A DNA stretch of 50,634 nt from Chloroflexota bacterium (GTDB lineage Bacteria; Chloroflexota; Dehalococcoidia; Lucifugimonadales; Lucifugimonadaceae). The translations under genes were made by a program, and so were the position numbers. The notes under the pieces were generated by a model. That model was not told the DNA's origin and ran no database searches. It saw only the letters and a list, made by a program, of their open reading frames with translations. This document shows, in pieces, positions 1 to 50,634 of this stretch (positions are counted from its first letter, which is position 1; each line of letters begins with the position of its first letter). The DNA is taken from contig PABO01000031.1 of assembly GCA_002699165.1 (NCBI GenBank), forward strand, positions 3,414 through 54,047, in the 5' to 3' direction.

Positions 1-728
1 CCGACCATTTGAGGATGATTGGTAGGGAAAGGAATATTTGATCCTTCTATAAAAACCATCATTCCTATTTTTTCTGCAAGTTCAACAGCTTCCTTCAATG
101 CTGAATCTTCAGCAACTCTATCTCCAACCAATAAAACGGGATAAGAAGAGTTTTCGATGGATGTAGAAATCTCCTTAATTGCATGATCATCTAATCCACC
201 GTAAACGGGTATTGAAGATGGATAAATTTCCATATCAGCTTCACCATCTAGCGCATTAGAAGAAAATCCTACAAATACAGGCCCTTTTGGATGAGTATTT
301 GCTTCAGTAAAAGCTTTTCTCATTACTGACGGCACTTGATCTGGTAAAACAACTTGAGTACTCCATTTTGTAAAAGGCTTTGCTAATTCTACTAAGTCTC
401 TATTTCTTAAATTTCTTACATCATATGTTGCAGAAGTTACAACCATGGGAGTTCCAGTCGTGTATGCATCATTCATAAGACTGAATCCATTAACTAGTCC
501 TGAATCTATATGTAAGCTTAGAAAAGAAGCTTTATTGTTAACACGAGCATCGGCTTCTGCCATACCAGTAGCTACTCCCTCTTGTAGAGTAAGTAGATAT
601 CTAAGTTCTTTATGTCTAACAATCTCTTCCATTATGGGTCCTTCACTAGTACCAGGATTTCCATATACATTAGTGATCCCTTCAGCTTTTATGCATTCCA
701 TTAATGCTTTTTTTCCAGTCATTTTCAT
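1..728 (-). CDS. Thiamine-diphosphate-dependent decarboxylase/synthase, N-terminal part (C-terminus off the window)
   Basis: About 242 residues are readable before the gene runs off the left edge. The N-terminus has the ThDP PYR-domain pattern: YGNPGTSEGP near residues 22-31, then TLQEG with the conserved glutamate (E50) that activates the cofactor. This resembles acetolactate synthase and benzoylformate decarboxylase-type enzymes. A second domain starts near residue 190 (YPVLLVGDRVAED). The start is ATG at 728 with GGTGA about 7 nt upstream; ATG at 722 is an alternative. The gene diverges from the sugar-acid operon at 895, suggesting shared control. The substrate cannot be told without the C-terminal cofactor domain. 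Family confidence is high, exact activity low. Confidence 0.85.
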   Translation of the reverse strand, partial: MKMTGKKALMECIKAEGITNVYGNPGTSEGPIMEEIVRHKELRYLLTLQEGVATGMAEADARVNNKASFLSLHIDSGLVNGFSLMNDAYTTGTPMVVTSATYDVRNLRNRDLVELAKPFTKWSTQVVLPDQVPSVMRKAFTEANTHPKGPVFVGFSSNALDGEADMEIYPSSIPVYGGLDDHAIKEISTSIENSSYPVLLVGDRVAEDSALKEAVELAEKIGMMVFIEGSNIPFPTNHPQMV

Positions 729-805
729 TATTTTCACCAATCTCAAGAATAATTAATATTAAATTGATTTTAGTTTACATATATCTATTCCATAGTCCAT
801 AAAAT

Positions 806-831
806 TTGAGTATATATAGTGCTATATTCAA
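806..831. promoter_or_regulatory. Inverted repeat, candidate operator between divergent catabolic genes
   Basis: TTGAGTATA (806-814) and TATATTCAA (823-831) form an inverted repeat of 9-bp arms with one mismatch and an 8-bp spacer. It sits in the 166-bp spacer between the ThDP enzyme and the dehydratase operon, 63 bp before the latter's start. Size and position fit a dimeric repressor site. No regulator gene lies next to it, and AT-rich spacers can produce such repeats by chance. Confidence 0.3.
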
Positions 832-894
832 TTTAAATAATTGATTTATAAAAAATATATAGTAAAAATTAATCAATTTAGTTTTGGAGATAAG

Positions 895-2022
895 ATGAAA
901 ATTACAGATATAAAAATAAATTTAATAGAAGGAGCTAATACAAAAGATGCTCAACAATTTGTTGGAGGAAACTCTAAGGTTATTTTAAGAATTGATACTG
1001 ACGAAGGAATATATGGTTTGTCTGAAGGGGGTAGAAATTATAATCTTTATAAAGCCTATTTGGATGAAGTAATAAAACCTTTGCTAATTGGAATAGATCC
1101 TAGGGATCCAAAAATAATTTGGGAAATGCTTACTCATGGAACAGGAGCAGGATTAGCAACAAAAGTTCTACCTCAAGTTGTTGGTACTATAGATGTTGCA
1201 CTTTGGGATTTAGCGGGAAAAGCTGCAGGATTACCTGTATATCAACTTCTTGGAGGGGCTGCTAGAACAGAAATTCCTTTGTATTGGAGTCGAGGAAGTG
1301 GTTGGAGAAAAACTCCTGAAGAAATGCTAGAAGATGTAAAGTTAGGTTATGAAAAAGGTTATAAGGCTTTTAAGATAAGAATGGACTGGAGGTCATTTAG
1401 ACAAGATTCAGATCCAAAAAAAGATTTTAGTTTATTTAAGAAATGTAGAGAATTCCTTCCTGATGATATAGATCTGAGTTTTGATGCAAATTGTGGATAT
1501 TCTGTACCTACTGCCATTGAACAAGGGAAAAGATTTCAAGATTTAGGTATAGCACATTTTGAAGAACCTCTTCCTGAGTATGATTATCAAGGCCTTCGTC
1601 AAGTTGTTGATGCTCTTGAATGTTCAGTATCTACTGGAGAACAAGAACCTAATCCCTATAGATTCAGAGATCTAATGGATATAGCAAACCCTGATATTCT
1701 ACAACCTGATATATTAAATATTGGTGGTATTACAGGATTAGTTAAGGTTTACGAAATGGCAGTGGCAAGAAATAAAATAATAATGCCTCATTGTCCCCAA
1801 GCAGGATTAAACTTAATTGGAAGTCTTCATGCTTACTCAACCGTAACTAATGCCGTTAGGCCGCATGAATTCTCAGAAGAATTTACGGGGCCCGTTGAAA
1901 ATGTTGCTAAGCTTTTCAAAGAACCTATAGTCCCAGAAAATGGAAAAATAGTTTTATCTGATAGGCCTGGTTTAGGTTTAGAATATGACGAGAATGAATT
2001 AAATAAAGTAATAAAAATATAG
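895..2022 (+). CDS. Mandelate racemase/muconate lactonizing enzyme family protein (probable sugar-acid dehydratase)
   Basis: This is an enolase-superfamily protein of 375 residues. Visible active-site elements are K160-I-R162 (the KxK/KxR motif), metal ligands D197 (FDANCGY), E223 (HFEEPLP) and E249 (STGEQE), and a D272/H299 dyad (QPDILNIGG and MPHCPQAG). The Asp-His dyad places it in the mandelate-racemase subgroup, most of which dehydrate aldonic or uronic acids. I start at ATG 895 because GGAGA lies at 886-890 and the MKITDIKI N-terminus is typical; a TTG at 841 would add 18 unlikely residues. It is followed after 8 nt by an HpcH-type aldolase, suggesting a dehydratase-aldolase pathway. 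The exact substrate is unknown. Confidence 0.9.
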   Translation: MKITDIKINLIEGANTKDAQQFVGGNSKVILRIDTDEGIYGLSEGGRNYNLYKAYLDEVIKPLLIGIDPRDPKIIWEMLTHGTGAGLATKVLPQVVGTIDVALWDLAGKAAGLPVYQLLGGAARTEIPLYWSRGSGWRKTPEEMLEDVKLGYEKGYKAFKIRMDWRSFRQDSDPKKDFSLFKKCREFLPDDIDLSFDANCGYSVPTAIEQGKRFQDLGIAHFEEPLPEYDYQGLRQVVDALECSVSTGEQEPNPYRFRDLMDIANPDILQPDILNIGGITGLVKVYEMAVARNKIIMPHCPQAGLNLIGSLHAYSTVTNAVRPHEFSEEFTGPVENVAKLFKEPIVPENGKIVLSDRPGLGLEYDENELNKVIKI

Positions 2023-2030
2023 GAGTTAAA

Positions 2031-2786
2031 ATGAAAGATCTAAAAAAAATGATTGCAAGTGGAGAGCAAGTAATAGGTGGAGCCATTATGTATGGTGCTG
2101 GTAAAGAAGATATAGAAAAGCTTTTAGAATATTACGACTACGATTTTATCTCTGTTGATGGCCAACATTCACCAACTAATGAAGATTATCTCTTAAGAAT
2201 TTGTGAAGCTGCACAAGAATTGGATAAACCCATTCACTATAGAATGGATCACAGGAGAAATGCATATATGATCGGTAATCTTTTAGATCATGGTCCGACT
2301 ATCATTGAAGTTCCTCAATCAGAAGAATTAGATCTAGTCAGAGAAGCTAGAGATTATTTTTATTATAGACCTGAAGGAATAAGAAGTTGGGGAGGACCTG
2401 GTAGGCCACCTGAGGGACTAAAAGAAGTTAACCAACATTCTTATCCTGCATGGTGGAATAAAACTGGAGTATTAATGATTCAGATTGAAACACTTAATGC
2501 TATAAACAATATACCTAATTTTTCTATGGAAGGGGTTGATTGTTTTTCTTGGGGACCAGCTGATCTAAGCATAGACAGAGCTTCCCATCCAGAACATCCT
2601 TTTGCTAAAACTGATGATACTGCTATTGAACATGCAGTCAAACTTTCCAAGGATAATGGGAAACAACTTTGTATTAGATCATATGATAGAACTCTAAGAA
2701 ATAGATATTTCGATATGGGTGCAACTATTTTAATGGAAGTACAATCTTTAGACGGACAACTCGATAAGAATCTTCCTTTTGGATAA
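2031..2786 (+). CDS. HpcH/HpaI family class II aldolase
   Basis: The 251-residue protein is collinear with 2-keto-3-deoxy acid aldolases. H46 (VDGQHSP), R71 (YRMDH), E153 (MIQIETL) and D178 (WGPADLS) fall almost exactly where HpaI has its catalytic His45/Arg70 and metal-binding Glu149/Asp175. It would split a 2-keto-3-deoxy sugar acid into pyruvate (or a relative) and an aldehyde. It follows the enolase-superfamily gene by 8 nt with its own GGAG site, and its end overlaps the MFS gene by 8 nt. The three genes are therefore almost certainly one operon. Family assignment is firm, substrate inferred. Confidence 0.9.
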   Translation: MKDLKKMIASGEQVIGGAIMYGAGKEDIEKLLEYYDYDFISVDGQHSPTNEDYLLRICEAAQELDKPIHYRMDHRRNAYMIGNLLDHGPTIIEVPQSEELDLVREARDYFYYRPEGIRSWGGPGRPPEGLKEVNQHSYPAWWNKTGVLMIQIETLNAINNIPNFSMEGVDCFSWGPADLSIDRASHPEHPFAKTDDTAIEHAVKLSKDNGKQLCIRSYDRTLRNRYFDMGATILMEVQSLDGQLDKNLPFG

Positions 2787-4029
2787 TAAAAAAAAACCTA
2801 AAAAGATTTTCTTTGGTTGGTGGATAGTAATTAGTGCTGCTCTTCAAAATGGACTTGGAGGCAGCATTCATTGGCAAGGATTTACTGTTTTGTTTATCCC
2901 TATTTCTCAAACTTTTGGAATTTCATCTGCCCAAACTTCATTACTTTTTGCATTAGCTCGTGCAGAAAATGGATTGATGGGACCTTTTACCGGCTGGCTT
3001 ATGGATAAGTTTGGTCCTCGACCTTTAGCTATCGGGGGTACTGCTATGGCTGGGATAGGTTATATTATGCTTGCAAGAGTAGAAAACTATACTCAGTTTT
3101 TACTAATCTATGTTGTAATTATTTCTATAGGTGCAACTACAAGTTTTATGCAAACAGCATTCGTTGCATTAAATAATTGGTTTATAAAAAAAAGAGGATT
3201 AGTGATGAGTATAAACTCTGCTTCTTTTAGATTAGGATCAGCAATCTTAGTTCCTACTTTTTCATATATTGTATATGGCTGGGGTTGGCAAAATGCAGTT
3301 TTGTATCTAGGTATTTTTTTACTAGTTTTTATTACTCCATTAGGAATTTTTTATAGAAGAACACCTGAGTCAATGGGTTTGAGACCTGATGGAGATGTTG
3401 AAGAAGTAAATGATGATGGGGTTCCAAATTATGATATTTCAGGTTATACCTGGAAAGAAGCTATTAAGACTTCAGCTTTTTGGTTTCTCACAATTGCTAC
3501 TGCCTTAAGATTATCTATACATGGTGCAATCTTTGTTCATATGATTCCAATTCTTGTATGGAAAGGAATTTCAGCTGAGTCAGCTGCCTGGTATGTAGGA
3601 TTTTTAGCCCTTGTGGGGGTTCCTGTTATTTTGTTGATGGGAAAGTTAAGTGATTTATTTGGTAGACCAAAAATGTTAGCTTTATGTTACTCAGCATCAG
3701 CTCTATCTTTATTATTAGTAAACTTATCTGATAATTCAATTTATCTTTTACTTTCATTATTATTATTGGTTGGGTCAGAAGCTGGATCTGGTCTCAATTG
3801 GTCTTTAGTAGGAGATTTGTTTGGAAGAAAAAACTATGGTGTTATAAGGGGTTTACTTGGACCTTTTTATAACGCTGCTTTAGTTGTAACTCCAGTTTCA
3901 GCTGGATATATATATGATAAAACAAATTCTTATGAAATAGTTTTATACGTTGGATCTATAGTATTTCTCATATCCTCATTTACTTTTTTATATGTTGGTG
4001 TTTTAGGAAAAAAACTCAAAACACAATAA
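2779..4029 (+). CDS. MFS transporter, probable carboxylate/sugar-acid uptake
   Basis: A 416-residue polytopic membrane protein with about 12 hydrophobic segments. Motif A appears in the loop after TM2 (GWLMDKFGPRP) and again in the second half (GKLSDLFGRPK), as in major facilitators. The FFGWWIVISAA start resembles OxlT/monocarboxylate-type carriers. The only sensible start is TTG at 2779, inside the end of the aldolase gene; it has no strong Shine-Dalgarno site, so translation is probably coupled. It likely imports the acid that the two upstream enzymes degrade (inference from context). Confidence 0.85.
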   Translation: MDNKKKPKKIFFGWWIVISAALQNGLGGSIHWQGFTVLFIPISQTFGISSAQTSLLFALARAENGLMGPFTGWLMDKFGPRPLAIGGTAMAGIGYIMLARVENYTQFLLIYVVIISIGATTSFMQTAFVALNNWFIKKRGLVMSINSASFRLGSAILVPTFSYIVYGWGWQNAVLYLGIFLLVFITPLGIFYRRTPESMGLRPDGDVEEVNDDGVPNYDISGYTWKEAIKTSAFWFLTIATALRLSIHGAIFVHMIPILVWKGISAESAAWYVGFLALVGVPVILLMGKLSDLFGRPKMLALCYSASALSLLLVNLSDNSIYLLLSLLLLVGSEAGSGLNWSLVGDLFGRKNYGVIRGLLGPFYNAALVVTPVSAGYIYDKTNSYEIVLYVGSIVFLISSFTFLYVGVLGKKLKTQ

Positions 4030-4071
4030 ATTTTGTACCTTTTTAGTGTCCCATATATTAATTTTATTAAT

Positions 4072-4077
4072 TATAAT
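4072..4077 (+). promoter_or_regulatory. Candidate -10 box for rpmF
   Basis: TATAAT lies 31 bp before the rpmF start, in the 79-bp gap after the MFS gene. I see no good -35 at the right spacing, so this is a weak call based on the -10 hexamer and its position. Confidence 0.25.
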
Positions 4078-4108
4078 GATGTATTAGTTAGTATAAGAAA
4101 GTAATAAA

Positions 4109-4285
4109 TTGACAGCTTTACCTAAGAAGAAACATACAAGAGCTAGAAGAGGGAACAAAAGATCCCATAAAGGGCTCTCTGTGCCTAATGGTCATAGATA
4201 CAACCAGATGAAACGGGAGTTACTAGGTCTGAATGGGGATAATGTCAAAGCGGAAGAAGCTGTAGAAGAATCTACTCAGTCCTAA
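4109..4285 (+). CDS. rpmF: 50S ribosomal protein L32
   Basis: A 58-residue basic protein. It begins TALPKKKHTRARRGNKRSHK and continues with LSVPNGHRYNQ, matching the L32 N-terminal pattern (VPK+K.S..R...RR.H). It is too short for routine ORF cut-offs and uses a TTG start, with only a weak AAGAAAG upstream. There are no cysteines, so this is a zinc-free (C-minus) form. The C-terminus is acidic. The last 4 bp overlap the end of pntB on the other strand. It is not preceded by the DUF177 (YceD) gene often found upstream of rpmF. Confidence 0.85.
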   Translation: MTALPKKKHTRARRGNKRSHKGLSVPNGHRYNQMKRELLGLNGDNVKAEEAVEESTQS

Positions 4286-5679
4286 TCTAGCTCTCTAACT
4301 TCTTTTATCATTCCTTCAATAGAATCTTTAGCATCACCAAAAAGCATATTCGTTTTATCTAAAAAGAATAATTCATTTTGTACTCCTGAAAATCCTGATG
4401 CCATTGAACGTTTTAGTACAATAACTGATTTTGCTTTATCTACATTTAAAATAGGCATCCCATATATTGGAGAACTTTTATCGGTTCTTGCATTGGGATT
4501 AGTTACATCATTTGCCCCAACTACGACTGCAACATCTGTTCTATCAAATTCACTATTTATTTCATCTAAATCTTTTAATTCGTCGTAAGGAACATTTGCT
4601 TCTGCTAAAAGTACATTCATATGGCCTGGCATTCTACCTGCTACTGGATGGATTGCAAATTTTACAGATACACCTTTTTCTTTCAATAACCCTGAAAGCT
4701 CATTTATTTGATGCTGAGCTTGAGCTACTGCTAGACCATATCCAGGTACGAAAATAACACTTTCTGCATAACCTAATATCATAGCAGCATCATCAGGTGA
4801 TAACGAAGTAACAGGTCTTGTTTCTTCTTCGCCAGAAGAACTAGAACCTTCTTCAGATCCAAACCCACCAAGCATAACGTTCAAAAGAGATCTATTCATA
4901 GCTTTAGTCATTATTCTCGTGAGAATTAATCCTGAAGCTCCAACTAATGATCCAGAAATTATTAAGACTGGATTACCTAGAACAAATCCTGCACCTGCAC
5001 CAGCAATCCCTGAATAAGAATTAAGTAATGCAACTACTACTGGCATATCAGCTCCACCAATTGGAATTACAATAAGAATACCTAATATCAAAGAAATTCC
5101 TACCATAATGTACAAATAATTTACATCAGAATATTCTGGAATACTTAATAAAACACCAAGAACTAAAACAGCGATTATTAGAATTATATTTATAAAGTTT
5201 CTAAGAGGTAAAAGAATAGGTTTTGTTGTAAGAAGTTCCTGTAATTTACCAAATGCAATAAATGATCCTGTAAATGTAACTGAACCTACAATCGTAGCAA
5301 ATGCTACTGAAGCAAGAACAAATGTACTTTGATCTACTGAATTTTGGAATATCACTTCGTACATTGCAACAATCGCACTAGCTGCTCCTCCAAATGCATT
5401 AAATACAGCAACTAATTGAGGCATTGCAGTCATTTGAACATATTTAGACAGTAATAAACCAAAGAATGAACCTATTATTAGACCTAAGATTATCCATTGT
5501 ATATTTGTATCAGTATATTTTATTACAGTTACAATTATTGCGATTAACATTGCTACAGAAGAAAGTCTATTTCCGTTCCTTGCGGTAGCAGGAGATGCTA
5601 ATCTCTTGATTCCAAGTATGAACATAGCAGCAGAAATTAAATAGAGAATATTTTCTACATTTGATGATATTTCTAACAA
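4282..5679 (-). CDS. pntB: NAD(P) transhydrogenase subunit beta
   Basis: The membrane and NADP(H)-binding subunit of proton-translocating transhydrogenase (NADH + NADP+ + H+ in to NAD+ + NADPH). The N-terminal 260 or so residues form many TM helices. The C-terminal domain III carries VPGYGLAVAQAQ, HPVAGRMPGHMNVLLAEA, VVVGANDVTNP and VLKRSMASGFSG, all hallmarks of the NADP fold. I start at TTG 5679 because AAGGAG (5686-5691) sits 6 nt upstream; the longer ORF start at 5718 would run into pntAB. This gives 465 residues, the normal length. It is the third gene of pntAA-pntAB-pntB. Confidence 0.95.
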   Translation of the reverse strand: MLEISSNVENILYLISAAMFILGIKRLASPATARNGNRLSSVAMLIAIIVTVIKYTDTNIQWIILGLIIGSFFGLLLSKYVQMTAMPQLVAVFNAFGGAASAIVAMYEVIFQNSVDQSTFVLASVAFATIVGSVTFTGSFIAFGKLQELLTTKPILLPLRNFINIILIIAVLVLGVLLSIPEYSDVNYLYIMVGISLILGILIVIPIGGADMPVVVALLNSYSGIAGAGAGFVLGNPVLIISGSLVGASGLILTRIMTKAMNRSLLNVMLGGFGSEEGSSSSGEEETRPVTSLSPDDAAMILGYAESVIFVPGYGLAVAQAQHQINELSGLLKEKGVSVKFAIHPVAGRMPGHMNVLLAEANVPYDELKDLDEINSEFDRTDVAVVVGANDVTNPNARTDKSSPIYGMPILNVDKAKSVIVLKRSMASGFSGVQNELFFLDKTNMLFGDAKDSIEGMIKEVRELD

Positions 5680-5689
5680 AAAAATCTCC

Positions 5690-5971
5690 TTATTTCTTAC
5701 TCTTCTTAAACATTGCAAGCATTCTATCAGTAACTAGGAATCCACCAACTACATTTATAGTTGCTAAAATAATTCCAATCAATGAAAAAATAGTTGCTAT
5801 TGTACTGTGTATGTTTGATGAAATTATTATAGCTCCAACTATAACTACTCCTGATATAGCATTCGAGCCAGACATAAGTGGTGTGTGAAGCGTAGGAGGG
5901 ACTTTTGTTATTATTTCATAACCTATAAATAGTGCAAGAACAAAAATAATTATTAGTGATATTAATTCCAA
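5690..5971 (-). CDS. pntAB: NAD(P) transhydrogenase subunit alpha, membrane part
   Basis: A 93-residue membrane protein with three hydrophobic segments and the conserved VPPTLHTPLMSGSNAISG loop of the alpha-subunit membrane domain. Many bacteria encode this domain separately from the NAD-binding part, as here. The start is TTG at 5971, one base after the pntAA stop, with GAGGG inside the last pntAA codons as ribosome-binding site. The pntB ribosome-binding site overlaps its stop codon, so the three genes look translationally coupled. Confidence 0.93.
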   Translation of the reverse strand: MELISLIIIFVLALFIGYEIITKVPPTLHTPLMSGSNAISGVVIVGAIIISSNIHSTIATIFSLIGIILATINVVGGFLVTDRMLAMFKKSKK

Positions 5972-5972
5972 T

Positions 5973-7082
5973 TTAACCCTCTATTCTTTTATTGCCATCT
6001 TGATAAACCAACATAGCATCAATTATTTCATCTTCTAAATTTATATTTGTGACACCCTCATTAATAATGATTTCAAGAAGCCCAAAAATATTTTTTGAGT
6101 AAACTATCGATGCATCAAAAGCCATTTCAGAGGATAAATTTTTAGGGCCATGTACTATTGTTCCATTTATTTCAACAGATTCACCAAGAATAGTTGACTC
6201 ACAATTACCTCCTGAAGGAGCAGATATATCCACAATAACACTACCTGCCTTCATTCCTAAAACAGTAGATTTTTCAATTAATATTGGTGCTTTTCTTCCT
6301 GGAATTGCAGCAGTTGAAATAACTGCATCAGATTTTAGAATATATTCTTTTAGGAATTCAAGTTGAGACACTTGATTATCTTTAGATTGTTCTTTTGCGT
6401 AACCTCCTGAAGTTTCAGAATCTTCTGGCACTTCATCAGATATGAATTTTGCGCCAAGAGATTCAATTTGCTCCCCAGCTGCAAGCCTTATATCATATCC
6501 TGTAACGTCTGCACCAAGTCTTTTTGCTGTTGCAATAGCTTGTAATCCTGCTACACCTGCTCCTAAAACTAAAATTGAAGAAGGAGGTATAGTCCCTGCT
6601 GCTGTCATCATAAGTGGTAAATATTTTTTTAATGAAGTTGCAGCTAATAATCCAGCCCGATAACCAGCTATAGATGCCTGAGATGACAATGCATCCAGTT
6701 TTTGGGCACGTGCTATTCTGGGTACAAATTCCATTGCAAATAAAGATAAATCATTCTCTTCACAAACTCTAGAAACTTCTTCATTAGTTCTAATATCGCT
6801 TAGAGTGATAATTGAGCTGTTCTTAACAAACTTAGATTTTGTGTTATAAAAAGCATTAACGGCAGTGATTATATTAGTTTTTTCAGAAAGAGTTGTTACT
6901 AGGGTAGCTCCAGATGATTCATACTCTTCATTTGAATATCCAGCTTTAATCCCCGAATCTTTTTCCACATGAACAGATATACCTAAATCAATAATAGACT
7001 TCACATCTTTTGGAACGATAGAAACTCTGTTTTCAGAAGGATCTTCCTCTTTTTTTACGCCTAAAATTATATTATCTGCCAA
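5973..7082 (-). CDS. pntAA: NAD(P) transhydrogenase subunit alpha, NAD-binding part
   Basis: A 369-residue soluble domain I of the alanine dehydrogenase/PNT family. It shows RVSIVPKDV near residue 19, the RAQ.DALSSQA segment near 125-136, the Rossmann motif LGAGVAG (173-179) and VDISAPSGGNCE. It binds NAD(H) and passes hydride to the PntB domain. The start is TTG at 7082 with AAAGG upstream. A TATAAT on the minus strand at 7147-7142 is a possible -10 for the operon, but I see no matching -35. As a source of NADPH it complements the pentose phosphate cluster, which here lacks the oxidative branch. Confidence 0.93.
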   Translation of the reverse strand: MADNIILGVKKEEDPSENRVSIVPKDVKSIIDLGISVHVEKDSGIKAGYSNEEYESSGATLVTTLSEKTNIITAVNAFYNTKSKFVKNSSIITLSDIRTNEEVSRVCEENDLSLFAMEFVPRIARAQKLDALSSQASIAGYRAGLLAATSLKKYLPLMMTAAGTIPPSSILVLGAGVAGLQAIATAKRLGADVTGYDIRLAAGEQIESLGAKFISDEVPEDSETSGGYAKEQSKDNQVSQLEFLKEYILKSDAVISTAAIPGRKAPILIEKSTVLGMKAGSVIVDISAPSGGNCESTILGESVEINGTIVHGPKNLSSEMAFDASIVYSKNIFGLLEIIINEGVTNINLEDEIIDAMLVYQDGNKRIEG

Positions 7083-7204
7083 TTTTGCCTTTGAAATATT
7101 TGAAAAAAAAATAGTAATTATTTTTTTTATAATAATTAAATATTATATCCATAAATAAAATTGAATATACTGTTTAACTAATTGATTAATAAAGGAGTAA
7201 AAAT

Positions 7205-7522
7205 TTGTATCTAATCAGAAGGACTTATAAAACTAAACCTTATGAAGCTGTCAATGTAGCTAAATTAGTGAAAGAACAAGCTGATTTATATACTTCAATT
7301 GGGCAAAGAGGGGACTGCAGAGTTTATTATAACAATGGAACAAATCCAGGAGACCCGAACAGAGTATATCTTGAGTGGACTGCAGAAGTTTTTGATAATC
7401 CAAGTAGAGAAGGAAATGTTATTCCAAAGGAAGTGATGGAACTAGGGGCAAAATATCGACCTCTATTAGATGTTGATAATGGTCCATCAAACTGGATAGA
7501 ATTTTGGACAATTCTAGATTAG
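7205..7522 (+). CDS. Conserved-looking hypothetical protein, 105 aa
   Basis: I do not recognise the family with certainty. The protein starts YLIRRTYKTKPYEA and has alternating beta/alpha character (RVYYNNG, RVYLEWTAEVFD), with many Trp and Tyr residues in the second half. This is reminiscent of dimeric alpha/beta-barrel (ferredoxin-like) proteins such as the NIPSNAP/ABM group. The gene is supported by an excellent AAAGGAG at 7191-7197 placed 7 nt before a TTG start. Its stop abuts the stop of the next gene on the other strand with no spacer. It has no signal peptide and no cysteine pair. Confidence 0.65.
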   Translation: MYLIRRTYKTKPYEAVNVAKLVKEQADLYTSIGQRGDCRVYYNNGTNPGDPNRVYLEWTAEVFDNPSREGNVIPKEVMELGAKYRPLLDVDNGPSNWIEFWTILD

Positions 7523-7735
7523 TTATCCTCCTCTAGGATATCTTTCATCTGAATGTAAATCTCTAATTATAGTTTTTACTTCGTTAAAATATCTAGTTTT
7601 TTCTTCGATTTGAGAAAATACATCTTCAGTATCCTCTTTTTCATAAAGAGTCATTATCTCTTCATGTAATTTTTCTGCTAGTTCTGATAATTCAGTGACT
7701 GTTAAGTTGTCTAGATTTTCTAGTTTTTCACTCAT
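7523..7735 (-). CDS. Small acidic helical hypothetical protein, 70 aa
   Basis: A 70-residue, Glu-rich, probably helical protein (LSELAEKLHEEIMTLYEKEDTEDVF) ending in RYPRGG. It starts at ATG 7735, one base after the stop of the aldolase-like gene, so it appears to be the last gene of the long rplI-dnaB-tkt-pgi operon. No family is recognised. The heptad-like spacing of hydrophobic residues suggests a short coiled coil. Its place in the operon is the main support that it is expressed. Confidence 0.55.
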   Translation of the reverse strand: MSEKLENLDNLTVTELSELAEKLHEEIMTLYEKEDTEDVFSQIEEKTRYFNEVKTIIRDLHSDERYPRGG

Positions 7736-7736
7736 T

Positions 7737-8597
7737 TTAGATGGTTTTAGAAAGGTTACTTTTAAAGATATTATTTTGAACTAAATTGATTTTATTTATA
7801 ATATTTTCTACTGTTTGATCATCTGATGATTGCTTAGTACTCCATGCTATTAATATATCCATAAAAAAGTCACCATTTAAGACAAAGTTTTCTAAATTTA
7901 AGCCTGAAGGAGTATTTATATCTTTTTCCATATGTGGGTACTCAAGTATACATTTATTATTAGACTCATTTTCTAAATTCATTATTCCAATTAATGTTTC
8001 ATCAAATATTTTATCTCCACTTTTTCTTAGACCCCAAAATTTTGGTTTTATATCTTTTTCAATCAATGTTTCAATTCCTGAAATAATTATTTCTTTTTCT
8101 TCATGATTTTTATTATTTTCAAGCCTGTTTTTGTAATCAACGTCTATAATTAGTCCTTTATCATAAGAGTTGCAAATTTCAATTAAATTTAGTAGACGAT
8201 CTATAGCTAGTTCTTCAGCTAATTTACTTCTATTTTTTTCAAAATATATTTTAACACTTAGTAAATTTGGATCAAATATATTTATTATCTCTAATGCATC
8301 TTTGGAACTAGGAACGGCTAATCCACCTCTATTTACATGTTCAATTGCTATTGCAGTCTTAATATTTTTATTTTTTGATTGAAAAAGAATACCTTCACAT
8401 AAATTTGGCTCAGCCCATATAATGAAGTTATGATTTTTATCAGTTTGATTGAGAGAATCAAAAATTAATTTGGCAGCTTTACTAGCTTGAAGTTTTTCAA
8501 ATGCAGATTTAGGGCGATTTTGCTCTAGATTACATGATAATACGTTAGTTCTATTATCAAGAGCTATAAAAAAATTACTTTGCTTATTATCAATCAT
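7737..8597 (-). CDS. Possible LacD/DUF2090-like TIM-barrel aldolase (tentative)
   Basis: A 286-residue protein. Several strands look like a class I aldolase barrel: FIIWAEPNLCEGILF, KTAIAIEHVNRGG, LLSVKIYFEKN, KGLIIDVDYKN and KPKFWGLRKSG. The pattern recalls tagatose-bisphosphate aldolase (LacD) and DUF2090 proteins, but I cannot fix the Schiff-base lysine; K in SVKIYF is one candidate. Its start overlaps the end of pgi by 8 nt, so it is co-translated with sugar-phosphate enzymes, which favours a sugar-phosphate role. Treat the function as a hypothesis. Confidence 0.5.
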   Translation of the reverse strand: MIDNKQSNFFIALDNRTNVLSCNLEQNRPKSAFEKLQASKAAKLIFDSLNQTDKNHNFIIWAEPNLCEGILFQSKNKNIKTAIAIEHVNRGGLAVPSSKDALEIINIFDPNLLSVKIYFEKNRSKLAEELAIDRLLNLIEICNSYDKGLIIDVDYKNRLENNKNHEEKEIIISGIETLIEKDIKPKFWGLRKSGDKIFDETLIGIMNLENESNNKCILEYPHMEKDINTPSGLNLENFVLNGDFFMDILIAWSTKQSSDDQTVENIINKINLVQNNIFKSNLSKTI

Positions 8598-10017
8598 TTT
8601 TTAACCGATTTAAATTTTTCTTTAATTCTTCATATTTTGTTTCAAAATAAAGTGATTTTCTTTCATTTTTCAATAATTCTAAATGGTCAGAATATCCCTG
8701 GTATTTTACAAACGTATTTAGAGTGTACAACGATTTTGGTATATTAAGGTCCTCGTTACCGTGTAAATTTATAACGATATTTTTTATGTTTTTAAAGCTT
8801 CCTTTTAATAATTGCCCCATCGAATGAAGATAATTTGGTGCAAAAAATATTAATACTTTTTTCTTTTCATTTGAAATCTCATTTACTAAATCAATCAGAT
8901 TTTCTTTTGATTCATAATTAAGGCAAGTACTGTGCACAAGCAGTGAAATTATTCCATTATGATTTTTTATTTCATTTACTAAATCATTTTTTTTAGATCC
9001 ATTTAAGTCATTTATAAAATTTATTTTTTTATTTTCAATTAAAGACTTAGTTGTAATTTTAGTTGATTCAACATTTGGTTGATCAAAAGGTTGGATTTTT
9101 ATTAAAGAACAAAATATTGCAATAGCATATAGGAATATTTGAAATTTATAAAATAAAGATTCATCATAATCTATCTTTATATTTATATAGTTTCTTGAAA
9201 ATTTATCTTGCTTCGGTGTAAAGGTTATGTGAGGATAAAAAGTATCTATGTTTTTTATAGGAAGAATACCACTTTCTTCCTTACCTGTTGATTCAGATAT
9301 AAGTTGTTCAATCCAATCTGAAATATAGTCATTTTTGTTTATAGAAGACAATGAAAACTCTTCGTTATTTTGATTGAAATTACTATAAAGAAATGCTGCT
9401 ATTTTTATAGCGGGATTTTCCTTATCATTAGATATACAGTCTAAGTTTGCTTTATTAATATTAGAAACTATTTTTTTTAAGCTGAATCCTGCTAGATAAA
9501 ACGGCAGAATGCCTAAGTGAGTAGAAATACTAAATCTTCCTCCGGTATTTGATGGAGTATTGAGTATATTTTGATTGTTTTCAATTCCATCTTTGATATA
9601 GAATTTATTTTCTGTCTTAATCTTTAGAATCTGATCAAGTATTTTTGTTTCTAGTGTATTGCTAGATTTTGAGCAAATGAAAACGGCAGTATGTTTCTTA
9701 TTGATAACTTCTTGGATTTTATTAATTCTTGAAATATCAAAATTATCTAAGAAAAATATTTTTGATGAATTGAGATATGAGGCTATTCTTGCCATACTTA
9801 TAGATCCTCCCATGCCTATGAAGACATACTGATCAAAAGTATCAATTTTAGAATAAGTGTTCTTAAAACTTTCTATACTCAAGTTTTTTGTCCACTCTAA
9901 GGGTATTTCGTTGTAATCATCGAAATCTCCTAAAGGGAATGAATCTTCATCGGGTAATAGTATTTTTTTTATTATATTTTGATCTACTATTTGATCCAAA
10001 TATTTTTCTAAACTCAT
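8590..10017 (-). CDS. pgi: Glucose-6-phosphate isomerase (divergent)
   Basis: A 475-residue SIS-fold protein. PGI landmarks are GMGGS (68-72), SKSSNTLET (116-124), TGGRFSISTHLG (158-169), GKEESGILPI (245-254, with the catalytic Glu247) and FDQPNVES (311-318). It interconverts glucose-6-P and fructose-6-P. The sequence is rich in Asn, Lys and Ile and clearly divergent. Its ATG overlaps the transaldolase stop as ATGA. In some Chloroflexota, transaldolase and PGI occur as one fused protein; here the two are separate but coupled genes in the same order. Confidence 0.88.
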   Translation of the reverse strand: MSLEKYLDQIVDQNIIKKILLPDEDSFPLGDFDDYNEIPLEWTKNLSIESFKNTYSKIDTFDQYVFIGMGGSISMARIASYLNSSKIFFLDNFDISRINKIQEVINKKHTAVFICSKSSNTLETKILDQILKIKTENKFYIKDGIENNQNILNTPSNTGGRFSISTHLGILPFYLAGFSLKKIVSNINKANLDCISNDKENPAIKIAAFLYSNFNQNNEEFSLSSINKNDYISDWIEQLISESTGKEESGILPIKNIDTFYPHITFTPKQDKFSRNYINIKIDYDESLFYKFQIFLYAIAIFCSLIKIQPFDQPNVESTKITTKSLIENKKINFINDLNGSKKNDLVNEIKNHNGIISLLVHSTCLNYESKENLIDLVNEISNEKKKVLIFFAPNYLHSMGQLLKGSFKNIKNIVINLHGNEDLNIPKSLYTLNTFVKYQGYSDHLELLKNERKSLYFETKYEELKKNLNRLKND

Positions 10018-11054
10018 TTATTTATTAGTTTTGAAATTTTTTGATCTATTGTATCCAGGACTGATTTATAAGATTCTTGAAATAATTTTATTCCATTTAC
10101 TAATAATGTGTTAGTTATTTTTTCGAAATCAAAGTGTTGTTTTGATTCTTCAAACAAGCTTTCAAAGTTTTTTGAAATTTCTAAATTATTTGAGTCTAAT
10201 ATTTGTGATTTTAATAAGTAGTCTATTGTTTCAAGGGGTAATGTATTTACAGTATCCTTAAGGGGTAAATTATAAGAATAATATTCTTCACTTAAGTCTT
10301 TCGATTTTACACTGGTTGATGCCCATAGTAATCTTTGAAAATTTTCTCCCATTTTATGCTTGTTTTCTAAAAATAAACTATATGCCTTAAATGCATTAAT
10401 TATGGCCATTTTATGGAAAAATTTATTTTTTGGATCGAGTAAATTATCAACAGCAGTGTCTATTCTGCTAATAAAAAAAGACGCAACTGATCGTGAATTA
10501 TTATTTTTGCTTTTTGATTCTATAAAGGCTTCAAGAGTATTTTTATAGCTTTCAAATGAGAACAACAAGGTTATATTTACATTTATTCCCTTCTCTAATA
10601 ATAATTTAGTAGCTTTGATTCCCTCCTTCGTGCCTGGGATTTTTATCATTAAGTTTTTTTTATTAACTTTAGCCCATAATTTTTCTGCTTCTGATAATGT
10701 TTTTTCAAAATCGTTTGCTAAAAATGGATCTACTTCTAGAGATACATATCCATCATTATGATTTGAATTTTCATATATATGATTTAAAATATCCGCAGCA
10801 TTTCTAATGTCATCCGTTGCGATTTCTTCAAATATATCTTTAGAGTTAGAGTGTTTTTCAGCTAAATTTATAATTTTTTTATCATAAGAGTCACTTGAGC
10901 TTATAGCTTTTTCAAAAATTGAAGGATTACTTGTTATTCCAGTTATACCTGCATCAACTAAATTTTTGAGATCTCCAATTTCGATCATCTGCTTACTTAT
11001 GGAATCAAGCCAAATAGATTGTCCACTTTTTGATAGTTTTTTTATATTAGTCAT
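10014..11054 (-). CDS. tal: Transaldolase
   Basis: A 346-residue class I aldolase of the transaldolase family. Visible are IWLDSIS with Asp17, GITSNPSIFEKAI (39-51), the Schiff-base lysine in LMIKIPGTKEG (Lys138), VNITLLFS (159-166) and SFFISRID near 190. It moves a dihydroxyacetone unit between sugar phosphates in the non-oxidative pentose phosphate pathway. Its ATG directly follows the rpiB stop (TAAATG), and its own stop overlaps pgi, so it is tightly coupled to both. Confidence 0.95.
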   Translation of the reverse strand: MTNIKKLSKSGQSIWLDSISKQMIEIGDLKNLVDAGITGITSNPSIFEKAISSSDSYDKKIINLAEKHSNSKDIFEEIATDDIRNAADILNHIYENSNHNDGYVSLEVDPFLANDFEKTLSEAEKLWAKVNKKNLMIKIPGTKEGIKATKLLLEKGINVNITLLFSFESYKNTLEAFIESKSKNNNSRSVASFFISRIDTAVDNLLDPKNKFFHKMAIINAFKAYSLFLENKHKMGENFQRLLWASTSVKSKDLSEEYYSYNLPLKDTVNTLPLETIDYLLKSQILDSNNLEISKNFESLFEESKQHFDFEKITNTLLVNGIKLFQESYKSVLDTIDQKISKLINK

Positions 11055-11510
11055 TTATGATAAGTTTTCTTTTTCTATTTGATCTAATTTTTCTTTTCTT
11101 CTAATGAATCTTTCTTCATGAATAAAATTAGCCTTAAGAAATTCAGTAGTAATCTCTTTAGCTAATTCTTCGCCTATAATTCTTCCTCCTAGGCAAATAA
11201 CATTCATATCATCGTGTTCAACTCCTTGACCTGCAGAATAAGTGTCATGACAGATTGCAGCCCTTACGTCCTTGAATTTATTCGCAACAACAGATGCACC
11301 AACTCCAGAGCCACATAAAATGATCCCTTTATCAAATAATTTTTTATTAATAGCATCAGCCACTAATTTAGAGGTATCTGGATAATCATCGTTGGCATCA
11401 TATTTGTCACCACTCAAGTCTTCGATTTGATAACCAAGTGATTCAACATGCTGGATAATAGTTTTTTTTAATTCAAATCCGCCGTGATCAGCACTAATAC
11501 AAATTTTCAT
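11055..11510 (-). CDS. rpiB: Ribose-5-phosphate isomerase B
   Basis: A 151-residue member of the RpiB/LacA/LacB family. It shows ISADHGG (5-11), the active-site cysteine in LCGSGVG (Cys66), CHDTYSA with His88, and EHDDMNVICLGGR (98-110) with His99. It interconverts ribulose-5-P and ribose-5-P. It lies 5 nt after tkt and abuts tal, completing a tkt-rpiB-tal set for non-oxidative pentose phosphate flux. No ribulose-phosphate epimerase is seen in the window. Confidence 0.95.
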   Translation of the reverse strand: MKICISADHGGFELKKTIIQHVESLGYQIEDLSGDKYDANDDYPDTSKLVADAINKKLFDKGIILCGSGVGASVVANKFKDVRAAICHDTYSAGQGVEHDDMNVICLGGRIIGEELAKEITTEFLKANFIHEERFIRRKEKLDQIEKENLS

Positions 11511-11515
11511 TTAAT

Positions 11516-13504
11516 TTATCTTAAAATTAATTTTGTTTTTTCAATTATTCTATCACTTGAAAAACCAAATGAATTAATTAGTTCTTTGCCTGGACCAGAT
11601 GCCCCAAAAGATTCTATTGAAATTATATTATCGTTATTTCTAGTATATTTTTGCCATCCCAGTCCAATCCCAGCTTCAACTGAAATGATTTTACTTGTAT
11701 CAGGAGGAATGATTTTATTTTTAAAGTCCTCAGTTTGGTTATCAAATAAATCCCAACAAGGCATTGATACTACTCTAACTTTGTAACTCTTACTTAAATG
11801 TTTTGCAGCAGTAATAGTTTCAGATACTTCTGACCCAGTCGATAGAAAAATTATTTCAGGATTATCTTTAGTATTCTCATAACAAATATAAGCACCTTTT
11901 GAAAAATACTCAAGAGTAAGTTTATTATCACTCAAAGATTCAATATCTGGTAGCCCTTGTCTAGAAAGGATTAATGCTGACGGTTTATCTAAAGTTGTGA
12001 TTGCCATATGCCATGATAATAATGTTTCTTTTTTATCTGCTGGTCTGTAAACATTTAAGTTAGGGATTCCTCTTAAGCTCATGAGCTGAGAAATAGGTTG
12101 ATGTGTAGGGCCATCTTCGCCTAATCCGATAGAGTCATGTGTAAAAATCCAAATACTATTAAGATTAGATAAAGCACTTAATCTTACTGAGCCTCTCATA
12201 TAATCTGAAAAAACTAGAAAAGTTCCACCAAATACTCTGAAATTTCCATGAGCAGAAATTCCATTCATGATTCCCCCCATACCATGCTCTCTAACTCCAA
12301 ATTTAATATTTCTTCCGTCGGGATTTATTTTAGAAAAATTCTTTGAACCTTTGATTTCAGTATTAGTTGATCCAGTTAAATCAGCTGAGCCTCCAATTAA
12401 GTTTGGCATATGATCCTTAAGAAGATTTATTGATACTCCTGATGAAGCTCTTGTAGCTTCAGGTTCGTTAGTATTATTTATAGAATCAAGTAATGACTTG
12501 TCCCAGTTTGGACTCATTTTTTGATTTAATAATTTGTCTAATTCATCATACATATCAGGATTTTTAGACTTAAGTTCTTTATATTCTGAATTCCATTCTG
12601 CTTCTAATTTTTTTCCTGATAAAATTGATTCATTCATATGTTCAAGTACATCTTCAGGGACTTCAAATTCTGAATATTTCCATTTTAGATTTTCTCTTGC
12701 TAGCTTTGTTTCATCTTCACCGAGTGGCTCTCCATGTGAAGATTCTTTTCCAGATTTATTTGGAGAACCATATCCAATTGTTGTTTTAGCAATAATAAGC
12801 GTAGGCTGGTTTAAATTACTTTTTGCTTTATTTATAGTTTCTTCTAATTGTTTAACACTAAGTCCATCTATATTTTCAAAAACTTCCCATCCATATGCCT
12901 TAAATCTATCTCCAACGTTTTCTGTGAATGCAAGATCATTACTACCATCTATTGAGATACCATTAGAATCATATATGTATACTAATTTACCCAATCCTAG
13001 AGTTCCTGCCAAAGATGCAGCTTCAGATGATATTCCTTCTTGAAGGTCTCCATCACCAACAATTCCATATATATAGTGATCAATAATATTTTTGTACTTG
13101 CTAGACATCATTTTTTCAGAAATTGCCATTCCTACACCATTTGCAAATCCTTGTCCTAAGGGACCTGTCGTAACTTCAATTCCTAGATCTATATCTCTCT
13201 CTGGATGACCAGGGGTTTTTGAACCAAATTTTCTAAATTTTTTAAGATCATTAATTCCAAAGTTATAACCCGTAAGATGTAGGACCGAATATAGTAGAGC
13301 AGAGGCATGACCAATAGAAAGAATAAATCTATCTCTATTATGGAATCTAGGATTACTTGGACTATGATTCATGATTTTTTTGAATAAAGTATATGCAATT
13401 GGAGCTGCTCCCATTGGTGCTCCAGGATGACCAGAATTTGCACTGTTTACTTGATCTACTGAAAGAAATCTTAGTGTGTTTATCGCTTTTTCTTCTATAT
13501 TCAT
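11516..13504 (-). CDS. tkt: Transketolase
   Basis: A full-length 662-residue thiamine-diphosphate enzyme. The N-terminal domain has NSGHPGAPMGAAP, the GDGDLQEGISSEAA cofactor motif followed by YDSNGISIDG, and SSHGEPLGEDE. The middle domain has KFGVREHGMGG, THDSIGLGEDGPTHQP and SRQGLPD. The C-terminal domain has LSTGSEV and ESFGASGPGKEL. It transfers two-carbon units between sugar phosphates. It starts 2 nt after the lactonase gene and belongs to the long minus-strand operon. Confidence 0.97.
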   Translation of the reverse strand: MNIEEKAINTLRFLSVDQVNSANSGHPGAPMGAAPIAYTLFKKIMNHSPSNPRFHNRDRFILSIGHASALLYSVLHLTGYNFGINDLKKFRKFGSKTPGHPERDIDLGIEVTTGPLGQGFANGVGMAISEKMMSSKYKNIIDHYIYGIVGDGDLQEGISSEAASLAGTLGLGKLVYIYDSNGISIDGSNDLAFTENVGDRFKAYGWEVFENIDGLSVKQLEETINKAKSNLNQPTLIIAKTTIGYGSPNKSGKESSHGEPLGEDETKLARENLKWKYSEFEVPEDVLEHMNESILSGKKLEAEWNSEYKELKSKNPDMYDELDKLLNQKMSPNWDKSLLDSINNTNEPEATRASSGVSINLLKDHMPNLIGGSADLTGSTNTEIKGSKNFSKINPDGRNIKFGVREHGMGGIMNGISAHGNFRVFGGTFLVFSDYMRGSVRLSALSNLNSIWIFTHDSIGLGEDGPTHQPISQLMSLRGIPNLNVYRPADKKETLLSWHMAITTLDKPSALILSRQGLPDIESLSDNKLTLEYFSKGAYICYENTKDNPEIIFLSTGSEVSETITAAKHLSKSYKVRVVSMPCWDLFDNQTEDFKNKIIPPDTSKIISVEAGIGLGWQKYTRNNDNIISIESFGASGPGKELINSFGFSSDRIIEKTKLILR

Positions 13505-13506
13505 AA

Positions 13507-14427
13507 TTAATCTACTTTATTACCTTTAGTCTGCAATTTTATTTTATACAAAGATTTATCTGATGCTATAAATAAGTAATCAAAATTTTCCCCTCCAAAA
13601 CAAAGATTAGCTGTCCTTTGCTCTGGAATTTGGATTTTAGCTAATAATTCTCCTTTGGGAGAAAAAATTTGTACTCCATCCCAAGCTGATGAGAACAAGT
13701 TACCATTTTCATCTACCTTAATACCATCTGGTTTTCCAGGCCTTGGAGTTGCAAAAACTTTTTTATTTTTTAATGAATTATCCTCAACATCATATGAAAA
13801 AATATTTCCTGTTTCACCAGTATCTGTAATATATATAATTTTTTCATCAGGTGAAAAAGCAATTCCATTTGGTGCATCAATTTCAGATGTTAATAGTTTT
13901 ATTTCATTTCGTCCATCCATCATATAAACACCGTTATAAATAGTTTCAGATCTCGATTCATAACCTTCATGGTTACTCATTATTCCATATTGGGGATCTG
14001 TAAACCAAATAGATCCATCAGATTTACAAACTAGATCATTTGGAGAATTATATTTTTTCCCATCAACTCTATTAGTTAATATTTCAACATTACCATCATT
14101 ATCTGTTCTACTTACAGCTCGTCTTCCATGTTCAGCTGTAATCATGAGACCATCTAAATCAAGACTATTTCCATTTGAAAAGTGGGAAGGGTGTCTATAT
14201 ACACCGGTTTTATCATTTGAAAGATTATAGTAAAGCATTCTATTATATGGGATATCAGACCAAACAATTAAATTTTTTTCTTTTAGGAATATAGGACCCT
14301 CTGCCCACAAACATCCTTCAAAAACTTTTTCAATAGATATTTCTTTAGGGAATAATGTTTTCGAACTTTCTACAAAAAATTCTACTTCTTTTTTTAGTTC
14401 TTTTGGATCCCTAAATATCTTTGACAT
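13507..14427 (-). CDS. SMP-30/gluconolactonase family protein
   Basis: A 306-residue six-bladed beta-propeller. Family motifs in order: EGPIFLKEKNLIVWSDI (metal-ligand Glu in the first blade), SNGNSLDLDG, TAEHGRRAV, SPNDLVCKSDGSIWFTDPQYG (metal-binding Asn), DAPNGIAFSPDEK and KPDGIKVDENGN (metal-ligand Asp). Such enzymes hydrolyse sugar or other lactones. The start overlaps the upstream stop by 1 nt (TAATG). Placed before tkt, it suggests entry of gluconate-type acids into sugar-phosphate metabolism, though no 6-phosphogluconate dehydrogenase is present here. No signal peptide is seen. Confidence 0.9.
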   Translation of the reverse strand: MSKIFRDPKELKKEVEFFVESSKTLFPKEISIEKVFEGCLWAEGPIFLKEKNLIVWSDIPYNRMLYYNLSNDKTGVYRHPSHFSNGNSLDLDGLMITAEHGRRAVSRTDNDGNVEILTNRVDGKKYNSPNDLVCKSDGSIWFTDPQYGIMSNHEGYESRSETIYNGVYMMDGRNEIKLLTSEIDAPNGIAFSPDEKIIYITDTGETGNIFSYDVEDNSLKNKKVFATPRPGKPDGIKVDENGNLFSSAWDGVQIFSPKGELLAKIQIPEQRTANLCFGGENFDYLFIASDKSLYKIKLQTKGNKVD

Positions 14428-15779
14428 TATTTTTTTCTTACTATTCTCTTTTTTCTTATGTCAGAAGAAACTAATGATATTTGTTCAACTAGATTTTTAT
14501 TTGACAGTCTAGAACATATTTTTTCAGTAAATATAGAGTCAGATGAAAGTTGTTCTTTACTTGAATTATAAGATTTTATTCTTTGATGGTCAAAACTAGA
14601 GTTTATTACTGTGTGCTTTAGATTGTCTTGCCTGTAAACAATTAAGTTATAAATAATCTCATCTGACCACTTTGTATTATTATGGCCCCATAAATCATCT
14701 AAAAAAAGATACTCAACATCTTTACATAAATCATAAACAAAACCTTTTCCTTGATTTGTCCTAACAAAATCCCTTACATTATCTATTAATTCTGATGTTG
14801 AGATATAAAAAATGTTTAAATTTTTCTTTGAAATTTCATTTGCTATAGCTGAAGTTAAGTAACTTTTTCCAGAACCTGTACCGCCGTGTATATATAACCA
14901 AGAGGGGCTTTTACTTTCTACAAATTCTTTTGACTTTAATAGAGCCATTTCAATAGAATCAAATGTTATCTTTTCTTCTTGAGTTAATTCTTTATTTGGT
15001 TTTCTTGTTAATTTCCTTAATTTTGCATTTTCAAATACTTTAGGAATTCCATTACCTTTATGGTTTGTGTTTTTTGAATCTAAATGAATAGATTGGACAA
15101 GATTTGGATCTGTAAATCGTGTTTGAGATCTCTCATCGAAATCCAATATACTTTTATTGATAACTACTACAGTTGGTAGTTTTCTTGTATATCGATATGT
15201 AAATAAATGGTCAATCTTTTCTTCTATCCAATCAGAATATTTTTGATTACCATAATCATCAACTATTAGGAATGGATAATCTATAAGTTCATTAAAGTTA
15301 TTTTCTTCGTTATTGTTATTTGTGATGATATCTATAACTTCTTGAGTCGACTTGTAAATTACAGTATTTTCATTTTGTATACAGTTAATGGCTATGCCAA
15401 CAGCAAGATGAGTTTTCCCTGTGCCAGGCTCTCCACTTATAACTAACCAACCCATAGGATTTTTTGAGTAATCATCAGCCTTTCTTAAGTTTTCTCTTAA
15501 GTTTTTAGGGTCTGCTTTTCCTATTTTTCCATCGATCTTAAATTTCTTAAGATCATATTCTAAAAGTTGATGAACTCCTGCATATCTAAGCTTTATCTTA
15601 AATTCTAAGTCATCTGATTTACCGCTTTGGCATGAACATGGAACTGTTTCTTTATTTACAATGATCCACCTTGCTGAATCACATATTTCACACTCTAAAT
15701 AATCTGATTCATTTTCAAATTCTTCAAAATAATTTGTACTGAACTTTCTATTATTTAATATTTCTTTTAAGCTTTCCAA
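14427..15779 (-). CDS. Tandem AAA+ ATPase, DnaC/DnaI-like helicase-loader fusion
   Basis: A 450-residue protein with two complete DnaC/IstB-type ATPase modules. N-terminal cysteines C30, C33, C48 and C50 form a likely zinc site. The first module has Walker A GEPGTGKT (116-123) and Walker B FLIVDD (170-175). The second has Walker A GGTGSGKS (299-306) and Walker B LFLDD (358-362). DnaC and DnaI carry one such module, so a tandem pair is unusual. The gene starts with TTG, 2 nt after the dnaB stop. This context strongly suggests loading or remodelling of the DnaB helicase. Family is clear, the exact role is inferred. Confidence 0.82.
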   Translation of the reverse strand: MESLKEILNNRKFSTNYFEEFENESDYLECEICDSARWIIVNKETVPCSCQSGKSDDLEFKIKLRYAGVHQLLEYDLKKFKIDGKIGKADPKNLRENLRKADDYSKNPMGWLVISGEPGTGKTHLAVGIAINCIQNENTVIYKSTQEVIDIITNNNNEENNFNELIDYPFLIVDDYGNQKYSDWIEEKIDHLFTYRYTRKLPTVVVINKSILDFDERSQTRFTDPNLVQSIHLDSKNTNHKGNGIPKVFENAKLRKLTRKPNKELTQEEKITFDSIEMALLKSKEFVESKSPSWLYIHGGTGSGKSYLTSAIANEISKKNLNIFYISTSELIDNVRDFVRTNQGKGFVYDLCKDVEYLFLDDLWGHNNTKWSDEIIYNLIVYRQDNLKHTVINSSFDHQRIKSYNSSKEQLSSDSIFTEKICSRLSNKNLVEQISLVSSDIRKKRIVRKK

Positions 15780-15781
15780 AA

Positions 15782-17167
15782 TTAATTCTCTTGAGTTGAT
15801 AATTGATTATTTCTTACTGAATCAATAGATACAAATCTTCCAATAGAATCATCTACGGCAAGTGGAATTGTATCAGTAGGACCATTTCTGTGCTTAGCTA
15901 CAATTATTTCAGCTTGTCCTTCGGGATATGGAACCCCTGGATTATTTTTAATCCATTCCTCTTTAGTTACAAATTTTTCTTCTCTATGTATAAACATAAC
16001 AACATCTGCATCTTGCTCTATTGATCCAGATTCTCTAAGGTCTGATAATAATGGCCTATGTGATTGTCTATGCTCTATAGCTCTTGAGAGTTGAGATATG
16101 GCTAAAACAGGAACCCTTAAATCTCTAGCCATTGCTTTTACTTGCCTTGAAATTTCAGAAACTTCCTGAGCTCTGTTCGTTTCTCTGGAACCTTTGTTAT
16201 TACTTAATAACTGCATATAATCAAGTATTATGAAATCTAAACCATATTCTAGTTGTAATCGTCTAGCTTTTCCTCTCATCTCGGCTACGCTTTGTATGGG
16301 AGAATCATCTATAAAAATATTTAGGTCAGACAGTTTACCAATAGCGTCAATCAATCTGTTTTCTTGAGATGTACTTAATCTCATCATTCTTAATGAATGC
16401 ATATTGATTCTTGCTTGAGTTGCTAGCATTCTTGTTGCAATTTGTTCCCTACCCATTTCAAGAGAATAAATTGCTACCTTATGTTCGTTCATTGCAGCAT
16501 TTATTGCTAGATTTAATGCAAACATAGATTTTCCAACGGAAGGTCTAGCTGCAAGGACTAACATATCAGATCTTTGGAGACCTCCCAAAAGTTCATCAAG
16601 CATTTTGAAACCTGACCCTATTGGAGCATTTTCACCATCATTAATATCTGTAGATGATGTTTCTAAAAAAGGAGTTAAGGTCTCTCTTAATGGAACAAAA
16701 TCTCTACTTGGTTGATCACTTCTAATTCCATAAATAATATCCTCTGCTTTAGCTAAAGATGTTTCAACGTCAGGATCATTATCAAATCCAATATCTGAGA
16801 TGTTTTCTGCTGCGTTAATCAAAGTTCTCATTGTAGCAGTTCTTCTTACGAGATTAGCATAGTGTTTTATATGAATTGAAGTTGGTACGACATCTACAAC
16901 TTTTGCTAGATAAGCTCTTCCTCCAACTTCTTCAAGTTTTTCTTGAGTCTCTAATTCATGAGCTATAGTGATTTGATTTATAGGTTCCTGTCTATTAAAT
17001 AAATCTCTAGCTATTTCAAAAATTATTTTATTAGGAGATAGATAAAAATGTCCAGGTTCTAGAAACGAGGCTATTTTTGTAAAAGACATACCATCAAGTA
17101 ATAATGAACCTATTACTGATTCTTCTGCTGATATGTCATGTGGAAATAGTTTGTCAGATAACACCAT
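15782..17167 (-). CDS. dnaB: Replicative DNA helicase DnaB
   Basis: A 461-residue hexameric helicase. The N-terminal domain starts PHDISAEESVIGSLLLDG, as in bacterial DnaB. The RecA-like domain has Walker A ARPSVGKS (207-214), Walker B FIILDYMQLL, SQLSRAIEHR, DLRESGSIEQDADVV and the terminal arginine-finger segment (AKHRNGPTDT). It unwinds DNA at the replication fork. The gene lies 18 nt after rplI, the common bacterial rplI-dnaB order, and is followed directly by the putative loader. No intein is present. Confidence 0.97.
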   Translation of the reverse strand: MVLSDKLFPHDISAEESVIGSLLLDGMSFTKIASFLEPGHFYLSPNKIIFEIARDLFNRQEPINQITIAHELETQEKLEEVGGRAYLAKVVDVVPTSIHIKHYANLVRRTATMRTLINAAENISDIGFDNDPDVETSLAKAEDIIYGIRSDQPSRDFVPLRETLTPFLETSSTDINDGENAPIGSGFKMLDELLGGLQRSDMLVLAARPSVGKSMFALNLAINAAMNEHKVAIYSLEMGREQIATRMLATQARINMHSLRMMRLSTSQENRLIDAIGKLSDLNIFIDDSPIQSVAEMRGKARRLQLEYGLDFIILDYMQLLSNNKGSRETNRAQEVSEISRQVKAMARDLRVPVLAISQLSRAIEHRQSHRPLLSDLRESGSIEQDADVVMFIHREEKFVTKEEWIKNNPGVPYPEGQAEIIVAKHRNGPTDTIPLAVDDSIGRFVSIDSVRNNQLSTQEN

Positions 17168-17185
17168 TAATAATCCAAATTTTTT

Positions 17186-17818
17186 CTAATTATCTGAATT
17201 ATTATCTTCATTTTCTTCATTTTCAGAAGAGGTTTTTGGAGTGTTTTCTTGGTTATTAGAATTTTCTTCAGAATTTTCTTCAGAATTTTCTTCAGAATCA
17301 GTTTCTTTTTCTTCTAATTTTTTCAACTTTTCTTGCTCAATTTTGTGATCTTCCATTACCTTTATGGATTCCTCGTCAGGAGTTATATTTAAGGTAATAT
17401 CTAAAGATACTTCTTCAACAAATTTTGTAAAAACTTTGAATTTCCCTATTACTCTTATTGGATCTGTAATATTGAAAAACCTTCTGTTCATTTCTCTTCC
17501 AGTTTTTTCTTCCAAAGCTTCAGCAACTATAGTAGGAGTTATTGACCCATACAGTCTACCTGTCGGACCAGTTCTTACTTCAATGTCAAGTTCAATATCT
17601 TTTAAGCTATCAGCTACAACTTGCCAGTCTTTAGTTTCTTGGATTCTTCTATCTTCTGCCTCAGCTCTAAGCTTTGTTGCTCTTTGTAGAGCTTCTTCAG
17701 TAGCCAGAACAGCGACACCTTGAGGTATGAGGAAATTTCTTGCAAACCCAGGCTTAACATTTTTTACGTCACCTGCTCTTGCCGTAGGTAACAAATCTTT
17801 CAAAAATAATATATTCAT
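17186..17818 (-). CDS. rplI: 50S ribosomal protein L9 with acidic C-terminal tail
   Basis: The first 150 or so residues are a normal L9: NILFLKDLLPTARAGDVKNVKPGFARNFLIP, a long central helix rich in Ala, Glu and Arg, and an RNA-binding C-domain with GRLYGSIT. L9 is usually about 150 residues; this one has 210. The extra 60 are almost only Glu, Asn, Ser and Asp, and include a SEEN repeat encoded by a 12-bp tandem repeat. The tail should be disordered and strongly negative. The gene heads the long minus-strand operon, with dnaB next. Confidence 0.93.
   Translation of the reverse strand: MNILFLKDLLPTARAGDVKNVKPGFARNFLIPQGVAVLATEEALQRATKLRAEAEDRRIQETKDWQVVADSLKDIELDIEVRTGPTGRLYGSITPTIVAEALEEKTGREMNRRFFNITDPIRVIGKFKVFTKFVEEVSLDITLNITPDEESIKVMEDHKIEQEKLKKLEEKETDSEENSEENSEENSNNQENTPKTSSENEENEDNNSDN
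17259..17294. repeat. Three perfect tandem copies of a 12-bp unit inside rplI
   Basis: GAATTTTCTTCA occurs three times in a row (17259-17270, 17271-17282, 17283-17294), followed by a partial GAAT. Read on the minus strand, the copies encode SEEN repeats in the acidic tail of L9. The unit is a multiple of three, so copy-number change would lengthen or shorten the tail without a frameshift. Confidence 0.9.
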
Positions 17819-17899
17819 TTTTAGTTCATGCTCCTGTAAAAATATTTCTGATTTATATAATTCTAATTTGTAGAATCATATGTTTTTTATGCTAGTATC

Positions 17900-17905
17900 T
17901 ATAAT
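17900..17905 (+). promoter_or_regulatory. Candidate -10 box for the acyl-CoA synthetase operon
   Basis: A perfect TATAAT lies 25 bp before the ATG at 17931 in the 112-bp divergent spacer with rplI. The ribosome-binding site AGGGAG ends at 17924. No convincing -35 is seen at 16-18 bp, so the promoter call rests on the -10 box and position. Confidence 0.35.
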
Positions 17906-17930
17906 CATAACAAAAAACAGGGAGTAAAAT

Positions 17931-19688
17931 ATGCAATTTGATGAAATTATCAAGGATACTAATTTTTCAGATGCTGATAAACCAAATTTAATAGACTACT
18001 CAAAACAATATAACGATTTTGATTGGAATCGAGATGCTTACTCAAAGTTAGAATGGTTACCAGATGGTGGCCTAAATAATGCTTATGAATGCGTTGATAA
18101 ACATGTAAAAAATGGTTATGGTGACAACCTGGCTATGATCTGGTTAGGAAAAAATGGAGAGGAAGAAAATTATTCCTATACTGATTTTAAAAATGAATCT
18201 GACAAATTTGGACAGGTGATGCTAGATTTAGGTATGCAAAAAGGGGATAGAGTCTTCATTTTTATGGATAGATTGCCAGAACTATATTTTGCTGCGATGG
18301 GAATATTAAAAGCTGGTGGAGTAATTGCTCCTTTATTTTCAGCATTTGGACCAGATCCAGTTAAAGATAGGATGTTAGATGCAGGTGCATCATACTTAAT
18401 AACTTCTCCAGATCTTAGAAAAAAAATCTCTCCAATTCTAAAGGATATAAAAACACTGAAAAACGTCATTGTTGTAAATAAAGATAATAGGTTTACTGAT
18501 CCTCTAGATGATGGAGACCTTGATTATAATAAATTAATGTCAAAAGCTGATAATAAAAAATTTAAAATGGTCAATACTTCTCAATATGATTTTTCTATAA
18601 TGCATTACACATCAGGCTCTACAGGGAAACCAAAAGGAGTTTTACATAGACACCAAGCAGTTGTTCAACAAATGCTTACTGGACATTGGGCTTTAGAGCT
18701 TAGTCATGGGGATATTTATTTTTGTACTGCTGATCCTGGATGGGTTACAGGAACTTCATATGGGATGATAGCACCATGGACTAATGGTGTTACTCAAATA
18801 ATATATGAAGGTGGTTTTGGTGCTGCAAAATGGTATGAAATTATTGAAAAATATAAAGTAGATATTTGGTATACGGCTCCTACTGCAATTAGATTGCTAA
18901 TGAGGGCAGGGGAAGATGTAGTTAAGAAGCATAATTTAAGTTCCTTAAGATTTATTGGTTCAGTAGGAGAACCTCTAAATCCAGAGGCTGTTGTATGGGG
19001 AGAGCGAAATTATAAGTTACCAATTCATGATAATTGGTGGCAAACAGAAACAGGTGCAATAATGTGTGCTAACTATCCTTCAACAAATATAAAACCAGGG
19101 TCAATGGGACAACCATTCCCAGGAATCACTATGGGGATACTTGATGATGAATATAATGAATTGCCCCCTGATAACAGTGGAATATTGGCAGTTCGGCCTG
19201 GTTGGCCTTCTCAAATGTTTGCTTATTGGAAACAAGATGAAATGTATAATTCTAGATTTAAGAAAGGCTGGTACATAACTGGAGATCAAGCTGCTAGAGA
19301 TAAAGATGGTTATTTTTGGTTTCAAGGAAGAGCTGATGATGTAATAAATACTGCTGGTCATTTAGTTGGGCCTTTTGAAGTTGAAAGTGCGTTAATAGAG
19401 CACCCTGCTGTTGCTGAAGCAGGAGTTATAGGGAAACCAGACCCTATTGCAATGGAAATAGTAAAAGCTTTTGTAACTTTGAATCCTGGTTTTGAACAAT
19501 CATCTGATCTAAGAAAAGAGCTTATTAGATTTTCAAGAGATAAATTATCTGCCGGAGTTGCTCCAAGAGAAATTGATTTTCTAGAAACCATGCCTAAAAC
19601 AAGATCTGGAAAGATAATGAGAAGGTTATTAAAAGCGAGAGAATTAGGTGAGCCTGAAGGTGATATTTCAACCTTAGAGGACGATTAA
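17931..19688 (+). CDS. acsA: Acetyl-CoA synthetase-like AMP-forming acyl-CoA ligase
   Basis: A 585-residue ANL-superfamily enzyme. The phosphate-binding loop is HYTSGSTGKPKGV (225-237). Also visible are the adenylation motif WWQTETGAIMC, the hinge segment FQGRADDVINTAGH and the catalytic C-terminal lysine in KTRSGKIMRR (Lys561). Length and motifs fit the short AcsA-type acetyl-CoA synthetases rather than the roughly 650-residue Acs. It makes acetyl- or short acyl-CoA from the acid, ATP and CoA. A SelA-like gene and a dehydrogenase follow on the same strand (20-nt gap), so the substrate may be a product of those enzymes. The acetate preference is inferred. Confidence 0.85.
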   Translation: MQFDEIIKDTNFSDADKPNLIDYSKQYNDFDWNRDAYSKLEWLPDGGLNNAYECVDKHVKNGYGDNLAMIWLGKNGEEENYSYTDFKNESDKFGQVMLDLGMQKGDRVFIFMDRLPELYFAAMGILKAGGVIAPLFSAFGPDPVKDRMLDAGASYLITSPDLRKKISPILKDIKTLKNVIVVNKDNRFTDPLDDGDLDYNKLMSKADNKKFKMVNTSQYDFSIMHYTSGSTGKPKGVLHRHQAVVQQMLTGHWALELSHGDIYFCTADPGWVTGTSYGMIAPWTNGVTQIIYEGGFGAAKWYEIIEKYKVDIWYTAPTAIRLLMRAGEDVVKKHNLSSLRFIGSVGEPLNPEAVVWGERNYKLPIHDNWWQTETGAIMCANYPSTNIKPGSMGQPFPGITMGILDDEYNELPPDNSGILAVRPGWPSQMFAYWKQDEMYNSRFKKGWYITGDQAARDKDGYFWFQGRADDVINTAGHLVGPFEVESALIEHPAVAEAGVIGKPDPIAMEIVKAFVTLNPGFEQSSDLRKELIRFSRDKLSAGVAPREIDFLETMPKTRSGKIMRRLLKARELGEPEGDISTLEDD

Positions 19689-19708
19689 ATCATAGAAAGG
19701 AAAAATCA

Positions 19709-20866
19709 ATGAATTCTAAATGGGGTTCAATTTATCAAGAATTAGGGTTAGAACCAATAATAAATGCAACAGGTAGTGTAACTGCATTAGGAGGATCAAT
19801 TGTAGCTGAAGAAGTAAGGGAAGCTATGGAATTGTCTAATGATGTTTATATCCCTATGACTGAGCTTGAAAAAAAAGTAGGAGATGAAATTGCAAAAATA
19901 TTAGATGTTCCTGCAGCTTATATTACCTCAGGTGCTGGTTCAGCTTTGACTTTAGCTGCTGCCGCCTTCATGGCAGGAAAAGATGATGATAAAATCCAAC
20001 AACTTCCTAACACTAAAGGAATGCCTAACAAAATATTAATTCAGAAAAGACAAAGATATTGGTATGATCGATGTATGGAATTTTCTGGAGGTACTTTAGT
20101 TGAAATAGGAACTGAAAAAGGAACATCAAAAAATGATCTTATCAATGCAATTGATTCTGAAACAGCTTGTGTTCATTACCCAGTATACGAACAAGATGAA
20201 GTTGATGAAAATATCTTAAGTCTTGAGGAAGTTATTGAAATTACTCATTCTAAAAACAAACCTGTGTCAGTGGATGCAGCAGGGCAAATTTATCCCTTAG
20301 AAAACTTTGGTAAGTATGTTAAGATGGGAGCTGATTTTCAATGTATTGCAGCAAAATATATGGGAGCTCCTCATTCAACTGGAATAGCATTGGGAACAAA
20401 AGATGTAATAGATAGCATATCAAGACATTCTTTTGTTGGTTATGAAAGTCGAAGGATTAGAGGGATTGGAAGACCTCACAAAATAGATAGACAAGAAATA
20501 ATAGGAGTATATACAGCTGTTAAGAGATGGATGGGATTAAATCATGAAGAAAGATTGTCTTATGAAGAGACAAAAACTCTAAATATTATAAATGAACTTA
20601 GTGCTATTGATGGAATAAAAGTTAAGATTATAGATAATATTATTGGCCATCAACCATTTGGATTATCTCTCAACATTGATTCTAACGTTTATAAAACAAA
20701 TAATCATGATTTTGTTGAATTATTAAAAAATTCAACACCCCCAATTTGGACAAGAGTTCCTGACGGGGAAGATTCAATTATTATTCATGTGTTTGGAATG
20801 AATATTGAGCAATCAAATATAGTAGGAAAAGTAATAAAAGATAAATTAGAGGAATTAAAACATTGA
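19709..20866 (+). CDS. SelA-like PLP-dependent enzyme (possible amino-acid or amino-sugar-acid lyase)
   Basis: A 385-residue fold-type I PLP protein. It begins LGLEPIINATGSVTALGGS and has AYITSGAGSALTLAAAAF near 70-87, Asp189 in SVDAAGQIYP and the likely PLP lysine Lys216 in CIAAKYMGAPHSTG. This matches the SelA-like family that includes D-glucosaminate-6-phosphate ammonia-lyase (DgaE), not true selenocysteine synthase, which is longer. AAAGGA precedes ATG 19709. It overlaps the next gene by 4 nt, so the two probably act in one pathway. Substrate unknown. Confidence 0.78.
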   Translation: MNSKWGSIYQELGLEPIINATGSVTALGGSIVAEEVREAMELSNDVYIPMTELEKKVGDEIAKILDVPAAYITSGAGSALTLAAAAFMAGKDDDKIQQLPNTKGMPNKILIQKRQRYWYDRCMEFSGGTLVEIGTEKGTSKNDLINAIDSETACVHYPVYEQDEVDENILSLEEVIEITHSKNKPVSVDAAGQIYPLENFGKYVKMGADFQCIAAKYMGAPHSTGIALGTKDVIDSISRHSFVGYESRRIRGIGRPHKIDRQEIIGVYTAVKRWMGLNHEERLSYEETKTLNIINELSAIDGIKVKIIDNIIGHQPFGLSLNIDSNVYKTNNHDFVELLKNSTPPIWTRVPDGEDSIIIHVFGMNIEQSNIVGKVIKDKLEELKH

Positions 20867-21720
20867 AAAATATTACTCTTATGAGTCCCGGAGAGATGGG
20901 CTCTCCAATAGCAAAATGCATAATAAAATCTGGTATTAATGTGATGTCACCATTAAAGAACCGATCAAGTCAAACAGTTGAAAGAGCAAAAAAATATGGA
21001 ATAGAAGACTCTATTAGTTTAGAAAACTCAATTATGAATTCTGATCTTATAATTTCTATTCTTGTTCCAGATGCTGCAGAAGATTTAGCGAAAGAAGTTT
21101 CAAATTTATCAAAAAAATTAGACAAAGAAATTATTTTTGCTGATCTAAATGCAATTTCTCCTGAAACGGTAAAGAAAATGAATAGCTCTATGTCTGGGAC
21201 CAAAGTTAAGTTTATAGATGGGGGAATAATAGGAGGTCCTCCTGAAGGAGATAAAATGCCTAGAATTTATGTATCTGGGCAAAATTCAAATCTTTTTAGT
21301 AGATTAGATGGCTTAGGTATGAAAGTTATAGATATGAATGGTAGTGTTGGAGATGCTTCAGCAATGAAGATGGCATATGCGTCAATTACAAAAGGTTATT
21401 CATCGTTATTAATTGCAGCTGTGACTCTATCAATAAGAACCAATAATTTTGAATATCTAATGAAAGAGTTAGAATTTTCTCAAAAAAATGTATTTAACGA
21501 CTTAAAAAATTTGAAATCTATCCCTAGTAAAGCTCATAGATGGATAGGAGAAATGGAAGAAATTTCTAATACATACATAGAAAATAGTATTACAGGAGAT
21601 TTTCATAAAGGCTCTTATTCAATATACAAAAAAGTTTCTGAGTCTAAACTGGGTGAAAAAAGATTATTTCCTTCTGATATAGATATTGATGGTAAAGAAT
21701 TTTTTGAGTCTATACAGTAA
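20863..21720 (+). CDS. NAD(P)-binding dehydrogenase with DUF1932-type C-terminus
   Basis: A 285-residue protein of the 6-phosphogluconate/3-hydroxyisobutyrate dehydrogenase superfamily. The N-terminal Rossmann motif reads LMSPGEMGSPIA, the form seen in the DUF1932 subgroup. DLNAISPETV and FIDGGIIGGPP follow, and then a helical C-domain with SAMKMAYASITKGYSSLL, where Lys is the usual catalytic residue. It starts with TTG overlapping the previous stop (TTGA), with a GAGGAA site upstream. It may oxidise a hydroxy acid linked to the SelA-like reaction. Its stop abuts the mrp stop on the other strand. Confidence 0.8.
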   Translation: MKNITLMSPGEMGSPIAKCIIKSGINVMSPLKNRSSQTVERAKKYGIEDSISLENSIMNSDLIISILVPDAAEDLAKEVSNLSKKLDKEIIFADLNAISPETVKKMNSSMSGTKVKFIDGGIIGGPPEGDKMPRIYVSGQNSNLFSRLDGLGMKVIDMNGSVGDASAMKMAYASITKGYSSLLIAAVTLSIRTNNFEYLMKELEFSQKNVFNDLKNLKSIPSKAHRWIGEMEEISNTYIENSITGDFHKGSYSIYKKVSESKLGEKRLFPSDIDIDGKEFFESIQ

Positions 21721-22536
21721 CTAATCCATATTTGATGTAATCTTTTCGAGATTATTCATTAATATAGAAAATTCTTTTTCACATTGTTTATTATTTAATA
21801 TTGCTGGCTCATTATTATCGGAGTATTCAGATAATAATGAAATTTCTGTAAGCGTTGGTAAACCAAGCTCATCAGCCATTATTTTGGCTCCACCTGTTCC
21901 AAAAATCCCACCAGTCATGTTTTCAACTACTCCAAAAACTTTTAAGTTTAATTTTTTGATCATATTTATAGACCTTTTAGCGTCAAGAGCAGCAAGTTCT
22001 TGAGGGGTTGAAACTACTATAAATCCATCAAGATTTAATGTTTGCATAACAGTTAAAGGGGCATCAGAGGTGCCTGGAGGTAAGTCACATAAGAGATAAT
22101 CAATGTCACCCCAATTGGTTTTAGATATGAATTGATTGATTGCATTATGAATCATTGGGCCTCTCCATACGATAGCCTCATCTTCATTCTCTTGAAAAAA
22201 TCCCATTGACATGACTGAAACACCATATTTTTCTGGAGGTATCATCTTACCATCGGCATCAGATTCAGGTCTATTTGAAATCCTTAAAACTCTTGTTACA
22301 TTGGGGCAATCAATATCACAATCTAAAATTGCTACTTTTTTCCCATGTTTAGCTAATATAAGAGCTAGGTTTGTAGTTACAGTAGTTTTCCCTACCCCAC
22401 CTTTTCCTGAATACACTCCAATTCTATACTTTATAGAATTTAGAGATTTACTTATATCTTGTTTTTGTTTGAATTGTTCTCTAACTTGAGCTAGTCTAGC
22501 TTCTTCAGCTGGAGTCAATTTTCTAGGTTCAGCCAT
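21721..22536 (-). CDS. mrp: Mrp/NBP35-family P-loop ATPase lacking the CxxC motif
   Basis: A 271-residue MinD/Mrp-type ATPase. It has the deviant Walker A SGKGGVGKTT (43-52), LDCDIDCPNVTRVL and DLPPGTSDAPLTVMQ (151-165). Canonical Mrp/ApbC Fe-S carriers follow VENMS with a CPxC pair; here the segment reads VENMTGGIFGTGG (204-216) with no cysteine. The usual N-terminal MIP18 domain is absent but is encoded by the preceding gene, whose stop overlaps this ATG. A role in Fe-S cluster handling is likely from the pairing, but the cluster-binding mode must differ. Confidence 0.88.
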   Translation of the reverse strand: MAEPRKLTPAEEARLAQVREQFKQKQDISKSLNSIKYRIGVYSGKGGVGKTTVTTNLALILAKHGKKVAILDCDIDCPNVTRVLRISNRPESDADGKMIPPEKYGVSVMSMGFFQENEDEAIVWRGPMIHNAINQFISKTNWGDIDYLLCDLPPGTSDAPLTVMQTLNLDGFIVVSTPQELAALDAKRSINMIKKLNLKVFGVVENMTGGIFGTGGAKIMADELGLPTLTEISLLSEYSDNNEPAILNNKQCEKEFSILMNNLEKITSNMD

Positions 22537-22853
22537 TAATCAATACCTAGTAATCTTTTACCGTCTTCAGTAATTAGTTCGGGATTCCATGGAGGCTCAA
22601 AAACCAAGTCTACTACTACGTCTTCTACATCTTCTATTTCAGCTATTCTCCATTCTGCTTGCTGAGCTATGTAAGGTCCCATACCACATCCTTGAGCAGT
22701 AAGAGTCATTTCAACATGTACTTCATTGTCTTCAACTTCAACATTGTATATTAATCCTAAATCCACAACATTTACAGGAATTTCTGGGTCATATACTTCT
22801 TTTAGAGCTTCTATTACTGTTTCTTTATTTAATACTTCTGCCATATCTGCCAT
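22536..22853 (-). CDS. MIP18/DUF59 family protein, SufT-like
   Basis: A 105-residue MIP18-fold protein. The N-terminal half has ALKEVYDPEIPVNVVDLGLIY, the centre has MTLTAQGCGMGPYIAQQ with the conserved cysteine (C66), and the end has VVDLVFEPPWNPELI. These are diagnostic of the SufT/PaaD-like group that helps mature Fe-S proteins. It overlaps the Mrp gene start by 1 nt, so the two domains often fused in Mrp are split here. A promoter with an overlapping palindrome lies 60-100 bp upstream. Confidence 0.9.
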   Translation of the reverse strand: MADMAEVLNKETVIEALKEVYDPEIPVNVVDLGLIYNVEVEDNEVHVEMTLTAQGCGMGPYIAQQAEWRIAEIEDVEDVVVDLVFEPPWNPELITEDGKRLLGID

Positions 22854-22910
22854 AATAATTTACCTGATAGTTTTTATATTTCTCAATAATCTAATTATAT
22901 ATTAATTTAT

Positions 22911-22939
22911 ATATAATTTTAATACATACTTTTAGACAA
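22911..22939 (-). promoter_or_regulatory. Sigma-70-type promoter for the MIP18-mrp operon
   Basis: On the minus strand, TTGTCT (22939-22934) and TTATAT (22916-22911) are separated by 17 bp, a good -35/-10 arrangement about 60 bp before the ATG at 22853. It is the best two-box promoter I see in the window. No transcript data support it, and AT-rich DNA yields false matches. Confidence 0.45.
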
Positions 22940-22955
22940 TGATTTCTCAATTATC
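22935..22955. promoter_or_regulatory. Imperfect palindrome overlapping the -35, candidate repressor site
   Basis: On the minus strand the site reads GATAATTGA-GAA-ATCATTGTC. The outer arms GATAAT and ATTGTC are inverted with one mismatch, and the right arm matches 8 of 9 bases of the ATCATTATC half of a Fur box. It overlaps the -35 of the MIP18-mrp promoter. A second copy of its core, GATTATTGAGAAAT on the minus strand, lies at 22891-22878 downstream of the -10. Iron control of an Fe-S operon would make sense, but the central spacing is not that of classical Fur. Confidence 0.35.
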
Positions 22956-22963
22956 AAATAATA

Positions 22964-23257
22964 TTAATTAGATGTAATCGTTATTATTTCTCTATGAGCT
23001 AAATGGCCTCTAACCATATCTACATTTTCTACCCACCATTTGCTACCATAGAAAATAGCTTCTTTTTTTTCAATATCATCAATAGAATCTCCGTATGATC
23101 TGATCCAAATAAATTGAGATTTTTCTTCATTTACCCAAGTCGATTCTACTTTTATTCCTGATTCATCGAGTAATGGAATCAATTTTTCATTAAATAGTTT
23201 TAACCAACTATCCATCATCCCTTTATTTAAGGTATATGTTCTTAAGTGTGCATACAT
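22964..23257 (-). CDS. NIPSNAP family protein
   Basis: A 97-residue single dimeric alpha/beta-barrel domain. The N-terminus MYAHLRTYTLNKGMMDSWL and the FIWIRSYGD strand followed by KEAIFYGSKWW match the NIPSNAP pattern (lRtYtlkpG; v.i..y.sl...........s..W). The biochemical role of bacterial NIPSNAPs is poorly defined. It lies 17 nt after uvrB on the same strand and may be its co-transcribed last gene. It has no signal peptide. Confidence 0.82.
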   Translation of the reverse strand: MYAHLRTYTLNKGMMDSWLKLFNEKLIPLLDESGIKVESTWVNEEKSQFIWIRSYGDSIDDIEKKEAIFYGSKWWVENVDMVRGHLAHREIITITSN

Positions 23258-23274
23258 TATTTATTTCCTTTTTT

Positions 23275-25269
23275 TCATTTTGTTTTATCTAATAAGTTTT
23301 TTCTTAACTCTGTAATTTGATCTCGTAAAAGGGCTGCTTTTTCAAATTCTAAAATTTTAGCTGAATTTTTCATCTCTTTTTCTAAATCTTTAATAAGTTT
23401 ATATATATTTTTATCAGAGATTTTCTCAATATTAAAATTCTCTTCAGCTTGCTCTAAATTATTTTCTTTGATTTTTTCTGTTATATCTCTAACTTCTTTT
23501 ACAATACTTGTCGGGACTATATTATTTTTTGTATTGTGATCTTCTTGAATTTTTCTTCTTCTATTGGTTTCATCAATTGCGAATTGCATTGATTTTGTTA
23601 TTTTATCTGCGTACATAATGACTCGTCCTTCTTCATGTCTTGCAGCTCTTCCAATAGTTTGAATTAAGGATGTGGAAGATCTTAGATAACCTTCCTTATC
23701 CGCATCTAAAATTGCGACCATGGAAACTTCGGGTAAATCTAACCCTTCTCTTAATAAATTTATTCCCACAACTACATCGTAAGTACCTAATCTTAAATCT
23801 CTTAAAATTTCAATCCTTTCAATCGTGTCTATCTCTGAATGTAAATAATGTACTTTTATTCCGAGTTCCCTCAAGTACTCTGATAGCTCTTCAGACATTT
23901 TTTTCGTTAGAGTCGTAACTAGCGTTCGTTGATTTTTATCAATATTTTTATAAATATTTTCTAATAAGTTATCAATTTGATTTTTTGTTGGTTCAATAAT
24001 TATTCTTGGGTCTAATAATCCTGTTGGTCTTATTATTTGCTCTACATAATCTTCTTGTTTAACGTCCTCATATGGGCCAGGAGTTGCTGAAACAAATATA
24101 GTTTGTGGGACTCTATCTTCAAATTCTTCAAATGATAGAGGTCTATTATCTTTAGCTGAAGGTAGTCTAAATCCATGCTCAACTAACGTTTCTTTCCTAG
24201 ACTGATCTCCCTTATACATGGCCTTTATTTGAGGAACAGTAATATGAGATTCATCTATAAAAATTAAATAATCATTATTGAAATAGTCCATCAGTGTCCA
24301 AGGGGGACTTCCTGGACTTCTTCTACCTAAATGCATTGAATAGTTTTCAACCCCTGGACAAGACCCTGTCTCTCTCAAGAGTTCAAGATCATAATTAGTT
24401 CTTTCCTTAATTCTTTGAGCTTCTAATAATTTATTATTTTGTTCAAAATAATTTAATCTAATATCTAGTTCATCTCCGATATCTTTTAATGCTTCAGAGA
24501 GACTATCTTCAGGAGTCACAAAATGTTTACTAGGATATATTGCAATTTCATCAATTGTCCTTATTTTATTTTTTGTCAGAATATCAACTTCAGTAATCCT
24601 ATCAACTATATCTCCAAAAAAATCTATTTTTATTGAGAATTCTTCGTAGGAAGGGATTATTTCAATTGTATCCCCTTTAATTGAGTAAGATCCTCTATTA
24701 CTTTGATAATCATCTCTTGAAAAATACATAGAAATTAATTTTCTTGATAATTCAGACGAATTGATTTGATCTCCAACTTTAATAACTTGCGATATAGATT
24801 CATATTCTTTTGGGGATCCTAATCCATAAATACATGAAACTGAAGCAACTATTATGGTATCTTTTCTTGTTAGTATAGATCTAGTTGAAGCATGTCTTAA
24901 TCTATCTATTTCATCATTAATATCTGATTCTTTTTCAATATATGTGTCTGTTCTTGGAACATAAGCTTCCGGTTGATAATAATCATAATAAGACACAAAA
25001 TACTGGACTGAATTATTAGGAAAAAACTCTTGAAGTTCGCTTGCGAGCTGAGCGGCTAAAGTTTTATTGTGGGCTATAACTAAGGTTGGTTTTTGTAATT
25101 CTTCTATTACACCAGCCATTGTAAACGTTTTCCCTGATCCTGTAACACCTAGTAATGTTTGAAATCTTAATCCGTCATTTATTCCTTGTACTAGTTTTTT
25201 TATAGCATTTGGTTGATCTCCTCTGTGTGAAAAAGGAGATTGAATATTAAAGTTTAATTTTTTATCCAT
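23275..25269 (-). CDS. uvrB: Excinuclease ABC subunit B
   Basis: A full-length 664-residue UvrB. It has HRGDQPNAIKKL near residue 15, Walker A GVTGSGKT (41-48), the beta-hairpin segment YYDYYQPEAYVP, EYEDV-type helicase motifs including IDESHITVPQIKAMY, and SLIQTIGRAARHEEGRV. The C-terminal UVR domain (about 622-660) reads LEKEMKNSAKILEFEKAALLRDQ in part. It verifies DNA damage in nucleotide excision repair with UvrA and UvrC, neither of which is in the window. Its start overlaps the methyltransferase end by 8 nt. Confidence 0.97.
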   Translation of the reverse strand: MDKKLNFNIQSPFSHRGDQPNAIKKLVQGINDGLRFQTLLGVTGSGKTFTMAGVIEELQKPTLVIAHNKTLAAQLASELQEFFPNNSVQYFVSYYDYYQPEAYVPRTDTYIEKESDINDEIDRLRHASTRSILTRKDTIIVASVSCIYGLGSPKEYESISQVIKVGDQINSSELSRKLISMYFSRDDYQSNRGSYSIKGDTIEIIPSYEEFSIKIDFFGDIVDRITEVDILTKNKIRTIDEIAIYPSKHFVTPEDSLSEALKDIGDELDIRLNYFEQNNKLLEAQRIKERTNYDLELLRETGSCPGVENYSMHLGRRSPGSPPWTLMDYFNNDYLIFIDESHITVPQIKAMYKGDQSRKETLVEHGFRLPSAKDNRPLSFEEFEDRVPQTIFVSATPGPYEDVKQEDYVEQIIRPTGLLDPRIIIEPTKNQIDNLLENIYKNIDKNQRTLVTTLTKKMSEELSEYLRELGIKVHYLHSEIDTIERIEILRDLRLGTYDVVVGINLLREGLDLPEVSMVAILDADKEGYLRSSTSLIQTIGRAARHEEGRVIMYADKITKSMQFAIDETNRRRKIQEDHNTKNNIVPTSIVKEVRDITEKIKENNLEQAEENFNIEKISDKNIYKLIKDLEKEMKNSAKILEFEKAALLRDQITELRKNLLDKTK

Positions 25270-26038
25270 GTTTCTTTTTACAAATAAAAATCATTTCTTC
25301 AGAGAATTCATTAAAAATCTCAAAATTATAATTTCCATATAAATTTACTATTTCAAAGCCCAGCTCGTCACTTATCCTGATTACATCTTCTAAGTATAGA
25401 AAGTATTCATGTGATTTAAGTTCTATTTTATCTCTTTCAGTTTCTAAAATTTGGTGATTACTGTGTAAATTTTTTTCAAAATCAACATCACTTTTACTGT
25501 GTAAAAGATATTTTTTATTTTGAATTGTTTTTGATCCAAGTAATTGGTATTCATTATTTAATAGATAATTATTAGGATTATGTAAATCAAAAATCAAAAT
25601 TCCTTCTTTACCTAAATGCTTTAATCCTGAGCATATAGCTTTAATTTGTTCCTTTTCATCACCTACACTCATTAGGGAATGTGAGGGATAAATTATCAGA
25701 TCAAATTTTTTATTCAAAATAGAGTTTTTTTCTTTTTTGATATCTAGCTTGGCCATATCTTCCTTTATCAAATAAACATTTTCTTTCAAAGGTTGTAGTG
25801 GTTCTAGCTTTTCTTTACAGATTTCAATCATAGCTTCTGAATTATCTATTCCAGTCCATTCAATATTATATTGAATGAAATCTAGTAAGATTCTTCCGGT
25901 ACCGATTCCCATTTCAAGTACACTCTTTGAATTTTTTATATATTTTTTATATATTTTTGAATCATCAGGGGGCGTGATTTCATAAATTAAATCATAATAT
26001 TTCGCCCATTTATCGTAATTTGTTTTGTATTGAATCAT
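25262..26038 (-). CDS. Class I SAM-dependent methyltransferase
   Basis: A 258-residue protein with the Rossmann motif I VLEMGIGTGR (40-49), an acidic ribose-binding residue in WTGIDNSEAM (66-75), and FDLIIYPSHSLMSVGD as motif IV. The N-terminus YDKWAKYYDLIYE is typical of small-molecule or lipid methyltransferases of the Methyltransf_11/25 type. The acceptor cannot be deduced. It overlaps the uvrB start and is probably co-transcribed with it. It is divergent from the aminotransferase gene, 80 bp away. Confidence 0.82.
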   Translation of the reverse strand: MIQYKTNYDKWAKYYDLIYEITPPDDSKIYKKYIKNSKSVLEMGIGTGRILLDFIQYNIEWTGIDNSEAMIEICKEKLEPLQPLKENVYLIKEDMAKLDIKKEKNSILNKKFDLIIYPSHSLMSVGDEKEQIKAICSGLKHLGKEGILIFDLHNPNNYLLNNEYQLLGSKTIQNKKYLLHSKSDVDFEKNLHSNHQILETERDKIELKSHEYFLYLEDVIRISDELGFEIVNLYGNYNFEIFNEFSEEMIFICKKKHG

Positions 26039-26118
26039 TTTTATATAATTTATTATTTACTTTCATTAAAATTTAAATATAGTTACATATTATATAAATA
26101 CTTAGGAATATTTTTTTT

Positions 26119-27285
26119 ATGAAGTTATCCGAACGGCAAAAAAGATTAGGTACAGAAACTGCATTTGAAACTTTGGCCAAGGCGAAAAAACTTGAATCCA
26201 TGGGTAAAAATATTGTTCACTTAGAAATTGGAGAACCAGATTTTGATAGTCCTGAATATGTTATAAATGCGGCTAAGAAAGCTTTAGATGATGGTTTTAC
26301 TCATTATGGTCCCTCTGCAGGTCAACCTGAATTGAGAGAAGCAATAGCGGTTCATCAAAGTGAATTTAATGGATATTCAATTTCTCCAGAAAACGTAATA
26401 GTAACTCCTGGAGGAAAACCTGTTATGTTTTTTTCTATACTTGCATTAGTAGAAGAAGGAGATGAAGTAATATATCCAAATCCTGGATTTCCAATCTACG
26501 AATCAATGATTAATTATTCTGGAGCTAAGGCTGTTCCGATGAAATTAGAAGAATCTAAAGATTTTAATGCAATTATTGATGATCTTGAAAAATTAATTAC
26601 TAATAAAACAAAACTAATGATTCTAAATTATCCAAATAATCCATGTGGATCTGTTATGGAAAAAGAAGATTTAAGAAGAATATCAGAATTAGCTATAAAA
26701 AATGATATTATTGTTCTTTCAGATGAAATTTATAAAGATATGTACTATGAAGGAGAACATTATTCTATTTCTAACTTTGAGGGTATGAAGGAAAGAACTA
26801 TTATTTTAGATGGCTTTTCTAAAAGTTATGCAATGACTGGTTGGAGATTAGGGTATGGTATCTTTCCAGATTTTATGATGGATGATATTACAAAATTAAT
26901 GACAAACTCTGTTTCTTGTACCTCTGTTTTTAGTCAAATGGCTGCTATAGCTGCCTTAGAGGGTCCTAGAGATTTTACAAAAAATATGATGGAAAAATTT
27001 CGAATAAGAAGAAAAATTGTTCATGATGGATTGAATTCTATTGATGGAATTAATTGTCGCATGCCTCTAGGAGCATTTTATGCATTTCCTAATATTTCAG
27101 ATACTGGTTTATCTAGTTCAGAATTTGCAGATAAGGCTCTTAATGATTATGGAGTAGCTCTGTTATCAGGCACGTCTTTTGGAAAATTTGGAGATGATTA
27201 CATAAGGATTTCTTTTGCTAATTCTGAAGAAAATCTTTCTTTAGCAATTGATCGATTATCACGCATGATAAAAGATTTAAGATGA
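26119..27285 (+). CDS. Class I/II pyridoxal-phosphate aminotransferase (aspartate-type)
   Basis: A 388-residue fold-type I aminotransferase. It shows HLEIGEPDFDSP (34-45), YGPSAGQPELREAI, NYPNNPCGSVM, SDEIYKDM with Asp202, and the PLP lysine Lys235 in GFSKSYAMTGWRLGYG, with Arg243 nearby. The pattern fits the aspartate/branched-chain aminotransferase subgroup Ig. It starts at ATG 26119 with AGGA 11 nt upstream. It overlaps the end of the convergent regulator gene by 9 bp. The preferred amino acid is not determinable from sequence alone. Confidence 0.9.
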   Translation: MKLSERQKRLGTETAFETLAKAKKLESMGKNIVHLEIGEPDFDSPEYVINAAKKALDDGFTHYGPSAGQPELREAIAVHQSEFNGYSISPENVIVTPGGKPVMFFSILALVEEGDEVIYPNPGFPIYESMINYSGAKAVPMKLEESKDFNAIIDDLEKLITNKTKLMILNYPNNPCGSVMEKEDLRRISELAIKNDIIVLSDEIYKDMYYEGEHYSISNFEGMKERTIILDGFSKSYAMTGWRLGYGIFPDFMMDDITKLMTNSVSCTSVFSQMAAIAALEGPRDFTKNMMEKFRIRRKIVHDGLNSIDGINCRMPLGAFYAFPNISDTGLSSSEFADKALNDYGVALLSGTSFGKFGDDYIRISFANSEENLSLAIDRLSRMIKDLR

Positions 27286-28248
27286 TTTTAATTCTAAATA
27301 AATCCCTTTAGCTCTTACTGTTTTAATCAAATCTAAGTTTCCAGATACATTGTTAGATTTTTCTCGTAATCTGTGGATATGTAATCTCATAGCAGATTTA
27401 TTTATCTCAAGATTGTTTGGCCAAAGTACATTTTCTATTTCTTCATATAGAAGTACATCTCCTTTTTTATCAACTAATCTTTTCATAATTAAATATTCAG
27501 AATTTGAGAGTGATATTTCTTTGTCTTTGAATTTTAGTAACTCTAAGTTTTCATCTAATGTAAAAAATTGTTTGATTTCTTCGTTAAGTGAAGTAACATT
27601 TGTTTCATTAAATTCTTTTTGATTAAAATTATTTGTAGGTATAAAAATTTGATTTTTAATATATAAATTGGTCATGATCCAAATATTTTTTAAGAATTCG
27701 TCAATATTTTTTTCTAGTTCTTTATTTAAGAAGATGTATAAACATCCTAATGTTTCAAATCCATTTATTAAAGGGACTGAAATTACAGTTTTATAGTCAA
27801 TTTCTTTAAACCAATTTGGAAAAATATTTTTTTCTTCTTTATCAAAAATTTTTGAAGTCCCTTCACTTCCGGTTATTATAGCTAGAGTGCTATCATCAAC
27901 ATATTCTGTTTCAAATTTTTCAATATTTATATCATTTAATGATGATTTCGCTTTAGGTTTAAATGAACCATCAGTTTTGTTCATTTCTGTGTAAATAACA
28001 CTATTTGCATTAGTGATAATTCTAAGAGATTCACAAAGCTTTGTGTCAGGATCTGAGTTATTGCTTAAGAATGATTCTATTGAATCTATAACTCTATTTG
28101 ATTCAGAATGCTTCAATATTAATTCTTCAAGTCTTTCCATTTCTAATAAAGTCTTTTTATTTTTAGAAAGCGCTATAAATAAAAAAAATAAAGAAAGAAG
28201 TGATATCACCCCTAAAATAAATATTAAAATTAAAATTTCTAAATCCAT
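27277..28248 (-). CDS. Membrane-anchored GAF-winged-helix transcription regulator
   Basis: A 323-residue protein with an unusual order. One TM helix lies at residues 4-27, a GAF-like sensor domain spans about 55-195 (ANSVIYTEMN, TVISVPLINGFETLGCLYIFLN), and an OmpR/PhoB-type winged helix at about 237-321 has ISLSNSEYLIMKRLVDKKGD, a recognition helix near 283-297 and KTVRAKGIYL. The phospho-receiver domain usual for this DNA-binding domain is absent. The sensor and DNA-binding domains should both be cytoplasmic, next to the membrane. It follows an ABC exporter by 42 bp and may regulate it. Confidence 0.75.
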   Translation of the reverse strand: MDLEILILIFILGVISLLSLFFLFIALSKNKKTLLEMERLEELILKHSESNRVIDSIESFLSNNSDPDTKLCESLRIITNANSVIYTEMNKTDGSFKPKAKSSLNDINIEKFETEYVDDSTLAIITGSEGTSKIFDKEEKNIFPNWFKEIDYKTVISVPLINGFETLGCLYIFLNKELEKNIDEFLKNIWIMTNLYIKNQIFIPTNNFNQKEFNETNVTSLNEEIKQFFTLDENLELLKFKDKEISLSNSEYLIMKRLVDKKGDVLLYEEIENVLWPNNLEINKSAMRLHIHRLREKSNNVSGNLDLIKTVRAKGIYLELKSS

Positions 28249-28290
28249 AATATATTCTTTATTTTAGAGGATTTATTTTTTTTACCTCTA

Positions 28291-29073
28291 CTATGACTTT
28301 ATATCTCTTTTGTTGAATATATAAATTCCGATAATGAAAGAAAGAGCTATTATTGAAAATAATACTAAAAAATGTTTGTAATCTAATCCATTAAGAATTA
28401 CACCATTGTTGTTGTAATAATAATGTAAAGAAAGATATTTTACAAAACTTAGAGAAGTAACTGTTTTATATACAGAGTCTAAAACATATCCTAGTATGGC
28501 AATTCCAGCCCCAATTAATGAAGCAGTAGAATTTTTTGCAAAAATTGAACCTGATAGAAAAGATATAGACCCACAAGTTATTCCATAAATTAAGAGTCCT
28601 AAACTGGCATATAAAATATTAGTTAGATCTAAATTTATATCATATATAAAAACACCTAATTGGAGAGTTATTCCAATCACTGTTGTTAGAATTAGCATTA
28701 AACAAATCAAAGATAAAAATTTTTCAATGTAATATTTATTTCTTGAAATTGATAATGCTAAAAACTGATCAATAGTTTTATTTTCTTCTTCTGATGCTAT
28801 TAGTGACGATCCTAATGTAATTCCAAATGCACCTACAATTATTGGCCCAATTAAATGCATAAATTCTCCATTAAGAAATCCAGCGGTAGACAAGTCATCC
28901 CCAAATCCAGCAATTATTTGCAATTGTTTTGGAAATAGATTTAATATGTCTCCAAAAGTTTCAGAGAATAAGGTCCAAACATATAATAAAAATAGTGTAT
29001 AAAATATTGAACCTGCACTGAAAGTTAAGAGTTTTTTTCTATTTTGCCTTATGGCGTTCATTACTATATTCAT
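28291..29073 (-). CDS. ABC-2 type transporter permease
   Basis: A 260-residue membrane protein with about six TM segments. The N-terminal helix is FSAGSIFYTLFLLYVWTLF and the first loop contains the LLNLFP-like segment typical of ABC-2 permeases. Further helices lie around 85-105, 115-140, 145-170, 180-200 and 235-255. ASEEENKTIDQFLALSISRNKYYIEKF is the cytosolic coupling stretch. It forms the channel of an exporter with the ATPase encoded 1 nt upstream. Cargo is unknown; drug, lipid or peptide export are all possible. Confidence 0.82.
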   Translation of the reverse strand: MNIVMNAIRQNRKKLLTFSAGSIFYTLFLLYVWTLFSETFGDILNLFPKQLQIIAGFGDDLSTAGFLNGEFMHLIGPIIVGAFGITLGSSLIASEEENKTIDQFLALSISRNKYYIEKFLSLICLMLILTTVIGITLQLGVFIYDINLDLTNILYASLGLLIYGITCGSISFLSGSIFAKNSTASLIGAGIAILGYVLDSVYKTVTSLSFVKYLSLHYYYNNNGVILNGLDYKHFLVLFSIIALSFIIGIYIFNKRDIKS

Positions 29074-29074
29074 A

Positions 29075-29941
29075 TCAAAAATATTCCATCAAAGTATCGC
29101 TTAAATTTGAAGATTCACTTTCAATATCTATGATTTTATGTTGAGAAATAAATTTTATAAAATCGTTCATATCTCCAGAAATCATGAATGATATATTATT
29201 GTTTTTTATAGAAAATTTTTTTATAAACTCTAATTTTTCTAGATCTGATTTGTCCGGTAAGTTTTCAAATGAAACTTTTATCAATTTTAGTGATTTTTTT
29301 TCAATTTCATCTTTGCTCTGAGATGCAACTACGTTACCTTCCTTGATAATAGTCACATAATCACAGCAACTTGATATTTCAAGTAAATCATGTGAAGACA
29401 ATAAAATAGTTTTTCCTTTAGACTTTTCTTCAAAAATCAAATCCCTAAAAACCCTTTGGAAATTTGGATCCAAACCACTTGTAGGTTCATCTAAAATAAG
29501 TAATTGTGGATCCTTCATGAAAGCTTGAACTATTCCTACTTTTTGTTTGTTTCCCTTTGACAAATCTTTAATTTTTTTTGATAATTCAAGTTTGAATCTT
29601 TCAGATAATTCTTGATAAAGTTTTGATTTATTATTTTCAATCCTCAAAATATATTGAAAATATTCAAGCGGAGTAAAATTTTCATATGGTCTAAAGTCTC
29701 CAGCTAAATAAGATAACTTTTCTCTGATCTTAAAATTACTTTTTGTTACTTTTTGATTAGAGATCCACATATCTCCAGAGTCAGGGTAAGAAAGACCAAG
29801 TAAGCATCTCATTGTTGTAGTTTTACCGGCCCCATTTTCTCCAAGAAGACCATGTATGGTACCTTTTGAGACCTCAAAGTTGATTTTATTGAGAGCTATA
29901 AAATTTCCATATTTTTTTTCTAGATTTTTAACATTTATCAT
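29075..29941 (-). CDS. ABC transporter ATP-binding protein
   Basis: A 288-residue ATPase of the DRA/NodI-like exporter group. Walker A is GENGAGKTT (34-42), the signature is LSKGNKQK (127-134) and Walker B is LLILDEPTSGLDP (147-159), followed by LLSSHDLLEIS with the switch histidine. The C-terminal 70 residues form the extra domain of ABC-2 exporters. It energises the permease encoded next. Its ATG overlaps the yebC stop by 1 nt, but a link in function is not implied. Confidence 0.92.
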   Translation of the reverse strand: MINVKNLEKKYGNFIALNKINFEVSKGTIHGLLGENGAGKTTTMRCLLGLSYPDSGDMWISNQKVTKSNFKIREKLSYLAGDFRPYENFTPLEYFQYILRIENNKSKLYQELSERFKLELSKKIKDLSKGNKQKVGIVQAFMKDPQLLILDEPTSGLDPNFQRVFRDLIFEEKSKGKTILLSSHDLLEISSCCDYVTIIKEGNVVASQSKDEIEKKSLKLIKVSFENLPDKSDLEKLEFIKKFSIKNNNISFMISGDMNDFIKFISQHKIIDIESESSNLSDTLMEYF

Positions 29942-30696
29942 TATTCAGCATATGAATTTAGTGCTTCTTCATTAAATTCAGCATTGCTAAAAACCTTCTG
30001 GACATCATCTAATTCTTCAAGGTCATCAAGCAGTCTAAGTGTTTTATTAGACTGTTCTTTATCTAAGGTAACGGTTGAATTGGGAATTAAGGCTATTTCT
30101 GCTTTTTCAAGAGTTACTGAATCTTTTACTGAGATTTTTTTTTGAATATTAGAAAGATCAGAATATTGGCAGGTTATTTCTACAGTATTATCGAACACAT
30201 CAAAGTCTTCTGCTCCATCATCTATACTTTCTAAGGCAATAATTTCTGGATCTCCATCTGTAACATTTATAACAATTTGGCCCTTTTGTTCAAAGTTCCA
30301 TGAAACTGCACCTGTAGAAGCGAATGTACCGCCAGCTCTTGTTATTGTAGATCTAACAGTAGCAGCAGACCTATTTTTATTATCAGTTAATGTTTGAATT
30401 ATTATACCGACTCCACCAGGTCCTATCCCTTCATAAGTAATCTCTTCAAATGAATCACCACTTGCTCCAGTACCAGCACCTTTGGCAACTGCTCTTTCTA
30501 TATTATCTTTGGGCATATTTTGAGATTTGGCATTATCAATTGCTAATCTTAACCTAAAATTTAATTCAGGATCTGAATCTCCAGATTTAGCCGCAACTGT
30601 AATCTCTCTAGATAATTTTGTGAACAAAACACCTTTTTTAGCATCAAGAATACCTTTCTTGTGTTTGATAGTGCTCCATTTAGAATGACCAGACAT
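29941..30696 (-). CDS. yebC: YebC/PmpR family protein
   Basis: A 251-residue protein with the family's N-terminus SGHSKWSTIKHKKGILDAKKG, the NMPKDNIERAVAKGAG motif, and ITYEGIGPGGVGIIIQTLTDNKNRSAATVRS. Length and motifs are normal. YebC proteins act on transcription of some genes and have been linked to translation of difficult sequences such as polyproline. It follows khpA with no gap and precedes the ABC exporter. Confidence 0.95.
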   Translation of the reverse strand: MSGHSKWSTIKHKKGILDAKKGVLFTKLSREITVAAKSGDSDPELNFRLRLAIDNAKSQNMPKDNIERAVAKGAGTGASGDSFEEITYEGIGPGGVGIIIQTLTDNKNRSAATVRSTITRAGGTFASTGAVSWNFEQKGQIVINVTDGDPEIIALESIDDGAEDFDVFDNTVEITCQYSDLSNIQKKISVKDSVTLEKAEIALIPNSTVTLDKEQSNKTLRLLDDLEELDDVQKVFSNAEFNEEALNSYAE

Positions 30697-30951
30697 TTAT
30701 AAAATCTCTAAAATATATCTACTATTATCTTTAGTAGAGGCTAGTTTTAAAACGTTCCTTATTGATTTAGCAATTTTTCCGTTTTTACCTATGATTTTTC
30801 CTTTATCATTTTCATCCACTGAAAGTTTAAGTATTATTTTATTTTCTTCTTCTACTGTTTCTATTTGTATTTCTTCAGTATTTTCTACTAAACTGCTCGC
30901 TATATACTTTATTAATTCCTCAGGTGACTGAGGTTCTTGATTTTCTGCCAT
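30697..30951 (-). CDS. khpA: KH-domain RNA-binding protein KhpA
   Basis: An 84-residue single KH domain. GKIIGKNGKIAKSIRNVL contains the GKNG loop (55-58) that contacts RNA. KhpA usually follows rpsP, as it does here (11-nt gap), and acts with KhpB in RNA binding and control of cell shape in Gram-positive bacteria. rimM and trmD, often next in this operon, are absent; yebC takes that place. Confidence 0.92.
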   Translation of the reverse strand: MAENQEPQSPEELIKYIASSLVENTEEIQIETVEEENKIILKLSVDENDKGKIIGKNGKIAKSIRNVLKLASTKDNSRYILEIL

Positions 30952-30962
30952 ATGATTACCTT

Positions 30963-31208
30963 TTATTTAACTTCTATACCTTTTGTTTTCATTAGACTAC
31001 TTACTGAATCAGAGGGTTGAGCACCATTAGAAATCCATTTGTTAATCTTTTCTTCATCTATACTGATTTCTGGAGGATCTTGTAGTGGGTCGTACGTCCC
31101 AATTAAATCTATATACTTTCCATTTCTAGGAGCTCTTTGATCTGCTACAACTATTCTATAAAAAGGTTTTCCTTTACTTCCAATTCTTCTTAATCTGATT
31201 CTTACCAT
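30963..31208 (-). CDS. rpsP: 30S ribosomal protein S16
   Basis: An 81-residue protein that begins MVRIRLRRIGSKGKPFYRIVVADQR and continues PRNGKYIDLIGTYDP, the S16 signature. Length is typical. It is the first gene of the rpsP-khpA-yebC group and lies 49 bp after moaE on the same strand. Confidence 0.97.
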   Translation of the reverse strand: MVRIRLRRIGSKGKPFYRIVVADQRAPRNGKYIDLIGTYDPLQDPPEISIDEEKINKWISNGAQPSDSVSSLMKTKGIEVK

Positions 31209-31257
31209 TAACTTTTACCTTACTTTCTAAAAAGAAAATTTTTTTGATATTTGAATT

Positions 31258-31695
31258 TTACTCTACTATTTTATCATTTATCCACACAGTTCCATCCTCA
31301 AAAAATTCCTTTTTCCATATAGGGACTGTTTTTTTTAGCTCATCTACAAAATATTGTGATGCTTCAAATGACTCTTTTCTATGCTTAGATTTTACAGATA
31401 GAATCATACTAAGCTCAGATGGGAAAACTTCACCTAGTCGGTGAGTTACTTTTATGAAACTTATTTGCCATTGATTAAAAATATCATAAATTATTTTTTC
31501 TATTTCTATAATAGCCATATCTTGATATGATTCATAAAATAATTTAGATACATTTCTATCAAAATTATTATCTCTAGTTATACCTAAAAAAATAACTTCA
31601 GAGCCATCTATTGTCCCAAAATCTGTTTTTATAAAATCATTAACTTCTAAAAGTTCATTGGTTAATATTATTTCAAATTTTTTATTATCTTTCAT
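31258..31695 (-). CDS. moaE: Molybdopterin synthase catalytic subunit
   Basis: A 145-residue MoaE. It shows EVIFLGITRDNN, YESYQDMA, THRLGEVFPSELSMILSVKSKHRKESFEA and TVPIWKKE with the conserved catalytic lysine. It inserts sulphur from MoaD thiocarboxylate into precursor Z to form molybdopterin. Its ATG overlaps the moaD stop (ATGA), and its ribosome-binding site GGAGG is made by the two glycine codons at the MoaD C-terminus. No other molybdenum-cofactor genes are in the window. Confidence 0.93.
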   Translation of the reverse strand: MKDNKKFEIILTNELLEVNDFIKTDFGTIDGSEVIFLGITRDNNFDRNVSKLFYESYQDMAIIEIEKIIYDIFNQWQISFIKVTHRLGEVFPSELSMILSVKSKHRKESFEASQYFVDELKKTVPIWKKEFFEDGTVWINDKIVE

Positions 31696-31946
31696 TGATT
31701 TCCTCCACTAACTGGAGGGATAATCGCAAGTTCATCCTTATCTTCTAATATTTCAGAAGTTTTGCAATACTCTAAATTTTTAGCATACATATAATTTTTT
31801 CTACTATTAATATCTACTCCAAAATCTTTAGAAATGATTTCTAAAACCTTTGAAATTCTTGTAGGAGATTTTAATAGTAATTCAATTTCGTTATGTCCAA
31901 TATCTTCTTTAATTTTCGCAAAAAATTTAATTGTTATTTTTATCAT
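31692..31946 (-). CDS. moaD: MoaD/ThiS family sulphur carrier with residues after the GG
   Basis: An 84-residue beta-grasp protein ending AIIPPVSGGNQ. The PPVSGG tail is the MoaD signature, but functional sulphur carriers normally end in Gly-Gly so that the carboxylate can be adenylated and thiolated. Here Asn-Gln follows. The same bases (GGA GGA AAT CA, then ATG) form the moaE ribosome-binding site with a 5-nt spacer. Activity would need removal of the two residues, as known for the carrier QbsE, which a JAMM protease trims. Confidence 0.9.
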   Translation of the reverse strand: MIKITIKFFAKIKEDIGHNEIELLLKSPTRISKVLEIISKDFGVDINSRKNYMYAKNLEYCKTSEILEDKDELAIIPPVSGGNQ

Positions 31947-31979
31947 TTTGAATGCTTTTATTTTTGATACACTAATTAG

Positions 31980-31985
31980 TATAAT
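31980..31985 (+). promoter_or_regulatory. Candidate -10 box for tRNA-Ser
   Basis: TATAAT is 22 bp before the mature tRNA 5' end, in the divergent spacer with moaD. A TTGATA at 31964-31969 is only 10 bp away, too close for a standard -35, so the upstream element is unclear. Confidence 0.35.
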
Positions 31986-32007
31986 TTCTTTATTAATTTA
32001 ATTATAT

Positions 32008-32095
32008 GGGGAGATCGCATAGAGGCCTAGTGCACCCGCCTGCTAAGTGGGAGGGGTTTTACCCCACGCGGGTTCGAATCCCGCTCTCCCCGCCA
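32008..32095 (+). tRNA. tRNA-Ser(GCU)
   Basis: The acceptor stem GGGGAGA (32008-32014) pairs with TCTCCCC (32085-32091), followed by G and an encoded CCA. The anticodon stem CCCGC/GTGGG closes the loop CTGCTAA, giving anticodon GCT (32042-32044), which reads AGC and AGU. The T arm GCGGG-TTCGAAT-CCCGC is perfect. A long variable arm (GGGG/CCCC) of the class II type confirms serine. miaB follows 13 nt downstream, so the tRNA may share its transcript. Confidence 0.97.
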
Positions 32096-32108
32096 GAAAA
32101 AATTTAAT

Positions 32109-33404
32109 ATGACAACTAAAACCAAAATAACTGATAAATTTCATATTTGGACAGTAGGATGCCAAATGAACGTAGCTGATTCCCAAAGAGTTGATGTGGG
32201 TTTAAAACGTTTAGGCTTAGATGAGGAAAAAAATATTGAAGACGCGGATATAGTAGTCTTGAATACTTGTGTAGTACGTCAATCTGCAGAAGATACTGCT
32301 ACAGGATTACTGGGAAAACTTGCAAAACAGAAAAAAAGAAAATCTACTTTTATTTGTGTCACTGGATGTATGGTTGAATCAACAACTAAAACTTTGGCTG
32401 AAAGATTCCCTCAAGTAGATTTGTGGGCTAAACCTCAAGATACTCCCAAAATAATAGAAAATATTGCAGACTTTTTAGATCTATCTTCTGATGGATGTGT
32501 TGAGAATCTTATTCCAGAAAAATCAAAATTTACAGAGTTTGTTCCTATTGTTCAAGGATGTGATAAATTTTGTACATTTTGTGTCATTCCTTACAGAAGA
32601 GGTAGAGAAACCAGTAAACCTATGGATCAGATTTTTGATGAAATAAAACAACTTGTTGATAATGGAACGAAAGAAGTAACTCTACTTGGCCAAAATGTTG
32701 ATTCTTATGGACATGATCTAAATCCAAAAATGGATTTATCTGATTTAATGCATAATATTCATGACATATCTAAATTGCTAAGAATTAGGTTTTTGACTTC
32801 TCATCCTAATGATATGTCTATAAAACTAATTAATACTATTAAGGATTTGCCTAAAGTTTGTAAATGTATAAATTTACCATTCCAAGCAGGTTCAAATAGA
32901 ATATTGGCTAATATGAGAAGAGGGTACACAAGAGATCAATTCTTAAGAAAAATAGATCAGATAAGAAATATAATTCCAGACGTAACATTAACTACCGATC
33001 TTATAGTTGGTTTTCCGGGAGAAACCGAATTAGACTTCCTAGACTCTATAAATTTATTAAAAGAAGTTAATTTTGATAAAGTTCATGTTGCTGCTTATTC
33101 TGAAAGAAAAGGGACTTTTGCTTTTAGGCAAATTGAAGATGATATTCCTCAAAAAACTAAAAGAGAACGATTAAATGAGGTAAATAAACTTCAAGATACA
33201 GTCCAGAATAACTTAAATTCAAAATACTTAAATAAATTTTATGAAGTTTTAATTGAAGGGAAAAATAGAGATAAATATTATGGTAGAACCGAGGGAGACA
33301 AACTCGTATATGTTGAAAATTTAAATGAAACTTTTATAGGACAAATACTTAAAACTCGGATAATTGATTTTTCACCATACTCACTTATTGCAGAAAAAAA
33401 TTAA
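32109..33404 (+). CDS. miaB: tRNA-2-methylthio-N6-dimethylallyladenosine synthase MiaB
   Basis: A 431-residue radical-SAM methylthiotransferase. The N-terminal UPF0004 domain has its three cluster cysteines, C18 (TVGCQMN), C54 (LNTCVVR) and C87 (VTGCMVE). The radical-SAM motif is C151-x3-C155-x2-C158 (GCDKFCTFCVIPYRRGRE). NLPFQAGSNRIL and LTTDLIVGFPGE are further MiaB marks, and a TRAM domain ends the protein. It modifies A37 of tRNAs that read codons starting with U. It lies 13 nt after a tRNA gene. Confidence 0.95.
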   Translation: MTTKTKITDKFHIWTVGCQMNVADSQRVDVGLKRLGLDEEKNIEDADIVVLNTCVVRQSAEDTATGLLGKLAKQKKRKSTFICVTGCMVESTTKTLAERFPQVDLWAKPQDTPKIIENIADFLDLSSDGCVENLIPEKSKFTEFVPIVQGCDKFCTFCVIPYRRGRETSKPMDQIFDEIKQLVDNGTKEVTLLGQNVDSYGHDLNPKMDLSDLMHNIHDISKLLRIRFLTSHPNDMSIKLINTIKDLPKVCKCINLPFQAGSNRILANMRRGYTRDQFLRKIDQIRNIIPDVTLTTDLIVGFPGETELDFLDSINLLKEVNFDKVHVAAYSERKGTFAFRQIEDDIPQKTKRERLNEVNKLQDTVQNNLNSKYLNKFYEVLIEGKNRDKYYGRTEGDKLVYVENLNETFIGQILKTRIIDFSPYSLIAEKN

Positions 33405-33508
33405 AAAATTAGATAAAATTATAAGAAGACTTTGATTTTTTTAGAAAAGTTTATAGAATAGGATATTAATTTCTTCAATTCTATTTAGAGTTTGTAGAAA
33501 AATAAAAA

Positions 33509-34732
33509 ATGGTAATCAATCATCAAAATAAAATAAAGATTCCTGTAACTGAGTTAGAACAATCTGCTTTTTGCCAAGATGGGTCTAACTTCAGAACTAA
33601 AACTTTAGAGCAAGAGTTTAAGGCTGGTGTGCGATGGCAAAAGATCCCCACTAGATACTTAAAATTGAAACCAGAAGAAATTAAATCTTCTATAAGTGAA
33701 TTAAAAAAAGCTTTAGGTGAAAAAGTCGTTATCCTAGGTCATCATTACCAAAGGGAAGATGTTATAGAATTTTCTGACTTACAAGGAGATTCCTTTTTGC
33801 TATCAAAACTAGCAGCAGAGACTAAGGATGCAGAAGTTATAATCTTTTGCGGAGTACATTTTATGGCTGAGACTGCAGAAATATTATCTTCAAACAAACA
33901 AAAAGTTATATTACCAAATATGGCTGCTGGGTGTTCAATGGCTGATATGGCTTCAACAGAAGAGGTTCAAAGATGCTGGAAAGAATTAAGTGATATATTT
34001 GATTCTGATTCAGATAAACAACCTGTCATTCCAGTTACATATATGAACAGTACAGCTTCGATTAAATCTCTATGTGGCCAAAATAATGGTATCGTATGTA
34101 CATCTTCAAATGCAAAACAAGCCTTTGATTGGGCATATGATAGAGGGGAAAGGATTCTTTTTGTTCCTGACCAGCATTTAGGAAGAAATACTGCCAAAGA
34201 TTATGGTATAAAAGAATCTGAAATGGTCATTTGGGATCCCTATAAGAAAAATGGTGGTTTAAGTGTTGATGAAATAATAAATTCAAAAATTATTTTATGG
34301 AAAGGGCACTGTTCAGTTCATACTAGATTTTCAGTTAAACAAATTGAAAATGCAAAAATAAAAAATCCTGATGTAAATATATTAGTTCATCCTGAATGTA
34401 CAAATGAGGTAGTATCTAAAGCAGATTATGTGGGTTCAACAGAATATATTAAAAATATTGTTCATCAAGCTAAACCTGGAACTTCCTGGGCGATAGGAAC
34501 AGAAATCAATTTAGTTAAACGTCTATCTCATACATATACTGATAAAAATATTTTTTGCTTGGATGAGATGGTTTGCCCTTGTGCAACTATGTACAGAGTT
34601 CATCCTGCTTATCTATTGTGGGTTTTAGAGGGACTTGTAGCAGGGTTTGTGATTAATCAAATCTCTGTAGATGATAATGATCAGAAGTTTTCTAAGCTAA
34701 GCCTTCAAAGAATGTTAGACTTACCAAAATAA
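33509..34732 (+). CDS. nadA: Quinolinate synthase
   Basis: A 407-residue NadA that condenses iminoaspartate and dihydroxyacetone phosphate to quinolinate on a [4Fe-4S] cluster. Likely ligands are C142 (AAGCSMADMA), C268 (WKGHCSVH) and C356 (EMVCPCATM). VILGHHYQRED (74-84) is also diagnostic. About 60 residues precede the catalytic fold, as in the longer NadA group. The ATG at 33509 has no clear Shine-Dalgarno site. nadC follows, but nadB is not in the window. Confidence 0.95.
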   Translation: MVINHQNKIKIPVTELEQSAFCQDGSNFRTKTLEQEFKAGVRWQKIPTRYLKLKPEEIKSSISELKKALGEKVVILGHHYQREDVIEFSDLQGDSFLLSKLAAETKDAEVIIFCGVHFMAETAEILSSNKQKVILPNMAAGCSMADMASTEEVQRCWKELSDIFDSDSDKQPVIPVTYMNSTASIKSLCGQNNGIVCTSSNAKQAFDWAYDRGERILFVPDQHLGRNTAKDYGIKESEMVIWDPYKKNGGLSVDEIINSKIILWKGHCSVHTRFSVKQIENAKIKNPDVNILVHPECTNEVVSKADYVGSTEYIKNIVHQAKPGTSWAIGTEINLVKRLSHTYTDKNIFCLDEMVCPCATMYRVHPAYLLWVLEGLVAGFVINQISVDDNDQKFSKLSLQRMLDLPK

Positions 34733-34806
34733 AGGGCAGTTTTATAAATATTGATTTACCAGATTTAGATAAAATAATTGATCTTGCTATAGATGAAGAT
34801 TTATCA

Positions 34807-35589
34807 TTGGGTGATATCACTACTCAGTCTTTAAAACTAGAATCAAAGCTAATTACTTCTCAAATCACTTCAAAGTCTAAGGGGATATTATCTGGTAATA
34901 AAGTTGCAAAAAGAGTTTTTCAAAAAATAGATGAAAAAATTGTATATGAAGAAAATATCAATGACGGTGAAGAATTAGATAATAACACCATAGTTGCAAA
35001 TATAACAGGTAATGAAAATACAATTTTGGCAGCAGAAAGAACAGCCTTAAATTTCCTGCAAAGAATGTCTGGAGTTGCTACATTAACTAAATCTTACGTA
35101 GATATTGCTAAAAATATTTCAATAACAGATACAAGAAAAACTATTCCCGGTTGGAGAAATCTTGATAAATATGCTGTTAGGTGTGGAGGGGGTTATAATC
35201 ATAGAAGAAATTTAGGAGATGGAGTTTTGATTAAGGATAATCATATCGCTGCAGCTAAAAATCAAGGATTAACACTTCAAGATATTATTTCTCGAGCTAA
35301 AAGAAATTCTCCTCATACTATAAAGGTTGAAATAGAAGTTGATAATTTTGAACTTCTTGAAAAGGCTTTAGAAACTGATGTTGATATTATAATGCTGGAC
35401 AATATGTCTGATGATCATATTATAAAAAGTATAAAAAAAATCAATGGAAGTAAAATAATTGAAGTATCCGGGAATATTGATAAAAATAGGCTTAAGGTAT
35501 TAGATGATATTTCTGGTATAGATATAGTATCGATAGGGAAGTTGACTCACTCAGCAAATGCTTTAGATATATCTCTAAATTTTATTTAG
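34807..35589 (+). CDS. nadC: Nicotinate-nucleotide pyrophosphorylase (start uncertain)
   Basis: It converts quinolinate and PRPP to nicotinate mononucleotide. TRKTIPGWRNLDKYAVRCGGGYNHR and DGVLIKDNH are diagnostic. The first canonical start in frame is TTG 34807, but conserved NadC sequence begins earlier: the frame is open from 34696 and encodes DLDKIIDLAIDEDLSLGDITT, the usual N-terminal helix. No ATG, GTG or TTG exists in that stretch. An AUA at 34744 or AUU at 34750 after AAAGGG (34731-34736) would restore about 280 residues. The coordinates given are therefore the minimum. The 3' end overlaps dtd by 8 bp. Confidence 0.92.
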   Translation: MGDITTQSLKLESKLITSQITSKSKGILSGNKVAKRVFQKIDEKIVYEENINDGEELDNNTIVANITGNENTILAAERTALNFLQRMSGVATLTKSYVDIAKNISITDTRKTIPGWRNLDKYAVRCGGGYNHRRNLGDGVLIKDNHIAAAKNQGLTLQDIISRAKRNSPHTIKVEIEVDNFELLEKALETDVDIIMLDNMSDDHIIKSIKKINGSKIIEVSGNIDKNRLKVLDDISGIDIVSIGKLTHSANALDISLNFI

Positions 35590-36025
35590 AGTCAAGCACT
35601 AATGTAACAGGCCCTTCATTTACTATATTTACTCTCATTTTTGCACCAAATATCCCTGTTTCAACCTTTATGTTTTTTTCTTTGATTTTATTGATAAAAT
35701 TTTTATAAATTGGCTCTGCATATTCTGATTTTGCAGAATCTATAAAACTAGGTCTTCTTCCTTTTTTTGTTTCCCCATAAAGAGTAAACTGGCTAATAAT
35801 TAACAGTTCTCCACTAATATCAATAATAGATTTCTCAAAATTTTCCGTATTGTCATCACCAAAAATTCTAAGGTTAAGAATTTTATTGCTTATAAAATCT
35901 ATTTCTTTATCTGAATCATCATGAGTTATTCCTAAAAATACAACTAACCCTTTTTTAATCGAGCCAACAATTTTATTATCAACTTCAACAGAACTAGACG
36001 AAACTCTTTGGATTAGAGCTCTCAC
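35582..36025 (-). CDS. dtd: D-aminoacyl-tRNA deacylase
   Basis: A 147-residue DTD that frees D-amino acids from mischarged tRNA. It has the N-terminus MRALIQRVSSSSVEVD, the catalytic-pocket motif SQFTLYGETKKGRRPSF, and NEGPVTLVLDSK, the Gly-cis-Pro motif, near the C-terminus. The start overlaps the FmdB-like stop by 4 nt. It is the last gene of a purQ-purL-fmdB-dtd run. Confidence 0.96.
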   Translation of the reverse strand: MRALIQRVSSSSVEVDNKIVGSIKKGLVVFLGITHDDSDKEIDFISNKILNLRIFGDDNTENFEKSIIDISGELLIISQFTLYGETKKGRRPSFIDSAKSEYAEPIYKNFINKIKEKNIKVETGIFGAKMRVNIVNEGPVTLVLDSK

Positions 36026-36297
36026 TTAGTTTCTTTTTTAGATTTTTTTTCAGAAGATTTTTTTGAATTTTTTTTGTCAGATGAATCTTTTTTTTCGTTT
36101 TTAGAAGATTTAGATTTAGGTGTAGATTTATAGTCCGTACTATAGAAACCACTTCCTTTATAAATAACACTTGGAGTGTCTGTCCAAATTCTCTCGAGAT
36201 GTGGATTATCTTTTTTGAAATCATCAACTTGGCTAAAAGAAAGAAGATATTCTTCTATTTCTCCTGTTTTTTTATTTTTAAACTCGTATGTTGGCAT
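36022..36297 (-). CDS. FmdB-like protein with lost zinc ribbon and Lys/Ser tail
   Basis: A 91-residue protein starting MPTYEFKNKKTGE and continuing to YKGSGFYSTDYKST, the start and end of the FmdB/CxxC-CxxC family domain. The four cysteines that normally bind zinc are all absent (FKNKKTGE replaces yRCxxCGh). The last 35 residues are almost only Lys, Ser, Asp and Glu and should be disordered. It lies between purL and dtd, with an ATGA overlap to dtd. The function of the family is uncertain. Confidence 0.78.
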   Translation of the reverse strand: MPTYEFKNKKTGEIEEYLLSFSQVDDFKKDNPHLERIWTDTPSVIYKGSGFYSTDYKSTPKSKSSKNEKKDSSDKKNSKKSSEKKSKKETK

Positions 36298-36308
36298 TAT
36301 TTTTTACT

Positions 36309-38504
36309 TTAAATATCTCTGCTAAAACCTTTATTATAACTCATAAACAAACTATCAGATTCTATAAAAATATTTTCAAATTTTATATTTTTCTCAGTTA
36401 CAGTTCCAATTTCCATCCAATTGCTTTTATTTAATAATTTTGAAATTTCTTTTTTATTTTCTTCATCATAAGAAAAAATTATTCTTGATTGATCTTCTCC
36501 AAATAATGAACCAGCCCAATTTTCTGGGATTTTTTTATCTATTTTTGCTCCTAAATTATTTTGTTCGCAGCATAAAATAATTGCACTCATCAATCCTCCT
36601 ATAGAAATATCGTGAGCAGAATTAATTAAGTTTTTATGAACTAAAGTTCTGATATTTTCTTGAATAATTTTTTCAAATTTTAGATCAATATATATTTCTC
36701 CAGATAAATCTTTATCAAAAATTCTTTGAAATTCACTTCCTGACAATCCTATATCTGTTCCCCATAAACTTTTGCCTAAAAGTCCTATTTTATCTCCTTC
36801 TGATATAAATCCTTTTTTTGGAACTTTTATATTTTTATCCATTATGCCCATTGCTCCAATAATAGGCGTTGGATTTATTGAAGTTTTATGGCCTTCGTTA
36901 AATAAACTTGCATTTCCACTTATAATAGGAGTTTCAAAAATTTCACATGCGTTATTGAATCCTTTGAAAGTTTCAATTAATTCATATGCTCCTTTTGCCT
37001 TCGTAGGGTCTCCAAAGTTTAATCCATCTGTTAGAGCAATTGGTGTAGCCCCCATAACGGAGATGTTTCTACAAGCTTCAGCTATATTTATTTCTGATCC
37101 AACTTTTGGATTTACACCACATAATCTTGAATTACCATCACAGCTTAATGCAAGCATTTTATCAGTGCCTTTAATTCTTATAACTGCTGAATCAGATCCA
37201 GGTTCAACAACAGTATTTGTTTGAACATGATGATCATATTTTTTATATAAGCTTTTCTTTGACACTAAATTATCCGAAGAAATAATCTTTTTTATATGAG
37301 CTTTTATTATATTTTCGTTGAATGAAGAATAAGATTTTTGTAATTTTATTTCTTTATAAGGTGCTGTGTATCCTTTAGATATTTTACTAAGATCATACTC
37401 AGGTGCAGTTGTGAGTGTATTTATAGGAGTTTTTGAAATAAATTTTTTATCATTATGAATAATTACATCATTTCCTTCTATAAATTCTCCAATAATAGAA
37501 CATTTAAGATCCCATTTATCTAAAATCTTAAAGATATTTTTATATTCATTTTTCCTTACAGCGATTAGCATTCTTTCCTGAGATTCAGATAGCATTATTT
37601 CATAAGGAGTCATTCCTTTTTCTCTAACCGGAACTTTATTAACGTCGATACTTAATCCTAAGTTTGATCTTTCTGCCATTTCTATAGCAGCACTTGTAAT
37701 ACCCGCAGCTCCACAATCTTGCATTCCAACTAATTCATCTAATGTAGCAATTTCTAAACAAGCTTCAATTAATAATTTTTCCAAAAAAGGATTTCCTACT
37801 TGAACTGCAGACCTTAATTCAACCGTTTCTTCAAAGTTTTGTGATGCTAAACCAGATGCTCCATGGATTCCATCTCTACCCGTTTCTGAACCTATAATTA
37901 TAAGTAAATCACCAGGGCTTTCAGCTTTGGCACTCAAAATAGAGTCAATATCTACTATTCCTACGCACATAGCATTTACTAATGGGTTGTTTTCATAGGA
38001 TTCATCAAAAAGGCATTCTCCTCCAATATTGGGTATACCTAAGCAATTCCCATAGCCTGAAATACCCTCTACTACTCCATTTGCAATTTGTATATTTCTA
38101 TCAATATTTAGGTCTCCAAATCTCAAGGAGTTTAATAAAGCTATAGGTCTTGCTCCCATTGCAAAAATATCTCTAACTATCCCTCCTACACCTGTTGCTG
38201 CTCCTTCATAAGGTTCTACAGCAGAAGGATGATTATGGGATTCAATTTTCATGACAATTGCTTTGTTATCACCAATGTTAATTGCTCCTGCATTTTCAGC
38301 CCCGGCTTCTGTAAGAGTATATTTAGATTTAGATTTTATAGTTCTCAGTAATTTTTTAGTATGCTTGTAACCACAATGTTCACTCCATAGTGCACCAAAA
38401 AGCCCTAACTCTAATTCATTAGGTTCTCGGTCTAATTTTTCTACTATTAATTTATACTCAGATAATGTAAGAGCTAGCTCTTTTAATGTATCTTCACTAA
38501 TCAT
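36309..38504 (-). CDS. purL: Phosphoribosylformylglycinamidine synthase subunit PurL
   Basis: A 731-residue small-type PurL. It has the FGALWSEHCGYKHTKKLL N-terminus, SHNHPSAVEPYEGAATGVGG, GARPIALLNSLRFG, and in the second half SVMGATPIALTDGLNFG and SGNASLFNE. It makes FGAM from FGAR using ammonia supplied by PurQ. Small PurL normally needs PurS as well. No purS lies beside it: the gene upstream is purQ, and beyond that rpsU. Its start overlaps purQ by 8 nt. Confidence 0.96.
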   Translation of the reverse strand: MISEDTLKELALTLSEYKLIVEKLDREPNELELGLFGALWSEHCGYKHTKKLLRTIKSKSKYTLTEAGAENAGAINIGDNKAIVMKIESHNHPSAVEPYEGAATGVGGIVRDIFAMGARPIALLNSLRFGDLNIDRNIQIANGVVEGISGYGNCLGIPNIGGECLFDESYENNPLVNAMCVGIVDIDSILSAKAESPGDLLIIIGSETGRDGIHGASGLASQNFEETVELRSAVQVGNPFLEKLLIEACLEIATLDELVGMQDCGAAGITSAAIEMAERSNLGLSIDVNKVPVREKGMTPYEIMLSESQERMLIAVRKNEYKNIFKILDKWDLKCSIIGEFIEGNDVIIHNDKKFISKTPINTLTTAPEYDLSKISKGYTAPYKEIKLQKSYSSFNENIIKAHIKKIISSDNLVSKKSLYKKYDHHVQTNTVVEPGSDSAVIRIKGTDKMLALSCDGNSRLCGVNPKVGSEINIAEACRNISVMGATPIALTDGLNFGDPTKAKGAYELIETFKGFNNACEIFETPIISGNASLFNEGHKTSINPTPIIGAMGIMDKNIKVPKKGFISEGDKIGLLGKSLWGTDIGLSGSEFQRIFDKDLSGEIYIDLKFEKIIQENIRTLVHKNLINSAHDISIGGLMSAIILCCEQNNLGAKIDKKIPENWAGSLFGEDQSRIIFSYDEENKKEISKLLNKSNWMEIGTVTEKNIKFENIFIESDSLFMSYNKGFSRDI

Positions 38505-39189
38505 TTAACACCTTTTTTAATACAGATTTAAAAATCCCTAATCCATCATCTCCTCCAATTAATTTCTCAGAAGCTTTTTCAGGATGAGGCATCATGCCCA
38601 GAACATTACCTTCTTTGTTAATTATTCCAGCTATATTATTAATAGATCCATTGGGATTATAAGAATCATTTATTTGACCGCTTTCAGAAGAATATCTAAA
38701 TATAATTCTATTTTCAGACTCTAGTTCATTTATGATTGATTTATCTGCTTGATAATTACCTTCACCATGAGAAATAGGAATCTTGATTATCTCATTATTT
38801 TGATATTCACTTGAAAAAATAGATTTATTGTTCACTTTTAAGTTAGACCATTCACAAACAAAAGAAAGTTTTTTATTTTTTATTAGGATTCCTGGAAGAA
38901 GTTTTGATTCACATAATATTTGAAAACCATTACATATTCCTATAACAGGACCTCCTTTATTGGCAAATTCTATAACCTGTTCAATTATAGGGGAGAAGCT
39001 TGCAATTGCACCTGTTAGAAGGTAGTCTCCATATGAAAACCCCCCTGGGAGAACTACTAAGTCTATACCATGAAGCTTTTGATCTTTATGCCAAATATAT
39101 TCGGTATTAAAACCTAATATATCTTTAGTTGCGTAAAATGTATCTGATTCACTCCATGTGCCTGGAAATACTACAATTCCTATTTTCAA
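38497..39189 (-). CDS. purQ: Phosphoribosylformylglycinamidine synthase subunit PurQ
   Basis: A 230-residue class I glutamine amidotransferase. The nucleophile is Cys86 in VIGICNGFQIL, with VLPGGFSYGDYL before it and GMMPHPEKA near residue 205 supplying the His-Glu pair. It delivers ammonia to PurL, with which it overlaps by 8 nt. The start is TTG at 39189 without a clear Shine-Dalgarno site; the MKIGIVVFPG N-terminus fits the family, so the start is secure. Confidence 0.95.
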   Translation of the reverse strand: MKIGIVVFPGTWSESDTFYATKDILGFNTEYIWHKDQKLHGIDLVVLPGGFSYGDYLLTGAIASFSPIIEQVIEFANKGGPVIGICNGFQILCESKLLPGILIKNKKLSFVCEWSNLKVNNKSIFSSEYQNNEIIKIPISHGEGNYQADKSIINELESENRIIFRYSSESGQINDSYNPNGSINNIAGIINKEGNVLGMMPHPEKASEKLIGGDDGLGIFKSVLKKVLND

Positions 39190-39268
39190 CTGATTAAATC
39201 TTTACTTTTAAATTTAAGTTGTAATGAAATATATAATAATGAAATTAGAAATAAGTTCTATGCTTTTT

Positions 39269-39463
39269 TTACTGGTTTTTTAAAGTAGTACGATAACTTT
39301 TTCTTTTTTTATTAGAAATCTTCTTTTTTCTTATAGATGTAGGAGACTCAAAGTTCTGTCTTCTTCTAGCTTCAGATACTATAGATTCTTGCTGAACTTT
39401 TTTTGAAAACCTTCTTAGTAAAGCTTCAAAACTCTCTTCATCTTTTATTCTAACTTCTACCAT
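39269..39463 (-). CDS. rpsU: 30S ribosomal protein S21
   Basis: A 64-residue basic protein. VEVRIKDEESFEALLRRFSKKVQQESIV followed by RRRQNFESPTSIRKKK is the S21 pattern. AAGGAA precedes the ATG at 39463. It lies 57 nt after gltX and 79 nt before purQ. Confidence 0.95.
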   Translation of the reverse strand: MVEVRIKDEESFEALLRRFSKKVQQESIVSEARRRQNFESPTSIRKKKISNKKRKSYRTTLKNQ

Positions 39464-39520
39464 ATTTCCTTATTATTGAATTATTATTTATTCATTCTAA
39501 TCTAATATCATAAAAAATTT

Positions 39521-40987
39521 CTAGCTTTTTATAATACTTATAGCGCTATATAATCTTTTTATTGAATTTTCTTTACCAATTGCACACATAGTGTCAAAAA
39601 GTGGAGGAGATTCTTTTCTTCCTGTTAGGGAAATTCTAATAGGAAAAAATAATTGTCCTGCTTTTAGTCCTAATTTTTCTGCAAGTTTTCTAAATTCTTC
39701 TTCTAATGCTATTGGTTCAAAATTCTTAAAACTTTCTATAAGATCTACTGAACTACTTAATCCTTCTATTATTTGATTAGGTTCAATTTTTTTTGGGATC
39801 AAAGATTCTTTTTTTATGTCTAATTTATCATAGAAAAAATATTCTAATAATTGGCTAGAATCTGAAATTTTCTTTAGTCTTTCTCTTACAAGTGGAGTTA
39901 ATTGAACTATTTTATCCTTTATCATTTTGATTGAAACTTCATCACTCAATAATCCTCCATCTTCTTTTGATTTATTAACTTCAGATAAAATTTTATTACT
40001 TAATTCTTTGTCATCCAAGTTTCTTATATAACTACCGTTCATCCATTCTAATTTTTCTGGATCAAATACTGCAGGATGTGAAAGTATTCTATCTATTGAA
40101 AATTTATTGATTATTTCATTTTTACTCATTATTTCACTATTATCTCCAGGAGACCATCCAAGCAAAGCTAAAAAGTTTAAAATAGCCTCAGGGAGATAGC
40201 CTTTTTCTTTATAATCTAAAGCAGATTCAGCACCGTGCCTTTTTGATAACTTAGATTTATCTTTTCCAAGAATTAGTGAAACATGGACATATTTTGGATA
40301 ATTCCACCCTAAGGCATCATGAATAAGGACATGTCTTGGAGTAGAGGAAATCCATTCTTCACCCCTTATGACATGACTTATTTTCATCTCATGATCATCA
40401 ACAACATGAGCTAAGTGATAAGTTGGCATCCCATCAGATTTTAAGATAACAAAGTCATCAATTTCTTTCAAATTAAATTCTACATTTCCTCTGACTTCAT
40501 CATTAAAAGGCTTTATTCCTCCATCGGGAACCTTAAATCTAATTACTATGGGTTTATTTTTTTTATTTTTTTCATAATATTCATGAGTTAGTTCTTTATA
40601 TCTACCTCTGTTGTCGTATCGAGGTGGTTTTTTTTCCCTAATTTGTTGATCTCTTAACTCTTTTAGTTCCTCTGAAGTAGTATCATCATAATAAGCCCAA
40701 CCAGTATCAACTAATTTCTTGGCTATTTCGCCATATAAATCTTTTCTTTCAGATTGTCTTATAGGTCCCTCATCCCAATCTATATCCAGCCATCTTAAAC
40801 TTGAAATAATTGATTCTTCTGAACTTTCATCGTATCTGTTTTGATCTGTATCTTCAATTCTAAGTATAAATTTACCATTATTTGCTTTAGCAAAAAGCCA
40901 ATTGAAAATAGCAGTCCTTACTCCCCCTATATGTAAATTACCAGTTGGACTTGGTGCAAATCTTACTCTTACATTTTGTTCAGTCAT
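39521..40987 (-). CDS. gltX: Glutamyl-tRNA synthetase
   Basis: A 488-residue class I synthetase. The HIGH motif is FAPSPTGNLHIGGVRTA (10-26) and the KMSKS-like motif is KSKLSKRHG near 255. SHVIRGEEWISSTPRH and VHVSLILGKD are typical of GluRS. The C-terminal anticodon-binding domain is present, which excludes the short GluQ enzyme. The start overlaps the rluD-like stop by 4 nt (ATGA). I see no glnS here; whether this enzyme is discriminating cannot be told. Confidence 0.96.
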   Translation of the reverse strand: MTEQNVRVRFAPSPTGNLHIGGVRTAIFNWLFAKANNGKFILRIEDTDQNRYDESSEESIISSLRWLDIDWDEGPIRQSERKDLYGEIAKKLVDTGWAYYDDTTSEELKELRDQQIREKKPPRYDNRGRYKELTHEYYEKNKKNKPIVIRFKVPDGGIKPFNDEVRGNVEFNLKEIDDFVILKSDGMPTYHLAHVVDDHEMKISHVIRGEEWISSTPRHVLIHDALGWNYPKYVHVSLILGKDKSKLSKRHGAESALDYKEKGYLPEAILNFLALLGWSPGDNSEIMSKNEIINKFSIDRILSHPAVFDPEKLEWMNGSYIRNLDDKELSNKILSEVNKSKEDGGLLSDEVSIKMIKDKIVQLTPLVRERLKKISDSSQLLEYFFYDKLDIKKESLIPKKIEPNQIIEGLSSSVDLIESFKNFEPIALEEEFRKLAEKLGLKAGQLFFPIRISLTGRKESPPLFDTMCAIGKENSIKRLYSAISIIKS

Positions 40988-41862
40988 TCTATTTCTCTTA
41001 AGTATTTTTTTAAGTCTTTTGGCAAATCAGAAATAAAGATCATTCTCTCACCATTTATTGGATGATTGAATTCAAGCTTTGAACTATGTAAAAACGGTCT
41101 TTCAAGTTCAGACCTTTTGTTTCCATAGAGTGTATCTCCTACAACTGAGTGCCCCATATGATCTAAGTGTACTCTAATTTGATGAGTTCTTCCTGAAAAT
41201 AATTTTACCTCTAATAATGAAAATCCTGATAGTGAATTTATAATTTTATAAGAAGTTTTTGACTCTTTGCCTCCTATCAGAACTTTCCTTTTTATAGGAT
41301 TTTGCGGATCTCTTGAAATTGGAGCATCAATTATAGCCTGCTCAAGAGATGGCTTGCCATATACTAATGACGTATAGATTCTAGATATTTCTCTATTCTT
41401 AATCATTTCTTTAAGCTTCTTATATCCTTTACGAGATCTTGCAACAATCATTAATCCACTTGTATCTTTATCTAATCTATGAACAATTCCATTTCTATCG
41501 ATTTCACCTACATCTTTTATCTCAGGATAGTCTTTTAAGATATTTTCACTCAGACTTAATTTATTAGATTTACCTACTTTGTGAGTTATTAAATTTATAG
41601 GTTTTTCTATTACAAAAAAATCTTTATCAATAAAAACATATTTTATTTTTGTAATTTTTTTATTTTCTTTTTCATCAGTAATTAATATTTCTAATAAAGA
41701 ATCTGCCTTAACTAAAGTCGATTTCTTATATTGGGTATTTCCATTTAATAGACAATTCTTATTTTCAATTATTTCTGAAATTTCACTTCTAGATAATTCT
41801 GTTTCAGATGATATTATTTTATCTAATCGATCTTGAGTTTTAACAATAATTTTAATTTTCAT
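40984..41862 (-). CDS. RluA/RluD family pseudouridine synthase
   Basis: A 292-residue protein with an N-terminal S4 RNA-binding domain (QDRLDKIISSETELSRSEISEII) and a catalytic domain holding GIVHRLDKDTSGLMIVAR (125-142), with catalytic Asp131, and LKLFSGRTHQIRVHL-type residues (GRTHQIRVH). It changes uridine to pseudouridine in rRNA or tRNA. Position after lspA is the common lspA-rluD order, so RluD is likely. The start overlaps the lspA end by 11 nt. Confidence 0.93.
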   Translation of the reverse strand: MKIKIIVKTQDRLDKIISSETELSRSEISEIIENKNCLLNGNTQYKKSTLVKADSLLEILITDEKENKKITKIKYVFIDKDFFVIEKPINLITHKVGKSNKLSLSENILKDYPEIKDVGEIDRNGIVHRLDKDTSGLMIVARSRKGYKKLKEMIKNREISRIYTSLVYGKPSLEQAIIDAPISRDPQNPIKRKVLIGGKESKTSYKIINSLSGFSLLEVKLFSGRTHQIRVHLDHMGHSVVGDTLYGNKRSELERPFLHSSKLEFNHPINGERMIFISDLPKDLKKYLREIE

Positions 41863-42355
41863 TTTTTTTTCTATCCAGAAAAATAATATCTATAAAATAT
41901 ATAGTTAAGGCGATAGATATTGAAGAATCTGCGATATTAAATATTGGCCAAGATCCAACATCTATAAAATCATTTACGTACCCAAATCTTAATCTATCAA
42001 TAATATTTCCCAAAGCTCCTGCTACTACTAGAGATATAAATATTCTCATCGTTAGTTTTGGCTTTTCAATCAGCATAAAATATATAGAAAAAAATACAGC
42101 TACAAATATCGAAATATAAAGTAATAAATTACCATATGAACTAAATAAACTGAAAGCTGTTCCTGTATTTCTTGCGTAAGTTACTCTGACTATAAAGTCT
42201 TCAGGAATAGATTCTCCTAAATACATATTTTTATAGACAAGATATTTAGTTAATTGATCAAAAAATAAAATTATAGGAAATAAGCTCCAAAAGAGTTTGT
42301 CTTTAAATAGCCAAGAATTGATTATTTTTTGTTTTATTGAGTTATAATTTTTCAT
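41852..42355 (-). CDS. lspA: Lipoprotein signal peptidase
   Basis: A 167-residue, four-TM aspartic protease. FDQLTKYLVYKN (32-43), ARNTGTAFSLF (61-71), GALGNIIDRL with catalytic Asp120, and FNIADSSI with catalytic Asp143 are all present. It removes the signal peptide of prolipoproteins at the outer face of the inner membrane. It heads the lspA-rluD-gltX run, and its start is 35 bp from the divergent threonine aldolase. Confidence 0.95.
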   Translation of the reverse strand: MKNYNSIKQKIINSWLFKDKLFWSLFPIILFFDQLTKYLVYKNMYLGESIPEDFIVRVTYARNTGTAFSLFSSYGNLLLYISIFVAVFFSIYFMLIEKPKLTMRIFISLVVAGALGNIIDRLRFGYVNDFIDVGSWPIFNIADSSISIALTIYFIDIIFLDRKKNEN

Positions 42356-42390
42356 ATTATATTATTATACAAACTTTATTGGAGTACAAA

Positions 42391-43419
42391 TTGCATATTG
42401 ATTTGAGGTCAGATACAGTAACCAAACCATCCCCTGAGATGAGAAAAGCTATGGCTAATGCTGAAGTAGGAGATGATGTTTATGGAGATGATCCAACTGT
42501 AAATGCCTTAGAAGAAAAAGCTGCTGAAATGTTTGGTAAAGATGATGCAGTTTTTGTCTCATCAGGAACTCAAGGAAATTTAGTATCAATCCTATCTCAA
42601 GCAACACGTGGTGACGAAATATTAATAGGAGATATATGCCATATATTTTCTTCTGAAGGTGGAGGGGTATCTGTTCTAGGTGGAGTCGTTATGTATCCAT
42701 TAAAAACTAATCATGATGGAACTATAGATGAAGAAATAATTTTGAATGCAGTTAAACCAGATGATTATCATAAACCAAAAACTAAATTGTTTGCATTTGA
42801 AAATACCCATGGAGGTTTAAGTGGTAAGGTCATTGATAAAAAGGCCTCAGACAAAATGGCATTAGCTGCAAAAAAGGCTGGATTAAGAGTTCATCTAGAT
42901 GGCGCAAGGATTTTCAATGCTTCTATAGCCTTAAATACTTCTGTGAAAGATCTTACTGAACATGTAGATTCAGTAACTTTTTGTTTATCAAAAGGCCTTT
43001 CATGTCCAGTTGGAAGTATTATTGTTGGAGAAAAAGATCAAATCGCGGAAGCTAGAAGAATTAGAAAACTATTAGGATCAGCTATGAGGCAAGTTGGAGT
43101 TTTAGCTGCTTGTGGAATAGTTGCTTTAGATACTATGGTAGAAAGATTAGATGAAGATCATGAAAATGCTAAAAAACTAGCTGTTGGATTAGCTGAAATA
43201 AATAAAATAGAAATCAATCCAGATAATATTCATACAAATTTAGTAAGATTTAAAGTTCCTGAAAACACAGGATTTGAAGTAGCAGATAAGTTAAAAGATC
43301 TAGGGATTATGATAAATGGATCCTACACAGACCTTAGAATGGTTGCTCACTATGGTATAGATTCAAAAGATATTGACGATACTATTCAATCTTTAGCAAA
43401 GGTTATGAACACTATTTAG
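42391..43419 (+). CDS. ltaE: Low-specificity threonine aldolase
   Basis: A 342-residue PLP enzyme that splits threonine to glycine and acetaldehyde. It shows IDLRSDTVTKPSPEMRKAM (3-21), VGDDVYGDDPT, FVSSGTQGN (55-63), VHLDGARIFNA with Asp170 and the PLP lysine Lys201 in CLSKGLSCPVGS. I start at TTG 42391 because GGAG lies 6 nt upstream at 42381-42384; the upstream ORF extension would overlap lspA and lacks conservation. Its end overlaps the rarA stop by 4 bp. Confidence 0.94.
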   Translation: MHIDLRSDTVTKPSPEMRKAMANAEVGDDVYGDDPTVNALEEKAAEMFGKDDAVFVSSGTQGNLVSILSQATRGDEILIGDICHIFSSEGGGVSVLGGVVMYPLKTNHDGTIDEEIILNAVKPDDYHKPKTKLFAFENTHGGLSGKVIDKKASDKMALAAKKAGLRVHLDGARIFNASIALNTSVKDLTEHVDSVTFCLSKGLSCPVGSIIVGEKDQIAEARRIRKLLGSAMRQVGVLAACGIVALDTMVERLDEDHENAKKLAVGLAEINKIEINPDNIHTNLVRFKVPENTGFEVADKLKDLGIMINGSYTDLRMVAHYGIDSKDIDDTIQSLAKVMNTI

Positions 43420-44735
43420 TTTCCATCTATCCATAATTTTTCAAATCTTTCCTTAAGTGTTTTTTCAATTCCTCTATTATTTGGAGAGTAAAATTTTCTA
43501 TTTGAGACTGTTTTTGGAAAGTTATCTTTTTTAATAAATCCTTCTTTAGAATTATGGTCGTACTTGTATCCTTTACCTATATCAAAGTTTTTATCAACTG
43601 AAGTTTCTGCATTCATTAAGTGATTTGGTATATCTGTATTTGGATTTTTTGAAACCTCATCATATGCTTGATTTATCGCTTCATAAGAAGAGTTGCTTTT
43701 TTCAGATAAGGATAAATAAATAGTAGCATTTGCTAAAGGGATTCTTCCTTCAGGCATACCTATTTTATTTACTGACTCAAATGTTGAATTTGCAATTATC
43801 ATTGCATTTGGATTTGCTAAACCTATATCTTCTGATGCACTAATGATTAACCTTCTAGCTACAAATAAAGGGTCTTCTCCATTTTTTAACATTCTTGCCA
43901 GATAATAAATTGCTGCATCGGGATCTGAGCCTCTTATAGATTTTATAAAAGCAGAAATATTATTATAATGATTATCACTTTGCTTATCGTAAATAGAGTT
44001 ATTTTCTAGTAACTCTTTTATAACTTCTTTAGTTATCAATTTTTTATTTTTAGAACCTTTGGTAGACATTATTGCTAGTTCATATGTATCAATTGCTTTT
44101 CTTGCATCTCCACCACATCCACTTAAAATTGTGTCTAATACTTCTTTGTCAAATTTGATTTTTTTTCTTGAATAATTTTCATCAGAAAAATTTTCTATTT
44201 TTTTTATGATTTTGTTTAATGATTGTGAATTATGTGGTTCAAACTTAAATATCTTCACTCTTGAAATCAATGGATTAATTATTGAGAAACCTGGATGTTC
44301 AGTAGTAGCACCTATTAGTATAATGATTCCCTCTTCAATAAGTGGTAGTAAAGAGTCTTGCTGGTTTTTTGAAAATCTATGAATTTCATCTAAAAAAAGA
44401 ATTGTTTTATTAGAGTTATTGGTCCTTTCATGTAATATCTCATCAGTTAATTTTCTTATGTCTGATATTCCTGATGATACTGCTGAAAGAGACTTAAAAT
44501 TTAAATTTGTCACATTTGATATTATTTTTGCTAGTGTCGTTTTGCCCGTACCAGGTGGCCCCCAAAAGATCATTGAAGGTATAGTTTTATTTTCTATCAA
44601 ATTTCTTAATATTTTTCCTTTTCCTAATATATGCTCCTGACCTATAAATCCCTCTAAAGAATTTGGCCTCATTCTTGAAGACAAAGGAGAATTTGATAGT
44701 AATTCTTTTCTAGTATTATGTTCAAATAAGGTCAT
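43416..44735 (-). CDS. rarA: Replication-associated recombination protein RarA (MgsA) AAA ATPase
   Basis: A 439-residue clamp-loader-like ATPase. It has LSSRMRPNSLEGFIGQEHIL (18-37), Walker A GPPGTGKTT (59-67), Walker B ILFLDEIHRFSKNQQD, and GATTEHPGFSIINPLISR. The C-terminal half has the tetramerisation segment SIRGSDPDAAIYYLARMLKNGEDP. It acts at stalled forks with SSB. I prefer ATG 44735, since MTLFEHNTRK matches the family's start; the longer ORF from 44789 adds 18 atypical residues. Confidence 0.93.
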   Translation of the reverse strand: MTLFEHNTRKELLSNSPLSSRMRPNSLEGFIGQEHILGKGKILRNLIENKTIPSMIFWGPPGTGKTTLAKIISNVTNLNFKSLSAVSSGISDIRKLTDEILHERTNNSNKTILFLDEIHRFSKNQQDSLLPLIEEGIIILIGATTEHPGFSIINPLISRVKIFKFEPHNSQSLNKIIKKIENFSDENYSRKKIKFDKEVLDTILSGCGGDARKAIDTYELAIMSTKGSKNKKLITKEVIKELLENNSIYDKQSDNHYNNISAFIKSIRGSDPDAAIYYLARMLKNGEDPLFVARRLIISASEDIGLANPNAMIIANSTFESVNKIGMPEGRIPLANATIYLSLSEKSNSSYEAINQAYDEVSKNPNTDIPNHLMNAETSVDKNFDIGKGYKYDHNSKEGFIKKDNFPKTVSNRKFYSPNNRGIEKTLKERFEKLWIDGN

Positions 44736-44876
44736 TGTTAAAAAAAAATTTTCTTTTATATGAGTATTATTACTCTTTTTTTCTATCATAGGAATTGAAT
44801 GAATAGAAGAAAGAGTTTATATTTATTTAAGCTTTTTATTTAATAGTTACATATAAGTACAACATTGGAGAAAATA

Positions 44877-45725
44877 ATGGCAACTCAAAGTTATAAAGAA
44901 GTAAATGCAGAAGAATACATTGTTGAGAACGAGCCATTCTTCATGCCTACTTCTGATGAAATTGAAGTCTTTCAAGCAGCTTACAATGAAAGAGTTCCAA
45001 TTCTTCTTAAAGGTCCAACAGGTACAGGGAAAACAAGATTTGTTGAATACATGTCTTGGAAGTTAAACGATAATAAGAAAAAAACAAAAGATATTCCTTT
45101 AGTTACAGTGGCATGTCATGAAGACCTTACAGCTAGTGATTTAGTTGGAAGATATTTGTTAGATGCTAGTGGAACAAAATGGATTGATGGCCCACTTACA
45201 AGAGCTGTAAAGTCTGGTGGAATATGTTATCTAGATGAGGTTGTTGAAGCAAGAAAAGACACTACTGTTATAATTCATCCCTTAACTGATCACAGACGAA
45301 CTCTTAGCATTGATAAATTAGGTCAAGTTATACAAGCTGATGATGGATTTTTATTAGTAGTTTCATATAACCCCGGTTATCAAAATGCAGTAAAAGACCT
45401 AAAGCATTCTACAAGGCAACGATTTGTGGCAATTGAATTTGATTTCCCTGATGTAGAAAGAGAAACAAAAATTATTTCTCATGAGTCCGGTGTTGAAGAA
45501 GGTATTTCAAATCAGCTTGCTGTTCTAGGTCAAAAAATTAGAAATTTAAGAGAGCATGGTCTAGAAGAAGGTGCAAGCACTAGATTATTGATATATGCTG
45601 CTAGATTGATCAAACAAGGAATTTCTCCCAAAAGAGCCTGTCAAGTGGCCTTAACTTGGGGTATAACCGATGAGGTACAAATTCAAGAAACTGTCGATCA
45701 AATAGTTTCTTCAATTTTTGAATAA
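44877..45725 (+). CDS. MoxR-family AAA+ ATPase (NorQ/CbbQ/NirQ type)
   Basis: A 282-residue AAA+ protein. Walker A is GPTGTGKT (46-53), ACHEDLTASDLVGRYLL follows, and Walker B with a pre-sensor loop is GGICYLDEVVEARKDTT (114-130). Then come LTDHRRTL and VVSYNPGYQNAVKDLKHSTRQRF, typical of NorQ/CbbQ. The ATG at 44877 has GGAG 6 nt upstream. Such ATPases work with a NorD/CbbO VWA partner to activate or insert a metal into a client enzyme; the partner is two genes downstream. No nitric oxide reductase or rubisco is present. Confidence 0.92.
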   Translation: MATQSYKEVNAEEYIVENEPFFMPTSDEIEVFQAAYNERVPILLKGPTGTGKTRFVEYMSWKLNDNKKKTKDIPLVTVACHEDLTASDLVGRYLLDASGTKWIDGPLTRAVKSGGICYLDEVVEARKDTTVIIHPLTDHRRTLSIDKLGQVIQADDGFLLVVSYNPGYQNAVKDLKHSTRQRFVAIEFDFPDVERETKIISHESGVEEGISNQLAVLGQKIRNLREHGLEEGASTRLLIYAARLIKQGISPKRACQVALTWGITDEVQIQETVDQIVSSIFE

Positions 45726-45727
45726 AA

Positions 45728-46315
45728 TTGACCAAAAAAAAATATAAAATACTAAAACAGATAATTGATGGAAGAACTTCTAAAAAAAATATTTTTGAAG
45801 AAGAACAACTGATGGTTGCTGCTGTGAGTATTTTAATAGAAAAGGATAATCCTAATTATCCAATCTATATGATCAAACGAGCTGATGAAGGGAAACATGC
45901 ATTAGAGTGGGCTTTCCCTGGAGGTAAAATGGAAACAACTGATTTGAATCTAAAGCATACTGCGACAAGAGAAACAAACGAAGAAATTGGTGCAGATATA
46001 AAAGATTTTGAAATATGGGGTGAGCTAGACCCGGTTATGACTGTAGGTACAGGATGGGCTATTCAACCTTTTGTAGGAGAAATCAATCACGATCCTATGC
46101 TTCTTAAGAATGATGACGAAGTTGAAGAGATTGTAAAAATTCCTTTATTTGATCTTATTGATGATTCAAATAAAAGATTTGTCTCTTTTATCAGAGATGA
46201 TGTTAGGGTAGATTCTAAGGCGTTTGCTTTTGAAGATAAACTTATTTGGGGAGCTTCTGCAAGAATGATAATTCAAATTTCAGATTTAATAGAAAACAAG
46301 GTGAAAAATGGATAA
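45728..46315 (+). CDS. NUDIX hydrolase, NudL/CoA-pyrophosphatase-like
   Basis: A 195-residue protein with a NUDIX box in the form seen in the CoA-pyrophosphatase group: EWAFPGGKME then TDLNLKHTATRETNEEIG. The N-terminal part has VAAVSILIEKDNPNYPIYMIKRADEG, like the UPF0035 motif region. It likely cleaves a nucleoside-diphosphate-linked molecule such as CoA or NADH; the substrate is not certain. It starts at TTG 45728, 2 nt after the MoxR stop, and overlaps the VWA gene by 8 nt. It is therefore locked inside that operon. Confidence 0.85.
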   Translation: MTKKKYKILKQIIDGRTSKKNIFEEEQLMVAAVSILIEKDNPNYPIYMIKRADEGKHALEWAFPGGKMETTDLNLKHTATRETNEEIGADIKDFEIWGELDPVMTVGTGWAIQPFVGEINHDPMLLKNDDEVEEIVKIPLFDLIDDSNKRFVSFIRDDVRVDSKAFAFEDKLIWGASARMIIQISDLIENKVKNG

Positions 46316-49300
46316 TGTTTCTAAATTCACATCAGAAAAAATTAAAAGATTATTAAAGGCATACCCTGAGGATTTATCAAAAAAATATACAGAATCAAGA
46401 AAAGTACTTGAAACTAAATTACCTGAAGAAATACTTTCTCAATGGGAAAATATTGGATTAGACATAGCACAACTTTCATCTCGATCCTGGGAACCTGCTT
46501 TGTCTTATTTTGCTGCTTCAGCAAAAGTTCAACAATATCTTCCTTCAGGCCAATTTTTAGGTTGGTGTAAGTCAGGATTTAATTTATCCAAGGAATCTAA
46601 TAAAATCTCAGAATCTTTCTTGAATTCTAGCCCTCAAACAATGATTAGATTGAGACCAAGATATATTGAAGACTGGGTAAATAGAGTAACTAAACTTTAC
46701 AAGGGAACATGGAAATCAACAAATCTAACCTGCAAGCTTTTTGAATATACCCCAATAATTCTTGAAACATTAAGTTTTGATCAATTTTGTAAATTATCTG
46801 ATTTTATGGAAATTTTATCTAACAGATCTTATGATTTAGCTACTGAAATTCTTGAATCTTCATTAGAAATATATTCATTGAACTTTCAGGATATTGATGA
46901 ATTGATTCATCTGTCAGTTTTGATTACAGAAAATGATTGGAGGGACATTAAACCTACCTACGAAGTTATTAAAGATCAAATATCTAAACTACCTAATGCT
47001 CATACAAAAATAACCTTTGATATGACAAGAAGATTGCATGGACTTTCTGGTTTTAAAATTTCTGACTTTTTGCAATTATTGGTTAGAACCTTATCTTTAG
47101 CTAATAAAAATGATAATGACCAAATTTTACATATGACTCAACAGGTAGTGAATAATGTGCCAGTAGCAACTATGGATTTCTTAAATAATCTTCCAAGATT
47201 ACTAGATACATTAGACATTGATCAGCTAGATCAATGGAAATCTCAGGGAATTAGGCTTGCGATTGACCAAGATACCAATACTTCTCCTGCAACTCAATTT
47301 TTTAAATTACAATCTAAGGAGTCTCAAGATTTAATTGATAGAATATCTTCTAGTGTGGAACTATCTAGAATAAAAGATCTAATGAAACTTTATTGTACTG
47401 CTTTATCAGGAGAAGATGTATTAGTTGCGGGTTCAAAGAATATTACAGAAAAAAATATTGGTTGGGGAGAATCTGATTTAGCTACTTCTGATGGTAAAAC
47501 TATTTACTTACCAGATGTGATTAAAAGATATAACAAAAAAGATGAAAATTTTAATTTTTATAAAGTCTTAGCATCTCATCAACAAGCACTTACAGAATAT
47601 GGTAGTTATAAATATGATCACAATATAGAACCAGTAAATTCAAAATCTAAAGCAATATTTAAAGCACTTCTTAAACAGATTAATGATTCTGAAGAAGAAC
47701 ATGCAACAAGAATTGCAAAGGTATTAAGAGGCTCTTATCCATTTAAGCATGATCCAAATTTAGCTGACGATATATTTAGTTTAGTGGAAGAATACAGAGT
47801 TGATCAATTGATACTTAAAAAATATCCAGGCCTTAGAAAGTTTTATAAAAAAGTTCAATTAGAAGAACTTACTAATAGAAAAAACAAAGATGAAGAAAAT
47901 GGTAAAAAACGTAGAGAATTATTTGTAGAAAAAGTTTTGCGTTTTACATTAGGCGATAAAGATAGGCATGTTCCCAAAGGAACTAAATCTAAATTTGAAG
48001 ATATAGTTAGATACTTAATGACTCTATCAAGAATCTCAGATGACAATATAAAGTCAGTAGAAGATTCAATGGCAGTCTCATTTAGATTATTTTCACTAAT
48101 TAGAGATATTGAAAATGAAGAAATTGAATCAGATGAACCACAAGATGAAGCAGATGAAATTAAAGATGAAGAATTAGATGACTCTGAAGATAAATTTGAA
48201 GATGAACAAATTGTAAATGATATGATTTCATATTTTTCTGGTGGAGATGGGGAGCCTGGTGAAGGGGAAGAATCTGAAGAAAATTCTATCAATCCTCCAG
48301 AAGAAGGAGAATATCAATCTCCTGATCCAGTTGAATATCAAGGGGACTTTAAACCTGAATTAGGTCAATTACTAACAGAAATGTTAACTGTTAGTGGAGA
48401 TGAAATGCAGGGAGAGGGAGAAGAAATGGAAGGTTTGACTCAAGAACAAATAGAAGAGTTGATTCAAAATTCTCCTGATTTAGAGACCAAAGAGTCAGAT
48501 GAGAATCAAGAAATGACAGAAACACCAAATCAGGAATTACTTGAAAACTTAATGAAAGAATTGAAAAATAGAGATGTAGATAATACTTCGTTTTCTGGAG
48601 GAGAACCAACTCATGTTGATGAAGATGGAGGTCCTTTAGAAGCTAAAGAACCAGATACATTTACATACGATGAATGGGATTTTAGAGACGTAGAATATAA
48701 ACCTAATTGGTGCCTTTTGCATGAAAAAAAACTTCCTGATGGTGAGGCAAATTTCTATAGAGAAACTCTTACTAACAATTCAAATCTTGTTCATCAAATA
48801 AAAAAACAGTTTGAATTATTTGTACCAGAACAATATAGAAAGCAAAAAAGACTTGAAGACGGTGAAGAAGCAGATTTAGATGCAGGTATCGAAGCTCTTA
48901 TAGACTTAAGGTCAGGAGTTACTCCTGATGAAAAAATATATTGGAGAAGAAATAAAACTGAAAGATCAGTAGCAGTTGCTTTATTAATTGATATGAGTGC
49001 ATCCACTGCTGAAGCAATTGATGATAGCACAAAGTCTAGTTCTGATGATTGGGGTGCTCCTGATGACCCTGTAGAATACATGGTTTGGCTTAGATCGAGA
49101 AGGGCAGAGGGATTAAGGCGATCATATAAAAGAATTGTCGATGTAGAAAAAGAAGGAATAGTATTAATGGTTAACTCCTTAGAAATGCTAGGAGATGATT
49201 ATGGTATATATGGATTTTCTGGATACGGCAGAGAAAATGTTGAGTTTTATACTATAAAAGATCTTGATGAAAAATTCAATGACTCTATATCTGGAAGAAT

Positions 49301-49655
49301 AGATAGAATTGCTCCTCTACATGCTACACGAATGGGTCCTGCAATAAGGCATACTATTACTAAATTAGAAGACCATGAGGCTAGGTCTAAAATTCTTTTC
49401 CTAGTTACAGATGGAAGACCACAAGATAGAGGTTATTCTAGAGAAGGCGTTGAGAAAGAATATGCTGTATATGACACCAGACAAGCCCTTATAGAAGCTA
49501 GACAGAAAGGAATCACTCCATTCTGTTTGACTGTTGATAAATCAGGTCATGACTATCTTAAAACAATGATGGATGATTTACCATATGAAGTTTTATCAGA
49601 TATTTCAATGTTACCTGCTCGACTCCCAGAGTTGTATCGAAAGATTTCTACTTAG
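46308..49655 (+). CDS. Giant NorD/CbbO-like VWA-domain protein
   Basis: An 1115-residue protein. The N-terminal 450 or so residues are helical and rich in charged residues. A middle part (about 420-560) has NorD-like sequence with EEHATRIAKVLRGSYPFKHDP and LVEEYRVDQLILKKYPGLRKFY. Residues about 600-790 are highly acidic (DEPQDEADEIKDEELDDSED and similar) and likely disordered. The C-terminal VWA domain has the MIDAS motif D895-M-S897-A-S899 and FLVTDGRPQDRGY near 1030. NorD and CbbO proteins pair with MoxR ATPases. It is much longer than typical NorD (about 600-650). Confidence 0.88.
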   Translation: MDNVSKFTSEKIKRLLKAYPEDLSKKYTESRKVLETKLPEEILSQWENIGLDIAQLSSRSWEPALSYFAASAKVQQYLPSGQFLGWCKSGFNLSKESNKISESFLNSSPQTMIRLRPRYIEDWVNRVTKLYKGTWKSTNLTCKLFEYTPIILETLSFDQFCKLSDFMEILSNRSYDLATEILESSLEIYSLNFQDIDELIHLSVLITENDWRDIKPTYEVIKDQISKLPNAHTKITFDMTRRLHGLSGFKISDFLQLLVRTLSLANKNDNDQILHMTQQVVNNVPVATMDFLNNLPRLLDTLDIDQLDQWKSQGIRLAIDQDTNTSPATQFFKLQSKESQDLIDRISSSVELSRIKDLMKLYCTALSGEDVLVAGSKNITEKNIGWGESDLATSDGKTIYLPDVIKRYNKKDENFNFYKVLASHQQALTEYGSYKYDHNIEPVNSKSKAIFKALLKQINDSEEEHATRIAKVLRGSYPFKHDPNLADDIFSLVEEYRVDQLILKKYPGLRKFYKKVQLEELTNRKNKDEENGKKRRELFVEKVLRFTLGDKDRHVPKGTKSKFEDIVRYLMTLSRISDDNIKSVEDSMAVSFRLFSLIRDIENEEIESDEPQDEADEIKDEELDDSEDKFEDEQIVNDMISYFSGGDGEPGEGEESEENSINPPEEGEYQSPDPVEYQGDFKPELGQLLTEMLTVSGDEMQGEGEEMEGLTQEQIEELIQNSPDLETKESDENQEMTETPNQELLENLMKELKNRDVDNTSFSGGEPTHVDEDGGPLEAKEPDTFTYDEWDFRDVEYKPNWCLLHEKKLPDGEANFYRETLTNNSNLVHQIKKQFELFVPEQYRKQKRLEDGEEADLDAGIEALIDLRSGVTPDEKIYWRRNKTERSVAVALLIDMSASTAEAIDDSTKSSSDDWGAPDDPVEYMVWLRSRRAEGLRRSYKRIVDVEKEGIVLMVNSLEMLGDDYGIYGFSGYGRENVEFYTIKDLDEKFNDSISGRIDRIAPLHATRMGPAIRHTITKLEDHEARSKILFLVTDGRPQDRGYSREGVEKEYAVYDTRQALIEARQKGITPFCLTVDKSGHDYLKTMMDDLPYEVLSDISMLPARLPELYRKIST

Positions 49656-49692
49656 AATCTATTCTTAAGATTTATGAGATTTATAGATTAAA

Positions 49693-50634
49693 CTAATTGA
49701 AGAAAGATAAAATTTTATCTGCCCATACTTTTTCGATTAGGATAACATCTTTGGTTTCTGCAGCTACTGCAAAGTATCCTGTTTTTTCTTCATTCAAATC
49801 ACCAATACTAATTGAGGTATTATAGAGAGTATTAACTCCGTATTGATCTTTAGAGATTGTCTTTATATCAACATATGGTGCATCTAATCCAAGCCCATAT
49901 TTTGAGTAATCCTCAGAGAACATTAAATTTAATTGAACAGCTCTTAATATACTTAAGTTTGAAAATTCTACTAAGAAATCTGATATAGATTCAGGAGCTA
50001 CTTTATCTTCACCAATACAAGGGGAGCTTGATAATGGAATAAAACAAGCAAACCAGTCAGATCCTTTCTTACTGAAAGCCTTATTGATTTGTCCACTATT
50101 TATTAAGACTACTTCAACCACTTCATCAGTATTAATTTTATTCATCCATTTTGGATAAGGGGGTTCTTCTACAAGTCTTGCTAAAACTCCCTTCCAAGTT
50201 GCATCAACCATTACCAATGTTTCATCTCCCTCAAGATAAGCATAATTATTAGCTAAATCTGGTGTTTCATTTCCAATAAATAAGGTTCTTTTGTCACCAC
50301 TATCCAGAAAAATTGATATTTGAGTCATAGGATTATCTAAGCCATATTTAGATTTATCTTCTAAATTATTTGATATTGTCCTGTATAGTTGAGGTCCTTG
50401 CAATAAATCAATAATTCCACCCCATCTATAACTATCTGCAGGTATTCCATTAAGATCATCAAAATACCAAACATTGTTTTCTAAATGCCAACTTAGTGAC
50501 TTTGAGTTATTTGTAATTGAAATATTTGTAATATCTCCAGAAGAAATTCTATAGAAATATGAAATTTTCTGCTCTTCTTTTTCTTTTCCAATATCTGATT
50601 GATATATAAGTACACCAAATATAGAAACCCAGGA
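49693..50634 (-). CDS. DUF4340 domain-containing protein, N-terminus off the window
   Basis: The frame is open from the right edge (first codons WVSIFGVLIYQ, the end of a TM helix) to a stop at 49693, giving about 313 residues. It shows ISYFYRISSGDITNISITNNS, WHLENNVWYFDDLNGIPAD, GGIIDLLQGPQLYRTI, KYGLDNPMTQISIFL and LFIGNETPDLANNYAY. This is the repeated beta pattern of DUF4340 proteins, which often sit beside ABC-2/Gld-type transporters. An internal TTG at 50403 is not the real start. The likely location is the cell envelope, anchored by the N-terminal helix. Function unknown. Confidence 0.8.
   Translation of the reverse strand, partial: SWVSIFGVLIYQSDIGKEKEEQKISYFYRISSGDITNISITNNSKSLSWHLENNVWYFDDLNGIPADSYRWGGIIDLLQGPQLYRTISNNLEDKSKYGLDNPMTQISIFLDSGDKRTLFIGNETPDLANNYAYLEGDETLVMVDATWKGVLARLVEEPPYPKWMNKINTDEVVEVVLINSGQINKAFSKKGSDWFACFIPLSSSPCIGEDKVAPESISDFLVEFSNLSILRAVQLNLMFSEDYSKYGLGLDAPYVDIKTISKDQYGVNTLYNTSISIGDLNEEKTGYFAVAAETKDVILIEKVWADKILSFFN

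Follow-up and report, generated by a model that had tools for sequence, protein, structure and literature searches.

The described systems closest to the protein considered here are the loaders of the replicative helicase, namely DnaI of Bacillus, which works together with the co-loaders DnaD and DnaB, and DnaC of Escherichia coli, the usual architecture of such loaders being one AAA+ module per chain. According to passages of PMC3791466, B. subtilis DnaI binds the helicase in the form of three asymmetric dimers, the two subunits of which contact the helicase differently. For E. coli DnaC, passages of PMC8213410 report that a sensor II mutant has lost its ATPase activity and loads about as well as the wild type, and that the coupler arginine R216, located four residues before the arginine finger, restrains ATP turnover until single-stranded DNA is bound. 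As for the Chloroflexi, the main text of Brezellec et al. 2016 (PMC5109545), whose strain set includes a Dehalococcoides and an Anaerolinea, describes one domestication of dna[CI], dciA being systematically lost where dna[CI] is resident; the terms "fused", "duplicat", "tandem" and "two copies" do not occur in that main text. Two other kinds of AAA+ protein also lend themselves to comparison: the type II machines p97 and NSF, which like the protein described here carry two AAA+ modules in one chain, and IstB, the helper of IS21, the AAA+ domain of which is homologous to that of the loaders.

The window, by which we mean the whole stretch of 50,634 nucleotides analysed, contains on its minus strand a gene for a loader with two such modules, starting 2 nt after the stop codon of dnaB. 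The features of this gene and of its upstream neighbours are the following:

17186..17818, minus strand: rplI (ribosomal protein L9; Pfam), conserved upstream neighbour
15782..17167, minus strand: dnaB, replicative helicase and presumed client (NCBIfam TIGR00665, 478 bits, above cut-off)
14427..15779, minus strand: gene of the double-AAA+ helicase loader (450 aa, TTG as start codon)
15630..15692, minus strand: four-cysteine cluster C30 C33 C48 C50 (82 of 82 doubles)
15069..15509, minus strand: N-terminal AAA+ module, about residues 91-237 (AF2 model and VIA)
15411..15434, minus strand: Walker A of the N module, residues 116-123, GEPGTGKT (K122 in 82 of 82)
15255..15272, minus strand: Walker B of the N module, residues 170-175 (D174 in 81 of 82, D175 in 79 of 82)
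15117..15131, minus strand: N module, coupler arginine R217 and finger arginine R221 (R217 in 75 of 82)
15069..15071, minus strand: position at which sensor II of the N module would be expected, occupied by Asn and not by arginine
14982..15068, minus strand: inter-module linker, about residues 238-266
14430..14981, minus strand: C-terminal AAA+ module, about residues 267-450 (VIA)
14862..14885, minus strand: Walker A of the C module, residues 299-306, GGTGSGKS (K305 in 82 of 82)
14694..14708, minus strand: Walker B of the C module, residues 358-362 (D361 and D362 in 82 of 82)
14508..14510, minus strand: arginine finger R424 of the C module (78 of 82)
14454..14456, minus strand: sensor II R442 of the C module (72 of 82)

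A sequence-only reading of the window had described a 450-residue open reading frame just past dnaB, with two full Walker A/B sets and an N-terminal cluster of four cysteines, and had taken it for a tandem loader of the DnaC/DnaI kind, two ATPase modules being joined in a single protein. The frame and its distance from dnaB were confirmed, on the minus strand, the motif positions proved exact, the cluster is present and the identification was borne out. The start codon is sound, since the genus places TTG, GTG or ATG at an unchanged position just after dnaB, the gap to the dnaB stop codon being 2-4 nt in 8 of 9 genus loci (those in which that stop was located).

The Pfam domain PF01695 (IstB_IS21) matched the window protein twice, each half separately. 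Among the NCBIfam matches listed, the best were single-module loader-like models, and because all scores of the window protein fall under the cut-offs, the double form, as judged by these profiles, fits no NCBIfam model among those matches; in a diverse set of 55 proteins, every member matched the DnaI, DnaC and PRK08116 models. When the halves were compared with solved structures by phmmer, the best match of the N half was 3ec2 (Aquifex DnaC) and that of the C half 2w58 (a DnaI-like loader). An AF2 model of the window protein (mean pLDDT 84.6, pTM 0.62) was also compared by VIA with Foldseek's top-ranked structures, a set in which lower-ranked relatives by fold only could not appear. Residues 69-237 align with Aquifex DnaC 3ecc over 160 residues (Z 21.1, 1.8 A), domain III of DnaA tying with DnaC for this module, and residues 237-444 align with E. 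coli DnaC 6qem over 182 residues (Z 18.7, 2.5 A) and with DnaI 2w58 at Z 18.2. Each module is closest, or nearly closest, to DnaC/DnaI structures.

The closest structure of each module, the Walker A/B motifs, the arginine finger and the replacement of DciA (see below) all agree with membership of the DnaC/DnaI family, and it is well supported that this protein is the chromosome's own DnaC/DnaI-type loader of the replicative helicase, which would bind DnaB. It is a variant of these loaders and not a plain member, because its chain holds two AAA+ modules. With E. coli DnaC it shares the AAA+ fold, the Walker A/B motifs, the arginine coupler and finger and a recognisable sensor II, whereas DnaC has one module, another N-terminal domain and a dnaT-dnaC context. 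With Bacillus DnaI it shares the kind of AAA+ module, a cysteine-rich N-terminal domain and, in most Chloroflexota loci, a DnaD-domain partner gene just upstream, but DnaI has one AAA+ module instead of two per chain and the window's own genus is without the DnaD-domain gene. The four cysteines are a probable zinc site in a DnaI-like N-terminal domain predicted to bind the helicase. They are not part of what is new in this protein, as single-module loaders carry the cluster too (it is present in 35 of 37 loader ORFs that are single-module or partial).

The order rplI-dnaB is kept wherever the locus extends that far, the common order being rplI-dnaB-dnaD-loader. In a set of 27 loci (L034-L060), dnaB, dnaD and the loader gene follow each other in this order in 23, dnaD and the loader in two and dnaB and the loader in two, and the gene upstream of the loader carries PF07261 in the three cases tested. 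The Pfam model detected a DnaD-domain gene in 41 of 60 relatives and a Chloroflexota profile in 43; with both, no such gene was seen in the window's genus (0/9), in genus g5 (0/3) or in one further genome (G053). These genomes are small (0.9-1.5 Mb), though the small genus g6 retains the gene. In the window's genus, the DnaD-like gene that normally separates dnaB from the loader has been lost. On the downstream side, the neighbour of the loader gene is an SGL-family protein, and positions 8590-13504 hold ORFs that we take, from their translations, to be sugar-phosphate genes (isomerase, transaldolase, RpiB-like, transketolase-like). Elsewhere in the window (44865-49655) lies what is presumably a MoxR-like AAA ATPase ORF, close to a 1115-aa ORF whose C-terminal part looks VWA-like.

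DciA (PF05258) was found in none of the 60 relatives, nor in the whole genome of the window, and PF05258 was not among the best 25 of 57 Pfam rows for the window protein. Across 201 genomes of the phylum, the loader occurs in 131, DciA in 66 and both in four (G174, G228, G232 and G308), each of which has a weak loader match (8e-4 to 5e-6). Loader and DciA are near-exclusive across the phylum, which agrees with the dna[CI] domestication and the absence of dciA alongside resident dna[CI] described in the main text of Brezellec et al. (PMC5109545).

A match was found in 59 of 60 relatives, with a full-length homologue in 9/9 genomes of its genus. We surveyed 119 genomes of the class with a profile built from 55 doubles (E 1e-20): 108 matched, 100 of them through a single match that spans no fewer than 392 of the 463 positions, five with a single C-type module (G077, G090, G128, G142 and G170) and three with contig-edge pieces only (G087, G099 and G169). 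Of 201 genomes of the phylum, 124 matched. Beyond the class, at least 36 doubles were recognised in 98 matching genomes (28 as one spanning match, 8 as two matches in one open frame), the remaining matches, among those listed, being of single-module or undecided architecture. Both Walker A motifs are intact in the 81 distinct doubles in which this was checked; two intact Walker A motifs were likewise found in 75 of 80 named loci, the titles of which include Dehalococcoidia, SAR202, Anaerolineae and Caldilineales. The fusion beside dnaB therefore does recur in relatives, as the sequence-only reading had proposed to verify, and is no local oddity: the double form is usual in the class and common in part of the Chloroflexota, and other parts of the phylum still have loaders with one module. 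Matches to the double-loader profile were also seen in bins titled Deltaproteobacteria, Proteobacteria and Acidimicrobiia (L175, L176 and L202), which are probably misnamed Chloroflexota bins.

Phylogenetic analyses bear on the origin of this architecture. In a tree of 100 rows, 32 of 34 N modules form a group that also takes in one stray C module and whose support does not reach the starred level. The deep singles fall outside the doubles; the window's C module sits on a long branch near the root and its placement was not used. In a focused tree of 70 rows, from which the window's genus was left out, all ten in-class singles fall among the C modules. AU tests, which exclude the long-branch L094 and do not treat L086, L087, L093 and L095 as true singles, these being contig-edge pieces, did not reject a single clade of C modules and nine in-class singles (p 0.55), and rejected the union of those nine singles with the N modules (p 1.3e-5) or with the deep singles (p 6e-4). 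The trees thus lend good support to a duplication of the AAA+ module within the gene. The in-class singles, which like the other single-module Chloroflexota loaders share the operon, the AAA+ motifs and the cysteine cluster with the doubles, would be reversions by internal deletion of the N module, the C module always being kept, because all ten retain the cluster. Three families (f1, f42 and f55) each contain both double and single forms, which suggests at least three losses of the N module; starred branches require two.

Family f100 shows other arrangements. In a large genome of this family, one locus (L106, 4057-5925, minus strand) holds a 338-aa loader ORF with the cysteine cluster and a 253-aa one without it, sharing a frame and lying about 96 nt apart with stops between them, perhaps an independent, unfused tandem. 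Two other loci of the family (L080 and L115) encode single-module loaders with about 300 low-complexity residues ahead of the cluster.

Conservation was followed in an alignment of 82 rows of doubles, in which the window's own sequence is counted twice. The four cysteines and both Walker A lysines are invariant (82/82), and the two Walker A motifs are 178-221 residues apart, most commonly 187. The N-module finger place, 221, is R in 76 rows and K in 6, and the C-module coupler place, 420, which is Lys in the window protein, has Arg in only 28 of 82. Sensor I varies in both modules, so the ATP site of the C module may be non-canonical too. Sensor II was counted by class with a strict positional window, since a looser pattern, applied after 22 of 150 doubles with incomplete C ends had been dropped, gave false positives. 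In the window's class, N sensor II is present in 5/70, the C coupler in 20/65 and C sensor II in 56/65; the named Dehalococcoidia have N sensor II in 0/11. The named Anaerolineae have it in 17/17, with the C coupler in 15/16 and C sensor II in 8/16, their modules thus looking complete apart from C sensor II. Among 141 doubles, 61 are without N sensor II and the C coupler and keep C sensor II, 25 miss N sensor II and keep the other two, 21 keep all three and 13, by this pattern-based count, have a sensor II motif in neither module. An independent-pairs test, which had only 4 pairs, showed no correlation between losing N sensor II and losing the C coupler. The deep single loaders, in a count that takes in two contig-edge pieces of doubles, have the finger in 24/24, the coupler in 22/24 and sensor II in 23/24. 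Because these loaders keep all three elements and the classes differ in their patterns, it is probable that both modules of the early double were complete and later diverged differently by class.

Survival of the sensor and arginine-finger residues in both halves, a point raised by the sequence-only reading, is partial in the window protein: the finger stands in both, and sensor II only in the C module (R442). The suspicion that one half might be degenerate was rejected as regards Walker A/B and the finger, which are kept in both halves, and holds in part for N sensor II, which is mostly lost in the class. Purifying selection acts on each half: in L011-L012, the only pair whose dS is clearly unsaturated, dN/dS is 0.065 (N module) and 0.073 (C module). 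The sequence-only reading had also suggested that a covalent pair would alter the stoichiometry of helicase loading, or that one half may be regulatory. Motif loss and secondary reversion together favour unequal modules, with the N module as the accessory partner in the window's class.

We propose that the loader is a covalent, asymmetric DnaI dimer, of which three would act per DnaB hexamer, with ATP-hydrolysing and ATP-holding sites alternating, a reading to which we give a probability of roughly 0.5. One loader molecule would do the job of a DnaI dimer, and three molecules per hexamer would supply six AAA+ modules to a single ring resting on three domains that anchor it. For the window's class, the N-to-C interface would be a complete, DNA-switched ATP site, because the C module keeps sensor II in cis and the N module gives the finger and the coupler. 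The C-to-N interface, where sensor II and often the coupler are missing, would for that reason mainly hold ATP and brace the ring. With the modules alternating in one ring, each covalent pair would form one complete site. The logic of such a loader would resemble that of eukaryotic ORC and RFC, whose sites are likewise unequal. The model puts together the DnaI dimers and the behaviour of DnaC sensor II and coupler described in the passages cited above (PMC3791466 and PMC8213410). Against it speak the 13 doubles with a sensor II motif in neither module and the 25 that miss only N sensor II, the outcome of the independent-pairs test, the largely complete modules of the named Anaerolineae, the variable sensor I and the low confidence of AF2 in how the modules are placed (pTM 0.62 and 0.54). 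The fuller account, in which three covalent N-C pairs per DnaB with alternating interfaces arose by a gene-internal duplication that was partly undone several times, is more tentative, its odds lying somewhat below even.

It is rather unlikely that six double loaders instead act on each DnaB as stacked AAA+ rings, N against N and C against C. One chain does carry two AAA+ modules, as in p97 or NSF, and one DnaI-like N-terminal domain per chain would give six anchors, as for single loaders. Both window modules also align jointly by VIA with NSF (303 residues, 4.6 A, Z 11.6) and with Rix7 (309 residues, 5.5 A, Z 14.1, from the AF2 model with pTM 0.62), and a second double aligns, more loosely, with p97 (289 residues, 6.4 A). 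However, the modules taken singly score much higher (Z 18-21) and are of the DnaC/DnaI kind, unlike those of p97 and NSF, and the relative placing of the modules in these models is uncertain (pTM 0.62 for the window protein and 0.54 for the second double), for which reason AF2 was dropped as arbiter of their arrangement. Moreover, sensor II would be missing throughout a pure N ring, and repeated loss of the N module beside an unchanged helicase would be easier if both modules shared one tier.

A comparably low probability attaches to the N module being a non-hydrolysing regulatory or DNA-holding clamp, with six chains loading DnaB through their C modules in the ordinary DnaI ring geometry. The N module is dispensable, as the grouping of all ten in-class singles with C modules indicates, it has mostly lost sensor II in the class, and in the window protein it departs from the DNA-binding tetrad of E. 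coli DnaC at two of four aligned positions. Yet its Walker A lysine is invariant, its Walker B motif and finger are conserved and its dN/dS is as low as that of the C module, which argues that nucleotide binding and an inter-subunit role of the N module are selected for; six extra modules would also need placing.

That a mobile-element protein, IstB or a phage DnaC, lies beside dnaB by chance is very improbable. The Pfam domain bears the name IstB_IS21, and homologous single modules do occur on phages and plasmids: among the matches, the 30 phage and 15 plasmid ones listed, beyond which lie 659 and 750 records respectively, are single modules no longer than about 715 nt, each matching the query twice, and some phage relatives adjoin DnaD-like genes. 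Against this, the operon position is conserved across the class, DciA is absent, no IS21 transposase is adjacent and the window protein scores 91.5 bits with the IstB model NF038214 against a cut-off of 200, on which grounds the reading was rejected. A phage origin of the double form was rejected as well, since none of 80 viral loci is double (best-scoring rows, among which a rare viral double could be missed).

An assembly artefact or mis-joined gene pair, which the sequence-only reading had allowed for and for which the draft state of the genome (37 contigs) speaks, can be dismissed as having a negligible probability, because independent genomes share the fusion (all nine of the genus and single-contig ones such as G072, G107 and G153), in one reading frame and with conserved inter-module spacing.

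The new part of this system is its architecture, the AAA+ module being doubled inside one loader gene. A search of titles and abstract openings in the open-licence PMC literature found no description of a double-AAA+ DnaC/DnaI loader, and the known loader structures and mechanisms considered here rest on single-module loaders. The window's genus seems to manage with the helicase and the double loader alone, without a DnaD-like partner. The doubles and their natural C-only reversions offer a ready comparison for asking whether all six ATP sites of a loader are needed or whether an asymmetric subset of them opens and closes the ring.
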